From NCBI GenBank assembly GCA_938030705.1, contig CALHIR010000025.1, positions 17,259-81,258 of the forward strand: 64,000 nucleotides of DNA, in the 5' to 3' direction. Under the pieces are notes generated by a model. That model saw only the letters and a program-made list of their open reading frames with translations. It was not told where the DNA came from and did not search any database. Positions 1 to 64,000 of the stretch are shown here, in pieces. This DNA is from Candidatus Poseidoniaceae archaeon. Lineage in GTDB: Archaea; Thermoplasmatota; Poseidoniia; Poseidoniales; Poseidoniaceae. Position 1 is the stretch's first letter. Each line of letters begins with the position of its first letter. A program made the position numbers and the translations under genes.

Positions 1-99
1 CCGTTCGTGAACCCAGACGTCTCGAATTTGTGGAATCCACGCAACGATTCCCAATCCACCGGCAACAAGGCCGATGGCTTCAATCCACATCGCTGCCAT
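1..99 (-). CDS. PQ-loop (SemiSWEET-like) membrane protein, N-terminal fragment
   Basis: This gene is not in the ORF track because it is cut by the window edge. Reading the minus strand from an ATG at 99 gives 33 residues that form most of one membrane helix containing GLVAGGLGIVAWIPQIRDV. The proline-glutamine pair after a small-residue-rich helix is the hallmark of PQ-loop/MtN3 proteins, which in prokaryotes are small three-helix sugar transporters acting as dimers. It begins 25 bases after the stop of the NERD gene and so is probably the last gene seen of that operon. The substrate cannot be told from the fragment. Confidence 0.6.
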   Translation of the reverse strand, partial: MAAMWIEAIGLVAGGLGIVAWIPQIRDVWVHER

Positions 100-124
100 G
101 GTGTGGGCCCCGTTGCAAAGCGTT

Positions 125-1057
125 TCAAGGCTTCTCAAGGGTTTGACCTAATCCATCGTTCAGCGACGGCGTGGAGAGGTTGAGTGAAGCCACGGTTGAC
201 CACGGAATGTCTTCAGGACTTTTTTGTCCGACGACATGCATTTTCAGGGATTTTCCGAACGGTAATTTTGCTTCAATATGGCGCTCGCCAGCGTGGAGGT
301 TGAGTTGACTCGGCGGGGCCGTGAACAGCGAGAGAAAACCTCTGGGATGGACCACTGAACCTTTCAATGGCGCCTTTCGACCTTCTTGCCATTCGGCGAT
401 AGCATCACCCAATCCTAAGTCCAAGACATCGCCTTTGCACATCAATCCGCCGTTTAATTCGACCTCATCCCAGGTGCCAAAGCCCTGCAAGGTTTCCAAC
501 AAGGCTTCGTTGAGTTCCCCGGGGTTTTCGTCTTCAAGCAGGCCGATGAACCCCGCTTCGTCTTTGACAATGCTGCCCAATTCCATCACGTTGGGTGGCC
601 AGTCCAAGTTGCGGTTGGTGAAGGCCAGCACGACCCTTACATCCACCTCATCGTCGTTGCCAACCCGTTCGTTGTGCATGGCAACAAGCATTCTGGCCTT
701 ACGAGCAATGCGCTGGTTGACCGTGCTGTGGTTGTGGGTGGTTCCGTTTTTCCGATGTTGAATAAATTCCTCTTCGGCGTTGATTTCAAACGAACCGGAC
801 CAGTGTTTTTGTTCAACGACCAACATGGTGTTTCCGCCGACAAGCACCAGGTCGATTTCTCGCTTTCCTCCTTGCTCGGCATCGGGGATACGAACCGATT
901 CAAAGACGTGCCAACCGTTTTTCTTTCCAGCCGCACGGCTGATCTTCGCCAGTCGCTGCTCCGCTAATTCCCCTGCTCGGTGGATTTCATCCGGTGGGTG
1001 ATGACGCCGTCGTTCTCGCCACCATGAAAATCGCTGAGAGAGTTTCATGATGTTCAC
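125..1057 (-). CDS. NERD-domain (nuclease-related) protein
   Basis: A 310-residue protein. Residues about 28-150 match the NERD pattern: a basic helix, then GKREIDLVLVGG followed by a strand ending EQKHWSG. The D...ExK arrangement is the one shared with PD-(D/E)xK nucleases, so DNA processing is a plausible role, but NERD proteins are mostly uncharacterised. The C-terminal half is not recognised. The ORF opens with a GTG at 1057 that overlaps the TGA of the HAD gene by four bases; an ATG three codons later (1048) is the alternative start. Translational coupling to the upstream phosphatase is likely. No signal peptide or membrane segment is seen. Confidence 0.75.
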   Translation of the reverse strand: MNIMKLSQRFSWWRERRRHHPPDEIHRAGELAEQRLAKISRAAGKKNGWHVFESVRIPDAEQGGKREIDLVLVGGNTMLVVEQKHWSGSFEINAEEEFIQHRKNGTTHNHSTVNQRIARKARMLVAMHNERVGNDDEVDVRVVLAFTNRNLDWPPNVMELGSIVKDEAGFIGLLEDENPGELNEALLETLQGFGTWDEVELNGGLMCKGDVLDLGLGDAIAEWQEGRKAPLKGSVVHPRGFLSLFTAPPSQLNLHAGERHIEAKLPFGKSLKMHVVGQKSPEDIPWSTVASLNLSTPSLNDGLGQTLEKP

Positions 1058-1842
1058 CGCAGGAGTTCATCCACGCTGTTGACGATGATGGTGGGCCGTT
1101 GTTCTGCCCCGTTGGGAAGCGCTTCCACATCGGCTTGCGTCGCTTCTCCTGAAAGAACCAGAATCCCGACAACACCCGCCCGCGTGGCCATAGCCATGTC
1201 TGTATACAATCGGTCGCCAACCATGGCGCAACGCCCGGGCTTCAAGCCGAGCGCATCGATCTTGTGAAGGATCATCCCGGCGTTGGGTTTGCCCGTAATG
1301 TGGACCGGGTCAACGCCCGTGGTCGCCTTGAACATGGCCAGATAAGCACCGACATCCGGTAAGCCACCATCGGGGCTGGGGCACACCATGTCGGGGTGGC
1401 TGGCGACGAGCGGCACGCCTGCATGCATGTGAATACTGGCTTGAGCGATTTTTTCATAGGTCAATTCGGTATCGTAGCCTAACACCACAAACTCCGGGTT
1501 TGCACTTCGGGTTTCCACACCAATGGCTTCCAACATGCTTCGCATGCCCTCAGTGCCAACCAACCATGTCTTCGTGATGCTGTTCTTTTGCAGCCATGCG
1601 AGCAGGTCGTGGGTCGAAAGCAACACGTCTTCTTCGGTCGCTTCTAACCCAAGCGCATGGAGTTTCGTGAGGTATTGAGTTACGGATTTTGAGGAATTGT
1701 TGGAGAGGAAATAGCGTTGAACGCCCTGTTCTTTGCAACGCTCGAGAAAGGCTTCAGCTCCTTCAATCAGGTCGCCGCCGAGGTAGATGGTACCGTCAAG
1801 GTCAAGGAACACGGCGTCAATGCCCGAGAGGGTGGCGTCCAT
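1054..1842 (-). CDS. HAD-IIA family sugar-phosphatase (NagD/phosphoglycolate phosphatase-like)
   Basis: A 262-residue cytoplasmic HAD hydrolase. Motif I is FLDLDGTIYLGG near residue 12 with both catalytic aspartates, motif II is FLSNNSS near residue 45, and motif III is MVGDRLYTDM near residue 210. The large cap domain between motifs II and III and the overall length fit subclass IIA (NagD, 4-nitrophenylphosphatase, phosphoglycolate phosphatase). These enzymes hydrolyse small phosphate esters using Mg2+ and an aspartyl-phosphate intermediate. It lies nine bases after the geranylgeranyl reductase gene, in one operon with it. The specific substrate cannot be read from sequence; removal of phosphate from a glycerol or glycolate phosphate is one possibility. 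Confidence 0.85.
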   Translation of the reverse strand: MDATLSGIDAVFLDLDGTIYLGGDLIEGAEAFLERCKEQGVQRYFLSNNSSKSVTQYLTKLHALGLEATEEDVLLSTHDLLAWLQKNSITKTWLVGTEGMRSMLEAIGVETRSANPEFVVLGYDTELTYEKIAQASIHMHAGVPLVASHPDMVCPSPDGGLPDVGAYLAMFKATTGVDPVHITGKPNAGMILHKIDALGLKPGRCAMVGDRLYTDMAMATRAGVVGILVLSGEATQADVEALPNGAEQRPTIIVNSVDELLR

Positions 1843-1851
1843 GGTGCGACC

Positions 1852-3231
1852 TTAGAACATCAAGGTCTTGAACATGAACCATGGAGAATGGAGGTTTTCC
1901 TGCGCTTCTTTGCTGGCGATCATTTCCGTCATCATTTCTTGAATGGCTGGTTTCTTTGACGCTTTCCCAACAAACCAGTTCAAAAGCCAAGCTCGCCGGC
2001 TCATTTTTTGCATGCGGAAAGAATTGGTTAATTCAGGGCCCAGTGCTTTCCAAAGGGCTTCTTGGTAGGCCTCCGGAGATTTCCCTTCCATGATGTGGTT
2101 CGCAGCCATTTCACCGCTTACCAATGCGTTGCCAACCCCCTCGCCACTGAACGGGTCAACCAGCGATGCAGCATCGCCGACCAGGAAGATGCCGTTGCTG
2201 GAGGAACGACGTGGTTGTTTGCTGGCTTTTTTCCTCGGTGAGCCGAACGGAAGTTGCCATCCTTTTCCAGTCCCTGCGATCATGGTCGCTTCAGCAAACC
2301 GTTCTTTGAACAAGGGGTGTTCAGCAATGACTTCGGCTTGGAGGGCTTTGAGTTTCTTGGATTGTTTATCGAGCAAGGACATGACCATGCCAATGCCGAC
2401 GTTCACCACGCCTTCCGCTACCGGGAAGAGCCAGAAATAACCGGGGATGATGGTGTCCACGAAGTGAATTTCAATATCACCGACATTGGCTTCACAGCCC
2501 TTGACACCGCGCCAGTATTCGCGGTAGCCCGCACAGTAGTGGTCGCGGTCCATCATGGGTTCTTCGTAGGTCGCTTCGAGCATGGATTTGGCGACAGGAC
2601 AACGATACCCCGCAGCACCGACGATGTTGGGGGCGTGGAATTCCAATTCTTCCCCGTTTCGTCCGCCCACACGCACCACCACGCCACGAGCGTGGCGTAA
2701 TGCGCCGCTGCCCTTCCCCGGGTCTTCGCCGCCCTTTCCGTCGTCGTACAGCACGTCTCGAACATCGCCGCCTTGAATCACCGCTCCGCCGGCGTCCCGA
2801 ACGAGTTTCTGGACTTGGTCAAAGAGGAGGTGGTCAAATTGCTGTCGAGGCAGCGAGTATCCGGCTTCTAATCGCTGGACATCTTCCTCAGGAAGCGCCA
2901 CACGAACGCTGTGGCCTTTGGGTGAGGAAAAGACAATTCCCGTCACTCGGAAGTGAGGGGTTGATTCCAACATCTCCTTAACGCCAAGAGCTTTCACATG
3001 GCTGAGTGATTTTCCACCCACGGCATCGCCGCAGATTTTGTCCCGAGGCCACGTCTCTTTTTCGATGAGCAAGACGCGTTGTCCTTCCATCGCCAAATAA
3101 CCAGCAGCGGCGGAACCCCCCGGGCCTCCACCCACCACGATGCTGTCGAAGGATTCGCCGGATTTTGGGGCTGGGCCGGATTCAATGGGTTGCTTCCACA
3201 CAACGTCCGCTCCGGTTCGTGGCTCGCCCAT
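1852..3231 (-). CDS. Geranylgeranyl reductase family FAD-dependent oxidoreductase
   Basis: A 459-residue flavoprotein. The N-terminal dinucleotide-binding motif IVVGGGPGGSAAAGYLA (about residue 31) is followed by an acidic residue at the end of strand 2 (LIEKETWPRDKICGD), and the second FAD motif is LVGDAASLVDPFSGEGVGNA near residue 365. The KICGDAVGG motif and the overall order are typical of the geranylgeranyl reductase family, which in archaea saturates the isoprenoid chains of archaeol-type membrane lipids. It is somewhat longer than the usual 390-430 residues because of a 30-residue N-terminal extension and inserts. A plant-type chlorophyll-branch reductase or related hydroxylase is less likely in an archaeon. 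First gene of the minus-strand operon, divergent from the DMT transporter. Confidence 0.8.
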   Translation of the reverse strand: MGEPRTGADVVWKQPIESGPAPKSGESFDSIVVGGGPGGSAAAGYLAMEGQRVLLIEKETWPRDKICGDAVGGKSLSHVKALGVKEMLESTPHFRVTGIVFSSPKGHSVRVALPEEDVQRLEAGYSLPRQQFDHLLFDQVQKLVRDAGGAVIQGGDVRDVLYDDGKGGEDPGKGSGALRHARGVVVRVGGRNGEELEFHAPNIVGAAGYRCPVAKSMLEATYEEPMMDRDHYCAGYREYWRGVKGCEANVGDIEIHFVDTIIPGYFWLFPVAEGVVNVGIGMVMSLLDKQSKKLKALQAEVIAEHPLFKERFAEATMIAGTGKGWQLPFGSPRKKASKQPRRSSSNGIFLVGDAASLVDPFSGEGVGNALVSGEMAANHIMEGKSPEAYQEALWKALGPELTNSFRMQKMSRRAWLLNWFVGKASKKPAIQEMMTEMIASKEAQENLHSPWFMFKTLMF

Positions 3232-3323
3232 GGTTTTACTGGGCCATGGGCGCTCTTTGAGGCTATGGATGGATGAGGCTCAAACACCATCACCCTCATG
3301 ACCCGCAGGCCACTGCGAAGAGC

Positions 3324-4304
3324 ATGAATGGCGAAACCGTCCAAGCGACCACGTCGTTCCAACCTCAACGGCGAAAGGCCGCCATGGTGTTGTTGAGCGT
3401 GACCCTCATTTGGGGCGCCACCTTCATTTGGATGAAACAAGCCCTCAACGCCTTGGAGGTTGAACTCGAAACCTTCGGGACGTTTCCCGTGGTCGCCCTC
3501 CTCGTTGCACTCCGTTTCCTCATCGCCATGGTGCTCGTCCTCGCCTTTTTTCCAAAAGCCAGAGCCGGCCTCCGTTCTCCGTCCATTTGGAAAGGAGGAG
3601 GGGTTCTTGGAGGGCTCATGCTCGTCGGTTTCGTCAGTCAAATGGTGGCCTTGAACGACATCAATCCATCAACATCAGCATTTCTGACGTCGCTGTACGT
3701 TGTCATGACGGCCTTGTTGACCATGCGTATGAGCGAGCACCCTCCGCGGAGGGCACTTTACTGGGGCGTGTTGATGGCTACGGTGGGCGCCGGGTTCATC
3801 GAAGGCCCCCCGCATCTTTCCTGGGGCTGGGGTGAAATTGTCACGGTGGTCTGTGCCCTGTTCTTTGCCTTGCACATCATTTTCACGCAGAAATTGACCC
3901 TTGAACTCGACCCGCTTATGTTGACCCTGACCTCGTTCATCGTGGTGGGCTTTGGTTCACTTGCTCTCGCTCTCGTAGGGGGGGGAGGTCAAACCGTTGG
4001 CATGATCGCCGATGTCCTGAGCAGAGAGGGCGTCATCCTTCCAGTCTTTTTGCTAGGCCTGGGGGGTTCGTTCTTCTGTTTGGTTGCGTTGAACATGTAC
4101 CAACGGCACATGCATCCAGTGCAGGCCGCCATCATTTACGCCTTTGAGCCCGTTTGGGCTACAGTGTTCGGTTTGGGGATTGGACTTGTCAGTTGGTCTT
4201 GGTGGATTCTGTTTGGTGGTGGCGTGCTTTTGTTAGGGAACATTCTGGTGGAAATAACATCCCCCGACGAGGATTCTCAGCCTTCACCTGAACCTTCACC
4301 GTAG
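3324..4304 (+). CDS. DMT superfamily (EamA) transporter
   Basis: An integral membrane protein with about ten hydrophobic helices arranged as two five-helix EamA repeats. The first repeat starts with VTLIWGATFIWMKQAL, and the second contains YAFEPVWATVFG, the conserved helix of the drug/metabolite transporter superfamily. The ORF track starts at 3273, but the first 17 residues are His/Pro-rich and unlike coding sequence, so I prefer the ATG at 3324, which puts the first helix at about residue 19. Substrate is unknown; the family exports amino acids, nucleotides or other metabolites. It ends five bases before the PLP enzyme ORF, so the two may be co-transcribed. Confidence 0.85.
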   Translation: MNGETVQATTSFQPQRRKAAMVLLSVTLIWGATFIWMKQALNALEVELETFGTFPVVALLVALRFLIAMVLVLAFFPKARAGLRSPSIWKGGGVLGGLMLVGFVSQMVALNDINPSTSAFLTSLYVVMTALLTMRMSEHPPRRALYWGVLMATVGAGFIEGPPHLSWGWGEIVTVVCALFFALHIIFTQKLTLELDPLMLTLTSFIVVGFGSLALALVGGGGQTVGMIADVLSREGVILPVFLLGLGGSFFCLVALNMYQRHMHPVQAAIIYAFEPVWATVFGLGIGLVSWSWWILFGGGVLLLGNILVEITSPDEDSQPSPEPSP

Positions 4305-4348
4305 AATGGTTGAAGGGGCGGTTTTCGTTGGTTGAACCGGAGAAGCGT

Positions 4349-5527
4349 ATGGGTGAGAAAAAACAACCGTCGCGTTTCGCCACCGATGCCGTTCACAGTG
4401 GCACGCAACACATCGGTGATGCGGTTAACACACCCATCTTCCAATCGTCAACGTACAAACTGACGGATGAACGCTATGCTGGTTGGGCGGCAGGAGCCCA
4501 ACATACCCTCCTCTACGCTCGCCTTTCCACGGTGAACTCGGACGCAGTCGCTCAAAAATTAACGGCCTTGGAACAAGGCGAGGACGCTGAAACGTTTGCT
4601 TCGGGCATGGCCGCCATCTCGACCACACTGATGTCGTTGCTCAACCAGGGCGACCACATGGTGGCGAGCGCCGACGTCTACGGTGGCACTTACGGCCTCT
4701 TGACAGAAGAACTTCCTCGGTTCGGCATCTCCACGACCATGGCCGATATGCGGGACGCTTCGTCCTATGAAGCCGCCATCCAAGAGAACACCAAAATTCT
4801 CTACATTGAGACACTGACCAATCCCGTCCTCAAGGTCTGCGATATTGAAGCGATGGCGGATGTGGCAAAACGGTACAATCTCTTGCTCATCATCGACAAC
4901 ACCTTCGCTTCTCCCTGGGGTTGCAAACCGCTGACCATGGGCGTTGACCTTGTCATCCATTCCACCACCAAGTACCTCGGTGGTCATTCAGACATCATTG
5001 GAGGGGCCGTTATTGGTTCCAAGGAACTGATCGCACAAATTTTCATGCGCAAGGTTCACTTCGGTGGGAGCCCTGACCCGCACAGTTGTTATTTGCTTGA
5101 GCGGGGCATGCGAACCCTTGACGTTCGAATGCCTCGGATTTGTCAAAACGCTGAAACATTGGCTCAGCGGCTTGAACAACACGTTGCCATTGAGCGAGTT
5201 TATCATACCGCCATGGAGAGCCACCCCGATTTTGAGGTGGCCAAACGCATCATGCCAAACGGTTCTGGGATGATTGCCTTCGTCGTCAAGGGTGGCGACG
5301 AGGCCGCTTTGAAATTCATGGGTCAACTGGATCTCATCTACGAGGCAACCAGTCTCGGTGGTGTGGAATCGCTCATCGAATGCCCGTTCAATTCCAGCCA
5401 TATGTTTGTGCCAGAAGACGTGCGTGTCGAAGCGGGCGTGGTCCCTGGCTTTGTCCGTTTGAGTGTTGGCATCGAAGATGTTGAGGACCTCTGGGCCGAT
5501 CTTGAAGGGGCTCTTTCCTCCTCGTAA
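4349..5527 (+). CDS. Cys/Met metabolism PLP-dependent enzyme (cystathionine gamma-synthase/lyase type)
   Basis: A 392-residue fold-type I PLP enzyme. The PLP-binding lysine lies in LVIHSTTKYLGGHSD, the aspartate that contacts the pyridine nitrogen in IIDNTFASPWGC, and the N-terminal TDAVHSGTQ and YARLSTVNSDAV stretches are family signatures. Members catalyse beta or gamma replacement or elimination on cystathionine, homoserine esters or methionine; which reaction is made here cannot be told. The ORF track starts at a TTG (4310), but the ATG at 4349 gives the normal family N terminus. It follows the DMT transporter, which could export a product, but this link is only inference. Confidence 0.88.
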   Translation: MGEKKQPSRFATDAVHSGTQHIGDAVNTPIFQSSTYKLTDERYAGWAAGAQHTLLYARLSTVNSDAVAQKLTALEQGEDAETFASGMAAISTTLMSLLNQGDHMVASADVYGGTYGLLTEELPRFGISTTMADMRDASSYEAAIQENTKILYIETLTNPVLKVCDIEAMADVAKRYNLLLIIDNTFASPWGCKPLTMGVDLVIHSTTKYLGGHSDIIGGAVIGSKELIAQIFMRKVHFGGSPDPHSCYLLERGMRTLDVRMPRICQNAETLAQRLEQHVAIERVYHTAMESHPDFEVAKRIMPNGSGMIAFVVKGGDEAALKFMGQLDLIYEATSLGGVESLIECPFNSSHMFVPEDVRVEAGVVPGFVRLSVGIEDVEDLWADLEGALSSS

Positions 5528-5542
5528 AAGGGGCGTCGGGCA

Positions 5543-7291
5543 TCAAGAACTTCCTGTTGTTGTTTTGAGGTCCTGGAACGACGATCTCCATGCGTCTTGA
5601 AGTTCAGCGACCTCTTCTTCTTCCGCCGCAATCAATTGCTTTCCAATCGACCAGAGTTCGGTGGTCGGAACGGCCCACACTCCACCCCGGTCGCGAGCGT
5701 TGTTTTCGAAATGCCATTCCTGTCCACCCGAACGGCCCACCGCTACCAGCCAAGCCCACGCTGCGGCTGCTTCGTCCAACGAGGCGTGTCGCGCTGTCGC
5801 TTTTCGTTCAACGGAGCCCATGCCTTGGGTCAGGCCGGCCACGATGTACGCGTGAATGAGGCCCGCGGCCATTCCTGCGCTTTCTTGCGAAGGGAAGCGA
5901 GCTTTCTGTTGAGCGAGGGCTTTGGCTTTGTCCAAACCCTTGAGGAATTTCCCAAACGGTTTCGGGGCGTCTCGCTGTTCTTTCCAGATGGTGTCCGCGT
6001 CGCCGCCTTCCAGGCCGAGAATGGCCAAAGCCTCACAGCCATGAGTGGGCCAAAAGGCAGCGAGGACATCGCCGCATGAGGCGGTTTTCATGATACGAAT
6101 GCACCGTTCTTCGCGCTGTTCAGGGCTCCCTTTGGCCTCAATACGCAACCCAATGCTCTCTTCTTTAGGATCGGCGATGGCGAGGCGGAGGATTTCTGCG
6201 GCGAGCAACCGTTCTTCGCTTGAACCACCGAAGGATGCTAACGCGTCTTCGAGGTCATGGATGTCATCGCCATCAAGCCACCTTTCCCCGACGAGAAGCC
6301 CCTCGTCGATGCTTTCCATCACGGTCTGTTTCATGGCCGAGGCCACGATACCCTCGTTCATGGTGAGTCCCTGCCAGGCGTCGATCACCTTCTTGATTCC
6401 GTCAAGGCATGTTTGGGGGAGCGCCTTGTCTTCCGGCCACCCTTCCGGCGTCCAGTGAGCGTCCATGGTGAGGATGGAGGGGAGAAGGGGCGGGAGCATG
6501 GACAAAGCGAGATGGTGAACAAACGGAGCATCCTTCTTCGAGAAGGTTTCAACAGCGTCAAGGCCCAAACCGACCACAGGGCCATGATGGAAGCGCAAGG
6601 CAATGTGGCCGATGTCCGAAGCGTGGCCTTCAACGACGCTCTTGGGGTCCAATCCCTCCGTCGTCCACACGGTACGCCCTTCGATTTTGGTGCTCATCAA
6701 ATCAAACCTCGAGCGCTTGAGGACATCGCTCAACCATTCTTCGGGAGGGTTGGGGTTGGGTCCGGTACAAACGAACCCTCCATCCCAACTGAAGAAATGC
6801 ATGCCTCGGCGAGCGTGGTCCTCCCACGGAAGCATACGCAACGTGAGGTTGGCATAGTTTTGGATGCCTGCAAGGTAGCCAGGTTTCCCATCACCTCGGC
6901 GGACATACGACCCCGAACCAAATGACGAGGAATTGAACTGACCCACCATCGTGAATTGTTCATCGTGAGATGCATGAAGGGAGCCTGCGAAGGCTTTGGA
7001 TACATCGTCACCTCGCTTGGCCATCATTCGCTTTTGCAACCATTTCAAATCGTCCTTTTTCTTGATGATTCGTTCGATTTCAGCAAGCGTTTTTGTCACC
7101 GGGTCGGTGCGCCCCCATCGTAGTTTTCCGGAGAACATCATGGCTGGCAGGTGGCTGCGAGGGTTTTCCCGGAATTGACCCAACTCACGAGCGAGTTTTT
7201 TCGCCGTCGCTTCATTGGCTTGTTTGGTGCCCCGCATCCTCGCCTTGGTCTTTTTTTGACCGGGAAATTCGACTTTTGACGGCGCTGCCAT
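5543..7291 (-). CDS. Large protein of unknown function
   Basis: A 582-residue soluble protein that I do not recognise. The first 50 residues are rich in Lys and Arg (for example KKTKARMRGTKQANEATAKK), followed by a predicted mixed alpha/beta region with many Trp residues (HFFSWDGGFVCTGP) and a helical C-terminal half with alanine-rich helices. There is no signal peptide, membrane segment or visible nucleotide-binding motif. It is convergent with the Cys/Met enzyme (15 bases between stops) and divergent from the PqqB-like hydrolase. GC content and codon use are like the neighbours, so it looks like a resident gene. The basic N terminus could suggest nucleic acid contact, but that is only a guess. 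Confidence 0.7.
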   Translation of the reverse strand: MAAPSKVEFPGQKKTKARMRGTKQANEATAKKLARELGQFRENPRSHLPAMMFSGKLRWGRTDPVTKTLAEIERIIKKKDDLKWLQKRMMAKRGDDVSKAFAGSLHASHDEQFTMVGQFNSSSFGSGSYVRRGDGKPGYLAGIQNYANLTLRMLPWEDHARRGMHFFSWDGGFVCTGPNPNPPEEWLSDVLKRSRFDLMSTKIEGRTVWTTEGLDPKSVVEGHASDIGHIALRFHHGPVVGLGLDAVETFSKKDAPFVHHLALSMLPPLLPSILTMDAHWTPEGWPEDKALPQTCLDGIKKVIDAWQGLTMNEGIVASAMKQTVMESIDEGLLVGERWLDGDDIHDLEDALASFGGSSEERLLAAEILRLAIADPKEESIGLRIEAKGSPEQREERCIRIMKTASCGDVLAAFWPTHGCEALAILGLEGGDADTIWKEQRDAPKPFGKFLKGLDKAKALAQQKARFPSQESAGMAAGLIHAYIVAGLTQGMGSVERKATARHASLDEAAAAWAWLVAVGRSGGQEWHFENNARDRGGVWAVPTTELWSIGKQLIAAEEEEVAELQDAWRSSFQDLKTTTGSS

Positions 7292-7379
7292 ATCGTTCCC
7301 TCACCAGGAGGGGCTTGGTGGTGGGGTTTGAGACCTTCGCGTGAAAGGGCTCATGTTCACCCTCGGGGTGGTCTCCCTC

Positions 7380-8231
7380 ATGCCGACGGTCACCTTGCTT
7401 GGAATCGCCCAAGACGGCGGGCGCCCTCAGCCCGGTTGTCAACGAGCATGTTGCGCCGACCTCGGCCCAGAGGATGTCCAGCACCCAGTCAGTCTGGGAA
7501 TCGTCGACGAACATGGCGAAGGCCACCTCATCGAAGCGACCCGAGCTCTTGGCGAACAACTCCGCAGGTGGGGGCACCCTACAATGCGCTCGGTGTTGCT
7601 TACCCATGCGCACTTTGGGCACGTGGACGGGTTGGGGTTGTTTGGCCGTGAGACCTTGAACGCCTCCGGTCTCCGCCTCTATGTTTCTCCATCCATGGAG
7701 TTGCTGATCGAGCGGACCCCGCAGTGGTCCTTGTTGCTTGAACAAGGCGTCTTTTCCGTGCAACCCATTTCATCCGGGACCGTTCATCCGTTATCCGGTC
7801 ATGTTCGGGTTGAACCGATTGCCGTCCCGCATCGCGCAGAGCTCTCTGACATGCACGCCTTTGTTGTTCGAGGGCCGAACCGCTCCCTCCTTTTCCTCCC
7901 CGACCACGATCGATGGAAGGACACGCTGGACCATCACGGCGCGGCCACCATTCGTGAATGGTTGGCTCAGTTAGGCGTTGATGTTGCGTTGGTCGACGGC
8001 ACGTTTTGGAACAGCGATGAACTCTCGGGACGTTCGCAACTGGAGGTCCCCCATCCTCCCGTGGCCGAGACATTGGAACGCTTGGGTCCACGAACTGAAG
8101 ACGACCCCGACATCATTTTCATTCATCTCAATCACACCAACCCGCTCTATAACGAAACATCAGCACAACATCAGGCGGTGCTGGAAATGGGCTGGAAGGT
8201 TGGTCAGCAGGGCATGACCTTCACGCTGTGA
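7380..8231 (+). CDS. PqqB-like metallo-beta-lactamase-fold hydrolase
   Basis: About 283 residues. The N terminus TVTLLGIAQDGGRPQPGC followed by a CC pair resembles the PqqB branch of the metallo-beta-lactamase fold, and the metal motif is LTHAHFGHVDGLG, i.e. HxHxxH with Gly in place of the usual Asp before the third His. This variant is typical of PqqB-like proteins. Further ligands may be in FLPDHDRW and the C-terminal IFIHLNHTNPL. No other pqq genes lie nearby, so PQQ synthesis itself is unlikely. The ORF track start (GTG 7341) adds 13 residues; the ATG at 7380 fits the family. The last 11 bases overlap the convergent symporter gene. Confidence 0.75.
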   Translation: MPTVTLLGIAQDGGRPQPGCQRACCADLGPEDVQHPVSLGIVDEHGEGHLIEATRALGEQLRRWGHPTMRSVLLTHAHFGHVDGLGLFGRETLNASGLRLYVSPSMELLIERTPQWSLLLEQGVFSVQPISSGTVHPLSGHVRVEPIAVPHRAELSDMHAFVVRGPNRSLLFLPDHDRWKDTLDHHGAATIREWLAQLGVDVALVDGTFWNSDELSGRSQLEVPHPPVAETLERLGPRTEDDPDIIFIHLNHTNPLYNETSAQHQAVLEMGWKVGQQGMTFTL

Positions 8232-10329
8232 GCGGGGTCATCCCGCTGGGTTGGAACACCAGCATCGTTAACGTGACCGTAACCGTTTCGCTGTTGTCGT
8301 TGCCAATTGGATTGCCTTCGTTGGTGTTGAGGGCCACGTCCATGGTCATCGTTCCCATCATTTCAGGAGCCTTTCCAAGCATGGTGAGGATGTCGATGAG
8401 TTCGCTTTCCGTTCCGTTCAGCGTGTAATCGCCCAACCCTTCGTTGGCGAATTGGTTGAGGTCGGTGTTCGGCCGGATGCTGCCAACCACGGTGGTGGTG
8501 TCGCAGGCCGTGGTGGATTTCATGCTGTCATCGCTTTCCGAAAACGGGCCGGCCAGCCCACTGTAATCGGGCGTCGTCACTACTTCATCGCACACGGACG
8601 TGATGGTTTCACCGGTGTCAGAATAGGTAATGCTGAGTTCCGCGATCAACACGGCCGTCATGGTTTCGTCGATCATGACTTCGAAGGTTTGCGTGTCGCC
8701 ATCGGAGAGCGTCAGGGTTTCCGATTGGGTCCATTCACTGACCGTGTAGGTCAATTGATACGGGGTATTACCGGAAGAGGCCGAATCCTCGGGGGCCATG
8801 GTTTGGTACGTCCCCTCCAGGGCGCCAAAGAGCACCAGGATGACCACGGCACCGATGGTAGCGGTGCGTTGCGTTGGGAGGCGGTACCGTCCAAGCGGGC
8901 TGGGGTTGGAAGCCTCGCGCTTCCAACAGAGGATAAAGTGGGTGGCAAAGGCCGAACTCATGGCGGGAATGGACGGGAAAATATCCTCGCCATAGCCGCT
9001 AAAACTCCATACAATGACCGCACTCAACGCTGCAATCATCATCCAAATCGTGTGTTCTGTATCCGGTTCGTATCCCATCATGCGAATGAGCAGCAACGGG
9101 ACGAAGATGCCGCCCAGGCCGTAAACGGCGAGGACGACCAGAGCAAAGACGGAATCACCGAATCCAGGAAATTGTTGGCCGACCAGAGCGATGAGGGTGA
9201 CAAGGACGGCGATGACCAGAGTGACGATTTTGGTGGTTTTGTGCTCTTGACTCCATTCGGGTTTGACGTCGTCGGTGATGGCCGCCGTACACGCCAATAC
9301 TTGGCTGTCGGCGGTGGACATGGTTGCGGCGAAGATGGAGGCGAGGATCACGCCGGCGAGGAAGGGGTTGAGCACTTCCATGGCGAGCAGCGGTAAACCG
9401 TCCTGCGCTTGCGAAGCATCGAGGTCGAGGAAAATAGCTCGACACGCCAGACCGATGATAAACATCAGTGCGATGAAAGGCGTTTGCCAGACGAAGAACC
9501 AGATCGCTGCTTGCTTCCGGTCTTTGTCGTCTTTCAACGTCATGACACGGGATACGACTTGAGGTTGACCTGCTACACCAAGCCCGCCGAGGAAAAAGGC
9601 CCCAATCCATAACGTGACACCGAAGGTAAGGTCGGCAGGGAAGAGGTTGACCATGCCGGGGTCAACGTCCTTCAGCGTGTTGTGCAGCCCGGAGAAGCCA
9701 CCAACCTCTGAAACGGCCACATAACATAGAATGGTCGAACCGACGATCATCACACAGGATTGTGCAGCATCGGTCCAAATCGACGCCCGAATGCCGCCTG
9801 CGTAGCAGTAGGCGACAACCAGGACAAAGCCAATGAGGATACCAACCACCTCCGACCAACCGAGCATGGCCCGGAGGGCGACACCACCCGCTACAAGTTG
9901 TGCCGCGGCGTAGATGGCGAGAAACACAACCGACAGGACGGCAGCAAGTTTTGCCTCGGGCGCTCCGGTGGTTTTGGAAACCAAGGAGGACAGGGAACGG
10001 ACGCCACGCTCATTCCCTTCCTTTTGGATAAATTTGTAGAGCCAAATCCATGCGACAGCTTGCCCGAGGGTCGAAACCAAACCAATCCAGATACCTGAAT
10101 AGCCCTGCACGAAAATGAACCCGATGAAGCCGATGAACATGTAGCCGGAGTTCCACGTACTCACGGCGCTGAGGGCTGCGAGGGCGGGATGCATGCCCCG
10201 GCCGGCCACGAGGTAGTCGTCCGTGGTGTCCTGTTTGACCCGCATGGAGGCAAGGCCAACGCCCGCAAAGAACCCCATGAACAGGAGGAACGAAAGAAGC
10301 AAGACGATTTCGTCGGACAGACCAAACAT
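8221..10329 (-). CDS. Sodium:solute symporter family transporter with extra C-terminal domain
   Basis: A 702-residue protein whose first ~480 residues form about 13 membrane helices of the SSS fold; YLVAGRGMHPALAALSAVST near residue 40 is the characteristic first-repeat signature, and the ATMSTADSQVLACTAAITDD helix near residue 330 is the Na+ site region. These permeases take up sugars, amino acids, osmolytes or other solutes with Na+. After a final helix (ATIGAVVILVLFGALEGTY) there is a roughly 190-residue Thr/Ser-rich, beta-rich tail that is unusual for the family and may sit outside the cell. The start codon directly follows the diphthine synthase stop, so the two are co-transcribed. Confidence 0.85.
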   Translation of the reverse strand: MFGLSDEIVLLLSFLLFMGFFAGVGLASMRVKQDTTDDYLVAGRGMHPALAALSAVSTWNSGYMFIGFIGFIFVQGYSGIWIGLVSTLGQAVAWIWLYKFIQKEGNERGVRSLSSLVSKTTGAPEAKLAAVLSVVFLAIYAAAQLVAGGVALRAMLGWSEVVGILIGFVLVVAYCYAGGIRASIWTDAAQSCVMIVGSTILCYVAVSEVGGFSGLHNTLKDVDPGMVNLFPADLTFGVTLWIGAFFLGGLGVAGQPQVVSRVMTLKDDKDRKQAAIWFFVWQTPFIALMFIIGLACRAIFLDLDASQAQDGLPLLAMEVLNPFLAGVILASIFAATMSTADSQVLACTAAITDDVKPEWSQEHKTTKIVTLVIAVLVTLIALVGQQFPGFGDSVFALVVLAVYGLGGIFVPLLLIRMMGYEPDTEHTIWMMIAALSAVIVWSFSGYGEDIFPSIPAMSSAFATHFILCWKREASNPSPLGRYRLPTQRTATIGAVVILVLFGALEGTYQTMAPEDSASSGNTPYQLTYTVSEWTQSETLTLSDGDTQTFEVMIDETMTAVLIAELSITYSDTGETITSVCDEVVTTPDYSGLAGPFSESDDSMKSTTACDTTTVVGSIRPNTDLNQFANEGLGDYTLNGTESELIDILTMLGKAPEMMGTMTMDVALNTNEGNPIGNDNSETVTVTLTMLVFQPSGMTPLTA

Positions 10330-11220
10330 TCACTCACCTCGCTTCCAACGAAGGACGGCCTTCTCTTCAACCTCACCCGTGCCTGCGGGAAAGACAAGAC
10401 AGTTTAGACGACCGCCTTTTTCTTCGGAGAGGACGCCGAGGGTGGTGGCCACGATGGCTTGCTCGGGTGTACCCATGTCAGCACACAAGATTACGGGAAT
10501 GTCGTCGAAGTTTTGTTGGAGGTAGCGTTTCGTCGCCATCTGCTGGAAGGCGAGACGGGCGTCATCCTCAGCGGGCGGTTCATCCGCCGTTTCCTGTAAT
10601 TTTTCCCACATGAGGCGCATGGAGTGAACGGCATCTACCGGCTGCATGGGGCGTTGGTCGCCGGTCCCCAATCCCGTGGGGTCCAAATCCAACAGGGCCA
10701 GCGTGTGGAGATTTTGTTCCCAATTCGAAGCCACGACCTCCAGGGGGGAAGTCGCAATCCACCGGCCGTAGGGGTAGGTGAGCGTGGTTTGACGTCCGAA
10801 TTTGTAGTTTGATAGACCGACGGCCCCGGTGACGACCGACGTGATGGAAATGCCATGAAAGACACGACATTCAACGCCAAACTCTCGAGCACGAAGCTGG
10901 AGGTCAACGTGGGTTGTTGCTTGGAGCGGATCGCCCACCACCAGAAGCGCCACAAGCGACGCTTTGGCGAGGGCGAAAAGCTCGTCGGGTTCTTCAACTT
11001 CAGGCCGCATGACGCGTTGAACGGGGCCGATGACCGCTTCAAGACGAACCAATTCCTCTTCTGGCCAGAGCGCCGTGTAGGCTTCGTAGCGTCGGTGTTT
11101 GGCTTGGGTCGCCGCATGAATGGCTTCTTGCGTCATCCCTTCCAGATGCCCCATCCCCATGCCGACCAACAACAACCCCGTTTCAGGAAGGGAAGGGGAT
11201 TGGGAATCACTGGCCGCCAT
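10330..11220 (-). CDS. dphB: Diphthine synthase
   Basis: A SAM-dependent methyltransferase of the tetrapyrrole methylase fold that methylates the modified histidine of elongation factor 2 on the way to diphthamide, a modification found only in archaea and eukaryotes. Motifs: LLLVGMGMGHLEGMTQEA at the N terminus, VVGDPLQATTHVDL near residue 90, and HGISITSVVTGAVGLSNYKFG in the middle, all characteristic of Dph5/DphB. The family is usually about 260 residues. The track ORF begins at 11259, but the ATG at 11220 avoids overlap with the divergent trm5 gene. Both candidate starts sit in CATG tetramers that also contain a forward ATG. Confidence 0.9.
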   Translation of the reverse strand: MAASDSQSPSLPETGLLLVGMGMGHLEGMTQEAIHAATQAKHRRYEAYTALWPEEELVRLEAVIGPVQRVMRPEVEEPDELFALAKASLVALLVVGDPLQATTHVDLQLRAREFGVECRVFHGISITSVVTGAVGLSNYKFGRQTTLTYPYGRWIATSPLEVVASNWEQNLHTLALLDLDPTGLGTGDQRPMQPVDAVHSMRLMWEKLQETADEPPAEDDARLAFQQMATKRYLQQNFDDIPVILCADMGTPEQAIVATTLGVLSEEKGGRLNCLVFPAGTGEVEEKAVLRWKRGE

Positions 11221-11257
11221 GCTCAAACCTCCGAGACGCTTGGACAGGGCGAGGGCC

Positions 11258-12349
11258 ATGCGTCATTTGAGCGTGCCGAGCGAGCAGACACAGGCGTGGT
11301 TGCAGCGATGCAAGGCCAACGGCTGGCTCGCTCAGTCCGGCGTGGTCGAGGTCGACGAACGCCACCGCGGTCTTCCTCTCAACGAGGCTGCACCGGCAGA
11401 AGGCGATGATTGTTGGGAGGGTTTCCTCCATGTCGAGATTGAACCAAGAACACGAGGGCCGACCCACTGGACACACCATCTTCCCGCCCCCCTTCAGGCC
11501 CTTCCTGAATCCACGTGGCCGAGTTCGTATGAAACGCAAGGCGACGTCCTTATTTTCAAACTGGATGAGGCGTCAGAACCCCATGCACACGCCATCGCAG
11601 AGGCCATGCTAAAACAGATGCCCAACGTTCGTATTGTATGCGCGGATGCGGGAGTCAAAGGAGATTTCCGCGTACGTGATCTCACGCCCCTTTTGAGCCG
11701 CGACGGAAGCACAGTGTCGGCAACCAGGGTTCGAGAACACGACCAAGTGGTCGATGTTGACCCCGGTGAAGCGTATTATTCCGCAAGGCTTGCTCAACAA
11801 CGCAAGAACACCTACGATGAAGTGCAAGCGTTCCAGCAGCATTTGGGCCGCCCCGTGGTCGTTGCCGACCCTTACGCCGGTGTCGGTCCAGCCTTTGTCT
11901 TAATGTTGAAGCACACCGGCCTTCTCCAAGGGTATTTGGCTGGAGACTTGAACCCTAAAGCCGTTGATTTAATGCGAAAAAACATCGCCCGGTGGACACG
12001 AAAGAACAGCACCAATTTCAACCCGTCCACCGTGGTGTGCAAAGATGCCCGAGCGTGGAAGAATGAGCCGGAACTCAGCGGGCGAGCGGACGTGATTTTG
12101 GTCAACTTGCCCCACGACAGTTTTGAACACCTTCCCGACCTGTTTCCGCTCTTTGTACCTCAGGGCGAAGGTTTGCTGCGCGGGTGGGCCATCATCGAGC
12201 GAACCTCGCTTGATGGACGAGTTGAGCAGTTGGAATCACTGGTCAGGGCGGCCGGCGGTACACCCCACGACGCCCACGTCTTGGAAATCAAAGACTTCTC
12301 TACGACCCGTTGTTTTGTTCTGTTTCAGACCCTTATTGCATGGGATTGA
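11258..12349 (+). CDS. Trm5/Tyw2-family tRNA methyltransferase (tRNA G37)
   Basis: About 363 residues. The central part has the family pattern WPSSYETQGDVLIFKLDE, then VRDLTPLL and a DPGEAYYSARLAQQR strand, followed by a Rossmann SAM-binding domain with motif I VADPYAGVGPAFVLM and the family-specific motif IV VNLPHDSFEHLP. Archaeal members methylate N1 of G37 next to the anticodon to prevent frameshifting, or take part in wyosine synthesis; the two activities cannot be separated by eye. The track ORF starts at 11120 inside dphB; ATG 11258 leaves a 37-base divergent gap and a sensible N terminus. Confidence 0.85.
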   Translation: MRHLSVPSEQTQAWLQRCKANGWLAQSGVVEVDERHRGLPLNEAAPAEGDDCWEGFLHVEIEPRTRGPTHWTHHLPAPLQALPESTWPSSYETQGDVLIFKLDEASEPHAHAIAEAMLKQMPNVRIVCADAGVKGDFRVRDLTPLLSRDGSTVSATRVREHDQVVDVDPGEAYYSARLAQQRKNTYDEVQAFQQHLGRPVVVADPYAGVGPAFVLMLKHTGLLQGYLAGDLNPKAVDLMRKNIARWTRKNSTNFNPSTVVCKDARAWKNEPELSGRADVILVNLPHDSFEHLPDLFPLFVPQGEGLLRGWAIIERTSLDGRVEQLESLVRAAGGTPHDAHVLEIKDFSTTRCFVLFQTLIAWD

Positions 12350-12361
12350 AGCGTTCACTTG

Positions 12362-12511
12362 ATGAAGCACCGCTTGCTGGCCCATGCCATGAAGACCGTC
12401 GTAAAGTGCGAATGCGGGGCAAGCATCGACATCGCCGGCGCAACACCGCGAAAAGACGGCATCAAAGTTTGGTGTCGTGTGTGCGGAACCGTCACCGTTC
12501 ACCAACGTTGA
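12362..12511 (+). CDS. Small zinc-ribbon-like protein
   Basis: Too short for the ORF track. An ATG at 12362 opens a 49-residue frame with VKCECGASID and, 20 residues on, VWCRVCGTVTV, i.e. two cysteine pairs (CxC and CxxC) in the spacing of a small zinc ribbon. An alternative ATG at 12389 would give a 40-residue protein that keeps all four cysteines. It sits 12 bases after the trm5 stop and about 80 bases before guaA-A, in the same direction, so it is probably co-transcribed. A role in nucleic acid or protein contact is usual for such ribbons but is not shown here. Confidence 0.6.
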   Translation: MKHRLLAHAMKTVVKCECGASIDIAGATPRKDGIKVWCRVCGTVTVHQR

Positions 12512-12590
12512 AGGGGCCACGAGCGACTTCACGCTGGGTCATCGGCATGTTCATGGTCGTTCCTCAACCACATCCAAGCGAGTGAGCGAC

Positions 12591-13184
12591 ATGTCTGAAA
12601 CCCCTCTCGTGATTGATGTTGTTGACAACGGTGGCCAATGGACTCACCGTGAATGGCGCATGCTTCGCTACCTCAAGGTCGACACCCAGATCATCGACAA
12701 CACCACGCCCGTGGATGAACTTCGTCAACTGGACGGCCTTATCCTCTCGGGGGGCGCGGCGCGGGTAGGCCTGACCGGTGAACTCGGCAACTGCGGGGCG
12801 TTCCTTGAACTCGACATCCCCATTCTCGGCATCTGCGCAGGCCATCAATTCATGGCGCGCCACTACGGTGGCGATGCCCGCGAATCACCTGAGCCGGAAT
12901 TCGGAGCGATGGAAATTGAATTGGTCAACGGCGGCGGGATGATTTTTGCAGAGACAAACCCAACACAAACGGTGTGGGAGTCACACAACGATGAGGTTCA
13001 CGTCGTTCCCGACGGCTTCTTCATCACCGCCAGCAGCCCATCGTGCAAGGTCCAAGGCATGGAAAACGAGGCTGGCGACCGTTTTGGTCTGCAATTCCAC
13101 CCCGAAGTGAACGATTCGGAATTCGGGAAGGAGATGTTTGAGAATTTTGTGGCCGTGTGCCGAACTCGCCGGGATGAATCCTAA
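12591..13184 (+). CDS. guaAA: GMP synthase, glutamine amidotransferase subunit A
   Basis: A class I glutamine amidotransferase of 197 residues, the size of the stand-alone archaeal subunit that passes ammonia to GMP synthase subunit B. The nucleophile elbow is ILGICAGHQFMARHYGG near residue 80, the catalytic His-Glu pair lies in LQFHPEVNDSEFG near the C terminus, and the N terminus VIDVVDNGGQWTHR has the usual asparagine/glycine-rich loop. The ORF track begins at 12477, but ATG 12591 matches family starts. The ATP pyrophosphatase subunit is not in this window. Expressed with the preceding small zinc protein is likely. Confidence 0.88.
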   Translation: MSETPLVIDVVDNGGQWTHREWRMLRYLKVDTQIIDNTTPVDELRQLDGLILSGGAARVGLTGELGNCGAFLELDIPILGICAGHQFMARHYGGDARESPEPEFGAMEIELVNGGGMIFAETNPTQTVWESHNDEVHVVPDGFFITASSPSCKVQGMENEAGDRFGLQFHPEVNDSEFGKEMFENFVAVCRTRRDES

Positions 13185-13229
13185 AGCCGGACATTGGTTA
13201 TGTACTGTTGACATGGATAGGTTGGTGCC

Positions 13230-14303
13230 ATGTCAGACAAGAGCAAGCGAGACCTCGGCCAGTTTTTCACACGAGATTCTGTTTGGCTGCGCTCTCACAT
13301 ACGAACCCACATCGAAACCCTTCGTGAACGGTATACCGTGTGCGTTGACCCGTTTGCAGGCGACGGCCATCTTCTTGAAGTGGCCGAAGAATTGGGGTTT
13401 CATGTTCGTGGCCATGATATTGACGAGAGCATATGTGCCTCCAAGGAATGGGGAGATCCAAACGATTCTATTCGCCGAGTTATCGTTCATGATGGAGCCT
13501 TTGTCCTGACCAATCCACCTTACCTCGCCAAAAATTCGGCTAAGCGAATGAAGTCCTCCATGGTTGAGTATTTTTCTCCGGGGTTCATACCCACGCTTGA
13601 CGATTCACGGTTGAATGTTTTAGATGACTTATTCAAACTGGCCATTGAGCAAACCATAACAAAATACGATGATTCAATTTGGATCGTCCCTGAATCTGGC
13701 ATTCAGGATTTGGATGACTTGCCGCATTGGAAAGACCGACTTCATTCGGTTACGATTCTCGAGGATAATCCGTTCGATGATACAGAACACCCCGTCTGCG
13801 TCATGATTTTCTCAACATCAAACCCCCTAAAAGAGGTGTGGAAAAACGACACGCTCCTCGGCACATACGATGAGATTCGGCGCGTTCACAATCAAACTGC
13901 AAAAGGGCCATCCAATTTGACCCACATGAAATTCAACGCACCCGATGGAACGCTCGGCTACCGAGCTGTCGACGGAACCCGAGAAGACGGAAGCATGCGC
14001 ATCAAATTCTGTCGGGGCGAGGAATTGGGTTATGACCGTAGCAATATCAAAGTGAGCAGCCGGCATTTAACCTACATTGAAATTGAACTTGAAGGCGACC
14101 TGCTCGACAGAATCATTGCGGATGCGAATCAACGCATCAATGCTTATCGGGAAGCCACGCATGATGTCTTTTTGACGGCCTTCATGGGAAACACAAAAAC
14201 AGGCGAACGGCGCAGACGTCTTGACTACAAACTCGCTCGAAAAATCTTCAACGAAGCGTTTAGAAGCCAAATCAATAAAGGTGGACTGAGGGATTACGGT
14301 TGA
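13230..14303 (+). CDS. Adenine-specific DNA methyltransferase (type II R-M like)
   Basis: A 357-residue N6-adenine methyltransferase. SAM motif I is CVDPFAGDGHLLEVA near residue 38, an acidic end of strand 2 lies in VRGHDIDES, and the catalytic motif IV is FVLTNPPYLAKNS near residue 92. The N-terminal KRDLGQFFTRDSVW resembles the QFFTP entry motif common to type II methylases. The C-terminal half should hold target recognition; the site is unknown. GC content is visibly lower than that of the surrounding genes, and the stop overlaps the next gene by four bases, so this is probably a mobile restriction-modification cassette. Confidence 0.85.
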   Translation: MSDKSKRDLGQFFTRDSVWLRSHIRTHIETLRERYTVCVDPFAGDGHLLEVAEELGFHVRGHDIDESICASKEWGDPNDSIRRVIVHDGAFVLTNPPYLAKNSAKRMKSSMVEYFSPGFIPTLDDSRLNVLDDLFKLAIEQTITKYDDSIWIVPESGIQDLDDLPHWKDRLHSVTILEDNPFDDTEHPVCVMIFSTSNPLKEVWKNDTLLGTYDEIRRVHNQTAKGPSNLTHMKFNAPDGTLGYRAVDGTREDGSMRIKFCRGEELGYDRSNIKVSSRHLTYIEIELEGDLLDRIIADANQRINAYREATHDVFLTAFMGNTKTGERRRRLDYKLARKIFNEAFRSQINKGGLRDYG

Positions 14304-14845
14304 CTGCGAAATTCAAACACATTATTCCGGGCAAAAAAATGACCAAAGAATGGCGAACAAAAATCATCGGCGGTGGAAAGCCAATGGGGGGAGCAATCTC
14401 ATCAAGAGCAGAAGAATGGCAAAGAATGTGCTTGGAAAGAATTACAGGCGAAGAATGCACCAAAACAAATCTACGACTAAATCTTGAAACGCATAAACTC
14501 AAGAAAGTCACTCGACCGAGCAACGAACCTGATGAATTTGAATGGACGGAGGATTTTGATGGCGAATTTTTTGTCGGAAAAACGAGATACCTCGTCAATT
14601 TCAAAATGATCGTTGGGACAGGTGGCGTGCAAACTCGTTCAATGAGAGAGGTTTACCATTTCATCAAGTGCCAAGAATCTTATCTGAAATCATCAGGCGA
14701 TAAGCACACGAAATTTCTAAACATCCTTGATGGAGACAGTGTCGGTGCAAAAATGGCCCCTATGAGAAAGGCGTGTTCGAAAACAGGCTCGAAGAAAATT
14801 TTCATCGGTGATACCCATGAAATTAAGAAAATTTGGAAATTTTAA
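14300..14845 (+). CDS. Putative restriction endonuclease partner of the methyltransferase
   Basis: A 181-residue basic protein starting at a TTG that overlaps the methyltransferase stop. No family is recognised with certainty. The segment EDFDGEFFVGKTRYLVNFKM could form a PD-(D/E)xK-like core with the acidic residues before the strand and the NxK at its end; the following GGVQTRSMREVYHFIK is well ordered. Tight coupling to a DNA methyltransferase, low GC and size all fit a cognate type II nuclease, which would cut unmethylated sites. This is context-based inference; an accessory specificity protein is the alternative. Confidence 0.5.
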   Translation: MTAKFKHIIPGKKMTKEWRTKIIGGGKPMGGAISSRAEEWQRMCLERITGEECTKTNLRLNLETHKLKKVTRPSNEPDEFEWTEDFDGEFFVGKTRYLVNFKMIVGTGGVQTRSMREVYHFIKCQESYLKSSGDKHTKFLNILDGDSVGAKMAPMRKACSKTGSKKIFIGDTHEIKKIWKF

Positions 14846-14886
14846 ACACGCGAGACCCTTGCGTGAGAGGGGAATTGCGCAGGAAT

Positions 14887-14897
14887 AGAGTTAATAT
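14887..14897 (+). promoter_or_regulatory. Probable TATA box of the LDLRA-repeat protein gene
   Basis: The AT-rich string GAGTTAATATG stands about 27 bases before the ATG at 14921. With an archaeal TATA-to-start distance of about 25 bases, transcription would begin within a few bases of the start codon. Confidence 0.45.
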
Positions 14898-14920
14898 GGA
14901 CAGAACGGCACACTGACTTG

Positions 14921-17900
14921 ATGTCCACTCTGCGTAGAACGACTCCCGGCCTGCTTGTGACCCTGCTTTTGCTTACGGCACTGTCTCCAATTGCCACGGT
15001 CCAAGCCGTTCCCGATGAGGCATCAGAGTACTATTACGGGGTCGAATACGACTGGTCAAGCCTTGACAGCGACCTGCAAAACGTAACCGGCTTGGACATC
15101 CAAACATTGTTCACCGAAATCATGGCGGACGCCGATGATGCAGGGTTCAACCTCGACCTTGGTCAGTTGACCACAGGCGCATCCAATGTTTACGTCCACC
15201 AAACCGAGGACATCACGCCTCAAACCATCCAGGACTTGGACGGCAACGACGTTCAAGTATGGAGCCGCACCAGCGACGTGGTACTTCGCCACGGCCTGTT
15301 GTCCAACGCCGTCATCATGACCGACTGGTCGGAGACGACCTTCGGCAGCGAGCCCACCGGCTTTGACATCGACGTCATCGCCGAAGCAGAGAACGTCCTG
15401 ACCGTTGACATGCTCTACACCGAATACCTCAACGACCAGTACCAACTCGTCGGCGCAGACATGGACATTGACATGACCGTTGGCAACGACATGAACCTCG
15501 GCATCGACATCACCCTCGAGGGTGACGGCGAGGAGCTCAATGTTGACTTCGACACCGGCATGGACTTCAGCTACTCCATTGCTTCTCAAGCCGAGTGGCG
15601 ACTTGGCAACCCCAGCCCCATCTACGTCACCGCTGCCTCCAACGACCGAACCGTTTGGGAATGCGTTGAGGAAGGCGACACCGTGGGTGTTGACGATGGT
15701 TGGGACGATGCCGAGGTCTACGACATGTGCGGCATGATCGACGGCTCCTACATCGGCTCGGCCGACTACAACGTCTACCTGACGGGCCTACCCATGGAAG
15801 AGTTTGGCTTCGATGCAGGTCAGTTTGACATCAGCATTAGCGACGAACTCACCAGCGAAGGCGACTACGAAGGCGAGGCCAACATGGACGATGTCTCGTT
15901 CAGCATGCGCACCGACGAACCACTCGAGGTCAACCTTGGAGACGGTAACACGCTCGATGTCACGGCCTGTGATACATGCCCGCCTGGCAACCCTGTCATG
16001 TTCATCATGATGGGCAATGTCTTGCTTCACGCCAGCGAATCCTTTGGCGAAGCGGTGACTGAAGACTTTGAGGCCGAACTCGAAGACTCGGTGGGTGAAC
16101 TCATCGAAGACTGGTTTGGCATTGACGACGATGGCGACATGGAGGAGTACGACGATAGCGATAACTGGTTCATGTGCGACAGCGGTGAGATGATTGAATC
16201 TTGGAACGTCAATGACGGTGATGAAGATTGCAAGGACGGTTCGGACGAAGACGACCTCTACCTGCGTGGCGGTACCACCCAAGATTGGAATACCGGCGAG
16301 GAACACTACGCCTTCAACGGCCGTGTAGATGCTACCAGCCTCGGTCTTGAATCCGATGCAACCATTGAATGTTATAGCGAATGGGATGGCTACATGGAGT
16401 TGCCAGTTGGCGATGTCAACGACGGCTATGACGACTGCGATGACGGCTCGGATGAGTACGACAACGGTCTCACCAGCACCTATGTCTGCTTGGATGGTTC
16501 CGAGATTTCCTTTGAACTCGTTAACGACGGCACGGCGGACTGCGCTGACGCTTCCGATGAACCCGTGGACAACGAAGGCGACTGGTACAACTGCGCCGAT
16601 TACAACGGCGCCGTGCCCTGGCAGTGGGTCAACGACGGTACTGCGCAGTGCGATGACGGCAGCGACGAATACAATGCCGCCGAGAGTGATGACTTCTATT
16701 GCGAAGACTGGTCGACCGTTTCCTTTGATCTCGTGAACGACGGCACCGAAGACTGTGCTGACGGCTCGGACGAAGGCGAGGGCATCTACTTCCTGATGGA
16801 CGTCTACATGAATGACGGCGAGGGCGGTGTGATCGCTTCCGGCGATGACCTTCTGCTCTGCGCTGCCTATCACTGCGACGTGTCCTTTAGCGTTGATTCG
16901 GGCTACATTCAGGTCGGTACCGAGGTACCAGCCGATATGGAATACGGTGAGAACACGATGTGTGCCGGTGGAAGCATCGCTGCTCCCGACGGCACATCGC
17001 TGGTCTCCGCTGTTGAAAATTGCGACTCGACATGGACTGGACCCGAAATCCGAGACTGGGAGAGCAACATGAACAACGAGGGTGACAACACCCTCCGTGT
17101 CACGGCGGGTGCAGGCACCTGGAGCGGTGAATACGACGACATCACGATGCATTGGGCCGTTTCCGATGCCGATGGCGCGGTTGTTGACCAGGGCAGCGTT
17201 GCTTTCAGCGATGAGTCCGAGGTCTACGCCGAGAACATGGTTGACATTGCTGGTGAGGGCGAATACTGTCTCTCCGTTGAATTGGTAGAGAACGGCGAGA
17301 CCGAGCCCTTTGACGCCTACGAAGACTGCATGACCGTTGAAGACGGCCCCGAAGTCAGCGAGCGCATGGAAAAGATTGTCGGCGCATTGGCCGATTCTGG
17401 CCTCAGCAACGTGCTGGAGAACTTCGGCAGCAACCTTGAGATGACCTTCCAAGAACTTGACGAGAACTACGAAGTGCCCGTCTTCCCCTACGCCGACGGC
17501 ATGTGGGCGCCTCTTTGGAGCAACGAGCACGCCACCATCGTTGGTGTTGGCGTGTACGCTTGGGATGAGGACGGCAACGGCTACGTCATCGCTGGACCGG
17601 AAACGACCGGCTACAGCCAGGACCTGCCCATGACCTTCGCCAGCATCCGCTACATCACCGGTGTTCCCGCACAGGAAGCCCAGGAGGCGATGGCTGAATT
17701 TGATGACCTCGAAGACATCGTTGATGTGGAAAATCACGACCTTACCGAACTGGCCAATGACCTCGAAGCCGCTGGTGCCGACACGTCCGACCTTGGTCTG
17801 GGAGACGAAACCACCGATGACGGTGAGGACACGCCTCCAACCGCTGAGGAAGTTGCCGAAGACGCAGGTCTTCTGCCCTTTGTATCTCCACTCACAGTCA

Positions 17901-17956
17901 TCGCACTCATCGGCCTTGCCGCTGTTGCAGGTAACCGACGAAGCGAGAACGAGTGA
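14921..17956 (+). CDS. Secreted acidic surface protein with LDL-receptor class A-like repeats
   Basis: About 1011 residues. An N-terminal signal peptide (LLVTLLLLTALSPIATVQA) and a C-terminal membrane anchor (FVSPLTVIALIGLAAVAGN followed by arginines) place it on the outer face of the cell. Between residues about 410 and 630 there are five ~40-residue units, each with a cysteine, an NDG/VNDG turn and a terminal acidic calcium-cage motif of the DCADGSDE type (DCKDGSDE, DCDDGSDE, DCADASDE, QCDDGSDE, DCADGSDE). This is the signature of LDLRA modules, although only part of the six-cysteine pattern is present. The rest is very rich in Asp and Glu with Ig-like beta segments. The ATG at 14921 is chosen over the TTG at 14918. 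The next gene overlaps by four bases. Confidence 0.75.
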   Translation: MSTLRRTTPGLLVTLLLLTALSPIATVQAVPDEASEYYYGVEYDWSSLDSDLQNVTGLDIQTLFTEIMADADDAGFNLDLGQLTTGASNVYVHQTEDITPQTIQDLDGNDVQVWSRTSDVVLRHGLLSNAVIMTDWSETTFGSEPTGFDIDVIAEAENVLTVDMLYTEYLNDQYQLVGADMDIDMTVGNDMNLGIDITLEGDGEELNVDFDTGMDFSYSIASQAEWRLGNPSPIYVTAASNDRTVWECVEEGDTVGVDDGWDDAEVYDMCGMIDGSYIGSADYNVYLTGLPMEEFGFDAGQFDISISDELTSEGDYEGEANMDDVSFSMRTDEPLEVNLGDGNTLDVTACDTCPPGNPVMFIMMGNVLLHASESFGEAVTEDFEAELEDSVGELIEDWFGIDDDGDMEEYDDSDNWFMCDSGEMIESWNVNDGDEDCKDGSDEDDLYLRGGTTQDWNTGEEHYAFNGRVDATSLGLESDATIECYSEWDGYMELPVGDVNDGYDDCDDGSDEYDNGLTSTYVCLDGSEISFELVNDGTADCADASDEPVDNEGDWYNCADYNGAVPWQWVNDGTAQCDDGSDEYNAAESDDFYCEDWSTVSFDLVNDGTEDCADGSDEGEGIYFLMDVYMNDGEGGVIASGDDLLLCAAYHCDVSFSVDSGYIQVGTEVPADMEYGENTMCAGGSIAAPDGTSLVSAVENCDSTWTGPEIRDWESNMNNEGDNTLRVTAGAGTWSGEYDDITMHWAVSDADGAVVDQGSVAFSDESEVYAENMVDIAGEGEYCLSVELVENGETEPFDAYEDCMTVEDGPEVSERMEKIVGALADSGLSNVLENFGSNLEMTFQELDENYEVPVFPYADGMWAPLWSNEHATIVGVGVYAWDEDGNGYVIAGPETTGYSQDLPMTFASIRYITGVPAQEAQEAMAEFDDLEDIVDVENHDLTELANDLEAAGADTSDLGLGDETTDDGEDTPPTAEEVAEDAGLLPFVSPLTVIALIGLAAVAGNRRSENE

Positions 17957-18876
17957 ATCAAAAGGAAGAACGGAGAGGGGCAGCCGTGTTGCCACGGCCA
18001 TCTCCTCACCGTGCCTTTGGCATCATCCGTTTGTCCGTGACCGTCCTCTTGGCAATTCACGTGTTCATCTCCGCTTGGCTGGTGGCCACAGCTGAAGGTG
18101 TCTACACCGAAGGCAAACCCGCTCCAACCGAGGCGCACTCATTGATTGCAATCGATAAAGATCAAACCATTATCGACGTAGAGATCAAACAGGCTACGGC
18201 TTTTTTCTTCTATGCGCTAGAACGAGACAGCGACGCATCGGTTCCAGTGAACGATACGACGCCTCCAGATGAGTCAGGCAGCGGTGATGAATCGGAGGCC
18301 GAAGACGAGCAAGGAAGGGATGAAGACCGAGCATGGCTCTCCATTGGCCGACAATCGATCAAATTCGGATTGGTCTTTCTCGTTCTTAGCGAGGTGCTGA
18401 TGTTGTCGTCCTTTGTCTGGCGTCATCACGTTCGTTCGTTGGCCTTCCTGTGCACGCTGGTCGCGTTTTCGGTTGTTTTCCCAGCCTGCTACATGTTGGA
18501 GTTGAGCGGTGGCGGCGATGACGAAGAGGATTCTACGGCTACCAACACCCCGGGGGCAAACATTGAGACGGTTTCCTTCGTGCATACCAACGCCTCCTCG
18601 GACTTCTCATTGATTTGGTTGGGAGTCCAACTAGAGGCCGATTTTTCGGGTTATGATCTGGGATTGGTTGAGCCAAACAACCGGACCTCGGTCGCTCAAC
18701 AGGTTCCCGCAAACGGAAGTAAAGATGCGAATTCATTCATCGCCTTTGAGTCTACATTTGAGATTGAGTTAGGAAAAAACCTCAACGCACTCCTTCTTTT
18801 GCCGTTCATGTGGTACCTATTGCCTGCTTTATCAATCGGAAAAAACGCCCCTACCATCAACGAAGAAGATGAGTAA
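17953..18876 (+). CDS. Multi-pass membrane protein of unknown function
   Basis: A 307-residue protein starting at a GTG that overlaps the stop of the surface protein gene. Four hydrophobic segments are visible: IIRLSVTVLLAIHVFISAWL (about residue 25), SIKFGLVFLVLSEVLMLSSF (about 135), LAFLCTLVAFSVVFPACYML (about 160) and a C-terminal one near 285. Between helices 1 and 2 lies an acidic Ser/Asp/Glu-rich linker, and a further extracellular-looking domain is between helices 3 and 4. No family is recognised. The overlap suggests it is made with, and perhaps helps anchor or export, the LDLRA-like protein; that is inference. Confidence 0.65.
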   Translation: MNQKEERRGAAVLPRPSPHRAFGIIRLSVTVLLAIHVFISAWLVATAEGVYTEGKPAPTEAHSLIAIDKDQTIIDVEIKQATAFFFYALERDSDASVPVNDTTPPDESGSGDESEAEDEQGRDEDRAWLSIGRQSIKFGLVFLVLSEVLMLSSFVWRHHVRSLAFLCTLVAFSVVFPACYMLELSGGGDDEEDSTATNTPGANIETVSFVHTNASSDFSLIWLGVQLEADFSGYDLGLVEPNNRTSVAQQVPANGSKDANSFIAFESTFEIELGKNLNALLLLPFMWYLLPALSIGKNAPTINEEDE

Positions 18877-18879
18877 AGG

Positions 18880-18954
18880 TGGCGCCCACTCCGGGAATTG
18901 AACCCGGGTCGCAGGAATGACAATCCTGCATGATAACCTCTACACCAAGCGGGC
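18880..18954 (-). tRNA. tRNA-Asp (anticodon GTC)
   Basis: On the minus strand the sequence folds as a complete cloverleaf: acceptor stem GCCCGCT pairs with AGTGGGC (one G-U), the anticodon stem CAGGA/TCCTG encloses loop TTGTCAT with anticodon GTC, and the T arm is CCGGGTTCAATTCCCGG. The discriminator is G and a CCA end is encoded. No intron is seen. Confidence 0.95.
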
Positions 18955-18982
18955 AGTTTCAAGCCTTCCGGGTCGCAACCGC

Positions 18983-18989
18983 TATTTAA
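18983..18989 (+). promoter_or_regulatory. TATA-like box between tRNA-Asp and the aldolase-like gene
   Basis: TATTTAA lies 26 bases before the ATG at 19009 and about 30 bases upstream of the tRNA-Asp 5' end on the other strand. Because it reads almost the same on both strands (TTAAATA), it could serve either divergent transcript. For the plus strand it predicts a leaderless or near-leaderless mRNA. Confidence 0.5.
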
Positions 18990-19008
18990 GCCGCGCCTTG
19001 TGGGTTAA

Positions 19009-20418
19009 ATGGGTGCCACCATGGCTAAACCGAAAACTTCTGCAGAAAAAGCACGGGAGGATGAAGAACAATCCCAACTTGATAACATGCTGGGCGGCGC
19101 ATTTGGGGGCATTGAATCGCTCGAGGCGCCGACAGGGGATGTCGACACACCAACCGAAACCATCGAAGAACCGGATTCAGAATTACCAGCCGACGCGACC
19201 GAGGGCCCGACCGGCCCCCCCACAGGCCCACCTACGGGTCCACCTTCAGGCCCTCCATCCGGCCCCCCGACAGGTCCACCTTCAGGCCCTCCATCCGGTC
19301 CTCCGACAGGACCGCCCTCGGGTCCTCCATCCGGCCCCCCATCAGGTCCCCCTGTGCCTTCACCCGACGATACCGGTCAGGAAGCATCACCGGTTGAAGT
19401 TGAACAAAAACCCGAAACAACCGAGCCGGAACAAGCCGAACCTGAAGCACTTGAGCCCGAAACAACCGAGCCGGAAACACCTGAGAACGTGATTGCCGAA
19501 GAAGGCGCGGGCCAAACCTCTGAGCCCGAGGCGATTGAAACCGAACCTCCTGCGAATGATGAAGCAGAAACGCTCGACGAAGCCCCCGAGAAGGCTTCCG
19601 TAGCAGAAGAACACCCCCCCTCGACCAAACCGGCGGAGACCCCCTCTTCCCCCGGTGCCCTCGACCAAACGGCCCTCGACCTTCTTGCTGAAAAGGAAGC
19701 GGAACTTGAACGTCTTCACATGGAAAACGCTCGCCTTCGCCAATCCGTGGTCGGGGCAACGGAAGTCATTGAAGAATTGGAAGAGCCGCCCATGCCACCG
19801 CTGGTGGAAGACAACATTGTCATCCCTGCTTACATCGTTTCAGACTTTGTCCGCCTTGGCCGCCAACTCGATCGGGAACATTTGGTCAGGGCCACCATGG
19901 GCTCTTTGGCGATGATTCATCCAGAGCAACCCGGCGTAATGATTTCTACACGCCACATGGTCACGCTCCCCCGAATGAACGAGCGCAGCCTTTGTGCAGC
20001 CCCCCTCGGGTCCACTTCCCCACGAGGCGCCCCTTCCGATTGGCACGCCCTTGAAGTCGTGCTCGCCTCGGTCTCCATGGTCACCGGGGGTCCTGCTGCG
20101 GTGATTCACATGCACGGGCCGCATACCACCGCCGCCAGTTGCGAGAAAGACCTCGTTTTGCTCACGCCTATCGATGAACTTGGAAAACAACACATCGGCA
20201 AGATCATCATTGTTGATCCGGACCCTGAACACCCGGAAGACTACCTCCGCCAAGTGGCCGAAGCGCTCAATCAAGGTGGAATGCGGTGTGTCGTAGTTCG
20301 CGGCAACGGCGCTTATGCTGTCGGTGCGGACTTTGACCAAGCCTGGGCTAACGCAGCTATGGTGGAACACAGCATGCAGATCCACCTCCTTGCGCGACAA
20401 GCGAACCTGAAAACTTGA
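19009..20418 (+). CDS. Class II aldolase/adducin-like domain protein with long GPP[S/T]-repeat, Glu-rich N-terminal region
   Basis: A 469-residue protein in three parts. Residues about 66-115 are tetrapeptide repeats GPPS/GPPT. Residues about 120-250 are an acidic Glu/Pro-rich linker ending in a short coiled coil (LLAEKEAELERLHMENARLR). Residues about 270-465 resemble the class II aldolase/adducin fold: AVIHMHGPHTTAAS keeps the two zinc-type histidines, and VVVRGNGAYAVGADFDQAW resembles the RNHGVV...G strand but has Asn where the third zinc histidine would be. A full aldolase activity is therefore doubtful. ATG 19021 is an alternative start. It lies directly upstream of the ubiquitin-like polyprotein. 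No signal peptide is present. Confidence 0.6.
   Translation: MGATMAKPKTSAEKAREDEEQSQLDNMLGGAFGGIESLEAPTGDVDTPTETIEEPDSELPADATEGPTGPPTGPPTGPPSGPPSGPPTGPPSGPPSGPPTGPPSGPPSGPPSGPPVPSPDDTGQEASPVEVEQKPETTEPEQAEPEALEPETTEPETPENVIAEEGAGQTSEPEAIETEPPANDEAETLDEAPEKASVAEEHPPSTKPAETPSSPGALDQTALDLLAEKEAELERLHMENARLRQSVVGATEVIEELEEPPMPPLVEDNIVIPAYIVSDFVRLGRQLDREHLVRATMGSLAMIHPEQPGVMISTRHMVTLPRMNERSLCAAPLGSTSPRGAPSDWHALEVVLASVSMVTGGPAAVIHMHGPHTTAASCEKDLVLLTPIDELGKQHIGKIIIVDPDPEHPEDYLRQVAEALNQGGMRCVVVRGNGAYAVGADFDQAWANAAMVEHSMQIHLLARQANLKT
19204..19353 (+). repeat. In-frame 12-base repeats encoding GPP[S/T]
   Basis: Eleven full GPPS or GPPT tetrapeptides plus partial units at each end, encoded by imperfect 12-base repeats of the type GGTCCWCCWTCC. 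The varied third codon positions show the protein repeat is kept rather than only recently amplified DNA. Confidence 0.9.
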
Positions 20419-20423
20419 CGACT

Positions 20424-20447
20424 TCATATACTCTGAAGAGTGTATGA
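20424..20447. promoter_or_regulatory. Inverted repeat after the aldolase-like gene
   Basis: TCATATACTCT and AGAGTGTATGA form an 11-base inverted repeat with one mismatch (G-U pairable) around a GA centre, starting six bases after the stop at 20418. It could be a transcription-factor site or an RNA hairpin. The left arm, as TTCATATACTCTG, recurs 101 bases downstream in the promoter of the next gene. Confidence 0.55.
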
Positions 20448-20523
20448 TTTCGGAAGTGAGTGCAGTGTCCGGTTTCAGTTGTGATGGCGACAAATTTCTC
20501 TGTTGGGAGAAAGAAGTCGTTTC

Positions 20524-20536
20524 TTCATATACTCTG
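20524..20536 (+). promoter_or_regulatory. TATA box and repeated 13-mer before the ubiquitin-like polyprotein gene
   Basis: TTCATATACTCTG is an exact copy of the left part of the inverted repeat at 20423-20435. Its CATATA core is about 38 bases before the ATG at 20567, predicting a start site near 20555 and a short leader; AAAGGTGA seven bases before the ATG is a ribosome-binding site. The duplicated 13-mer suggests either two promoters or a shared operator. Confidence 0.6.
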
Positions 20537-20566
20537 GGACAATCACTCTATCAAAGGTGAACACAC

Positions 20567-21421
20567 ATGGACCAAAATACGAAATTTGACGTTGAAATTG
20601 CAGACGCATCTGGACATTCTACCGTTCAGATGACACAGACCGAAATTGCCGAGAAGGCCTCCCAAACCCAGGGCTCCTGGGTGTTCGTGAACAACCAACT
20701 TGTCAGCGCCGCTGACATCGCTGACATGAATTTGGAAGCAGGCAGCCGCATTCGTTTGATGCCTGGCCTCGTTGGTGGCCAAGACGCCCCTACCTTCGAT
20801 GTGGAAATCGCCGACGCAACCGGGCACTCCACCGTGCAAATGACCCAAGACGAACTCGTCGAGAAAGCCGGCCAGACCCAAGGCTCTTGGGTGTTCATCA
20901 ACAACCAACTCGTCAGCACTGCAGAACTTGCCAACATGAACTTGGACGCAGGGAGCCGCATTCGCTTGATGCCCGGCCTTGTTGGTGGCCAGCACCCCCT
21001 TACCTTCGTCGTTCAAATCACCGACCAATCTGGCCATTCCGAAGTTGTCATGACCAAGGCTCAGATTGTTGACAAGGCTACCCAAAACAACGAGTTGTGG
21101 GTCTTCGTGAACAACCAACTCGTCAACACCAATGACCTTGCTGAGATGAACATGGAAGCAGGCAGCAGCGTTCGTATGGCACCCGGTATCATCGGTGGCC
21201 AGGACGCCCCTACCTTCGACGTGGAAATTGCTGACGCAACCGGCCACTCTACCGTGCAGATGACCCAAGACGAACTGGTGGAAAAAGCCGACCAAACCCA
21301 GGGATCCTGGGTTTTCGTGGATAACCAACTCGTCAGCACCGCTGAAATCGCCAACATGAACTTGGAAGCAGGCAGCCGCATTCGCTTGATGCCCGGCTTG
21401 ATCGGTGGACGTGCCTGCTGA
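20567..21421 (+). CDS. Tetrameric ubiquitin-like (beta-grasp) polyprotein with Gly-Gly at each unit end
   Basis: A 284-residue cytoplasmic protein made of four units with an exact 70-residue period (starting at residues 7, 77, 147, 217). Each unit has 65 residues ending in GLVGG, GLVGG, GIIGG or GLIGG, then a five-residue linker (QDAPT or QHPLT); the last GG is followed by Arg-Ala-Cys and stop. The order of predicted elements is that of ubiquitin: strand (FDVEIAD), strand (HSTVQMTQ), helix (ELVEKAGQ), strand (WVFINNQLV), short turn helix and final strand. From WVFVNNQL to the GG, unit 1 aligns without gaps to ubiquitin residues 43-76 (from memory), sharing F45, Q49, L50, D58, N60, S65, L69, L73, G75, G76. 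One helix lysine per unit is conserved (30, 100, 170, 240). A new polyubiquitin-like precursor is the best reading; a non-cleaved scaffold is the alternative. Confidence 0.75.
   Translation: MDQNTKFDVEIADASGHSTVQMTQTEIAEKASQTQGSWVFVNNQLVSAADIADMNLEAGSRIRLMPGLVGGQDAPTFDVEIADATGHSTVQMTQDELVEKAGQTQGSWVFINNQLVSTAELANMNLDAGSRIRLMPGLVGGQHPLTFVVQITDQSGHSEVVMTKAQIVDKATQNNELWVFVNNQLVNTNDLAEMNMEAGSSVRMAPGIIGGQDAPTFDVEIADATGHSTVQMTQDELVEKADQTQGSWVFVDNQLVSTAEIANMNLEAGSRIRLMPGLIGGRAC
20585..21412 (+). repeat. Four 210-base in-frame tandem repeats (ubiquitin-like units)
   Basis: Units begin at 20585, 20795, 21005 and 21215. Units 1, 2 and 4 are very alike in protein (FDVEIADA...GHSTVQMTQ), while unit 3 is the most divergent (FVVQITDQSGHSEVVMTK). 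The repeat period is exactly 210 bases, with linker included. Confidence 0.95.
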
Positions 21422-21426
21422 ATCCC

Positions 21427-21630
21427 ATGATGGGCGATTGGTCATTCGGCGAAGAAGCGATTCTCATTGAGAACCTCGAACTCGGCCATGATATCGAGTT
21501 GATTTCCGATGTACTCATGAGAGCCCCTTCGGACGTCGCCTTGAGGATGATTCATCTCTATCAAAACGGCTCCCTTGTCGTGATGGCTGAGGCTACTTTT
21601 GATACGCTGGTCAAACGGATTGGGGAATGA
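21427..21630 (+). CDS. Small protein of unknown function
   Basis: A 67-residue frame starting five bases after the polyprotein stop and ending 46 bases before rpoP. It is acidic, without membrane helix or cysteines, and contains SFGEEAILIENLELGHDIEL and a C-terminal segment GSLVVMAEATFDTLVKRI. In many archaea rpoP is next to pcc1, a ~80-residue KEOPS subunit, and the C-terminal strand-helix pattern is weakly like Pcc1; the rest is not. I therefore leave it unnamed. Tight spacing suggests co-transcription with the ubiquitin-like gene, so it could also be a partner of that protein. Confidence 0.5.
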   Translation: MMGDWSFGEEAILIENLELGHDIELISDVLMRAPSDVALRMIHLYQNGSLVVMAEATFDTLVKRIGE

Positions 21631-21676
21631 AAGGTTGAAAACGGGATGCGAAGTCGCGAGCATTGGAGAGAGAACT

Positions 21677-21826
21677 ATGGTTGAACTCGTTGACTACAAG
21701 TGCGCCAACTGCGGAAACCTCGAATCGTTCCACCGAGAGCGAAACGGGATCAGCTGCAAGGCTTGCGGTTCCCGCATTTTCATGAAACTCCGCCGCCACG
21801 GCACCAAGCGCCTGAACGCTGAGTGA
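21677..21826 (+). CDS. rpoP: DNA-directed RNA polymerase subunit P (Rpo12)
   Basis: A 49-residue zinc ribbon: YKCANCGNLES near residue 8 and SCKACGSRIFMKLRR near residue 30 give the two CxxC pairs and the basic tail of archaeal RNA polymerase subunit P, the counterpart of eukaryotic Rpb12. The track ORF starts upstream at 21599; ATG 21677 gives the usual family length. The start follows the small unknown gene closely, so it is expressed in the polyprotein operon or from its own promoter. Confidence 0.88.
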   Translation: MVELVDYKCANCGNLESFHRERNGISCKACGSRIFMKLRRHGTKRLNAE

Positions 21827-21874
21827 GCCAAATCGCTCGCAGAGTTCAAAGACCATGGACCGGTCTTGTCGTTC

Positions 21875-23032
21875 ATGACCGTGTGGCTTGAGCATTACAA
21901 GCCCGTGCTGTTTGACGACCTGTTGACCTCAGAGCAAGTCATTGACGCTCTCAAACATTTGGCCCTCCAAGCCAACCCTCCTCATCTTCTTCTCTCTGGC
22001 CCGTCCGGTTGTGGGAAAACGGCCGCGCTTCAACTGGTCTGCCGCCAAGTTCTCGGCCCTTCATGGCGTGCGACCACGCATATCTTGCAAGCTCGTGATT
22101 TGCACAAAACGTCAGGGGCCATGGCCAAGTTTGAGGGCTTTCTTCGTCCGGAAGGAGCTGGTTCGGAAGATACGCTCGCCGGCCGCACCAGTCTCGACGC
22201 TTTCGACCACAGCATCAGTGCCAGTGCTGACGCTTCACCCCCGCCGGCCGGAGAGGAATCCGCTGCTCCTCAAGCGGGGTCCTTCGCAGCGGTCTCCCGT
22301 ATCATCATCATCGAGGATGCTGACTACTTGGGCCATGCACGCCAATCGTATCTCCGTCGGATGATGGAGGAGAGCAGCCGAAGTGCCCGCTTCCTCTTCA
22401 CAACGCACACCCCCTCTCGGATTATCGAAGCCCTGCGAAGCAGAACACAACACGTTCGCATGCCCTCGCTCACCCGTTTGCAAATCGAACAACGACTCGA
22501 GTACATCGCGGGGGAGGAAAACCTCCAACCTGCAGCAGGTGTATTGGGCGATATCGCCCACGTGGCAAACGGCAATTTGCGAAAAGCGGTCTTCACCTTC
22601 CAACTTCTTGCCCAGCGTCATCTGCTCAACGACCGGAAAAATGTCCAGATGCTCATGGCCAACTCAAGCCGACGAGAAGTCCAGTTGGTTCTCGAGGAAG
22701 CCCTTCGGGGCCGGGTCCACGAATGGAAATGGGAGCGCCAGGGTGAGAAAAACACGCGCGTACTCAAAGGGGCCATGGGGGCACTCGACCAGATGATGGC
22801 CAACCACGACCTTGACGGCAGGGGGATGGTCGACCGACTGCATCACTTCCTTGTCGCAGGCCGCACTCATTATCCAGAACCCCTCTTGGCGGATCTATTG
22901 GTCGCCGTTTCCGCCTGCGACCTGAACCTGCAACGGTCGGCTCAACAACGGATTCAACTTGAGGAATTACTCCACCGTTTTGCAGAGGTTGGGGAGAAAC
23001 ACCTCCGCTCCACACCAACGCAACCGTCTTGA
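21875..23032 (+). CDS. Divergent replication factor C small-subunit-like AAA+ ATPase
   Basis: About 385 residues with clamp-loader architecture: N-terminal VWLEHYKPVLFDDLL replaces the W-KYRP box, Walker A is LLLSGPSGCGKTAALQLV, Walker B region is RIIIIEDADYL, and a sensor/Arg-finger region reads SRIIEALRSRTQ. Three features differ from normal RFC small subunits: the DEAD box is EDAD, the SRC motif is SRT, and a Ser/Pro-rich insert of about 50 residues sits before Walker B. This looks like a paralogue that loads the sliding clamp with other RFC subunits or in a special complex. ATG 21875 is preferred over the TTG at 21866. Confidence 0.8.
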   Translation: MTVWLEHYKPVLFDDLLTSEQVIDALKHLALQANPPHLLLSGPSGCGKTAALQLVCRQVLGPSWRATTHILQARDLHKTSGAMAKFEGFLRPEGAGSEDTLAGRTSLDAFDHSISASADASPPPAGEESAAPQAGSFAAVSRIIIIEDADYLGHARQSYLRRMMEESSRSARFLFTTHTPSRIIEALRSRTQHVRMPSLTRLQIEQRLEYIAGEENLQPAAGVLGDIAHVANGNLRKAVFTFQLLAQRHLLNDRKNVQMLMANSSRREVQLVLEEALRGRVHEWKWERQGEKNTRVLKGAMGALDQMMANHDLDGRGMVDRLHHFLVAGRTHYPEPLLADLLVAVSACDLNLQRSAQQRIQLEELLHRFAEVGEKHLRSTPTQPS

Positions 23033-23055
23033 AAGGTCGCACATCAGCCCTTGTT

Positions 23056-23132
23056 GGGCGTGTAGCACAGCTGGATAATGCATCGGCCTCCTAAGCCGAA
23101 GATCGCGGGTTCGAATCCTGCCACGCCCGCCA
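23056..23132 (+). tRNA. tRNA-Arg (anticodon CCT)
   Basis: Acceptor GGGCGTG pairs with CACGCCC, anticodon stem TCGGC/GCCGA encloses CTCCTAA with anticodon CCT, the T arm is GCGGGTTCGAATCCTGC, discriminator is G and CCA is encoded. No intron is seen. Confidence 0.95.
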
Positions 23133-23138
23133 TTTTTT
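23133..23138 (+). terminator. Oligo-T terminator after tRNA-Arg
   Basis: Six T residues follow the encoded CCA directly, the usual archaeal termination signal for a tRNA transcript. Confidence 0.6.
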
Positions 23139-23185
23139 GGATAAGAGCCATAATCAGGCGCACCCCCCCAAGGCTTGGGGATGAC

Positions 23186-24697
23186 ATGGCCGACGAAGCC
23201 TTTGATGCCAATGCGGTTCTCCCAGATCCCTACGGCCAAGGATTCGCTCGGGTTGAAAATCCGATAGAACGAACCGTCGAAAAATGGCAACAGCAAGAGA
23301 TGCTGCGGCTGCGGTTTGGAAAACTTGCCCGCCACCCTGCGACCATGACCATTCGTTTGTTTTTCGGTGCAAGCGTTGCGATTGTAGCCTTGCTTTCCGT
23401 AATTCTACCAACCCTTGCTCCAGCCAATCCAGGTTATGTGGTTCTGTTTTGGTTACTTCCGTTGTTGATTGGGACGGTACCGCCCCTCCTCGCCGGTGAA
23501 TCCATGTGGCAGGCCATTCAAGCCCGTATTTCTCTCCGAGAAATCGATGAACAAGGCCACGGGGGGAAACTTTCCCTCCGTTCACAACCAGGAATGGACC
23601 GGATTTTAGAGGGGTTGACCGATGTTCGGCGGCACAACACGGTCAACATCCTGTTGGCCTTTAGCACCGTGTCATTGCTCGGGTTGGGCACGGCTTTGCA
23701 ACAAGACTCCTTGGTTTGGAATCTTTCATTTTTGGTCTCGATGACCCTCGGTTTTGCTCATTCCTTCCATTCCTTTTTCACATCGGATTCTGTTCGTCAG
23801 CAAGGCGACCAGATGCCATGTTTGGTTCACCACGCCCCGACCCATCACCCAACTCAACTCGGTTCAATTTTGGGTGAGTTAATTGTGCTGCACCTGGACC
23901 CTGACCTCTTTCTTGACTGGCGCTCTTGGCTTGATGATTTCAGAAAAAGCGTGCTGCCTGGATACGATAAAGACCAGTCGTGGGAGCGCGTGCTCTACAT
24001 TCTCCACCTCAACGCCAAAGGTGATTTGAGCGACAGTATTGCCATGGGTGAACTGAGTGAATTCATTCGTCCTGACGCCATCAACGACGTCCTGTTGGAT
24101 GAGGAAGCGAAATTTAACTGGCGGTCTCTGCAGCGTTTATTGGCCCATGCACGCGTCTGGCAACCCAGCGCTTTCCGACTGCTTGAACGGCTCCAACTGG
24201 ACCTTCTCTCCGGCACACCTGCCATGCTTCGCTCACCGTGGCGGATGGACGTTGCACTCGACCCAGAATGCGATGAAGGAACCGGGCACCTGTTCATCGC
24301 GCTCAACAACCAAACCTTTCAGCAAACCGTGGCGAGGATAGAGGTTATTTGCCCGGGCGGGGAACCCTTTGCCCGAGATCATCGGTTCGATCTTCAAGCC
24401 TGTCCCCCCCCTCGTCAGGCGGTCAGTTTGAACGCCGAGGGCGAAGACGATGCTTTGGATTGGGTTCCTCGCTACCTCCAGCAAGGCGTTGTTCTTTGGC
24501 TCGGCGTGGCATGGCCTGAGCACGACCAAACCGAGCGATACGTGCAAGTGATTTTGCGGGATGAGGACGGCGTGGTCATCGAATCCCGCGTCCTGCGCAC
24601 CATCGTGAAACGAAAATCAAGTTTCCAATTACGGAAAAAGAACAACGCCCTTGAACGCGCTCGAGCTTGGGCCACACGCCCTCTGCCCAAGGCCTGA
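23186..24697 (+). CDS. Membrane protein of unknown function with large soluble C-terminal region
   Basis: A 503-residue protein. Two hydrophobic hairpins lie at residues about 50-110 (ASVAIVALLSVILPTLA, VVLFWLLPLLIGTVPPLLAG) and about 155-200 (TVNILLAFSTVSLLGLGTAL, LSFLVSMTLGFAHSFHSFF). The remaining 300 residues are soluble and Trp-rich, with the last part beta-like. No family recognised. The track ORF begins inside the tRNA gene; ATG 23186 is the first realistic start. It ends about 100 bases before the SdhA-like gene. Confidence 0.7.
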   Translation: MADEAFDANAVLPDPYGQGFARVENPIERTVEKWQQQEMLRLRFGKLARHPATMTIRLFFGASVAIVALLSVILPTLAPANPGYVVLFWLLPLLIGTVPPLLAGESMWQAIQARISLREIDEQGHGGKLSLRSQPGMDRILEGLTDVRRHNTVNILLAFSTVSLLGLGTALQQDSLVWNLSFLVSMTLGFAHSFHSFFTSDSVRQQGDQMPCLVHHAPTHHPTQLGSILGELIVLHLDPDLFLDWRSWLDDFRKSVLPGYDKDQSWERVLYILHLNAKGDLSDSIAMGELSEFIRPDAINDVLLDEEAKFNWRSLQRLLAHARVWQPSAFRLLERLQLDLLSGTPAMLRSPWRMDVALDPECDEGTGHLFIALNNQTFQQTVARIEVICPGGEPFARDHRFDLQACPPPRQAVSLNAEGEDDALDWVPRYLQQGVVLWLGVAWPEHDQTERYVQVILRDEDGVVIESRVLRTIVKRKSSFQLRKKNNALERARAWATRPLPKA

Positions 24698-24796
24698 AAC
24701 GCCCGCCCAGCACCGCAGGCCCCCAGTTTCTGCTTGTGGTGGAAGCGCGCACCTTATGGCGGTCCTCTGCTTCGCCAGCCACAGGGGAGTTTCAGA

Positions 24797-26416
24797 ATGG
24801 AAGCATGGGATGTCATTGTGCTTGGAGACGGGCCCGCTGCACTTCATGCCGCTGCCGAAGCAGCGAAATCCGGTGCAAGCACCTTGATGATGTCAGCAAC
24901 CGGTTTGGGTAACCCGGGAACGAGTTCGCTCGAAGGTTTATCCGCCCCCATCCAGGAATCAAATAACCGCAGCCACCGGGAAGACACGATTCGCTGCGGT
25001 GCTTTCCTTTCCGATCAAGACGTGGTCGCTGAAACCACAGCCGGCGCCATCAAGGTCGTTGATTTGCTCGAGCGACGCGGCCTCAATTTCCGACGAGACC
25101 AACAAGGTCTGCCAATGGTGCGAAAGGCTCCCGGCCACCAGCAACCACGCACCGTGGATGCTGGAAGTGCAACGGCGCTCGGCCTCCAACAACTCGGTGA
25201 AGAGCAGTGCATGCGCCATGGTGTTATCCGCCGCGGTGACCAAGTCCCGTTGACCCTTGTCCATACCAACCAGTCCGTGGAAGGGTTGGTGGCTGTTGAC
25301 ATGGTGAACGGAAAGGTCATCGGTCTCCAATGCAAGGCGCTTATCGTCGCTGACGAGGGCTTTGAAGGCGCTTTTTCCTCTGGCGTGGTGGGCCTTGGCA
25401 TGGACATGGTCTTCCGAACAGGTGTCGCTCTGCGAGACATGGAATTCATGACCCATCATCCACTGACCATCAAAGGCACCAACCTGTTCCTGCCCTCGGG
25501 TCTTCTTCTCGATGGGGCCCAATTGCACGAAGCCTCGGGCCCCGCCATCGATGTTGGTGGTCAATCCTCACTGGAAATCGTGGCCTCACTCTCAGCGGCC
25601 GTCAATCCCGTTTTGGACGCTCGAAACATGGGACTCAGTGCTTCATGGTGGGGCTCCCTCTTCCGCTTGGTCAAGCAGCGAACGGGCATTGACATGAACC
25701 GGCAAACCGTGCCGTTGGAGCCCGCTGTGGGCCATACCTTGGGGGGACTTCCCGTAGATGGAAACGGCCGATGTGTGGTTGGCGCATGGTCTCGCTGGTT
25801 CACCGGCCTTTATGCGGCCGGTGGTGCAGCCTGTACGGGCCTTCACGGTGCAGCACCGTTGGTAGGAAACCGTCTTCTCGACACCCTCGTTTCAGGGACA
25901 GCGGCTGGAAAGCACGCTGGAGAATGGGTTACAAGCCGCAAGTTCAGCACCACCACCGGCCTTGAGACGGCGCTGGAAGAGGCCGAAGCTGATGTTTCGG
26001 CCATGATGGAATCCGGTGAGGCCACGCACGTGGTCCGCTGCGGCACGGTGATGGCCAACCTCCACAGTGCACTCGCCTCAACCCCCACCTTCTCGTCCGA
26101 CTCCATGACCAACCTCCAAAACAAATTGGAACAGATCAGCGTCACGGCCGAATCGCTTCACATCGACCAGCCATCATTGATTGCGAACACCAACCTCCTC
26201 GAAGTCTTGCGAACGCAAGCCGCCGTGCGGATGGTCTTGGCATCCGTCCAGAGCGGGTTGGCTCGAGAGGAATCCAGAGGGTCGTTTACCCGAGAAGATT
26301 TCCCGGAAGCCAACGATGCCTTCCTCCATCACATCACCGTTGACCAAGAAGGCAACACTGGTACGCTTGCGGTCAAGAAAGGAGCGGGCGGCCACTGGGT
26401 TCTCCCTCCACAATGA
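24797..26416 (+). CDS. SdhA/FrdA-like FAD flavoprotein, atypical
   Basis: A 539-residue flavoprotein related to succinate dehydrogenase/fumarate reductase flavoprotein subunits and L-aspartate oxidase. The FAD motif is VIVLGDGPAALHAAAEAA at the N terminus; the C-terminal part keeps VGHTLGGLPVDGNGRCVVGA and LYAAGGAACTGLHGAAPLVG. The family arginine that accepts a proton in the GANRLGGNSLLD motif is missing: the sequence here is GAAPLVGNRLLD. The normal His-Tyr-Thr motif has Gly-His-Thr. No iron-sulfur or membrane subunit is nearby, so it may use another substrate. ATG 24797 is chosen. It overlaps the HIT gene by four bases. Confidence 0.75.
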   Translation: MEAWDVIVLGDGPAALHAAAEAAKSGASTLMMSATGLGNPGTSSLEGLSAPIQESNNRSHREDTIRCGAFLSDQDVVAETTAGAIKVVDLLERRGLNFRRDQQGLPMVRKAPGHQQPRTVDAGSATALGLQQLGEEQCMRHGVIRRGDQVPLTLVHTNQSVEGLVAVDMVNGKVIGLQCKALIVADEGFEGAFSSGVVGLGMDMVFRTGVALRDMEFMTHHPLTIKGTNLFLPSGLLLDGAQLHEASGPAIDVGGQSSLEIVASLSAAVNPVLDARNMGLSASWWGSLFRLVKQRTGIDMNRQTVPLEPAVGHTLGGLPVDGNGRCVVGAWSRWFTGLYAAGGAACTGLHGAAPLVGNRLLDTLVSGTAAGKHAGEWVTSRKFSTTTGLETALEEAEADVSAMMESGEATHVVRCGTVMANLHSALASTPTFSSDSMTNLQNKLEQISVTAESLHIDQPSLIANTNLLEVLRTQAAVRMVLASVQSGLAREESRGSFTREDFPEANDAFLHHITVDQEGNTGTLAVKKGAGGHWVLPPQ

Positions 26417-26871
26417 AGAAGGACATCGGGGCCAACCGATTGGTTATGGCCACGCTGTTTGAGAAGATTCTCTCCGGCGACATCCCCTCCCATCGTGTAG
26501 CGAAGGGCGAAGGATGGTACGCCTTTCTTGACATCTTTCCTCGCCGAGAAGGTCACACGCTGGTGATTCCAAACCGGGGCGTGCAACGCCTCGCCGATTT
26601 GACGCCGACAGAACACACCCAACTCATGGAAGGGGTCATTCGTGTGCAATACGTGCTTGGTCAGCGCTTTGGCACCACGGATTTCACGGTTTGTGTACAT
26701 GACGGGCCGCTCGCCGGGCAAGAAGTTCCTCATGTCCACATCCATGTCCTCCCAAGAACCGAAAACGACGGCGGCTCTACCCTCGTAGCCATGTGGCCCC
26801 GAACAGAACATGGGGAATCGAACCATGAGGCTCTCGCCTCACTTGCAGCAAGCCTTCAGGAAGTGAAGTGA
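26413..26871 (+). CDS. HIT family protein (nucleotide hydrolase/transferase)
   Basis: A 152-residue protein with the histidine triad EVPHVHIHVLPRTE near residue 107; the middle histidine forms the nucleotidyl intermediate. The N-terminal MATLFEKILSGDIPSHRV is a standard HIT start, which argues for the ATG at 26446; the ORF start at 26413 overlaps the flavoprotein stop as ATGA and would add 11 residues. Members hydrolyse AMP-lysine, Ap4A or similar nucleotides. Likely co-translated with the flanking genes, whose stop and start codons overlap. Confidence 0.85.
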   Translation: MKKDIGANRLVMATLFEKILSGDIPSHRVAKGEGWYAFLDIFPRREGHTLVIPNRGVQRLADLTPTEHTQLMEGVIRVQYVLGQRFGTTDFTVCVHDGPLAGQEVPHVHIHVLPRTENDGGSTLVAMWPRTEHGESNHEALASLAASLQEVK

Positions 26872-28463
26872 TGGCAGAAAAAATCGCCGCCGAAGAAGAA
26901 ATGGTGCACAACGGCGAACCCCTCCCCGTCCTTTCTGCCTCTGCAAAGAAGATGAAAATTGACAAACTGCTCAACGCTCCGCTGCCTACCTACGACTCTT
27001 CCGTCCCCGGCTCGTTTCTTTGGACCAAAATCGCCTTCTGGATGTGCCGCCGAGTCTCCAGTGTACAATTTCGAACCACAGCCTCTTCCTCGACAACCTC
27101 CCTTCAGGTCGCCAGCCCCGGAGCCATGTGTTGCGGTTGGCACACCAACGGCCTGATGGACCCGCTTGGCATCTTCCTCAATCACCCCAAAGAATTCGTT
27201 GTTGGCGCTCGCCATGATTTGGTCACCCGGCCGCTTCTGGGGTGGTGGACCCGCCGCCTGGCTGTTCAACCCGTTGTGCGGAAGGCCGAACTTCTCCGAG
27301 GCGGTTGCACCGAAGAGGAAGCACTTCACCTCAACGGGCGTTCGCTTCTTGCTCTGTCAAGCGGCGTTGCGCACGGGTTTGGGTGCGTCCTGTTTCCCGA
27401 AGGAACAAGCCACAGCCAGTCTTCCATGCTTCGATTCAAAACCGGGCCGGTTCGGACGGTGCTCGCGGCGGCAGCTCTTGCCAAGGCCAAGGATCTCCCT
27501 CTCCCTCACTTGGTTCCTGTCGGTCTCCACTTCAGGCGGAGAGAACGGTTTCGCACAGACCAATACGTCGAATTTGGCGACCCCATCGTCTTGGACGACG
27601 ACATGATCCCAGCGGCCATGGTCGAGGCCGTGAGCGATGGCGGTTGGGTGGAGCCCCCGGTGGAAATCGTGCACCAAATCAGAGATCAACTCCAGGACCG
27701 CCTGCCCAGCATGACGCCAAACACGTCCACATGGGAAGAGCACCGTGCCCTCCACCTGGTCGCTCACGTGCAAGCCCGAGCGAAGGGAGAGCATCTCCCC
27801 AATTGGCCGTCTGAGGTTCATGCTGCTCGGAACGCCCGGGACGAGTGGCCGGGCCATCATGCGACGTTTCCTCCTGAGCCGCTGTCAGGCGAGCGATTTG
27901 AACGCGCTTCTGAGGCCGCTGAAATGCTGGAAGCAAAAGGGTTGGACGGACGCGACCTCGGCCGGGAAGGCAGGGTGTTGCGACGGGCGAAAATCAGTCA
28001 CCTTCCGTCCGCTATCCTCTCTCTTGCGATTTTCTTTGTGCTGTTACCGTTCTCTTTGACCTCCCTGGGCCTTCAGGTCGCTTTAGGGCGCTTGCTAGGC
28101 GATTCAACCGATGAGGGCCTTGACGCAAGAACCAGCTACCAGTTTTTGGCGGCCTTTTTCGGCTCCCTCCTCGTATGGCCCGTGGTCGCCTTGGGATGGA
28201 CATCGTTGGTTTGGTTCAATCACGGGGCCATCGGCGACCTTCTGGGATGGGCCGACGCGTGGTTATACCTCGGCACGGCTTCGCCAGCAGCAGGCCTTTT
28301 CTTGGTCTATCTTTTCTGTTTTCCAGTGTTCTGGGCCAGCGGAAAATCCTTCGCAGGGGCGTGGGATGTGTGGGTCGACACGAGGAAGTCATGGGTGCGT
28401 TGGCGCTTCCCATCTGATGAGAAATCGCGCCTGAAAACCCTCCTTTCTGAACTCACTCCCTAA
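26871..28463 (+). CDS. PlsC-type acyltransferase with C-terminal membrane region
   Basis: About 530 residues. A lysophospholipid acyltransferase-like core lies at residues about 75-250: block I reads GWHTNGLMDPLGI (HxxxxD), block III is VLFPEGTSHSQSS, and a block IV-like PHLVPVGLHF follows. Residues about 370-500 hold at least three hydrophobic helices (ILSLAIFFVLLPFSLTSLGL, FFGSLLVWPVVALGWTSLVW, GLFLVYLFCFPVFWASG). Typical PlsC is near 240 residues, so this is a large fused form. In an archaeon with ether lipids the acyl acceptor is unclear. ATG 26871 shares its first base with the TGA of the HIT gene. Confidence 0.8.
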   Translation: MAEKIAAEEEMVHNGEPLPVLSASAKKMKIDKLLNAPLPTYDSSVPGSFLWTKIAFWMCRRVSSVQFRTTASSSTTSLQVASPGAMCCGWHTNGLMDPLGIFLNHPKEFVVGARHDLVTRPLLGWWTRRLAVQPVVRKAELLRGGCTEEEALHLNGRSLLALSSGVAHGFGCVLFPEGTSHSQSSMLRFKTGPVRTVLAAAALAKAKDLPLPHLVPVGLHFRRRERFRTDQYVEFGDPIVLDDDMIPAAMVEAVSDGGWVEPPVEIVHQIRDQLQDRLPSMTPNTSTWEEHRALHLVAHVQARAKGEHLPNWPSEVHAARNARDEWPGHHATFPPEPLSGERFERASEAAEMLEAKGLDGRDLGREGRVLRRAKISHLPSAILSLAIFFVLLPFSLTSLGLQVALGRLLGDSTDEGLDARTSYQFLAAFFGSLLVWPVVALGWTSLVWFNHGAIGDLLGWADAWLYLGTASPAAGLFLVYLFCFPVFWASGKSFAGAWDVWVDTRKSWVRWRFPSDEKSRLKTLLSELTP

Positions 28464-28501
28464 AGGGTGCATTCAAACGGGATGAAGTACTGGAAGGCTA
28501 C

Positions 28502-29137
28502 ATGACGCCTGACGAGACCGTTGACCTACTCAAGCAATGGCTCAATGACGAACGCCTTCAGGCCAAAGCACAGAATGACCCGCGGGCCCACGCCCATTTT
28601 CTGGTTCGTTATCCAAGCGGCAAGCAGGGCCATATGTTTGCTATCGTCGTGCCCAAAGACAGGGATTTGGTCGCCGTGTCTAGCATGACTCGAGTCGATG
28701 AAGGCCAACAGAAAGAAATGAAAGACCACATGGACGACGAAGACAGCGATTGGGCAGAATGGATCCATGAAAGTCGCCTTCATCTCATACGCACCGGCGT
28801 GGACTGGGTGATTCACATGGGGCACAAAGACGACAAGAAACCCGGGCCTCTTCAAGCGTTTAACGTGAGCCTTCCCATTTGGTTTGACGGCCTGACAAAA
28901 CATGAATTCATGAACAGCCTTCGTCGTTTGTGGCTTGCCAAACTCGCCTTGATTCACGAAATCAAATATTCCTACGGCCCAGGTGTCGGGAAAGCCGGCC
29001 CTGTCGATGATTGGGCGAAATCGAAACCGATGAATGACGGACAGCAGTCGGCCAAAGAATCTCGTCCGACAGCAGAAATTGAATTTGACGAAAAGATGTC
29101 GTTTGGTTCAGGATTTGACCCCACAGAATGGGCTTAA
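28502..29137 (+). CDS. DUF2299-like protein
   Basis: A 211-residue cytoplasmic alpha/beta protein. LLKQWLNDERLQAKAQND at the N terminus, a central strand pair (MFAIVVPKDRDLVAVSSM), and SLPIWFDGLTKHEFMNSLRR followed by a helix resemble DUF2299, a family seen mostly in archaea, whose job is unknown. I base this on pattern memory. It starts 38 bases after the acyltransferase stop and seems to be the last gene of that group. Confidence 0.55.
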   Translation: MTPDETVDLLKQWLNDERLQAKAQNDPRAHAHFLVRYPSGKQGHMFAIVVPKDRDLVAVSSMTRVDEGQQKEMKDHMDDEDSDWAEWIHESRLHLIRTGVDWVIHMGHKDDKKPGPLQAFNVSLPIWFDGLTKHEFMNSLRRLWLAKLALIHEIKYSYGPGVGKAGPVDDWAKSKPMNDGQQSAKESRPTAEIEFDEKMSFGSGFDPTEWA

Positions 29138-29275
29138 TTTGGCAGAATTCCACCATCTTGCCTCCACGGTATCACCTACGATACCCATGCCGCAAACCCA
29201 CGAAACATGACCGATAGGGAGCGCGGTTAAGTATGATTAGAGACACGAAAAAATGTTGAAGTCCGGGGTATACCT

Positions 29276-32200
29276 ATGAACCAGAAAATCAAATCCGTTA
29301 GCCTAGCGTCCATCATGGTCCTTTCCGTGATGTCCTCGCTCCTTATCGCCTCCGTGTCGGTCAGTGCCAGCACGGTGGTCATCACCGAAGCCATCCAGAT
29401 TGTAGATGGCGGGACATCGTCCGATTCACAGACCGCCGTCGGTTCTGACAGTTCCGGCAACGTGCACGTTGTTTGGACCCGAAACAACCTCCACCTCTAT
29501 TATTCCATGATTTCGCCCCGTGGCGAGACGCTAATTGATGCGACCCAAATCACCAACGCCGGACTTCACAAGATTTGGCATCCTGATCTCGCCGTCGACG
29601 AATTTGACCGAATTCACGTCGTTTGGGCGGACAAAGCCGGTCAACATGCCATCATGTACACCGCCCTTTCCCCTTGGTCTGCTCCCATGGACGGCATGGC
29701 CTCCGACGACGGCACCATCACCGCCATCGACGATTCCATCATCTCGCGCCGCTCCCAAAACCGAGACTGGCCTGCCCTTGACATCGATAGCCAAAACAAC
29801 GTCCACATTGTTTGGCAAGACAACTACGACGAACTTGGCCGTTTCTTCAATCAGCCCCAAATCTACTACTCCATGATTCAGCCCGACATTGGCTCTGGTG
29901 CCATCATCACCCTCTTTGATGACACCCTCTTGACGCCCATCATCGGCCACAAAGGTCACCCCGATGTGGTCGTTGACGCCAACGATTACGTCCAAATCGC
30001 TTGGGACGACACCCGTGGCGGAAAGGTGGAACTGGCCTTTATCGTCGATACCTCGGGCTCCATGTATTCCGAGTGGGCTGACATCTGCACCGTTATTTAC
30101 GGCGGCAACTTTGCCTCCGGACCTTATTTCCAAGGCATCAAACCCATGCTTGAAGAAGGCAACATGACCGTTTACGAGACCATCTATGGTTTGGGCAACA
30201 CCCTCCCCGGTGCAGCAAGCTCAGGAAACTGTCAGGGCTACAACCAGAATACCGGCCCTCGAACCACGCCGCTCGGCCAAACCCCCGGCGACGACTCCGG
30301 CGGTATCCGCAAACTTCCCGGAACCATCTACAACGGCAACACGTACTCCGGTTATTCCGGTGAAGACTGGGGCCCAGGTTCTAACTGGGCCTGTTTGTCG
30401 TGGAAGGACTCTGCTGGAAACGTTCCCGGCAACCCTCCTACGCAATCGGACCACCGCTGGAACCCCAACGCCACCAAGATCGTGATTCCTGTTTCAGATG
30501 AAGGTCCAAAGGACGGCGACCCGTCTCAGCAAGCCGATGACAAAGCAGCCATCCAAGAAGCACACGACAACTGTTTGTTGGCTGGCGTGATTCCAGTCGG
30601 TCTCTACGGTCAAGGCTACGGCGGTGCAGGCAACATCCAGTCTCACTTCATGGATCTGGTGCAGTGCCCCAACGGCATCGTTTCGACCCAAACTCGAAAC
30701 TGCCCCGGCAACACCCTTGCCAACACCGACGCCGGCGGGCAAGCCTACGAATTCCCTTCAGGCTCGGGTACCAACCAAATGGCCCTTCTCGTCGAAGCCA
30801 TGGTCTACATTTCAACCAACAATTCGCGTGAAATCTACATGTCGGTCCTCGACCCCTATGCCAAGATGAACAATGACCCCAGTTTCACTCCTGGATTGCC
30901 CGGCCACTCTGCACAGGGCGGCAACTACGCAGAAGACACCGGTGCTGGTGCTGACGGCCACTTGGTGGTCGTCAACGACACCCGCGTCACCATCGACGAC
31001 GCTTACTCATTCCACCCCTCCATCGGCGTTGACCAGCAAGGCAACACCCACATTGCGTGGATGGACGGCCGCGACTATGGTTTCGAGAAGGACGTGAACT
31101 ACGAGGTGTACTACACCAAACTTCGCCTCCAAGGTGCCGGCGCTTGGGACGGGGCAGATGAAGGCCTCTCCACCTACGCCATCAAGAAGATCAACGACAC
31201 CCCCATCTCCAACGTGGAAGGCAAGAACGGCCTGCCCCCTGCCTCGCCTTATGCAGGCAACTCCGTCTTCCCGTCCTTGTTGACCGACGACCAGAACAAC
31301 ATCCACATTGCGTGGGTTGATTCCGGCAACCTTTCGGCGAACGAAGAGATTCTCTACACCCGATTGAACCAAACCGACCTGACCGGCGATGGCCTCACGG
31401 CCCTTGACCCCTGGGAAGCCGTGGCAGTGACCTCTTGGAATTCCAACAAACTCGGGCCAAACAGCGGCCGTCAACCGGCCATCGGTATGCCGCCGGCCTT
31501 CTCGAACGACTTGGGAAGCGGCGCACACATTGCGTGGTCCGACACCAACAAGTGCGGTGATGACGGTAACAACAATCGGTTCACCATCTGTTATTCCCAC
31601 GTTCTGACCGGCCAAGTGGACGTTGATTTTGACGAAGGCGAGACCTTCTATCACGTCATTGAACCCGGACAACAGACCATCTACAACATGACGATGAACA
31701 ACTCAACACCCGGTCCCAAGGACCTGGTCGCTGACACCTACGGCTTGAACATCTCTGGCGTACCGATGAACTGGACAGCGAACCTCTACTTCGCCTCCAA
31801 CCACTCGAGCATCTTCCCAGACACACCGATTTTCCTCGAAGGCGGTGAAGACATTCGGTTCTATATGCGAGTGCAGGCCCCGTCCATCTACCAAGCAAAC
31901 GGGGACGAATTAGCTGAAATCCGTATTACGGCACAGTCCTACAAGGACCCAGCCATTCAGAACGACATCATCACGCTGACCTTGATGGACGTGGTTCACG
32001 GCATCAACCTCGACACCTCGCACAGCATGGCGGATATTGAGCAGGGCGACACCGCCATCTTCTCCATTACCATCACCAACACGGGTAACGTGCACGACGC
32101 CTTTGTCTTCTGGGATCCTAACAGTCTCGAAGGGCAGCAAGAATGGCTCCTCCCGTTCGGCTGGCAAGTGAACTTCCCGATTCGGGTGGAATTGGACCCT

Positions 32201-34306
32201 GGCCAATCGGTCACCAAGAACCTCGAAGTCTTCGTTCCGACCACGGAAGACCCCGGGGCCTTCGTCATTTACGTGAAGGGCTGGTCAGAGGGCGAACCCA
32301 TCAAGTCAGTGGAAAAAGGCACCTATGACATCCTTGAATTGGGTGTGTTCGTGTCCATCCGTTCCACCGGCAACATCGTGTTTGCTGTGGACGACCGCTC
32401 TGAACAAATCAAGCCAGGTGAGTGCGCAGACTACAACATCAACGTGACCAAGAATTTCGATTCCGGTGAACTCGTGTTCGCAACCCCAGGTGCTCCAGAA
32501 GCCAAGCCAGACGGCATCGCTATGGATGCATGGCGAGAAGAAAACTGGGTCGTCATCGTTGACTTCGCCAACGCCACAGGTTCAGCTGACGCTGGCGACG
32601 GGCTCGGCGATCCTATTGCCTGGACCATTCCAGGTACAGCCGATAAGATCACCAAGCGTGTCACCGTCCATGTTTGTGCTCCTGAAAACGCCACGGCCGG
32701 TCTCGGCCCTGCCATCACACTGAAGGGCTACCTGGACGGCTATCCACGTATTTCGGATTCGGCCATCTTGTCCACCAACGTTGAGCACGTGTTTGCTCTC
32801 GATGCGGGCGTTGATCCCGATGTTGGCACCTCGATGAACGTGAACCCCGGCGAAAAGATTTCGCTGCCGATCACGGTCACCAACGACGGAAACGGTCCTG
32901 ACCGCTTTGACTTCCGTCTCGCACGGGTCACCGATGCATTCGGCGTCGATGTCATCTGGGACATCGAAATTCCTCGAGAGACGTTGCAGGAACTCTCCCC
33001 TGACACCTATCAAGCCTTTGAGGTCATGATGAACGTGCCAAACAGAGTCCCAGCAGGCGAATACACCGTTGTGTTGCAAGCCTTCTCAGAGGAAGTCTAT
33101 CCCGATGCCAGCGGCCGAGAAACGCGGATTCGAGACACCATCGTTTTGGCGGTGTCCGTTGACGAGTTCCACGACATGCAAATCTCGATGGATTCAACCG
33201 TTGACAATGCCGTGAAGACTTCTGCCCCAGGAAAGATCGTTCGGTTCACGTTCAACGTGACCAACAACGGCAACGTTCCGGATGTTCCAACTCTAAACAA
33301 CCACACCGCTCAGCGAGACGGCGATTCTCTCCTCTGGAATGAGTTGCCCGGCATGAGCGTGCTCAGCTCCTGGGATGTGGACTGGTTCATCATGCGGCAG
33401 GTCAGCGCTGACCTCATCGTGGAGGAATCCTGCATGTACATGCAATCCACGGCCTCCTCTTTCCCAGAGGATGCTTGCGTTTACCTCGAAGATATCGACG
33501 AATGGCGTCTTCCCGAGATGGCCCCGTACGAAACCATCACCACCGTTGCTGCAGTGAAGATTGGCACGGACGCCAAGCTTGACACACGAAACATTGGCCT
33601 GAAGGTCGTATCAATGTACGGCGATATGGAAAACGACGGCGACCATGACGATTCTCCAGAATGGGATGGCGACAACTATGATTCAAACGAATTCATTGTC
33701 ACCCTCCGATTGCGAGCACCAAACCTTGAGATCAAGGAAATCATCATGCCCCCTTCCACCTCAAGCGAAGTGGACACGACGATTCCAATCGGCATCATCT
33801 TGCAGAACACAGGTAACGTCCATGCGACCGACATCGAAATCGTGCTTTGTGAATACGATGACGTGAACGATGCCGACATCATGAAGGAAATCCGTGAAAA
33901 CGGATGCGAGGAAGAGCGTGTGGTCATGCGTCAAGTGGTCGGTGCCCTGTTGGCTCCAGACGACACCGAGGATGCGAAGGAAATCGAACTCTACCTGCTC
34001 TACCCGGTTACCGCCGGAAGCAAGGGGGTTTACGTGGTGGTTGACCCGATGAACGAAATCGTTGAGTCCGATGAGAAAGACAACGTCAGGCCCATTCCAG
34101 AAGCTCTTGAGTCCAACAGCCCCATGATCGACTTGGCAAAAGAGGTCGTTGGAAAGACCGCCTTGCCGTTCGCCGTCATCGTGCTGACCATTGCCCTCCT
34201 GGGTGTGGTCTACTTGGTCGGTAAGGGCCGACGCGATGAAGTGAACAAGCGACTTGCTGAACAATCCTCGTTGGTCACTGTGCTGGCAGACGAAGAAAAC
34301 CTCTGA
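29276..34306 (+). CDS. Giant secreted surface protein: propeller-like repeats, von Willebrand A domain, CARDB/NEW3-like domains
   Basis: A 1676-residue protein with signal peptide (LASIMVLSVMSSLLIASVSV) and C-terminal anchor (LPFAVIVLTIALLGVVYLVG). Residues about 55-240 and 570-780 hold repeated NVHVVWTRNN / RIHVVWADKA / NTHIAWMDGRD / NIHIAWVDSGN strands like sialidase-type propeller blades. Inserted between them (about 255-520) is a von Willebrand A-type domain opening with LAFIVDTSGSMYSEW, the DxSxS metal site. From about residue 830 on there are Ig-like modules with ITVTNDGNGPDRFDF and IGIILQNTGNVHATDI, typical of NEW3 and CARDB domains. It probably binds other cells, particles or polymers at the surface. 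No neighbour in the same operon. Confidence 0.78.
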   Translation: MNQKIKSVSLASIMVLSVMSSLLIASVSVSASTVVITEAIQIVDGGTSSDSQTAVGSDSSGNVHVVWTRNNLHLYYSMISPRGETLIDATQITNAGLHKIWHPDLAVDEFDRIHVVWADKAGQHAIMYTALSPWSAPMDGMASDDGTITAIDDSIISRRSQNRDWPALDIDSQNNVHIVWQDNYDELGRFFNQPQIYYSMIQPDIGSGAIITLFDDTLLTPIIGHKGHPDVVVDANDYVQIAWDDTRGGKVELAFIVDTSGSMYSEWADICTVIYGGNFASGPYFQGIKPMLEEGNMTVYETIYGLGNTLPGAASSGNCQGYNQNTGPRTTPLGQTPGDDSGGIRKLPGTIYNGNTYSGYSGEDWGPGSNWACLSWKDSAGNVPGNPPTQSDHRWNPNATKIVIPVSDEGPKDGDPSQQADDKAAIQEAHDNCLLAGVIPVGLYGQGYGGAGNIQSHFMDLVQCPNGIVSTQTRNCPGNTLANTDAGGQAYEFPSGSGTNQMALLVEAMVYISTNNSREIYMSVLDPYAKMNNDPSFTPGLPGHSAQGGNYAEDTGAGADGHLVVVNDTRVTIDDAYSFHPSIGVDQQGNTHIAWMDGRDYGFEKDVNYEVYYTKLRLQGAGAWDGADEGLSTYAIKKINDTPISNVEGKNGLPPASPYAGNSVFPSLLTDDQNNIHIAWVDSGNLSANEEILYTRLNQTDLTGDGLTALDPWEAVAVTSWNSNKLGPNSGRQPAIGMPPAFSNDLGSGAHIAWSDTNKCGDDGNNNRFTICYSHVLTGQVDVDFDEGETFYHVIEPGQQTIYNMTMNNSTPGPKDLVADTYGLNISGVPMNWTANLYFASNHSSIFPDTPIFLEGGEDIRFYMRVQAPSIYQANGDELAEIRITAQSYKDPAIQNDIITLTLMDVVHGINLDTSHSMADIEQGDTAIFSITITNTGNVHDAFVFWDPNSLEGQQEWLLPFGWQVNFPIRVELDPGQSVTKNLEVFVPTTEDPGAFVIYVKGWSEGEPIKSVEKGTYDILELGVFVSIRSTGNIVFAVDDRSEQIKPGECADYNINVTKNFDSGELVFATPGAPEAKPDGIAMDAWREENWVVIVDFANATGSADAGDGLGDPIAWTIPGTADKITKRVTVHVCAPENATAGLGPAITLKGYLDGYPRISDSAILSTNVEHVFALDAGVDPDVGTSMNVNPGEKISLPITVTNDGNGPDRFDFRLARVTDAFGVDVIWDIEIPRETLQELSPDTYQAFEVMMNVPNRVPAGEYTVVLQAFSEEVYPDASGRETRIRDTIVLAVSVDEFHDMQISMDSTVDNAVKTSAPGKIVRFTFNVTNNGNVPDVPTLNNHTAQRDGDSLLWNELPGMSVLSSWDVDWFIMRQVSADLIVEESCMYMQSTASSFPEDACVYLEDIDEWRLPEMAPYETITTVAAVKIGTDAKLDTRNIGLKVVSMYGDMENDGDHDDSPEWDGDNYDSNEFIVTLRLRAPNLEIKEIIMPPSTSSEVDTTIPIGIILQNTGNVHATDIEIVLCEYDDVNDADIMKEIRENGCEEERVVMRQVVGALLAPDDTEDAKEIELYLLYPVTAGSKGVYVVVDPMNEIVESDEKDNVRPIPEALESNSPMIDLAKEVVGKTALPFAVIVLTIALLGVVYLVGKGRRDEVNKRLAEQSSLVTVLADEENL

Positions 34307-34314
34307 GCAAGTGT

Positions 34315-35061
34315 TTACTTGGACCTCGGTCCAAGGTACCAGCGGAGCTCCGTATCAAGCGGAGCGGCGATGACTTGGCCTGACCGACGAGCGATTTGCT
34401 TCTCGAGGCGTGTGCGCAAGGTAGTGATGACCTCACCAACATCGGGATGGCCAGCGAGCTCTTGCTGTACCAGCGAGGTCAGATCAATTCGATTCCCTGT
34501 CGCTTCCACCATGCTCTGAATGATGCTTCGCTCCTCATAGGACGTGAAATCGGTTTCAACTGCCGCAGAAACGCGCTGACGAACATGCTGGTGCAACGAG
34601 ATGAGGGCGTCCCTCTGGGCGTCCAATTCTTCCATGACCGAAGCGAGCGTACGCATGTGCGATAGCCCCTCGGCCACGGCGATCTTCTTCCGCCCGCTCA
34701 AAGACTCGGCAATTGGAATCGAAGCCTCAGGGAGGTTGGTGGACAATCGCATTGGACCGCCTGCGGGAAGTTTTCTCTCCTCACAGCGAAACAAATCCGG
34801 TCCAATATCCACCTGGATCGAGATGGCTCGCTCAACAGCGTAGATGGTTCGGGGCGGGCCTCCCTTTTCTGAGGGAACTTTGTTTTTGGACACCATGCCT
34901 CCCTTCTCCAATTCCTTGAGATGTTTGACCACTGCGGGTTGGCTCACACCGATCAATTCGGACAATTGCATCGGGTAGTGAGGTTCCCGAGCCAACCGCT
35001 CGAGGATTTGTCGCCGTGTTTTGTTTTGCAAGAGATACAAGGCCTGATCGAGTTCGGTCAT
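34315..35061 (-). CDS. ArsR-type winged-helix transcriptional regulator
   Basis: A 248-residue protein. Residues 1-70 form a winged helix: ALYLLQNKTRRQILERLA, then LSELIGVSQPAVVKHLKELE as helix-turn-helix and a KGGPPRTIYAV wing. The longer C-terminal part is helical with a coiled-coil-like stretch (LASVMEELDAQRDALISLHQ) probably used for dimerisation. No metal-binding cysteine pair is seen, so it does not look like a classical arsenic or zinc sensor. The track start at 35106 adds 15 residues; ATG 35061 begins the family N terminus. It follows the membrane-protein gene by about 55 bases on the same strand of the Top6 cluster. Confidence 0.8.
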   Translation of the reverse strand: MTELDQALYLLQNKTRRQILERLAREPHYPMQLSELIGVSQPAVVKHLKELEKGGMVSKNKVPSEKGGPPRTIYAVERAISIQVDIGPDLFRCEERKLPAGGPMRLSTNLPEASIPIAESLSGRKKIAVAEGLSHMRTLASVMEELDAQRDALISLHQHVRQRVSAAVETDFTSYEERSIIQSMVEATGNRIDLTSLVQQELAGHPDVGEVITTLRTRLEKQIARRSGQVIAAPLDTELRWYLGPRSK

Positions 35062-35115
35062 ACTTCTCAACCCGAGGTTGGGTAGTGCCCCCTCCTCTAT
35101 GAACACACCGTTTCT

Positions 35116-36159
35116 TCATTGGTCGTCCCAATCTTTCCAAGCCTTGCTGGGTGCTGCGGATTCGGTTTTGCTCGTTTTCCGTGCAGGTGCGGCCGATTTT
35201 CGCTCAACCGCTTGGGGTTCTGCCAACGGCACACCTTCATCCCAAGAGGCGATAGCGGCGGCGTTTGCAGCATCTTGGATGGCTTCTTCCGCACTGGTTG
35301 TTTGATATCGTTCGGTTTTGGCATGCTCGTGTGCCCCCTCAACGTCCCCTCGCATCAACGCATAGACTTGCTCTGTGGTCAGCAGGCTGCCGGCCGCCAC
35401 GTCGTTTAACCCGTCAACGAATTCATCGGAGGGCTGATGTTCAGCCGTATCGGCAAAGGGCGGTGCGACCGCCGGTTGGGACGGTACGGTGGCGTCCGGT
35501 TGGTTGAACAGCGTGGGGTGGTCGGGGTTAAGGTCGGTAATGGGAATCAACTTCCCGTCTTCACCTACCATCATGACACGAGGGCTTCGGCTCGGTTTGG
35601 AGGCAAAATACACAATGAGCGCTAGGGGGGTGGTCAATACGCCCAAACAGCACATGGCGCCGCCCAACAACAAGCTTGTTGAGCCAAAGAGCTCATCTCG
35701 CATCTCATCGACGGAGATGAGCCATCCCGTGGTTTCTTTTGTGCACTCGGAACATTCGATGACCAACGCGTGCTCGCCAGAGGCGTTGATGTCCCAAGAA
35801 GCAAGTTCCACCAAGCCCACGCCATCGCTGGTCATGGGTTGAAAATCAAGCAAGCATTTCTTTTCTTCCAAGGGCTCGCCGACCAGGGAAGACCCTTCGA
35901 CTTTGTACAAACGAACCGTTTTTTCGGCGCCGTCATCGGTTTGGTAGAATCGGTAGCATTCCTCGTCCAATATTCCCGTTGTAAACGTCCCGTTGCCGTC
36001 GTAAGCGCCTTGGTGTTGTTCACGAGGGTCCATCACGTCGCTGATGGTCGAGGCTTGACTTTGCATCAAAATGGCTCCAAGCAACAGCATGACGCCACCT
36101 GCAATGGCAAGGCGAAACGCCCAAGGCGAACGCTTGGCAGGCTCGGGTGCTTGCATCAT
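35116..36159 (-). CDS. Two-helix membrane protein with extracellular-type domain
   Basis: A 347-residue protein with a first helix near residue 15 (FRLAIAGGVMLLLGAIL), an intermediate domain of about 130 residues with four cysteines (including ECSECTKETTGW), a second helix (LLLGGAMCCLGVLTTPLALI) near 175, and a cytoplasmic, Pro/Ala-rich low-complexity tail to residue 347. No family is recognised. It lies 42 bases downstream of top6A on the same strand; a link with topoisomerase is not evident. The second codon is also ATG, so the start is uncertain by one residue. Confidence 0.65.
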   Translation of the reverse strand: MMQAPEPAKRSPWAFRLAIAGGVMLLLGAILMQSQASTISDVMDPREQHQGAYDGNGTFTTGILDEECYRFYQTDDGAEKTVRLYKVEGSSLVGEPLEEKKCLLDFQPMTSDGVGLVELASWDINASGEHALVIECSECTKETTGWLISVDEMRDELFGSTSLLLGGAMCCLGVLTTPLALIVYFASKPSRSPRVMMVGEDGKLIPITDLNPDHPTLFNQPDATVPSQPAVAPPFADTAEHQPSDEFVDGLNDVAAGSLLTTEQVYALMRGDVEGAHEHAKTERYQTTSAEEAIQDAANAAAIASWDEGVPLAEPQAVERKSAAPARKTSKTESAAPSKAWKDWDDQ

Positions 36160-36201
36160 GTCTTTCCAGACCCTCTTCCTCCATAAGGCTCGCTGATGGC
36201 G

Positions 36202-37299
36202 TCATGCAAGTCCCAATTCTGCCAGTTTTTCCGGCAGATAGGTATCGGTGACGAAATCTAAACCGTATTTTGCAAGGGATTGTTGTTCAGCCTTCTTGCC
36301 GAGTTCAAGCATCATGTTGATCTGTTCTTGCCACCATCCATCGGCGAACCTCGGATCAGAAAGTTCGGCCTTCAGCGCATCAATATCTCTCGGTGAGAGG
36401 TCATCGCTTGGCAAGTCGTAGGCTTCGATATCGCCAGCGGTTATGCCGAGGTAACTGGCTGATGGGGTGGCTAAATACTCGGAAATGTGCGCCGTCTTGA
36501 TGGCCCCATAAGCGATGGAGGCGAAGATGCGGAAGGACCACGGGTCGCCGTCGAGGAAGACGACGACAGGCAAATCCCATTCTTCGCTCATCCGCTTGAG
36601 GATACGGCGGGTTGAACGAGCTGGTTGCCCTTTGAGGTGGACCAAGCCACAGTTGAACGCCTCATCAAATCCGTTTTCAATAAGGCGGTCAAACATACCA
36701 CCGGTCTCGATGGCCATGATGAAACTGATGTCATGTTCAAGCAATTCGATCTTCTCTTCCTCTACGTTGTAGGGTACGCCGTACCCCGAATCACCCACGT
36801 CGTCTCTGGCGTTGATCCGCATCCATTCGCCTCGCCGGTTGCGCTCACGAAGGGTCAAGTTTCCAATCATCCGGGCACCGTCTTCTTCAGGTCGGAGTTT
36901 GAAATCTTCACGCAAGCATTTTGTGACGACTTCCAAGTCCTCAGCGAGGTTGTTTGACTCGTTTTGTGAAGAGAATTTTCCAAGCCCCCACCCTTCTGAA
37001 ATGTAATACATTTCTCTCAAGGTGGACGATTTTCCAGCGTCGATCATTCCCTCAATGAATTCAACCACGTGGAGGGCTCGCAACAATTGCTTGGCTGAGC
37101 CAAGGCTTGTCGCATCTCGGACAGACCGTTTCTTGCCGTACTTGTAGACGCCCAATTTTTCATCAAAGCCGATGTTGCTCTTCGTTCGAACGGGCAGGGT
37201 CATCGTCGGAGGCTCGCCCTTGACGATCTTGTCGTACATTTCTGCCACGACTTCGTGCAGGGCTATCTTGGTCTCTTCAGGCGTATGGCTCGCTGACAT
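36202..37299 (-). CDS. top6A: DNA topoisomerase VI subunit A
   Basis: A 365-residue Spo11/Top6A protein that cuts both DNA strands in the archaeal type IIB topoisomerase and relieves supercoils with Top6B. The catalytic tyrosine is in STLREMYYISEGWG near residue 100, the Toprim glutamate in FIMAIETGGMFD near 195, and the DxD in VVFLDGDPWSFRIFASI near 245. Length is normal. Its ATG overlaps the stop of top6B by one base (TGATG), so the two subunits are coupled. Confidence 0.95.
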   Translation of the reverse strand: MSASHTPEETKIALHEVVAEMYDKIVKGEPPTMTLPVRTKSNIGFDEKLGVYKYGKKRSVRDATSLGSAKQLLRALHVVEFIEGMIDAGKSSTLREMYYISEGWGLGKFSSQNESNNLAEDLEVVTKCLREDFKLRPEEDGARMIGNLTLRERNRRGEWMRINARDDVGDSGYGVPYNVEEEKIELLEHDISFIMAIETGGMFDRLIENGFDEAFNCGLVHLKGQPARSTRRILKRMSEEWDLPVVVFLDGDPWSFRIFASIAYGAIKTAHISEYLATPSASYLGITAGDIEAYDLPSDDLSPRDIDALKAELSDPRFADGWWQEQINMMLELGKKAEQQSLAKYGLDFVTDTYLPEKLAELGLA

Positions 37300-39386
37300 C
37301 AGGCATCACTCCCATAGCCCATCAGGGTTTGTTGTCCACCGCTCTTGGGCGTTTCATCCTCTTGTGAAGGAGGGGCGGCCGGGTCGGTTTCTTCTTCCTC
37401 GGCCCCCTTCTCTGAAGGTTCTTCGTCGTCTTCTCCTTCTTCTCCTCGAGATTCTTGCCGGCGAATTTCTTCCAGCAGTTTTTCATCCATCTTGGAGGCT
37501 CCAATGACTTCCTGGCTTCCTCGGTAAAAGACATCGGTCTCCGTCCAATCTCCTTTCTCAAGGCCGGATAGCGAGTACGTGATGGTGTAGGTGTGACCCG
37601 GTTCTAGGGTGTCGAGTTTCCAAGCCCAAACCCCAGTCGCTTCTTTGCGGCCACCCGTTTGGTTGCCTTCCATGACGGCGCCTTCCCGTTCCGGCCATGA
37701 GGCCAGCAAGGTGTAGGCCCGTGCTCTGGAGGTGTAGTTGAACAGCGTGATCGAGACATCAGTTTGCTTCGTTTCCTTGTTCCAAACGGTGGCGCTCTCG
37801 GCGATAACGGCCCCCATGATTCGGGTGATGGAGCCAGCGAGGTCGGGCACGGGTCGATTGAGAATGGCCGCCGATTTGGCGGCAATGGCGGGAATGATGT
37901 CGTTGACCAACTCAAACTTCTCTTGCACTTTGACCATCTTTTTCTTCTTCTCAAGGTGCTTGCGAAGTCCGCGCCCCATCTCCAACATGGCCTTTCGAAC
38001 CTCATCCATCACTTCGGCATTATCGGCCAGCGCCTCTTTGGCTTCCGAAGTGAATTGGACGTTGGTGCTGGCAAGGTGAACCAAAATGGCGGCAGGGCCC
38101 TTGGGGACGCCTCGTCCACCCGCTTGATCAAGACCGTATTGGCGCCAATCCACCGATTCAATGGCCTTCGTCAGCAAGCACCCGCCTTGTTGGTACATCA
38201 ACGGCACACGGTTAGCGAAGCGGAGCACTTCCACCGGCTTGTCGGCCGCCATACCATCGCCGAAGATGAGGCCGACTTCGACCTGGTAGGGGTTGCCCTG
38301 AGAGACGGTCGGCACCCGCGTCATCGTCGTAACAAACCGAGAATCGATGGTTTTTGACAGTCCCTTCTTGATCAACAACTCCTCAATGGGCGAAAGGCAA
38401 TTCGTCGGCGGGTTCAGCAGCTTGACGACCTTCCCGTTGAGTTGACGTTCGCCTTGGAAGGCCTCCAATAACGCCCGAATATGGTCCGGTTTCATCGATT
38501 TTGGTTTCGCCTTCTCTTCAATTTCCGCTGCCGCCAAGAGTTCCTTGGCTGCACGGGAAGAGACCCCTGAGAAATTTTTGTAGAGAAAGGAAGTCATTCG
38601 AGTGTCCGTGGATTCCGTGCACATGCGCTGAAGCGTACCGAGGTGAATGCCGTGCGGGTGAGGCTTGATGCTCTCAACTTTTCGAGGGAGACGTTCGGTG
38701 ACTCGGGCCCAGTGATGCACCTCGCCATCGGGGTCGACAAAGGTAATTTCGGCGTGGGGGTTGACGATACTCGTCATCCGCAGGTACTGGTAAACGCTCT
38801 GGCGGCCTCGCTGATATTTGGCTTTCATTCGGCAGGTAATTTCGAGGCCGTGTTCCTTTAGTGTTCCATCGGCGTTCTCCCAAAGTTCCCGCCCTTCATT
38901 GGTCTTCGTCGCCTTGTTTTTGCGAGTATCCAAGCCAATGTCAACCGTTGCAGCTGAAGTTTCCGTGGCGATTTTCGACCGAACATGTGTTTTCCGCCCG
39001 GTGGTCAGTTGGCTGTACATGACGACGCCGGTAATGCCGATGCCTTGCTGGCCACGTGATTGTCGTATGGCGTGGAACCGTGAACCAAACAGCAACTGCC
39101 CGAAGACTTTCTCGATGCTGCGCTTTGGGATACCGGGCCCGTTATCTTCTGTCTGAAGTTCGATGATGTTCTTCTTATCGTCGATTTTGGTGATCTTGAC
39201 TTTGATCTCGGGGAGGATTCTCGCTTCTTCACACGCGTCCAGGGAGTTGTCAACGGCCTCCTTGACCGCTGTGATAAGGGAGCGAGTCAAGGAATCGAAG
39301 CCAAGAAAGTGTTTGTTCTTCTCAAAAAATTCTGAAATAGCGACTTGCTTCTGATTTTTTGCCATGCGTTCTGCTGTGCCTGCCAT
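37299..39386 (-). CDS. top6B: DNA topoisomerase VI subunit B
   Basis: A 695-residue GHKL ATPase subunit of topoisomerase VI. N box VKEAVDNSLDACEEA, G1 TEDNGPGIPK, G2 SRGQQGIGITGVV all fall in the first 130 residues, followed by the H2TH and transducer domains. After residue about 560 there is an Ig-like C-terminal domain (NYTSRARAYTLLASWPER) and then an acidic Glu/Asp-rich tail of about 60 residues, ending TLMGYGSD. ATP binding dimerises B and drives strand passage. A TTATAATC string about 75-80 bases upstream on the minus strand may be the promoter of the top6BA operon. Confidence 0.95.
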   Translation of the reverse strand: MAGTAERMAKNQKQVAISEFFEKNKHFLGFDSLTRSLITAVKEAVDNSLDACEEARILPEIKVKITKIDDKKNIIELQTEDNGPGIPKRSIEKVFGQLLFGSRFHAIRQSRGQQGIGITGVVMYSQLTTGRKTHVRSKIATETSAATVDIGLDTRKNKATKTNEGRELWENADGTLKEHGLEITCRMKAKYQRGRQSVYQYLRMTSIVNPHAEITFVDPDGEVHHWARVTERLPRKVESIKPHPHGIHLGTLQRMCTESTDTRMTSFLYKNFSGVSSRAAKELLAAAEIEEKAKPKSMKPDHIRALLEAFQGERQLNGKVVKLLNPPTNCLSPIEELLIKKGLSKTIDSRFVTTMTRVPTVSQGNPYQVEVGLIFGDGMAADKPVEVLRFANRVPLMYQQGGCLLTKAIESVDWRQYGLDQAGGRGVPKGPAAILVHLASTNVQFTSEAKEALADNAEVMDEVRKAMLEMGRGLRKHLEKKKKMVKVQEKFELVNDIIPAIAAKSAAILNRPVPDLAGSITRIMGAVIAESATVWNKETKQTDVSITLFNYTSRARAYTLLASWPEREGAVMEGNQTGGRKEATGVWAWKLDTLEPGHTYTITYSLSGLEKGDWTETDVFYRGSQEVIGASKMDEKLLEEIRRQESRGEEGEDDEEPSEKGAEEEETDPAAPPSQEDETPKSGGQQTLMGYGSDA

Positions 39387-39528
39387 GGGCGTTCACCTCC
39401 CCCGGTCCTCCTCCGTCTTGATGACGTCGGGCCGACAGATGACCTTCTCCGTTCTTTGAGGGATTATAATCTCCTTAGGCGTTACAGCATGAACATTGCC
39501 GAAATCGGGACACAATTTCAACTTCCAC

Positions 39529-41517
39529 TCAAGCGAACAGGCTCGGTGTCCAGATGCTGATGTGCCCGGTGAACGCTGAGGCAGCGACCGTTAACGGGCT
39601 GGCGAGGTAGAGTTTCCCCGGTCCAGAGCGGCCTTGGAAGTTTCGATTGATGGCGGATACGGTCACTTGCTCGGGCGTAATGGAGACGCCGGGCCCAGCC
39701 CCGATGCAGGCGCCACAACCTGGGTCAATGAGTTTCACACCGACTTCCAAAAAGAGGTCATGCCATCCCATCTGTTCGGCCAAGTCTTTGACCTGACCAG
39801 AACCGTATTGAATGTAGAAATCCACGCCCTCTTTCACTTTGAGGCCTGCATCGCTGGCAGCCTTGCACACCTCAGCGTAATAGGCGATGTCGTCGGCTTT
39901 GCCCGCCGTACAGGAGCCACCGTAGGCGATGTCGACGGCCACTTGCCCAATATCGGCGATGTTGGCTCCGTTGGTGGGGTCGCTTGGAATGCCTTGGTTG
40001 GGGTCGCCGGGATGAGCCACCATTGGTACGATGGTGGAGAGGTCAATCGTGTGGACGCCCCCGTCGTAATGAGCGCCCTCGTCTGGAGCGGCTATTCGGG
40101 TGCGTTGCTCTTTCTCGGAGAGGTGCGGTTGTGATTTGAGCATCCACGCAAGGAGCGCATCGTCGGCTTCGCAGATGCCGGTGCGGCCGGAACATTCGGT
40201 GGCCATGTTGCACAGCGTTGCTCGCTCGTCGATTGAAAGCGAGGCAAGTCCAGGGCCGCCGAATTCCATGCTTCGGTTCAACGTCAATTCCTTTCGTGCG
40301 TGGTCGGCCAGAATAGCGAGGATGACGTCTTTGGCGGTGCAGCCGTGGTGAAGTTTACCGACGAGCTCAAATCGGATGGATTCAGGAACCTTCACGAACG
40401 TGAAACCAGCGCTGACGAGGTTGGCATATTCGGTGGCACCAACGCCCCACGTGAGGGCGTTTGAGGCACCGCCCATACACGTGTGGGAATCGGTTGCCTG
40501 AATGAAATCACCGATCTCAATGAATTCTTCACGAGCCACTTGGTGGCAGATACCTGGTGAGACCCCGTCAACGGCAGAATAGTCCCGTACACCCGTGTGT
40601 TGCTGGAAGGCAATTTGTAGGTCCCGGAGGGTCTGGACTTTGTGCATGAACGGCACAAATTTCGGGTTGTGCTGGGCGTAAAGCAAGTGGTCTTCGAAGA
40701 CCGCAAATTTGCTGGGGTTGGGCAGCGTGTACGTTTCGCCGTACTCCTCTTGGAGGAAGGTGTGGACCTGCGCCGTGGTGAATTCGTGGGAATAGCCGCC
40801 CTGAACTTGTGCAATCACCGGGTCGCCGGGTTTGACACACTGTCCCTCAGGCTGACTCACCAAGTTTCGACTGATGATGTGCTCAGCCATGGTCATGGGC
40901 CGTGGTGGCGTGTTGAGGGGGGCGAGTTCAAGCTCGCCGGACTTCAAGGCCTGTGCAAACGGGAACAGACCGCCGTGCTCTACAATGAGTTGTGTGACCG
41001 GGTCGTATTTTGCGGTGAAGGTTGACAACGGAATCGATTCACCGTCTTGCAATTGCTTGAGCATGCTGTGGTCGCCCATCAACTGCCCGAGGTTGATGTT
41101 GTTTCGTTCGTGAATGGGAGCGAAGGAGGCAGCGATGACGATGCTGATACCAGCCCAACGCTCGCATTGGGCGGCCGTTTCCCGGCTTGAACCGGTGCCT
41201 TTGCGCTGGCCTGAAACGATGACCTCGAAATTACCGTCCTTGAGGGCGTTTTCACGGAACACGCGCAAACCGTTGTGCATCAAGCCAGCGTAAGCGTTCT
41301 TGGCAATTTCAGCCGGGTCGTGGTCAAAACACACCCAAGCGGGCGTCATCACGTCGGTGTTGATGTCGTCAAGGAGGTCGTCGACGGTCAAATCTTCCAT
41401 GCGGAGGTCAAGCCCGTCGTAGAGTTGTTTTTTGATGAGGTCCAAGTCCTTCGTCAAGAAAAGAACCCGTTTTCCGGGCGTTAGGGCGATGTGTTCTGCC
41501 GGTTTGTTGTCTCCCAT
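39529..41517 (-). CDS. Fused aconitase-superfamily dehydratase (swivel domain followed by large subunit), 3-isopropylmalate dehydratase-like
   Basis: A 662-residue protein. Residues about 1-200 are the swivel domain (VSGQRKGTGSSRETAAQCER and SFAPIHERNNINLGQ as in LeuD). Residues about 220-660 are the iron-sulfur large part: FIQATDSHTCMGGASNAL, IAYGGSCTAGKADD and LIDPGCGACIGAGPG supply the three cluster cysteines. This swivel-first order is like bacterial AcnB without its HEAT domain and unlike separate archaeal LeuC and LeuD. The reaction is isomerisation of a hydroxy-acid; isopropylmalate is most likely because a LeuB-type enzyme lies 5 kb away, but homoaconitate or aconitate remain possible. 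GGGGGAGG before the ATG is a good ribosome site, and CATAATC at 41553-41559 may be the TATA box. Confidence 0.8.
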   Translation of the reverse strand: MGDNKPAEHIALTPGKRVLFLTKDLDLIKKQLYDGLDLRMEDLTVDDLLDDINTDVMTPAWVCFDHDPAEIAKNAYAGLMHNGLRVFRENALKDGNFEVIVSGQRKGTGSSRETAAQCERWAGISIVIAASFAPIHERNNINLGQLMGDHSMLKQLQDGESIPLSTFTAKYDPVTQLIVEHGGLFPFAQALKSGELELAPLNTPPRPMTMAEHIISRNLVSQPEGQCVKPGDPVIAQVQGGYSHEFTTAQVHTFLQEEYGETYTLPNPSKFAVFEDHLLYAQHNPKFVPFMHKVQTLRDLQIAFQQHTGVRDYSAVDGVSPGICHQVAREEFIEIGDFIQATDSHTCMGGASNALTWGVGATEYANLVSAGFTFVKVPESIRFELVGKLHHGCTAKDVILAILADHARKELTLNRSMEFGGPGLASLSIDERATLCNMATECSGRTGICEADDALLAWMLKSQPHLSEKEQRTRIAAPDEGAHYDGGVHTIDLSTIVPMVAHPGDPNQGIPSDPTNGANIADIGQVAVDIAYGGSCTAGKADDIAYYAEVCKAASDAGLKVKEGVDFYIQYGSGQVKDLAEQMGWHDLFLEVGVKLIDPGCGACIGAGPGVSITPEQVTVSAINRNFQGRSGPGKLYLASPLTVAASAFTGHISIWTPSLFA

Positions 41518-41759
41518 GCCTCCCCCTCAGGTCTGTTCAAGGGCCATTCGTTCATAATCGGTTCGGGCAACATTTGTTCGGCACGCAATCCAAACTCTTC
41601 CGGATGAAAGCGGACACACATGGCGCGTCATGAGTGACAGCACACACCGCTGGTGGAACGGCTCGGATTGGCAAAAGGTCTGAATGCTTGGAATTGAATC
41701 CAAGGGCACCCTCCATCTCGGCCCAAAACGCTCAAAGAGGCCGGAGCGAAGGTAGGTGC

Positions 41760-42995
41760 ATGAGCGCCCGCCGCCTCTTTGCCGCAGTGCGGGATCTCGA
41801 TCCGCCAGGGGGCGGTGCGGAGCGTTCTTTGGCTGCCCTCTTGAACGGTATTGCGGTGCCGGGACCAACCCTGGAAACCGCCCCAACCTACGTACCAATG
41901 ACGCCCGCCGCCGACGCTCCGACACATCCTCCATGGACGGTTCATGCCTTTGCGAGCAAAGACCGAGGCGACCCAATCGGTCTGCTTCACGCCCAAGTGG
42001 ACTTCACCACCACCGACCTCCCGATCGAGGGTTTCTGGTCGAAAGTGGCCTGGGGCTTGCGAGAACGAAAGGGTGGGATGAGGCGCAGAAAGTGGGCCCA
42101 TAACCTCCACATCGGCCGACGGAGTCCACAATTTGCTGCTCGTGTTGGTGCATGGTTGGACAGGCAGGAGCATGCGGGCGGTATCGGCCTGACCCAACTC
42201 GAGTGGGCGCCGGGCGCTGCCCAAGCTTTCACCGCCCGGGGCATACCTTACATCATGTTCGTTCGGGATGATACGGCGTTTCGCCTCGAGGAACGGTTTC
42301 GGCCCGTGATGGAGGGGGCCGCTCTCGTGTGTGCGGCAGGCGAAGGCTTGCTCGCTGATATTCGCTCCCGGTTTGCCATTCAAAAAGGCCACAGCGTGCC
42401 GCTGCCGATCGATTTTGCTGGCCGTTTCGGGAGCATGGAGGACGTGAACGCCTTGAGATCGGTCGAGCAGGCAAAGCGACCCGATGGAGCACCGCCCACC
42501 ATTGGGATCATGGTCGTCACTCCGGAGAAGGGGTTACGGATGTATCAACGACTCTTACCGAAGTTGTTTGAGCGCTGGCCGGAGGCAGAAGTCCACATCG
42601 CAGGCGGGAGTGCCTACCCCCAAGAACTCGCTCATCACCCCAACGCGCGTGTGTTGGGGCACGTGGACGCTGCGACCTTCTTTGCCAGCATTGATCTGCA
42701 CCTCATTCTCTTCGAGACCACCGGATCGTGGGGGCGCGTCATTGGCGAAGCTGGTCTGTTCGGGGTCCCAAGCGTCACCTCGGACGTAGGCTCGCAAAAG
42801 GAAGCCTTGGGCAAAGGAGGTATTCTGGTGGACGACGGCCATGACGCTGATGCTGTCATCGATGCCTTGAGGGCCGTGTATGACGACCGAGAGCGGTACG
42901 GTGCCTTGGCGCGAGAGCACATTCGAATGGTTGACCACCGACGATCCGTGGCGGCCTTCCGCAGTGGACTTGAGGAACTGTTCGAAGACCTCTGA
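41760..42995 (+). CDS. Glycosyltransferase, GT4-like (GT-B fold)
   Basis: A 411-residue enzyme. The N-terminal AVRDLDPPGGGAERSLAALL has the glycine-rich loop after a DxxPPGGGAE-type acceptor motif, and the C-terminal GIMVVTPEKGLRMYQRLLPK and GRVIGEAGLFGVPSVTSDVG hold the nucleotide-sugar-binding part with the conserved glutamate. Inverting or retaining and donor are not told. The ATG at 41760 is preceded by an AAGGTAGGTG ribosome site; the longer track ORF is rejected. It is flanked by oppositely oriented genes and so forms its own transcript. It has normal GC, unlike the glycan genes at 44-46 kb. Confidence 0.8.
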   Translation: MSARRLFAAVRDLDPPGGGAERSLAALLNGIAVPGPTLETAPTYVPMTPAADAPTHPPWTVHAFASKDRGDPIGLLHAQVDFTTTDLPIEGFWSKVAWGLRERKGGMRRRKWAHNLHIGRRSPQFAARVGAWLDRQEHAGGIGLTQLEWAPGAAQAFTARGIPYIMFVRDDTAFRLEERFRPVMEGAALVCAAGEGLLADIRSRFAIQKGHSVPLPIDFAGRFGSMEDVNALRSVEQAKRPDGAPPTIGIMVVTPEKGLRMYQRLLPKLFERWPEAEVHIAGGSAYPQELAHHPNARVLGHVDAATFFASIDLHLILFETTGSWGRVIGEAGLFGVPSVTSDVGSQKEALGKGGILVDDGHDADAVIDALRAVYDDRERYGALAREHIRMVDHRRSVAAFRSGLEELFEDL

Positions 42996-43106
42996 GCCGC
43001 GACGGTTGCGTCCATTGGACCTCAATTTCCCACGGCGGCATAAGGTGAAATCACAAGATGATGAGCTAGGCCATGGCCCGAATAGGTGATTCACTCGATG
43101 AGGTGT

Positions 43107-43721
43107 TCAGGCGCTGCCTTCTCTTCTCTCATCTTCAAAGACGGAGTCTCGAGCCCGTTGCATGGCTTCGTCACTCGTGAACCAGAACGTTGGCGTTTCA
43201 CCGAGGTCAGCATCCCATCGTTGGACTGCACGTGCAAACATTTCGCCCTCCGTGTATCTTTCGCACCACTTGAGGTACCAGTCTGCTTGAGCCATCATGG
43301 CATCGTCACCTGCAGCGGTCCGCTTCAGCGTTTCTGCTTGCAAGGCGATCATCATCGCCCAGTTCGGAGAAAGGGCATAGGTAACATACGGATTGCGTTC
43401 CATGTCAACACTGCGCCACTCAGTCCAAAGAGAAAACACTTGATCGTAGAGGTATCCAATCATCAAAACAGCGAACATCACCGAGAAGAAAATGACGGCC
43501 AAACCAATGTAGGTCGAGGGGATGGAAGCAATCGAATCTGAGAAGCAAAAACCAGCATCACACTGGGAAGAAAATCGCCACGACACATAGGGCCAAACAA
43601 GCAAGGTGATGGTTGTGCCCCAGAGCAGGAGGCTGACAACCGCCTGGCTCATTTGCATTCTCCAATATTGACGCATCACCCACTTTCGGAAAAATGAGCC
43701 ACTTTCCGTAGCATCAGGCAT
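43107..43721 (-). CDS. Two-helix membrane protein of unknown function
   Basis: A 204-residue protein with two hydrophobic helices (AVVSLLLWGTTITLLVWPYV near residue 28 and YIGLAVIFFSVMFAVLMIGY near 80), a short Cys-containing loop between them (FSSQCDAGFCFSDS), and a soluble C-terminal domain of about 110 residues, helical and rich in Trp and acidic residues. No family recognised. No operon partner: the glycosyltransferase is convergent and the next gene upstream is far away. Confidence 0.6.
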   Translation of the reverse strand: MPDATESGSFFRKWVMRQYWRMQMSQAVVSLLLWGTTITLLVWPYVSWRFSSQCDAGFCFSDSIASIPSTYIGLAVIFFSVMFAVLMIGYLYDQVFSLWTEWRSVDMERNPYVTYALSPNWAMMIALQAETLKRTAAGDDAMMAQADWYLKWCERYTEGEMFARAVQRWDADLGETPTFWFTSDEAMQRARDSVFEDERREGSA

Positions 43722-44083
43722 AGTATCAACTCATGCACAAGCCAACCCTTCAAGAACCCCACCGATGATTTTTGAGGAAAGAGACGGGTGTTTGACCCTC
43801 GAGCACGCTCCCACCCTCTGCCAAAACCAGTCATCACTCCTCGCCGGAGACATGAACTTGATTCATTCCGTTCGGGAGGCGTTTTGAACGGCCATCAAAG
43901 CGGCCCAAGCAAGACGCTCAATGGCGTCCACCTTCAACCGAAGCGATTGAATATGACTACCTTGGCATGGAATTGATTGACATGGCTGTTGGAAGACCTC
44001 TGAACGATTCGAGGCAACGCAATACAGCTCTGCGCTCTTGACCAGCGTGTGGGCACACCATGAAGTTCAACTGAGGGTTTGAC
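43722..44083. other. Intergenic region without supported gene
   Basis: About 360 bases. The track ORF at 43788-43976 has a composition unlike proteins here (many Pro, Arg, His, Ser) and no ribosome site, so it is not supported. No RNA gene, clear TATA box or terminator is visible. GC content changes here from the resident level to the low-GC block that follows. Confidence 0.5.
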
Positions 44084-44923
44084 ATGCTTCGAGCGTTTTA
44101 TTGGCGACTTAATCTTGGTCTTAAGAAAATAAAATCAAAGCGACTTCGTCGTAAACTCGGCCACAACATCAAAGCCATCATCACGCACAGTGAAAACGGT
44201 TTATTCGCTGTCGATCCCGAGGACCTCGAGGTGGGCCAAAAGTTGCGTTTGGGTGGCTTTGGTATTGAAGAAGTGGAACGGTTGAAGAAATTCATTGATG
44301 ATAAATCAAAAGTCTTGATCGTCGGAACTCACATTGGTTCATTAGCCATACCCCTTTCACACCATTGCCATGAAGTAACGGCGATTGAAGCCAATCCGAA
44401 GACCTTCGAATTATTGGAAATAAATCTTCAACTCAACAACGTGAACAACATTACACCGCACAATATTTTTGCGAACGACGTCCCCGAAAAAGTGGAGTTT
44501 TTACTCAACACCGTCAATTCAGGCGGTAGCAAGAGGAAACCAAAAACGAGCAATTTCATGTATGATTTTGATAACCCAGATATCATCGAGTTGGAATCTC
44601 ATAGACTTGATGACTATTTGCCCGACCATGATTATGATCTCGTTCTCTTGGACATCGAGGGGTCCGAATACTTTGCAATGAAAGGCATGGAAGACATTCT
44701 ATCTCGGTGCAAAACATTGGTTGTTGAGTTCCTACCACACCATCTCAGGAACGTCGCAGGTATTGACGTTGACACGTTCCTGTCGGTCTTACCTGGTCAT
44801 TTTACCAACTTTAAACTGCCAGATAACAAACAAGAACACGACATTTCAGCAGTCAAAACCGTCCTTCAGAAAATGTACGACGCAAACATCGGCGAGGATG
44901 GAATCATCTTCACCTCGAATTAG
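44084..44923 (+). CDS. FkbM-type methyltransferase
   Basis: A 279-residue SAM-dependent methyltransferase. VLIVGTHIGSLAIPLSHHC near residue 85 is motif I, EVTAIEANPKTFELLEINL is the acidic strand with the ribose-binding glutamate, and LVLLDIEGSEYFAMKGMEDI near residue 185 is the FkbM signature. The family O-methylates sugars in surface glycans. GC content is low compared with the flanks, as for the following glycosyltransferase, which suggests joint acquisition. The gene is followed after 57 bases by that glycosyltransferase. Confidence 0.8.
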   Translation: MLRAFYWRLNLGLKKIKSKRLRRKLGHNIKAIITHSENGLFAVDPEDLEVGQKLRLGGFGIEEVERLKKFIDDKSKVLIVGTHIGSLAIPLSHHCHEVTAIEANPKTFELLEINLQLNNVNNITPHNIFANDVPEKVEFLLNTVNSGGSKRKPKTSNFMYDFDNPDIIELESHRLDDYLPDHDYDLVLLDIEGSEYFAMKGMEDILSRCKTLVVEFLPHHLRNVAGIDVDTFLSVLPGHFTNFKLPDNKQEHDISAVKTVLQKMYDANIGEDGIIFTSN

Positions 44924-44950
44924 AAATTAATTCTACCCCAACGGCTCAAC

Positions 44951-44957
44951 ATTATAG
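44951..44957 (+). promoter_or_regulatory. Probable TATA box of the second glycosyltransferase
   Basis: ATTATAG lies 24-30 bases before the ATG at 44981, the distance expected for a nearly leaderless archaeal transcript. Confidence 0.45.
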
Positions 44958-44980
44958 CAACCAGCCCTTTCACATAACAC

Positions 44981-46216
44981 ATGGCTAACCGTCAAAGAAA
45001 GCGCCTTTTACTCGTGAAAGGCTCTTTTGAGCTGTTCGGCGGAGGAGAAAGAGATTTGATCAATAATCTCGAAGCCTATTCCAAATATTTTGACCTAAGT
45101 TTTGCAACATTACATCCGAATAAAGAACTCATTGAGAAATTAAATGAATTGAATATCCCCCTCTTTTCTCCAGTGAGCAATTGGTCTTACTCGCGTGGAA
45201 TATTTTCAGAAATCTTCGCAAAATCCTCCAAAAACGCCTCTAAAAAATGGTACGGCATGCTTTCTTTAACAAAACAAGGCGTCGGTTTGAAGACATTATT
45301 TTCTAACATTGATGCCGTGAACATAACAACGGGAATGGCCTCGTTGGAAATCCTTCCACTGATACCGAACAACCTTCCAGTTCATACGCACATGCTTGAA
45401 CCAAACCGAGGTTTACACAGCAACGATCTCCACTTTGATGTCGATGGGACGCCCAAACAAAACCTCAGATTAACAAATTTCTTTTTGGCAAAACAGAGAA
45501 GAAGAGATGAAAAATTCGTGGACCTCGCTTCCAAGCGAGGGAAAATCAGTGGTAATTCGAAAAACACATGCGAGAGAATCAAACAAGTCCACGGCGCAGA
45601 ATCTGATTTTCTTTACCCCAGCATCGACCCGAAGCTTTGGCCGATAAAACCAACAAAAGATGAAGACTGGGCGTCCGTAAAAAAAGAATTTGACCTGGTC
45701 AAAAACCAGTACGTCATCACCATTGGTCATGCTATTTTTGCCAAAGGTCTGTGGAATATGATCACAAAACTGCGTCATTCTGATTTGCAAATTGTCCAAC
45801 TCGGCGGAGGGGTCAATGAAAAACACATGGAGCACGCCAGAAAAAATAACGTAGCATTGAAACCTCTACCAAGGGTCTCCCAAGCGACCATTCGGGCGTT
45901 GATGAGAAACGCGAAGGCGATGGTGAGTCATGCCATCAACGAACCCTTTGGCTTAACGCCTCCCGAAGCCTATTTCGTCGATTGCCCGGTCATCGTTTCC
46001 AATCAAGGGGGGTTCAGAGAAACCGTTGTTGATGGGAAAACAGGACGCTTGATGAATGAAGGTGATGACTGGATTTCAGCCATCGATGAAGGGCATAAAA
46101 ACAGAAAAGAATGGTGTAAGGCTGGTCGAGAACACATCCAAAAAATCGATCTCACGCCAGAAACTCAAGCGAGGAAAGTTTTCGAATTATTCAATTCGTA
46201 TTTTGAAGAGGAATGA
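44981..46216 (+). CDS. Glycosyltransferase family 4-like protein
   Basis: A 411-residue GT-B enzyme. The N terminus LVKGSFELFGGGERDLINNL has the glycine-rich donor/acceptor loop; the C-terminal domain has YVITIGHAIFAKGLWNMI and NEPFGLTPPEAYFVDCPVIV, the E-x7-E-like motif of retaining GT4 enzymes. It is Lys/Asn-rich and low in GC compared with the other GT4-like gene at 41760. It probably adds a sugar to a surface glycan that the FkbM enzyme methylates. Confidence 0.82.
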   Translation: MANRQRKRLLLVKGSFELFGGGERDLINNLEAYSKYFDLSFATLHPNKELIEKLNELNIPLFSPVSNWSYSRGIFSEIFAKSSKNASKKWYGMLSLTKQGVGLKTLFSNIDAVNITTGMASLEILPLIPNNLPVHTHMLEPNRGLHSNDLHFDVDGTPKQNLRLTNFFLAKQRRRDEKFVDLASKRGKISGNSKNTCERIKQVHGAESDFLYPSIDPKLWPIKPTKDEDWASVKKEFDLVKNQYVITIGHAIFAKGLWNMITKLRHSDLQIVQLGGGVNEKHMEHARKNNVALKPLPRVSQATIRALMRNAKAMVSHAINEPFGLTPPEAYFVDCPVIVSNQGGFRETVVDGKTGRLMNEGDDWISAIDEGHKNRKEWCKAGREHIQKIDLTPETQARKVFELFNSYFEEE

Positions 46217-46302
46217 CCACGAAAGAACTTGAATCATTCAGATTACAATGGCTCGCAGTGGGCTTTGTCATAGCCGGCCCTATGATTGGGCATCTCATCT
46301 GA
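46213..46302 (+). CDS. Possible 29-residue membrane peptide
   Basis: An ATG overlapping the glycosyltransferase stop (ATGA) opens a frame for 29 residues containing QWLAVGFVIAGPMIGHLI, a single hydrophobic helix of membrane length. The overlap and composition make translation plausible, but nothing else supports it. Confidence 0.3.
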   Translation: MTTKELESFRLQWLAVGFVIAGPMIGHLI

Positions 46303-46321
46303 GGAAGCCCCTCAATTGACT

Positions 46322-47503
46322 TCAACGTTCGCTGAGTTTTGCTGCAAGACGAAGAGCGATGTTTTCACCCACGTCCGAGCAGGAGGCCGTACCACCAATG
46401 TCGTAGGTGAGCATCTTACCCTCTTTCAAGTGGTCCGCAACGCTCTCATCGATGAGGCGCCCGACGGCAATAAGGTCGTCGTCGTTGTTCTTTCGGCCCA
46501 AGTAATCCATCATCATCTGAATGGAGTTGATGGAGGCGATGGGGTTGACTTTGTTTTGTCCAGCGTGTTTTGGGGCGGAGCCGTGAACCGGTTCGAAGAA
46601 GGCGTGGTCGTCGCCAATGTTCCCTGATGCAGCCATGCCCATGCCGCCTTGAAGAACAGCTCCAAGGTCGGTGGAGATATCGCCGAACATGTTGGAGGTG
46701 ACCACGGTATCGTAGTGCTCTGGGGAACGGGTGATCCACTGCATGAAGGCGTCGATGTAGCCGTAATCAGCTTCCGTGCCGGGGTACTCTGAAGCGACAT
46801 CGTCAAAGGTGGAGCGGAAGAGTTGGCAGCCGCGTGTGACGTTGGATTTGTCGATGCATGACACGCGTCGAACCCCGTCTGCAGGGGCACCGTTTCGAGT
46901 CTCTGCGATTTCAAAACCCATCCGAATCAAGCGTTCCGAGCCGTTTCGAGAAATCGGGCGCGGGTCGTAGGCGACTTCGCCGTCCAATCCGGGGAAGGTC
47001 ATGGGTTCCGGCTCGTATTCTTCCCGCCCTTGTGCTCGGTCGGCTGAACGGCGGAGGAGGGCGTGGTAGAGGCCCTCCGTGTTTTCTCGCAGAATGGTCA
47101 TGTCGACCATGCCCGGCTCCCAGATTTGGCGGAATCCACCGTGGATTTTGTGCGGGACGCCCTCGTAGAGTTTGATGGGGCGGACATTCGCATAGAGGTC
47201 CAGACCGCTTCGAAGTCCGAGAATGACCGAGCCACCGGCAAGGTCTCCGTTTGGAAGGCGAGCACCAGGATAACCAATGGCGCCCAAGAAGATGGCGTCG
47301 GTTTCGTTCTTACAAAAATCAAAGGAACCCTCAGCCCATTCTTCTCCTGTGGCTTTGTAGTGTTCTCCCCCGCAGGGAATAACGGTTTGCGTAAAACCGT
47401 GGTTCGAATGCTCCTGAATGGTGTCAAGAATGCGTTGGGCTTCAAGCGCCACTTCTCGACCCGTCCCGTCGCCTGGCAGAACCGTGATGCGATGGTCACT
47501 CAT
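46322..47503 (-). CDS. Isocitrate/isopropylmalate dehydrogenase family protein (LeuB-like)
   Basis: A 393-residue NAD-dependent beta-decarboxylating dehydrogenase. ITVLPGDGTGREVALEA begins the protein, LGLRSGLDLYANVRPIKLYE near residue 95 contributes substrate arginines, LRENTEGLYHALLRR follows, and the metal aspartates lie in VTSNMFGDISTDLGAVLQGG. Residue order is most like 3-isopropylmalate dehydrogenase, third step of leucine synthesis, which fits the fused dehydratase at 39529. Isocitrate or tartrate as substrate cannot be excluded. ATG 47503 lies right after GAGGAGGT; the ORF start (GTG 47515) would put that site inside the gene. Confidence 0.82.
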   Translation of the reverse strand: MSDHRITVLPGDGTGREVALEAQRILDTIQEHSNHGFTQTVIPCGGEHYKATGEEWAEGSFDFCKNETDAIFLGAIGYPGARLPNGDLAGGSVILGLRSGLDLYANVRPIKLYEGVPHKIHGGFRQIWEPGMVDMTILRENTEGLYHALLRRSADRAQGREEYEPEPMTFPGLDGEVAYDPRPISRNGSERLIRMGFEIAETRNGAPADGVRRVSCIDKSNVTRGCQLFRSTFDDVASEYPGTEADYGYIDAFMQWITRSPEHYDTVVTSNMFGDISTDLGAVLQGGMGMAASGNIGDDHAFFEPVHGSAPKHAGQNKVNPIASINSIQMMMDYLGRKNNDDDLIAVGRLIDESVADHLKEGKMLTYDIGGTASCSDVGENIALRLAAKLSER

Positions 47504-47675
47504 ACCTCCTCGCACATAGCGCTTCTACATGAACGCGACCCTTTCCAAAAAAAGAAAAAACGACTGGGAATGAAGAGGCGCCCGGGGTGAAGAACGGAGA
47601 GAAACAAGCCAAAACCGGGCATCTCGGTCAAGAGCAAGGGGATGTTTCATAGGCTGTCATGTGAGAAGAAAGACC

Positions 47676-48326
47676 ATGGCAGACGAGCATAAAAACAGCC
47701 AAGAACGGCGTGTTTCGCTCAAGGATTTGCCGTCCGAGGTGCACCAACTCGCTGATGCCATGCTCGGCGTCAACCCCCAGTGGAACGTTCACGATTGGTT
47801 GGTGGAGCAGGCCAACATGGCCATGGACCTCTTGGCGATAGACCTCTTGAGAGAGAAGGTGATGGTCGACCAACGACTGCAGCGACTTGAGGACCTTGGC
47901 CGACGCTTGGAGCCAACTGAGGTATCATCGCAGGAAAACGATGACCCTCATCAGCGAAACTTGTTTGATTGCTTTGACCTCAACGAGCCCCACGCCCTGC
48001 GGGGACTGGGCGAACGGGCCACGGAGCTTCCTCTGGAAGCAGAAATAAACGCCGAAGACCATCACCCTTCGAACATCTTTCTTGACCTCTTACCTGACGC
48101 AAACACCGACGACCCCCTCTTGGCCATTGCTTGCCAGTCGATCGTCATGTGCATCGAGCAGGAACTGGCCAACGGCGAACCCGTTGCGACCCTCCAAGCA
48201 ATTTTTGATCACACCCGTTCATCCAGTATCGAGGACAACGAAACCGACGAGGCGCTTGACCACCTCCTTACGACCGGGATGGTGTTAGAGGTGGACGACG
48301 ACTGCTTCATTCTCCTTTCATCATGA
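47676..48326 (+). CDS. Acidic soluble protein of unknown function
   Basis: A 216-residue protein rich in Asp, Glu and Leu with no membrane segment. The first part is helical (LPSEVHQLADAMLGVNPQWN, then a long helix MAMDLLAIDLLREKVMVDQR that may form a coiled coil). The C-terminal 70 residues look like a small winged-helix or helical domain (ALDHLLTTGMVLEVDDD). I do not recognise a family. ATG 47676 is preferred to the ORF start 47661. It opens a run of five same-strand genes leading to the nucleotide-sugar genes. Confidence 0.6.
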   Translation: MADEHKNSQERRVSLKDLPSEVHQLADAMLGVNPQWNVHDWLVEQANMAMDLLAIDLLREKVMVDQRLQRLEDLGRRLEPTEVSSQENDDPHQRNLFDCFDLNEPHALRGLGERATELPLEAEINAEDHHPSNIFLDLLPDANTDDPLLAIACQSIVMCIEQELANGEPVATLQAIFDHTRSSSIEDNETDEALDHLLTTGMVLEVDDDCFILLSS

Positions 48327-48384
48327 AGGGAGCCCGGAGCAGTCCCAACGACCGACTTTATTGAAGGTACATCCATGTTACACC

Positions 48385-48993
48385 ATGGGTATCGTGCGTT
48401 CGGTGTTTTGGGGAAGTGTGGCTTGGTTTTCTGCAACAGCGATGTTGGTGCATCCGGAAATGGCCCTTGGCCTTGCCATCGTGGTGGCCTTTCTTTCAGA
48501 GTCGACCCATCATGGCTCGGAACTCCGGAGGGTGCAACGAGACGGACGAGCGTTATCCAACCAACTTCGGGCTGCGAATCACCAAGTTGAGGACCTGCAG
48601 CGCGCTTTGACCAGAAGGCACGTTGAGTTGAACAACGCCATTGAAGAATTGCATCGAAGGGATGCGGTCGGAAGCCCAGCAGCCCGGGAATTGTTGAAGC
48701 GGCAGGAGGAGGCGATGACGGCCGCCTCAAACGCCCTTGAAGCCCGGTACGAACGCAATGATGTCGTTTTCAACAGCATGGAACGATTGCTCAACCTGCA
48801 GGTAGAACAAACAGCCAACATGCAACGGGCGATGAGCGATCTGATGCAACATCTCATCTCTCAGCCACGTGGCCATTTCACCATGCGAGACAGCGTCCTG
48901 GTCAGCGAAGGTTCGGGCCAAGACGGTCACTTGGTTGACACCTTTGCTGAAGTGAATGCTTGGTTGTCCGAAGAAGCGGCACCTTCACTTTGA
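48385..48993 (+). CDS. Membrane-anchored coiled-coil protein
   Basis: About 202 residues. A hydrophobic N-terminal segment (SVAWFSATAMLVHPEMALGLAIVV) is followed by a long coiled coil (residues about 40-135, e.g. RALSNQLRAANHQVEDLQRA) and a short acidic tail. The track start is a TTG at 48361; ATG 48385 gives a normal membrane N terminus. No family recognised. The architecture recalls structural or scaffold proteins at the membrane. Confidence 0.6.
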   Translation: MGIVRSVFWGSVAWFSATAMLVHPEMALGLAIVVAFLSESTHHGSELRRVQRDGRALSNQLRAANHQVEDLQRALTRRHVELNNAIEELHRRDAVGSPAARELLKRQEEAMTAASNALEARYERNDVVFNSMERLLNLQVEQTANMQRAMSDLMQHLISQPRGHFTMRDSVLVSEGSGQDGHLVDTFAEVNAWLSEEAAPSL

Positions 48994-49012
48994 GAGACTA
49001 TCTCCGGGGACC

Positions 49013-49324
49013 ATGGCTGGGAAGAAAGAGGGTGCGCAGCGTATTCTCGATGCAAAAGCCTCGGCTCGCAAGGTGCAACAACGTTTGATTCCGGCAGGTG
49101 GGGGGATTGTCCTTCTTGCTATCGTCGTGGCCTTCCTCACTCGATGGGAATTTGGTTTGGCCACCCTGCTGATGTGTGGCCTGCTGTTCCAATACGCCCT
49201 CGAACGGATGAACACCATCGTGGAAGCCAGCATCGCTAATGGTCTCAAGGACATGGGTTGGGAGGCCGGGACCGAACTTGACGATGAGGCTTTGGAAAAA
49301 ATCCGAACCATCGCAAACCGCTAG
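49013..49324 (+). CDS. Small two-helix membrane protein
   Basis: A 103-residue protein with a basic N terminus and two adjacent hydrophobic helices (GGGIVLLAIVVAFLTRW, FGLATLLMCGLLFQYALER), then an amphipathic C terminus ending ELDDEALEKIRTIANR. It starts 19 bases after the coiled-coil protein and ends ten bases before the next membrane protein, so the three form an operon. The track ORF start at 48956 is too far upstream and overlaps the previous gene. Confidence 0.6.
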   Translation: MAGKKEGAQRILDAKASARKVQQRLIPAGGGIVLLAIVVAFLTRWEFGLATLLMCGLLFQYALERMNTIVEASIANGLKDMGWEAGTELDDEALEKIRTIANR

Positions 49325-49333
49325 GTGGTGGCC

Positions 49334-50047
49334 ATGAACACTAAGGCCGTGATTGAACACTTCTTCGTTCAAGAGCGAACCCGTCAGAAGAAAAGGATCT
49401 TGCTCGTTTGGGCCGTGGTCATTCTCACCGACATTTGCGTCCTTTTCGCTTACCTCGAAGGCGTGGAGGTGGTTCGGATTCTGCAATACCTGACGGTTCC
49501 CCTGGCCATCTCTTTGATCACGATGTTGGTTTCTTCCCGCCAGGCCAAAACATTGCAGCGCAGACTCGGCCTACTGTTGGACAGCATCGAATTTGGATGG
49601 GAAGAGTTGAACGGGCTTGACTTAAACGAAAAGGAAGCTGACCATCTTCATCATGCTTTTGCGGCGACCAACATCGGCCGCATCGCCACCAATGCGTCCT
49701 ATCTCCGCATCCGGGGAACGGATGAGAAAGGACCTGCATTTGACAAGACGGAGGTGGACGTGAACCCAAACGGAGTTCGGGTGGACCCTTCGCTGCACGA
49801 AGCAGATTATGAGGGCCTTGAGGACGCATTGAGAATTTCGGAACAACTGGTTGAGGAAGCGAATCAACATTACGCCGAAGAGGCGCAGCGCCAGTGGCGT
49901 ATTGCCGAGCAACGTGACACAGATCTTGTCGAAGCCGGCGTTGACCGTCTGGGAGATTTGGTCGCCAGCGGATGGTTTGAGCAAAACTCGGAAGACGGGG
50001 CGCTTTCTGCGTTGATGGAAACCGCTGAAGACAACGACCCGACATAA
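49334..50047 (+). CDS. Two-helix membrane protein with soluble C-terminal domain
   Basis: A 237-residue protein. Helices at residues about 20-40 (ILLVWAVVILTDICVLFAYL) and 50-68 (ILQYLTVPLAISLITMLV) are followed by a cytoplasmic, acidic helical domain of 165 residues. It resembles in layout the preceding two proteins (membrane helix pair, then helical tail), so the three may work as one membrane complex. No family recognised. The ORF start GTG 49325 directly follows the previous stop; ATG 49334 is chosen. Confidence 0.6.
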   Translation: MNTKAVIEHFFVQERTRQKKRILLVWAVVILTDICVLFAYLEGVEVVRILQYLTVPLAISLITMLVSSRQAKTLQRRLGLLLDSIEFGWEELNGLDLNEKEADHLHHAFAATNIGRIATNASYLRIRGTDEKGPAFDKTEVDVNPNGVRVDPSLHEADYEGLEDALRISEQLVEEANQHYAEEAQRQWRIAEQRDTDLVEAGVDRLGDLVASGWFEQNSEDGALSALMETAEDNDPT

Positions 50048-50082
50048 GCACCTTCTAAAGCCGTCTCTTTGTGTTTCCACCT

Positions 50083-50829
50083 ATGACGATGAAAGCCATC
50101 TTGGTGGCGGGGGGCCACGGCTCGCGTCTTCATCCGTTCACTCAATACACCCAGAAAACGCTCTTGCCGCTTCACAACCGCCCGGTCATCGATTATGCCT
50201 TGGGCACCATCCGGCGCGCAGGTATCAAAGACATCACCATCATCTCCAACCGTTTCGTCGGTCAAATCGCAAGCCATGTTGGCCAGGGGCTGGAAGGGGA
50301 GCGAATTCACTACGTGATTGAGGAGGAACCACTGGGTGTTGCTCACGCGCTTAGTTTGGCCCGGCCCTACAACGAAAACGCTCGTTTGATGGTTTATTTT
50401 TCCGACAACATCACCACCATCGAATTTGATGGGCATGTGGCTGATTTTACCGCCTCGGACACGCCACCGGGCTGTTTGTTGATCGCTCGAGAGGAAGCGC
50501 ACCCGGAAGCCTTCGGTGTCGCCGTTATGGACGAGCACGGAAAAATCTGCGACATTGTTGAGAAACCGGTCGATCCTCCCTCGAACCTCGCCATCGGGGG
50601 CATCTACATGTTCGATGAACGGTTCTGGGGCTACCTTGACGCCGCCTCAAATGAACGAGGTGAAGCCTTTTCCATCTCGGATATTACCCGAACCTATGTC
50701 AAGCAAGGTGAGGCTGATGTGCTCTCCGTTGGCGAAGAGACTTGGGTGGATTGCGGAACACCAGATGCGCTCCTGCAAGCCTCTATTATGGCCAAAGATG
50801 GAAAATTGAATCCAAACCCATACCGGTAA
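50083..50829 (+). CDS. Sugar nucleotidyltransferase (glucose-1-phosphate thymidylyltransferase type)
   Basis: A 248-residue nucleotidyltransferase of the RmlA/GalU fold. MKAILVAGGHGSRLHPFTQY gives the GG-x-GxR nucleotide-binding loop, KTLLPLHNRPVIDYAL the second signature, and LMVYFSDNITTIEF holds the metal aspartate. It activates a hexose-1-phosphate with NTP. The length equals short archaeal and bacterial RmlA forms. GTG 50071 is the longer track start. Sixteen bases separate it from the UDP-sugar dehydrogenase-like gene, so they form one unit. Confidence 0.85.
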   Translation: MTMKAILVAGGHGSRLHPFTQYTQKTLLPLHNRPVIDYALGTIRRAGIKDITIISNRFVGQIASHVGQGLEGERIHYVIEEEPLGVAHALSLARPYNENARLMVYFSDNITTIEFDGHVADFTASDTPPGCLLIAREEAHPEAFGVAVMDEHGKICDIVEKPVDPPSNLAIGGIYMFDERFWGYLDAASNERGEAFSISDITRTYVKQGEADVLSVGEETWVDCGTPDALLQASIMAKDGKLNPNPYR

Positions 50830-50844
50830 GAAGGAGGACATGTT

Positions 50845-51669
50845 ATGAAAATCGGAATCATTGGCGCCGGCATGGTCGGTGGAGCGATTGAACACTGCTT
50901 TGGTCACGCCCACGAACTCTTCGTTCACGACCCCGCCCGAGGCACCGAACTCAGCGACGTCATCAACCACGTTGACATGGCCTACATCGCAGTTCCTACC
51001 CCTCCGCATCCCGAAACGGGTGCTTGCGATACGACCATCGTCGAAGAGGTACTTGATGCCCTGCCCGACGGGTTCATCGCCGTCATCAAGAGCACCGTGG
51101 TTCCAGGCACCACGCAACACTACCATGAGCGGTATGGCCACCTCAAGATCGCGTACTCCCCCGAGTTTTTGGTGGAACGACGACGATTGGAGGATTTCGC
51201 CAATCAAGACATTCTTGTCGTGGGCACCCATCACAGCGAGGTCGCCAAACTTGTATTCCAACACCACAAAGAGGCTGGTGTCATGCGAAAAGAGCAATTT
51301 TTCCAAGTGACACCGACCCAAGCCGAACTGGTAAAGTACACCAAAAACACGTTTTACGCGCTCAAAGTCACCTTTGCCAATCAAATGTACGACATTTGCG
51401 AGGGCATGGGTGAGGATTGGTACGCCATTCGAGACATCATCACGGCAGAACAAGCCCAACCCATCGGCCCCTCGCATCTCGACCCTATCTTTGGCCTGCG
51501 CAGGGGCTTTGGTGGCAAGTGCCTGCCAAAGGACAGTTCTGCCTTGGGCGTGCTTGCGGATGAACTCGGCGTCAAGTACGCCATCATGGATGCGATGCAA
51601 GCGGATAACGCTGTGCTCCGGGACATGTTGACGGGGAAACCCAGTGACGTGGTTACGAATGACGACTAG
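50845..51669 (+). CDS. Short UDP-sugar/GDP-mannose dehydrogenase family protein
   Basis: A 274-residue protein with the NAD-binding motif [18 protein letters not shown] at the N terminus, [27 protein letters not shown] and [18 protein letters not shown] with the catalytic cysteine. The family oxidises UDP-glucose or GDP-mannose to uronates in two steps and is normally 400-450 residues; here the whole C-terminal nucleotide-sugar domain is missing and the gene runs straight into gtrA. It may be a short form with a different substrate or needing a partner. A strong ribosome site AAGGAGG precedes the ATG. Confidence 0.82.
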
Positions 51670-52111
51670 GGCCTTCACCTGGCTTGACCAACAAGTCCCC
51701 CGCGGTTCGCTTGTCCGGTTCAGCATCGCTGGCGGGTTTAACAGCGCCATTTTCTATGGGGGGTGGGCCTGGCTTTTGGCTGCTTTTTCAACCATCGACA
51801 TCCGGATATTGTGGGGCGTATGCTGGGGCATAACCGGGGTGATGGCTCATTATGTGCATCGCTGGTTCACGTTTGACAACCGAAAACCTGTCTCATGGAC
51901 CCTGCTGACGGCTGTTCCGGTTTACACCTTGAGTCTGGTGGGGTCAAGTGTTTCCATCGGCTGGTTGGCCGAAATGTTTCCGGAGGACGTTCGGGTTCTC
52001 GGCATCTTGAATTTGCTCGCATGGGGTCTCATCGTGTGGTTGATGATGCGGTTTTGGGTGTTCCAGTACGCATCTACAACGCATGTGTCTCCAACACATC
52101 AAGGGGAATAA
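51659..52111 (+). CDS. GtrA family membrane protein
   Basis: A 150-residue four-helix protein. [20 protein letters not shown] is the first-helix GtrA signature, HYVHRWFTF follows helix 2 and [20 protein letters not shown] ends the domain. GtrA proteins flip or pass lipid-linked sugars during glycan synthesis. ATG 51659 overlaps the end of the dehydrogenase gene by 11 bases, so it belongs to the nucleotide-sugar operon. It overlaps the convergent DUF2237 gene by 38 bases at the 3' end. Confidence 0.8.
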
Positions 52112-52436
52112 TGTCCAGAGCTCGTTGGTGTGTGGCCTCTAAATCCACCGGGCAACCCATGCCGGCGTTCACGGCCAACAACCAGGTTCGGGCGCAAACG
52201 CACCAGGAGTCCCCGGCTTTCAATCCTGGAAAATTGAATCGTGGCGCAGGTGTGATGAGGTCGTTGCCCATGTCCTTCGCAAATTGAAGAAAATCATCGG
52301 TCAGGACGCAGCAAACGGTGTGCGAACCACGATCGTTGTCGTCGGTGTTGCAACAACCGTCTCGAAACCATCCCGTCAAAGGCGATTCTGAACACGGCTC
52401 CAGTTCGGTTCCCAAGACGTTCACGCTGGGGTGCAT
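52074..52436 (-). CDS. DUF2237 family protein
   Basis: About 120 residues. NVLGTELEPCSESPLTGWFR, DGCCNTDDNDRGSHTVC and DSWCVCARTW are the clear DUF2237 signatures, with six conserved cysteines. The family is common in bacteria; its function is unknown. The track ORF runs up to 52520 into the glutaredoxin gene, but ATG 52436 gives the family start. It follows glutaredoxin by 47 bases on the same strand, and the shared cysteine-rich theme suggests a redox link. Transfer from bacteria is likely. Confidence 0.8.
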   Translation of the reverse strand: MHPSVNVLGTELEPCSESPLTGWFRDGCCNTDDNDRGSHTVCCVLTDDFLQFAKDMGNDLITPAPRFNFPGLKAGDSWCVCARTWLLAVNAGMGCPVDLEATHQRALDIIPLDVLETHAL

Positions 52437-52483
52437 GGCCACGAGACAGGGCGCGCGTCCTATCAACGCTTGTTCGAGGCACT

Positions 52484-52810
52484 TCAACGGGTTAACCGAC
52501 TTTTGATGCGCTGCCACCACGAGGTTTTGGGGCGCGCTTCTGCCCGACCAAGAAGGACATCAAGCCCCCCCTCACGCTCAAGGTTGAGCAAGTCGTCAAA
52601 GCCGCCGATGTTTTGACCACCGATGATGATCTGTGGGACCGTTCGTGCACCGGCTGTCGCCCGGGCATACGCTCGTTGAACGGCCGGGTCGTTTTTCAGC
52701 CGCCGCTCTTTGTAGACAACGCGCTTGGTGTCAAGAAGTTGCTTGGCCCGGACGCAAGCAGCGCAACCGCGCCCGGTCCAAACGACCACCTCCGGTTCAG
52801 GGTTGACCAT
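52484..52810 (-). CDS. Glutaredoxin-like protein
   Basis: A 108-residue thioredoxin-fold protein. VVVWTGRGCAACVRAKQLL carries the CxxC active site (CAAC) and TVPQIIIGGQNIGGFDDL the cis-proline and glutathione-binding GG motif. The C terminus has an extra basic tail (WWQRIKSRLTR). ATG 52810 fits the family start better than the ORF start 52852, which would add 14 residues. Upstream of the DUF2237 gene on the same strand. Archaea rarely have glutathione, so the electron donor is unknown. Confidence 0.82.
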   Translation of the reverse strand: MVNPEPEVVVWTGRGCAACVRAKQLLDTKRVVYKERRLKNDPAVQRAYARATAGARTVPQIIIGGQNIGGFDDLLNLEREGGLDVLLGRAEARPKTSWWQRIKSRLTR

Positions 52811-52904
52811 GGCCCTCGGTCCCCACGAGAGGGCTTCAAGATTGGGGGCCATGGGGGGATTTTATCCGTTGGGTTCATTGGGAAGAAGCGCGCAAACGGT
52901 GGTA

Positions 52905-53336
52905 ATGCTACCCGATACGGTTCACAGACTCCCCCGAGAAGAACGGTTTGCTTACGCCCGCCTATTGGCCTTCATGGCACGAATTGACAACGAATTGACC
53001 GTGGATGAAATGGCCATGTTCGAGCAACGCTTGGGAACAGCACTGCTTTCACCTGGCCAACGGGACTCCATCCGAGCCGCCCTCAAGAACCCGCCAAGCC
53101 TCGAGGAGTGTCTCAGAGACCTGTCCGGTGAGGCCGGGCGCCTTGCTCTCCGAGATGCGGTCATGATGGCTGCGGCCGATGGAACAGTGGATGAAGACGA
53201 ACGCGATGCACTCGAAGATATCTCCGAGCATCTAGGTTTGAGAGAAGAGGCCGTTGAAGAACTCCTTAACTGGACCGTCAAGGGCTACAAATGGATGAAA
53301 GAGGGGTACGAACTCCTGGACACGCTTGAGGAATGA
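52905..53336 (+). CDS. TerB-like helical protein (first copy)
   Basis: A 143-residue, all-helical acidic protein. ERFAYARLLAFMARIDNELT and LRDAVMMAAADGTVDEDERD have the two DG/DN-containing acidic turns of TerB-type domains, which bind metal and are often next to stress or defence genes. It is a tandem partner of the next gene, with which it shares the order LRDAxMxAAxDGxxDxxE and the C-terminal W-K/NW motif. ATG 52905 is chosen from the long track ORF. Confidence 0.65.
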   Translation: MLPDTVHRLPREERFAYARLLAFMARIDNELTVDEMAMFEQRLGTALLSPGQRDSIRAALKNPPSLEECLRDLSGEAGRLALRDAVMMAAADGTVDEDERDALEDISEHLGLREEAVEELLNWTVKGYKWMKEGYELLDTLEE

Positions 53337-53342
53337 GCGAGC

Positions 53343-53765
53343 ATGTTCCCTGATGGGATGATCCATCGTTCTTCTCAAGAGCGAATGCGATACGCACAGG
53401 TTCTGGTTTACATCGCCGCTGCAGACGGCGCCCTTGTACGGGAGGAAATCGCCATGATCGAGGCGATGATGGGAAAAGCCATGATGCACCCCGAATCAAG
53501 AATCACCGTACGGGCTGGATTCGAACAACCCATCCCGCTCGAGCAATCCATCGTTGACGTTGAACCGGAATTTGCTCAGGTCATGCTGCGGGATGCAGCG
53601 TTGGTTGCGGCGGTTGACGGCGCTTATGACCGGAAGGAACTCGCAGCCCTTCGAAAGATTGCAAAAGCAGGAAAAGTCTCTCCCGCTCAACTTTCCGACC
53701 TCCTTGATTGGGTCTCGGAAGGGTGGAATTGGTTCGAGAAAGGTGTTGAAATTTTGGTCAAATAA
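53343..53765 (+). CDS. TerB-like helical protein (second copy)
   Basis: A 140-residue protein paralogous to the one six bases upstream: RMRYAQVLVYIAAADGALVR and MLRDAALVAAVDGAYDRKEL match the first copy's acidic turns, and both end in a Trp-rich helix (WVSEGWNWFEKG). A duplicated TerB pair in front of a DNA methyltransferase is unusual. Its stop overlaps an ATG (TAATG) that is not in the frame of the methyltransferase. Confidence 0.62.
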   Translation: MFPDGMIHRSSQERMRYAQVLVYIAAADGALVREEIAMIEAMMGKAMMHPESRITVRAGFEQPIPLEQSIVDVEPEFAQVMLRDAALVAAVDGAYDRKELAALRKIAKAGKVSPAQLSDLLDWVSEGWNWFEKGVEILVK

Positions 53766-53829
53766 TGACCGTTTTCCATCCCTTCGTGAAGAGACATCTT
53801 CAAAGAGAGAAAGCCGTCCCGTCGGTTTG

Positions 53830-55833
53830 GTGGGGACATTGCAAAACGGGGTTAGTGGATGGTACGCACGCTTGGACCGATGTCTCGATAATCGCGACCA
53901 ACAAATCGATATTTGGTTGAGCACTTGGGAGAAGTCCCTTCGTTCATTCCAACCCATTGCGGCCCTGCTTCCCGAAGACTGGCCTACGCTTCCTGCCAAT
54001 TTGTTGACTGACCCCGGTCATGTGTTGGACCACCTTCTTGCTCGTCACGATGCCGAGTCCGACGGACGTTCTCCTCGAGGCGCCCACCCCACGCCACCGC
54101 GTTTGGCTGACGCTGTGATTTGCTCTGAGATGAAAGACAACCTCGTGAACCCAAAAAAGCCCGTTCAACAATCCAACTTCCTCATGAGCAATCTTCCGCC
54201 CGGTTTCCGCCAGCACGTTGAGCAACTCAACCTTCCCAAAGCGACTCAAGACAGCGATGGCAACGACGACGACGAGCGGAAAGCGGTCGAACACGACAAG
54301 CGGACGCTCAGCGGCATTCCGCTCCCGGTCGCCGATACGGCCTGTGGCGGAGGGTTGTTCCACGCTCGTCTCATCAGGCGACACGCTGACGCTCACGAAG
54401 ACGCAGACCCGGCCTTGCAAAAGGAAGACACGCGCCGTTTATTCTCCAACATCCAACTGCTTGATGTTGACCCGTTGGTCGTAAAGAGCACAAAAACCCG
54501 GCTTTTGTTGGAATCCATTCGCCACGAGCTCGTGAGTTTTGGACCCGAAACTCCAGGAAAAATTTCGCGAAAGGAAATGGAAACCCTGCTCGATGCGGGC
54601 GTTCAACAGGGCGACGCTCTGCAGGGCGAATGGCCGTGGACCTCAGCACCGGAATTGGTGTTGACCAACCCACCTTGGCTGCGCATCAAAGATCGCTTCC
54701 GAGGCATGGAAGACGGCAGCCAACTCCGCAAAGAATTGGGTGAACGCCTCCGAAATTTGACCGATAACGGCACGCCCCGCTTCTCCACAATGCGGGGCAA
54801 CGTCAACCTCTACCGGCTCTTTATTGAACGGAGCCTCCAGATTTTGAAAGACGGGGGCCGACTCCGTATCATCGCTCCCGACAGCCTTCTTCGAGAGCAA
54901 TCTTCACACCCGCTTCGTGAATTGCTCGTGAAACACCACGGATGGACCCACGCATGGGCCATTGAAGAGGCCAACCTCTTGTTCCCAGGCATGACTCAAG
55001 GCGTCGTGGTGCTCGGCATCACGGCCAACGGGGAAGCCCCTGTTCTCAACTTACACGGCCCCATCACGCGCGCCGATCTGCGCAAGGAAGGCGAAGGCCT
55101 TTCGTCCCGTGTCCCGGTGTTTCAACTGAACGAAGAGCGATGGACTTCATGGGCGCGCAACACATGGGCAGTGCCACGACTCCCGCGAGACCGTGTAGAG
55201 CGCTCGCACACCCTCAATGTGCTCGACCGACTTGCTGAACTCCCGCGATTGAGCGATGAAGAGCATCCGCTGACCACCAATCAACGACAAGTTCGGGTTC
55301 GCGTTGGAGAAATCGACCAAACGGCACACGCCAAGAGCATTGAAACATGGGTCAAAGGGAAGCGAAGCCGTCCCTTTATCCGTGGCGTCCACTTTTCAGA
55401 AAGTGAGGACGGGCGCGTGTTCATTCGCCATCCCGCTTTCCGCACCGACATTCCCTCTCGAGCCAGTGAACGTCAATTGGCCATGTGGGTGGGTGATCAG
55501 CACACGGCTCATGGTCCACGTTTGGCCTGCCAAGCCATCGTCAATGCACACCAAGAACGACGATTGCGCTGGGCCGTTATTCCAGAAGGGAGCGTTTTGG
55601 GCAACAGTGTGAACCACATTGAACTTCACGACGATATTCAGGCGCGCCTCGTGGAAGATCACACCACCATCGAAGGAGGGCTTCAGTGGCTTTGTGAGCA
55701 CCTCAACAACAACGACCTTGACGAGTGGGCACGGGCCTGGGCCGCCAATAACAACGTCAACAACTACGAGTTGGAAATGTTGCCTGTGGAATTGCCGGAT
55801 TCATTTCCGCAATTCGGCACTCTCACCCCCTGA
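53830..55833 (+). CDS. Large Eco57I/TaqI-type adenine-specific DNA methyltransferase
   Basis: About 667 residues from the tentative GTG at 53830. Motif I is ADTACGGGLFHARLI, motif IV is ELVLTNPPWLRIKDRFRG, and INLYRLFIERS-like and RIIAPDSLLREQSS segments follow as in Eco57I-like methylases; residues after about 450 should be the target recognition region. No nuclease domain or partner is seen, so it may be an orphan or belong with the TerB-like pair. The start is unclear: the frame is open back to 53554 without a good start, and the ATG at 53765 overlapping the previous stop is in another frame. GC content is like its neighbours. Confidence 0.72.
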   Translation: MGTLQNGVSGWYARLDRCLDNRDQQIDIWLSTWEKSLRSFQPIAALLPEDWPTLPANLLTDPGHVLDHLLARHDAESDGRSPRGAHPTPPRLADAVICSEMKDNLVNPKKPVQQSNFLMSNLPPGFRQHVEQLNLPKATQDSDGNDDDERKAVEHDKRTLSGIPLPVADTACGGGLFHARLIRRHADAHEDADPALQKEDTRRLFSNIQLLDVDPLVVKSTKTRLLLESIRHELVSFGPETPGKISRKEMETLLDAGVQQGDALQGEWPWTSAPELVLTNPPWLRIKDRFRGMEDGSQLRKELGERLRNLTDNGTPRFSTMRGNVNLYRLFIERSLQILKDGGRLRIIAPDSLLREQSSHPLRELLVKHHGWTHAWAIEEANLLFPGMTQGVVVLGITANGEAPVLNLHGPITRADLRKEGEGLSSRVPVFQLNEERWTSWARNTWAVPRLPRDRVERSHTLNVLDRLAELPRLSDEEHPLTTNQRQVRVRVGEIDQTAHAKSIETWVKGKRSRPFIRGVHFSESEDGRVFIRHPAFRTDIPSRASERQLAMWVGDQHTAHGPRLACQAIVNAHQERRLRWAVIPEGSVLGNSVNHIELHDDIQARLVEDHTTIEGGLQWLCEHLNNNDLDEWARAWAANNNVNNYELEMLPVELPDSFPQFGTLTP

Positions 55834-55880
55834 TGGTGCATGAGGTGGGATTTATTTTCCGAATCCCCGCGTTTTGAAAC

Positions 55881-55893
55881 CTATAATTTATAG
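55881..55893 (+). promoter_or_regulatory. TATA-containing inverted repeat before the THEP1-like gene
   Basis: CTATAA-T-TTATAG is a perfect inverted repeat with a one-base centre and the most TATA-like string in this part of the window. It lies about 55 bases before the ATG at 55944 and predicts a start site near 55912. Confidence 0.6.
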
Positions 55894-55943
55894 CACAGAC
55901 CCCGCTAGAACCAGATGCGCACTCCTTGGAGGATGAATGAAGA

Positions 55944-56525
55944 ATGGGAGTTCATCCAAAAATTGGTATCACTGGATTGCCGCGAAGCGGTAAATCTGCG
56001 GTGATGGAAAAAGTCCTTGATATGCTGATGGACGAGCGCCAGCGCGAAATCTCTCTGCGAGGAGGATCGACCGAAAACCCCATTTTGGGCGGCGTTCGAA
56101 CAGAACCCTTGCTTGAAAATGGAGAACGAATGGGTTACAAAATCATCGATATCGTTTCGGGTGAAGAAGGCATCATCGCCCACAAAACCATCGACTCCCG
56201 CCTTCGTGTTCTGGGATACGGAATTGATACCGAGGCGTTGGATAGGGTCGCTCTTCCCGCCATTGACCATGCTCAACACCACTGCGAAGTGCTCGTTATC
56301 GATGAAATCGGGAAATTCTCTGTTGAGTCGGAAGCCTTCGTACAGGCCGTTCGCTCCGCATTGGAGGTCGACATGCCCACCCTGCTCACCCTTCACAAGA
56401 AAAGCCGCCATCCTCTGCTTCAGGATATCCGACGACGCGACGATGGACGGATTCTCGAGGTCACTCCCGTGAACCGGGCGTTGTTGCCTTACAAGATTCA
56501 CAAACTCATGCGAGAAACGTACTGA
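55944..56525 (+). CDS. THEP1-like nucleoside-triphosphatase
   Basis: A 193-residue P-loop NTPase. IGITGLPRSGKSAVMEKVLD is Walker A, CEVLVIDEIGKFSVESEAFV is Walker B with the DEIGK motif of the NTPase_1 (THEP1) family, and GGVRTEPLLENGERMGYKII is another family block. Members hydrolyse nucleotides and may phosphorylate nucleosides; the physiological role is unsettled. The gene has its own strong TATA box. The next gene begins at a GTG two bases after its stop. Confidence 0.85.
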   Translation: MGVHPKIGITGLPRSGKSAVMEKVLDMLMDERQREISLRGGSTENPILGGVRTEPLLENGERMGYKIIDIVSGEEGIIAHKTIDSRLRVLGYGIDTEALDRVALPAIDHAQHHCEVLVIDEIGKFSVESEAFVQAVRSALEVDMPTLLTLHKKSRHPLLQDIRRRDDGRILEVTPVNRALLPYKIHKLMRETY

Positions 56526-56527
56526 GG

Positions 56528-56920
56528 GTGGGCGCCCTGCATCGGTTGATTGATGGGGCAATGTGCGCTCGCCTGTTCATGCACCCACCAAGTGTAGCCG
56601 TTGAACGCCTCCTTTACGGGACGGGTGTCGGTCTGTTGCTTGGCCTTGGATTCGGACTCCAATCAGGTCGAACACTCGGCGCCAACCCTCCGGTGATGCA
56701 ACTCTTCCTCGCTGCCGCCGTGTTGTGCTTTGTTTTGGGTTGGATGTTGGGCAACGGCACCGGACCGCTGGCTCGTTGGTTTTCCTACGAGACGGAAGAC
56801 GACATGGCCCGGCGCATTCGCGAAGAGATTGAAGAAGTGCATCGCTCAGAGGATGTGACTTCCAAGTGGGCGGAACTGGAGGCCAAGGTTCTCACCCATG
56901 ACCTCGGTGAAGAAGCGTGA
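56528..56920 (+). CDS. Small two-helix membrane protein
   Basis: A 130-residue protein starting at GTG 56528 (later in-frame ATGs are possible). Two hydrophobic helices (LLYGTGVGLLLGLGFGLQSG; LFLAAAVLCFVLGWMLG) are followed by an acidic cytoplasmic tail (ARRIREEIEEVHRSEDVTS). No family recognised. It is probably transcribed with the NTPase. Confidence 0.55.
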   Translation: MGALHRLIDGAMCARLFMHPPSVAVERLLYGTGVGLLLGLGFGLQSGRTLGANPPVMQLFLAAAVLCFVLGWMLGNGTGPLARWFSYETEDDMARRIREEIEEVHRSEDVTSKWAELEAKVLTHDLGEEA

Positions 56921-56978
56921 TGCTGGCATCGTAGGGTTGATGTGCATTCATCACTTGGTTTGATTCAGAGGCGAGACC

Positions 56979-57362
56979 ATGAGCGAAGTCCCCGAAGGAT
57001 TGTACTACACCAAAGAACACGAATGGATGCGAGTTGAAGGCGACACCGTCACCATCGGCATCACCGACCACGCCCAAGACATGCTCACCGACATCGTTTA
57101 CATTGAACTTCCAGAAGAAGGTGATGTGGTCGGCGACATGGGCGAATTTGCGGTGGTTGAATCCGTGAAATCCGCATCCCCCATTTTTGCCCCACTCTCC
57201 GGGACCATCACCGCCGTTAACGTGGAACTTGATGATGCCCCCGAACTCATGAACACCTCGCCCTACGGTGACGGTTGGATCGTGAAGATGACCCTCGACA
57301 ACCCCGACGCCGTATCTGGATTGATGGACGCTGCGGCTTACAAAGCTGAAATCGGCGAGTGA
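56979..57362 (+). CDS. gcvH: Glycine cleavage system H protein
   Basis: A 127-residue lipoyl carrier protein. LYYTKEHEWMRVEGDTVTIG opens the domain, and the lipoylated lysine is in FAVVESVKSASPIFAPLSG near residue 63. H protein shuttles the aminomethyl group between the P, T and L enzymes. No other glycine cleavage genes are near; some archaea use H-like proteins as lipoyl carriers for lipoate assembly. The stop overlaps the RNase H start by four bases (GTGA). Confidence 0.92.
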   Translation: MSEVPEGLYYTKEHEWMRVEGDTVTIGITDHAQDMLTDIVYIELPEEGDVVGDMGEFAVVESVKSASPIFAPLSGTITAVNVELDDAPELMNTSPYGDGWIVKMTLDNPDAVSGLMDAAAYKAEIGE

Positions 57363-57904
57363 GTCCGTTGACGGCCACTCCGTTAACGCTCTATGTGGAC
57401 GGCTCGTGCCTTGGTAATCAAAACGTGGATGCGTCAACGCCAGCCTCATGGGGTTTGGTCGTGGTCGTGGGGGATTCTGGCCTCGGCAAAGGGTCGGGCG
57501 AACTGCACCACGAAGAAGCGGGGCCTGTCATCACTACGGCTGGTGAGGGCGGTTTCATCGGCGCAGAAGTCGGGTCAAACAACACGGCTGAATTGAGTGG
57601 ATTTGCCGCCGCTCTTCGATGGCTTTTGATGGAAGGAGGTGAGGAAGCGGCCATCATCCGGGCCGATTCCACCTATGCGGGAAACCTTGCCAGCGGCGCA
57701 TGGAAGGCGAAGGCTAATCGCGAATTGGTGGCCCATGTTCAGGCGCTGTGGACCGAGGTCGCGAGCCTTCGCCCGCTCTCTTGGTCCCATGTGAAGGCGC
57801 ACCGAGGCCATCGATGGAACGAACGTGCCGACCACTTGGCGGCACGCCACGTCAACGGTGAACCTCCCGAGCCGCTGTCCTTTTGGAAACCCGGTCAGCG
57901 CTGA
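57359..57904 (+). CDS. rnhA: Ribonuclease HI-like protein
   Basis: A 181-residue RNase H fold. The four acidic metal ligands are visible: LYVDGSCLG, VGSNNTAELSG, IIRADSTYAG and NERADHLAARH. It degrades RNA in RNA-DNA hybrids. It has an insert of about 30 residues after the first strand compared with bacterial RNase HI. GTG start overlapping gcvH. Ten bases overlap the convergent galU gene. Confidence 0.88.
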   Translation: MSPLTATPLTLYVDGSCLGNQNVDASTPASWGLVVVVGDSGLGKGSGELHHEEAGPVITTAGEGGFIGAEVGSNNTAELSGFAAALRWLLMEGGEEAAIIRADSTYAGNLASGAWKAKANRELVAHVQALWTEVASLRPLSWSHVKAHRGHRWNERADHLAARHVNGEPPEPLSFWKPGQR

Positions 57905-58764
57905 TCTTTGAGCCGTTCTTCTAACCAAGCTCGCATGTCATCGCTGTAATCTGCGCGACGCAGGGCGTGGTCAACTTGCGCTTTCAACCAAAGAAGGGGG
58001 GCGCCAGAATCGTACCACTGTGTCCCGTCAAGAACCAAGCCGTAGAGCGCCCCTTCGTTCATCCAATGTTGTTGCAGAGCAATGCTCTGTAAGTCTCCAT
58101 GGTCTTCGTAGGTGTAAGTTTTCAACAGGGCTTGGGTGTTGGCGGGAAAGACGTATCGGCCGCACAACGCAAGGCGACTGGGGGCGTCTTCACGCGATGG
58201 TTTCTCGGCCATGGAGACGATGCGGTGCCCGTCCATGCCGACAATGCCGTAGTTCTGAATATCGTTTTCTTCTACTTCCATGAGCCCGACCGTCGCATGA
58301 CCGTGCAGGTGAAAAGCGTCAACTAAACGCTTGGAAGCGGTGGATGGTGCATAGGATTCGGTCGAGGTGTGCGTGTCCATCAGCAGGTTATCTCCGAGCA
58401 TGACCAAAAAGGGTCCATCCACGGCGTCAAGTGCTGCCTCAATGGCGTTACCAACGCCTTTTGGTTCGTGTTGAATGTGAATCTGAACGTCAAGCCCTAC
58501 GGTCGCGTGAAAAAGCGTTTCATCCAAATGGGCCTGCAGCCCATGAAGGTCTCGACGATCGTTTAACCAAGGCTCGAAGGATTTGGTGGGCGATACCACG
58601 ACATGGAGGCGCTGAATGTTGGCTTCCTTGGCTTCCATGATGAGATGCGTGAGGAGCGGGACGTCGACCAACGGGAGGGACTCCTTTGGTGAAAAGGCAC
58701 TGATCGGGAACATGCGGGTGCCAAGACCGGCCGCCACCAACACGGCGTCACGAACCACGTCCAT
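57895..58764 (-). CDS. UTP-glucose-1-phosphate uridylyltransferase (GalU-like)
   Basis: A 289-residue nucleotidyltransferase. DAVLVAAGLGTRMFPISAFS gives the nucleotide loop, KESLPLVDVPLLTHLIMEA the GalU-type second motif, FLVMLGDNLLM the metal aspartate and GMDGHRIVSMAEKPS the KPS motif. It makes UDP-glucose for surface glycans, feeding the dehydrogenase and transferases elsewhere in the window. ATG 58764 is chosen; the track ORF (58884) adds 40 unlikely residues. Confidence 0.85.
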   Translation of the reverse strand: MDVVRDAVLVAAGLGTRMFPISAFSPKESLPLVDVPLLTHLIMEAKEANIQRLHVVVSPTKSFEPWLNDRRDLHGLQAHLDETLFHATVGLDVQIHIQHEPKGVGNAIEAALDAVDGPFLVMLGDNLLMDTHTSTESYAPSTASKRLVDAFHLHGHATVGLMEVEENDIQNYGIVGMDGHRIVSMAEKPSREDAPSRLALCGRYVFPANTQALLKTYTYEDHGDLQSIALQQHWMNEGALYGLVLDGTQWYDSGAPLLWLKAQVDHALRRADYSDDMRAWLEERLKDQR

Positions 58765-58816
58765 GCACTCCCTGAGAAGGCACAGGCTTTCAAGCGTGAG
58801 GCTCCTGCACCGCTTG

Positions 58817-59230
58817 ATGGACCGAAACGTGACGCTGGGCCTGCTGCTAGCGGGTGTTGTGCTCGTCGGCCAGAGTTTCACCACCCTCGCTCCAGCCGGC
58901 CCGTGGGATTCAGACTCCTTTACTCGCGGCGTGCTCGGCCTTCTGGGGCTTGTCCTCCTCTACCTTGCATGGTTCAACCAGACCTTCGGATTCATTGGCG
59001 TCGCACCCACGGTTGACCGTTGGCAATCGCCAGCGACCACGTGGTTGAGGGTGGTGGTGTTCGGTTTGGCTTGTTTGGTGCTCACCCGTATCATCCGCCT
59101 GGTTGACGAGCGGGGGGTTGTGCCGGAGCCAGCCGGTTTGTTACTCGCGCTCGCTGGCGTTTTAGCGCTCATGAACGGCGGTTATGTGTGGCTCATCACC
59201 TCAGGGCCATTGGCCGATGAGGAAGAGTGA
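58817..59230 (+). CDS. Four-helix membrane protein
   Basis: A 137-residue protein with four hydrophobic helices: TLGLLLAGVVLVGQSFTTL, GVLGLLGLVLLYLAWF, LRVVVFGLACLVLTRII and AGLLLALAGVLALMNGGYVW. No charged catalytic motif, so not recognised as an enzyme. ATG 58817 gives a 52-base divergent gap from galU; an ATG at 58763 shares a CATG tetramer with the galU start. Convergent with the helical-repeat gene. Confidence 0.6.
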   Translation: MDRNVTLGLLLAGVVLVGQSFTTLAPAGPWDSDSFTRGVLGLLGLVLLYLAWFNQTFGFIGVAPTVDRWQSPATTWLRVVVFGLACLVLTRIIRLVDERGVVPEPAGLLLALAGVLALMNGGYVWLITSGPLADEEE

Positions 59231-59232
59231 GT

Positions 59233-60729
59233 TCAATCCTCAAGAGAGCGAAGGGCATCGTCCAAATCGGGCAGCCTTTCGGGCGTTTGCATTTGAGAAA
59301 CGTGAACAGAGCGCTCTTCGGTGGTGGGCTGCTCACCCGCCCCATCCAGCCAGGCCTTCCATGCATCGCAACGTTCGGGGCGGCGGAGAACCAGAGGCTC
59401 CCAGAGAGGTTCGAGGTCCGCACCGGCTTCATTCAGCGCTTTGACCTGGGAGGCAAAGTGGTCTGGAGCCACCTCTTCCATGCGCAAGAGCAACTCTCGA
59501 AGACGGGTCCGAACAACTTCATCGCCATCCTTCCACAATTCTTGGAACACCCCGCGTTGGTCGCTGGGGTCAAATTCAATGTATTCTCGGAGGTTGGGAA
59601 CCAAGTTTCGCCGAACGATGGCGAGGGGGTGGTCAACCAGTTGACGGAGACGGTCCGCCCACTGTTCTTTGTCGAGGTATTTGACGTCGCCAACGGTTGC
59701 ACTCGCTGCGGCGAGAACACCCTCATCTTCGGATTGCAACATGTCGTCGAGAAGGGGCAAAGCGTCCCATGTCAAACGTCGGAAAAGGCGCGTCAACACG
59801 TCCGCCATGGCGCGGCGCACCAACTTCTCTTCTCGCTGATGAAGACGAAGCGCGAGTTGGTGTCCAAAATCTCGGTCAGCCTCGATGGCCTTAGCCAGGC
59901 ATAAGGTGACCTTGTTGGCGACCTCGCCAACAGGATCGGCGGCCCGGCGCAACAGGAGCTCCTTCAGACCGAGTGGCTCGATCAGCGGTTGACGTTCCAA
60001 CAAGAGACGGACCCACTCGAGCAGGAGAAGGCGTCGGTCCAAGTCGCCACCTTCCAACCGCTCAAGGACCCAGCGTGCCGCTTCAACACCGCGCTCGTGA
60101 GCGACCACGGTGTTGGACATGCGTGGAACGACGGCGTGGGGGTTCCAATCCATGTGTTGAGGGCCTGCATCAGGTTGGGTGTGCCACGTACCGGGGCGCT
60201 CGGCCAGGGCAATGGATTCCACGAGATGGTAGCCCTGATGGACGGGTTGACCGTACGGGACGGTGGAAAGGCCGTTAAGCAGGGCGATGCTCAACCACCA
60301 GCGATCGGTGTTGGGGGCGTGCGGGTCGAAAGCCTGAGCTAACCAGTCGGTTGCAATGTGAAACAACAAACGGTGAGCCACATCGTCCAATCGACGACGG
60401 AGCCACTTTTGATGAATCTCAAACGGGTCGTCGCTGAGGTTCATGCGATGGGGAACGATCAAATCCACCACGGTGTTGAGGTGGCGGTCAAACATCCCGC
60501 GATCAACGTTGAGAATGCCGAGACCTTCTTCGAATAAGCGATGGGGAGAGGTGGGCGGTATGGCTGGAAAATCAGGGTCGCTCATGGGCGGCTCCGGAAG
60601 CGGCCACGCTTCGGTTCCACGCTCAAGCGCCTCAACCAATCCGGTAGCGACGCGCTCAAACGCCTCATCGGAAATTTTTGTCCGGCTCTTGCTCACGCTG
60701 TTCACTCCCAATCCTGCGTTCCACTCCAA
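59233..60729 (-). CDS. HEAT-like helical-repeat protein
   Basis: A 498-residue soluble protein, mostly helical. From about residue 215 on there are repeated helical pairs (RWVLERLEGGDLDRRLLLLE, ELLLRRAADPVGEVANKVTL, EEKLVRRAMADVLTRLFRRL, LVDHPLAIVRRNLVPNLREY) with the spacing of HEAT/ARM repeats. No enzyme motif. It follows TFB by eight bases on the same strand and is probably co-transcribed with it, which hints at an interaction surface role linked to transcription. ATG 60729 is the track start; GTG 60705 is an alternative. Confidence 0.65.
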   Translation of the reverse strand: MEWNAGLGVNSVSKSRTKISDEAFERVATGLVEALERGTEAWPLPEPPMSDPDFPAIPPTSPHRLFEEGLGILNVDRGMFDRHLNTVVDLIVPHRMNLSDDPFEIHQKWLRRRLDDVAHRLLFHIATDWLAQAFDPHAPNTDRWWLSIALLNGLSTVPYGQPVHQGYHLVESIALAERPGTWHTQPDAGPQHMDWNPHAVVPRMSNTVVAHERGVEAARWVLERLEGGDLDRRLLLLEWVRLLLERQPLIEPLGLKELLLRRAADPVGEVANKVTLCLAKAIEADRDFGHQLALRLHQREEKLVRRAMADVLTRLFRRLTWDALPLLDDMLQSEDEGVLAAASATVGDVKYLDKEQWADRLRQLVDHPLAIVRRNLVPNLREYIEFDPSDQRGVFQELWKDGDEVVRTRLRELLLRMEEVAPDHFASQVKALNEAGADLEPLWEPLVLRRPERCDAWKAWLDGAGEQPTTEERSVHVSQMQTPERLPDLDDALRSLED

Positions 60730-60737
60730 TGTGAAAC

Positions 60738-61670
60738 TCAGATGTCCAGTTCAATGTTCAGGTTTTGGATGAGTTCCTTGTACCTGTTTCGGATGGTGAC
60801 TTCGGTAACACCGGCGACTTCGGCGACTTCGCGCTGAGTTCGTCGCTTTCCACACAACACCGAAGCGATGTAAATGATGGAAGCGGCGATGCCGGTTGGT
60901 CCACGACCACTGGTCAATTCTTTCTCTTGGGCGGCCTTGATGAGTTCGTAGGCTTTGGCTTCAACGTCAGCATCAAGACCCAATCCGGAACAGAATCGTG
61001 AGATGTAATCTTCGGGGCCGGTTGGCATGATCTTCATCTTCAGTTCACGCACCATGAATCGGTAGGTTCGACCGATCTCTTTGCGACCGGTACGAGAGGC
61101 CTGTCCGATTTCGTCCAGTGTTCGTGGAACACCGCACTGGCGGCAAGCCGCATAGAGGGAAGCAGCGGCCACGCCTTCGATGGAACGGCCTCGAATCAAG
61201 CGCTTGTCGACGGCTTTCTTGTAGTTCACAGCCGCAGCTTCACGAACGGACTTCGGGAGTTCAAGGCGGCTGGCCATGCGGTCGAGCTCAGCGAGCGCCA
61301 TGGCGAGGTTGCGCTCGGTGGCGTTGCTCACTCGGCTTCGCTTCTGCCACTTGCGCATGCGGTAAAATTGCGAGCGGTAACGAGAATTGATCGTTTTTCC
61401 AGAATAATCCTTGTTTTGCCAATCGATGTCCGTGGACAGACCCTTGTCGTGAAGCATCACGGTCATGGGCGCACCGGTACGGGCACGCTGGTCGCCCTGT
61501 TCGGGGGAAAAGACACGCCATTCAGCGCCCTGGTCGATGACGTTGTCTTCCAAAACCAACCCACAGTCGTCGCAGACCACTTCGCCACGGGTTTCGTCTC
61601 TCGAGAGCGATCTGCTACCGCAGTCGCTGCATTTCACAATGTCTTCCACTTGTTGTTCATCCATGTTCAT
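60738..61670 (-). CDS. tfb: Transcription initiation factor TFB
   Basis: A 310-residue archaeal TFIIB. The zinc ribbon is [11 protein letters not shown]...[12 protein letters not shown], the B-finger [19 protein letters not shown] follows, and two cyclin folds occupy residues about 110-305 ([34 protein letters not shown]). TFB bridges TBP at the TATA box and RNA polymerase. Its length and residues are typical. An eight-base gap to the helical-repeat gene suggests an operon. Confidence 0.95.
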
Positions 61671-61699
61671 CCCTCAACAGTTCACATCGAAGTGCGAAC

Positions 61700-61708
61700 C
61701 TATTTAAT
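61700..61708 (-). promoter_or_regulatory. TATA box of the tfb gene
   Basis: Read on the minus strand, ATTAAATAGG lies about 30-38 bases before the ATG at 61670, giving a start site near 61678 and a leader of about eight bases. Confidence 0.6.
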
Positions 61709-61894
61709 CCCTTTTGACATTGGTATTTATACTTGATGATGTCATGTTGATTAAATATTTTTCATGCCACCGAGAAACATAAGGTGGCGAGTGATTCGAA
61801 CCACTGCGAACCCTTTGATGAGGCCAAAACGAATCAGTGGGTTTGTGCATTCACCCTATGATTCGTTTGAAGAACGATTGAATCAGAGGTTGGT
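61709..61894. other. Intergenic region with tRNA T-arm-like fragment
   Basis: About 190 bases, AT-richer than sequences before it. The minus strand of 61783-61810 reads like a tRNA 3' end (GGTTCGAATCACTCGCCACC), but no matching acceptor, D arm or anticodon arm can be built upstream. It may be a tRNA remnant or an integration scar. No protein-coding frame is convincing. Confidence 0.35.
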
Positions 61895-62134
61895 TTAATC
61901 AAAAAAAGAGAGGACCGTCTCAATAGTTTTCGGAAGAGCCATCAATGCGAACGCAATGATTAGAATCGTAAAAAATTGTTTTGTAGACATTTCATCTTCC
62001 TTATCTTCCTCTTTCATTTTCTTTGAACGCTTCATCTCGTAGGATATGGCCCATAAAATGAACAAAACAAAAGCAATCACTCCAATGATTGGTATAATGA
62101 TGATTGCAATAAAGGCAGCGCCCTCATTTGACAT
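61895..62134 (-). CDS. Small single-helix membrane protein
   Basis: A 79-residue protein. AFIAIIIIPIIGVIAFVLFI is a strongly hydrophobic helix near the N terminus, followed by a Lys/Glu-rich segment (MKRSKKMKEEDKEDEMSTK) and a second hydrophobic stretch (FFTILIIAFALMAL) ending LSFFD. Low GC. No family recognised. Its TATA box predicts a leaderless transcript. Confidence 0.6.
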   Translation of the reverse strand: MSNEGAAFIAIIIIPIIGVIAFVLFILWAISYEMKRSKKMKEEDKEDEMSTKQFFTILIIAFALMALPKTIETVLSFFD

Positions 62135-62156
62135 TGGTTAATCGTGCAATTGCCAA

Positions 62157-62163
62157 GATATAG
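62157..62163 (-). promoter_or_regulatory. TATA box of the small membrane protein gene
   Basis: On the minus strand CTATATC lies 23-29 bases before the ATG at 62134, so the RNA should start at or next to the start codon. Confidence 0.6.
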
Positions 62164-62347
62164 TCATGATTACACTTGGAATCACATATGTCCGAATCAG
62201 AGGGGGCCGTCTGCTTAGTCATCGTACCTAATGTAGACTAAACCAAGGTCTGTGCTCTTTGATTTTCGAGTTCTCTTCTGGAATACAGAAACTTGGTTTC
62301 AGCAGGGCATTATTGCCAAGACTAGAAGTTCCCCTTGCATCATTTGA

Positions 62348-62357
62348 TTTTTATATC
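62348..62357 (+). promoter_or_regulatory. TATA box of the thrombospondin-repeat protein gene
   Basis: TTTTTATATC is centred 24 bases before the ATG at 62377, the exact distance for a leaderless archaeal transcript; no ribosome site is present before that ATG. Confidence 0.65.
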
Positions 62358-62376
62358 AAGGCACGGAATTATCGCT

Positions 62377-64000
62377 ATGGGCGACAAGGTGCTGAGAGCA
62401 GTTTTCCTCAGTTCTTTGATGATGATTCTATCACTGTCGGTAGGTATGCCACTGCTGAATGAATTGAATGAGAGTAACACGACATTGAATTCAGATTCTC
62501 AACCTCAAGACAGTGCATGGAATGTTGAAGTGTTTCCCATATCCAACAGTGATTGTGAGTCGATTGATCTTTCCTCTGAAATCACATACCATACTTGTCG
62601 GTCTACACACCCCGAGGCCGGCTCATTTTACGCTGTTTTTGATGGCCAAAAAATGAATTATTTCAACGACGCTAACTTCGGGGATCGCGCCCTTGAGAAT
62701 CATGCCATAACGCTGGACCAAAACGGGCATGTCCATTTAGCCTATATCTCGAAGACGTGGGTGACCTATGGAAGCGATCCTTTGGGTGCTGGCTACGAAG
62801 TCCACAGCGTTCATTACGCTTATTTTAACGGCATGAGTTGGGAGAATCGAGTTGTCATTTCCGATTCAACAGAAGAACGTTCATGGTGGGCTGAGAGTTT
62901 CGGTTCGCTTCAATTGGCGGTTGAAACCGGTGTTCAAGTCCATTTGACATACGTCCATCGACTCGACGAAGGAAGCATTGTTGATCATATCAAGCATTGG
63001 AAATTGGAAAATGAAGAAACGGTGAACATCACAATTGCATCAACGCCTTGGAATGGCAACGAATTAACTCCCACATTCTTGGAAATGAACCCTCAAGGCA
63101 GATTGTACCTGACATACTACAACAATGATGGCTTGGCACTGATGGTCAAAAACCCGAACACAACAGCATGGTTTGGGAACGAAATTGACATCGCAAGTGA
63201 AGTTGCTCTCCCAATGTGGTCTGATGATCGTCGAAGTTTTGCTCCCCATTCCTCCGCATTAGGATTCAATGAACAGCTCCACATTTGTCATTACGATACG
63301 GAAAATGAATCACTCATGTACACCACCAATCTAACCTCCTTGACTCAATTTGCATCAAACGGAGTTCCCATTCAATGGTCAACCACGACCATCAGTGCGA
63401 ATTCGTCAATTCAAACGGGAATGTTGTGTTCCTTGGAGGTTGATCACAATGGAGATGTCCATCTGTTTTATGGACGCCACAATGACACTACATCTGCTCT
63501 AATGCATGCAGGTCTTCACGACGGTTCTTGGTATTTGAGCGAACTTTACAACGGGCACGAATGCGAACAAAATGGCCTCAGTTGCTCTACCGGTTCCTTG
63601 CCAATTTATTCTGAATCCAAGGCACACGTACGGGCGGGCAATGAAATGTTACAAATCAGCCTGGACGAGAACTATGAGAATCGAACCGATTATGATAATG
63701 ATGGAATGGTCAATCGTGATGATGCTTTTCCGTTTGATGACAGCGAACAGTCAGATCATGATTTGGATGGTATCGGGGACAATGCAGACATTGATGACGA
63801 CAATGATGGCGTTGATGACCTTACAGATCTGTTTCCATTCAACGAACTTGAGCAGATTGATAGTGACGGAGACGGAATCGGAGATTATGCTGATTTAGAC
63901 GACGATAACGACGGATATGCCGATGAGACAGATATGTTTCCGATGGATTCTACTGAAAACAATGACACGGATTACGATGGAATTGGAAACAATGCCGACA
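62377..64000 (+). CDS. Secreted surface protein with thrombospondin type 3 repeats, 3' end cut
   Basis: The ORF track misses this gene because it has no stop inside the window. From ATG 62377 the frame stays open for 541 codons. A signal peptide (VLRAVFLSSLMMILSLSVGM) is followed by about 400 residues with propeller-like strands (NGHVHLAYISKTW, GDVHLFYGRHND), then from about residue 440 a chain of calcium-binding units: YDNDGMVNRDDAFPFDDSEQ, HDLDGIGDNADIDDDNDGVD, DSDGDGIGDYADLDDDNDGY. These are thrombospondin type 3 repeats. The gene is low in GC. It should be a cell-surface protein; the C terminus is unknown. Confidence 0.85.
   Translation, partial: MGDKVLRAVFLSSLMMILSLSVGMPLLNELNESNTTLNSDSQPQDSAWNVEVFPISNSDCESIDLSSEITYHTCRSTHPEAGSFYAVFDGQKMNYFNDANFGDRALENHAITLDQNGHVHLAYISKTWVTYGSDPLGAGYEVHSVHYAYFNGMSWENRVVISDSTEERSWWAESFGSLQLAVETGVQVHLTYVHRLDEGSIVDHIKHWKLENEETVNITIASTPWNGNELTPTFLEMNPQGRLYLTYYNNDGLALMVKNPNTTAWFGNEIDIASEVALPMWSDDRRSFAPHSSALGFNEQLHICHYDTENESLMYTTNLTSLTQFASNGVPIQWSTTTISANSSIQTGMLCSLEVDHNGDVHLFYGRHNDTTSALMHAGLHDGSWYLSELYNGHECEQNGLSCSTGSLPIYSESKAHVRAGNEMLQISLDENYENRTDYDNDGMVNRDDAFPFDDSEQSDHDLDGIGDNADIDDDNDGVDDLTDLFPFNELEQIDSDGDGIGDYADLDDDNDGYADETDMFPMDSTENNDTDYDGIGNNAD

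Follow-up and report, generated by a model that had tools for sequence, protein, structure and literature searches.

Does a surface protein of a planktonic archaeon carry genuine LDL-receptor class A (LDLRA) modules, and what would they do there? Poseidoniales are among the most abundant archaea of the surface ocean and are uncultured, and we found no mention of archaeal LDLRA in the literature searched, the main texts on Poseidoniales being silent on LDL-receptor domains. The question arose from a preliminary description of a 64,000-nucleotide stretch of a Candidatus Poseidoniaceae genome (the window; contig CALHIR010000025.1, positions 17,259 to 81,258), which had noted LDLRA-like repeats in one predicted protein. 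The features of this locus are as follows.

14918..17956, + strand: LDLRA-bearing surface protein, 1012 aa (open frame, full-length orthologues)
14918..15010, + strand: signal-peptide-like N terminus, residues 1-31 (basic start, then hydrophobic residues 13-31)
15023..16117, + strand: N-terminal domain, residues 36-400 (AlphaFold: long antiparallel strands, then a long helix)
16163..16255, + strand: LDLRA unit 1, residues 416-446, C420/C438 (paralogue profile, 32.4 bits)
16355..16462, + strand: LDLRA unit 2, residues 480-515, C485/C507, first loop longer (21.6 bits)
16475..16567, + strand: LDLRA unit 3, residues 520-550, C524/C542 (42.8 bits)
16580..16675, + strand: LDLRA unit 4, residues 555-586, C559/C578 (23.3 bits)
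16688..16780, + strand: LDLRA unit 5, residues 591-621, C595/C613 (35.1 bits)
16787..17335, + strand: beta-rich region, residues about 624-806 (AlphaFold strands, resembling two Ig/FnIII-like sandwiches)
17870..17926, + strand: predicted C-terminal transmembrane anchor, residues 985-1003 (hydropathy; tails of 36 orthologues)
17953..18876, + strand: partner gene, 307-aa membrane protein with four predicted helices, its start overlapping the stop of the LDLRA gene

The LDLRA gene begins with TTG at 14918, and an alternative ATG at 14921 would give a protein of 1011 aa. Full-length orthologues were found in Poseidoniales at up to 97% identity, the closest in a Poseidonia sp. MAG, and the 60 loci of the orthologue set are labelled Poseidonia, Poseidoniales, Poseidoniaceae or Euryarchaeota/euryarchaeote. 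Judged by sequence, the host is a Poseidonia-type Marine Group II archaeon (Poseidoniales). These orthologues, together with the signal-like N terminus and the C-terminal anchor seen in the hydropathy profile, agree with the earlier reading of a surface protein of a planktonic archaeon. The anchor sits in a conserved tail, GLLPF.SP-hydrophobic-RR, in 36 orthologues. We treat this tail as a plain membrane anchor because no sorting enzyme was recognised, 13 genomes having given no above-cut-off match to an exosortase or archaeosortase that might process it. The protein resembles PGF-CTERM-type archaeal surface proteins in that a signal peptide leads into a large extracytoplasmic part and a short hydrophobic anchor at the C terminus precedes a basic tail, and some LDLRA paralogues have PGF-like tails, but the window protein has the GLLPF.SP tail instead.

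The N-terminal domain is conserved as far as the second Poseidoniales family (E 1e-10 to 1e-62). It has no named family, Pfam giving only LDLRA-type matches in the window protein, and no informative structural neighbor was present among the Foldseek matches listed. The full-length AlphaFold model was of moderate confidence (pLDDT 64), and its Foldseek matches included LRP2/megalin entries as well as numerous paired beta-sandwich proteins, e.g., EpoR, GH2, and transglutaminase, matched over approximately 190 to 250 columns. The latter matches probably belong to the region of residues ~624-806. BLAST/HMM coverage shows this Ig-like region to be distinctly weaker, or missing, in the second family, and a conserved C-terminal domain separates it from the terminal anchor. 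All 20 cysteines of the protein form close pairs in the sequence, and its composition is strongly acidic, with 23.6% Asp+Glu versus 1.7% Lys+Arg.

The identity of the repeats was approached through profile searches and structure prediction. Pfam-A matched PF00057 (Ldl_recept_a) to several stretches of the window protein (E = 4e-14; 53 bits against a cut-off of 24.1) and to 22 of 32 orthologues at E ≤ 0.01. A phmmer search of PDB sequences with the window protein retrieved the LDL receptor (3e-8) and glucosidase II beta (GIIb; 5e-7), and a profile of 40 archaeal units retrieved LRP2, VLDLR, LDLR, GIIb, factor I, enteropeptidase, and CD320 from the same database; in these alignments LDLRA C2 is matched by the archaeal F.C and LDLRA C5 by the archaeal DC. 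For an AlphaFold model of units 3 to 5 (mean pLDDT 76, likewise of moderate confidence), the best 50 PDB matches in Foldseek were all LDLRA proteins, and the best single-module superposition was that with VLDLR LA1 (1.6 Å rmsd over 31 columns, 39% identity). The Foldseek E-values were only about 1e-3, which we attribute to the small size of the module and to differing inter-module angles. The predicted fold is the small beta-hairpin plus helical turn of LDLRA. On sequence and predicted structure alike, then, the archaeal units are homologous to LDLRA modules, and the original observation stands. The two checks named in advance, a profile match and a calcium cage, turned out with PF00057 above its cut-off and the cage acids present.

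Five units with DCxDGSDE-type motifs had been placed at residues about 410-630, and we found them at 416-621, sharing the motif [ND]DG..xC.DxSDE. The uniform spacing of about 40 residues was not borne out, since consecutive units lie 69, 35, 36, and 35 residues apart from C5 to C5. All four calcium-cage acids (D25, D29, D35, and E36 in LR5-type numbering) are present in units 1, 2, 3, and 5, whereas the second cage position of unit 4 is occupied by Gln577 and not by the calcium-ligand Asp. The cysteine pair of unit 3 is kept in 37/37 aligned proteins and that of unit 5 in 36/37. Orthologues have one to seven recognizable units, and some show degenerate ligand positions (ED for SDE, NDY for NDG). 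Not every unit need bind calcium, because of these degenerate positions and because some orthologues retain only one or two recognizable units.

A canonical LDLRA module has six cysteines joined by disulfides I-III, II-V, and IV-VI, so that C2-C5 is one of three. The preliminary description had suspected fewer than six cysteines per unit; there are exactly two, C2 and C5, in each unit of the window. The same held among 268 distinct units, 259 of which contained exactly two cysteines and none six. C2 was a cysteine in all 258 units covering it and C5 in 268/268, while C3 was a cysteine in a single unit and C4 in none; the C4 position is taken by Asn and the C3 position usually by Glu, Thr, or Ser, and C1 and C6 are missing. 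The four calcium-ligand columns held D in 246, D in 234, D in 238, and E in 237 of the 268 units, the remainder of the last two being gaps. This count came from a profile seeded with two-cysteine units, and both a Pfam-based genome search and a cysteine-independent count agree with it, the latter finding C5 as a cysteine in 161/161 motifs and C4 in 0/161. Among the motifs from Pfam-found loci, 14 of 77 were followed by a cysteine within 10 residues, which, given the tight tandem packing, is presumably C2 of the next unit. The position of the ligand-clamping Trp of LDLR modules is W/Y/L-rich in the archaeal units and is not invariant. VKOR, a disulfide-forming enzyme, is encoded in 10 of 13 genomes (the window genome and 9 of 12 relatives), and an extracellular disulfide is thus plausible; DsbA-like Thioredoxin_4 was found in none of the 13. 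Going by sequence and model, the modules are a form of LDLRA with a predicted C2-C5 disulfide only and with the calcium cage kept. This form, consistent throughout an archaeal order, reveals what may be the smallest calcium-dependent core of the fold and provides a test case for whether Ca2+ and C2-C5 are enough to fold an LDLRA module.

PF00057 matches were present in 138 of 194 Poseidoniales genomes, covering 20 of 21 genera. In a wider sample of 293 genomes across the phylum, to which the distribution searches were confined, matches outside the order were limited to two genomes, both from a single genus of its class. One of these genomes, which belongs to a different family, encodes a protein (L108; G271:C66) with two units of the two-cysteine kind and a PGF-like tail. 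The 14 control genomes gave no PF00057 match at the cut-off, tblastn searches of plasmid and phage collections gave no match, and none of 184 pattern matches in viral contigs was confirmed. Two-cysteine LDLRA units occur in lipoproteins, thrombospondin-3-like (TSP3-like) proteins, proteins with EF-hand-like loops, and membrane proteins, and this variety of surface-protein architectures amounts to domain shuffling. In the lipoproteins L109 (G000:C58:1-4000) and L113 (G002:C1), TSP3-like DxDGDG repeats precede 13 and 18 two-cysteine units, respectively. Membrane proteins of approximately 205 to 250 aa (L018, L028, L033, and L039) have one LDLRA unit at the extreme C terminus, and some such single-unit proteins have a zinc-ribbon-like CxxC region at the N terminus.

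Such modules are also relevant to how a domain usually regarded as animal or eukaryotic arose. The archaeal units share with those of LDLR, VLDLR, and LRP2 (PF00057) the register F.C..G..I...[WV].xDG..DC.DGSDE, the calcium-ligand acids and, by prediction, a tandem array at the cell surface. They differ in lacking C1, C3, C4, and C6, in having Asn at C4, and in their archaeal host, and the protein lacks the EGF and YWTD-propeller partner domains of the LDL receptor family, no EGF or YWTD match being found in 32 orthologues at E ≤ 0.01. The LDLRA pair of GIIb (PRKCSH-like, PF12999; PDB 5f0e), a eukaryotic endoplasmic reticulum protein, is similar in that VND[G] replaces xCDG, C3 and C4 are lacking, and a DGSxTIP-type loop is present, although it has extra cysteines (YCDC and a following C) absent from the archaeal units. 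With such a module in GIIb, the description of LDLRA as an animal domain was too narrow. The window protein is not itself a GIIb orthologue: PF12999 reached 24.7 bits against a cut-off of 34.9, over two LDLRA units only, and Pfam found no GIIb domain beyond the LDLRA pair. PF12999 matched 12 of 32 orthologues of the LDLRA protein (best E, 6.4e-13).

Of 19 eukaryotic modules tried, the first GIIb module scored highest with the unmasked archaeal profile (40.9 bits), but modules of VLDLR and LDLR outscored it when the C3/C4 columns were masked. No donor is singled out, since the GIIb preference depends on these two columns. Of the earlier suggestion of a reduced or ancestral form, the reduction to two cysteines stands, while ancestry is not established because this preference was lost on masking; the VND and missing cysteines common to GIIb and the archaeal units may reflect common descent or parallel loss. 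A eukaryote-to-archaeon transfer, in which the Poseidoniia ancestor gained a GIIb-type or LDLR-type module that then spread by domain shuffling, has a substantial chance of being correct, though one somewhat short of even. Matches within the phylum sample are confined to the order and one further genus of its class, with none in the 14 controls, and the solved relatives are exclusively eukaryotic modules, both of which fit a transfer. Besides the masked-column result, it is opposed by a sampling confined to one archaeal phylum and by the uniform, order-wide occurrence of the archaeal form in archaea-only architectures, which means that any transfer must be old. A more speculative reading, for which we see perhaps some room, makes the single-disulfide, calcium-caged module an old mobile extracellular module of Poseidoniia, distributed by shuffling over many surface proteins much like LDLRA in animals, and either preserving a form that preceded the six-cysteine one or co-descended with the VND-type of GIIb. 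The transfer concerns origin and is compatible with our preferred explanation of function, given below.

Where a locus contains enough sequence, the four-helix gene almost always comes immediately after the LDLRA gene, even if the other neighbors differ, and distant orthologues of the two proteins are likewise encoded side by side in the second Poseidoniales family. By sequence and model, the two genes form a conserved two-gene unit. The four-helix protein (17953-18876) matched no Pfam family, and we infer that it works together with the LDLRA protein, since their adjacency is conserved across surroundings and in both families.

What the protein does may be approached from LDL-receptor modules, in which the calcium-site acids bind lysines of the ligand. 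Taken as a whole, the evidence is probably best explained by an anchored surface protein whose five two-cysteine LDLRA modules form a calcium-rigidified array for basic ligands. The gene product would be secreted, held at the membrane by its C-terminal anchor, and display five tandem modules of LDLRA fold, each keeping a predicted calcium cage made of the Asp of NDG, the Asp of DC, and the Asp and Glu of SDE. Each module would fold around one Ca2+ from seawater and one C2-C5 disulfide, and the resulting rigid and very acidic string would, by analogy, bind Lys/Arg patches of extracellular ligands in a calcium-dependent manner. The outcome may be the capture of proteins or particles or contact with other cells, in cooperation with the membrane protein of the adjacent gene; particle or cell binding, proposed from the outset, is a reasonable expectation. 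To date, attachment of Poseidoniales has been attributed to flagella and to thrombospondin-like and flotillin genes (PMC6461757). The LDLRA arrays are thus a new concrete candidate for contact of these archaea with particles, proteins, and cells.

Alternatively, the modules may be structural, i.e., calcium staples or spacers that stiffen a stalk linking the N-terminal domain to the Ig-like region, while other domains do the binding. Such a role would suit modules positioned between two larger domains, a unit number that ranges from one to seven among orthologues with a constant N-terminal domain, and the co-occurrence of other calcium repeats (TSP3-like and EF-hand-like) in paralogues. However, a spacer role is implausible for a lone C-terminal module after transmembrane helices, and the modules recur in unrelated architectures, including lipoproteins with arrays of 13 to 18 units. 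We therefore consider this alternative possible but rather unlikely.

Far less probable is convergence, i.e., that DxSDE calcium loops arose independently in an acidic protein, which resembles LDLRA in composition only. The Asp+Glu content given above and the similar composition of EF-hand and TSP3 calcium loops might suggest it, but composition did not reproduce the match. With a profile built only on paralogous units of other genomes, the real units scored 21.6 to 42.8 bits, versus 13.4 bits for the best of 5,000 region shuffles of the same composition and 8.9 bits for the best of 2,000 whole-protein shuffles. The similarity also extends over the whole module (F.C, G, I, V/W, DG, DC, SDE) with both cysteines in register, and the predicted fold matches LDLRA, so that convergence is largely refuted. 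Eukaryotic contamination of the metagenome bin, conceivable with a window genome in 63 contigs and related records that are mostly MAGs, can be dismissed, as the gene pair recurs in numerous assemblies and in the chromosome record CM001443.1 (2 Mb), archaeal gene surroundings are shared, and a single-contig genome of the family carries LDLRA lipoproteins.

Upstream, a DNA-methylase-like gene (13230-14303, + strand) and an overlapping 181-aa gene of no assigned family (14300-14845, + strand) separate the LDLRA gene from a glutamine amidotransferase gene. The methylase occurs at this locus in L048-L050, L052-L054, and L094 and is missing in other relatives, and the pair thus looks like an inserted restriction-modification-type pair. 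Farther downstream, a 1676-aa gene (29276-34306, + strand) with CARDB, DUF7507, and NPCBM-associated matches encodes another large putative surface protein. The segment 44001-46000 has a GC content of 0.44, compared with about 0.55 elsewhere, and contains FkbM-type methyltransferase and glycosyltransferase genes, which together suggest a surface-glycan island.
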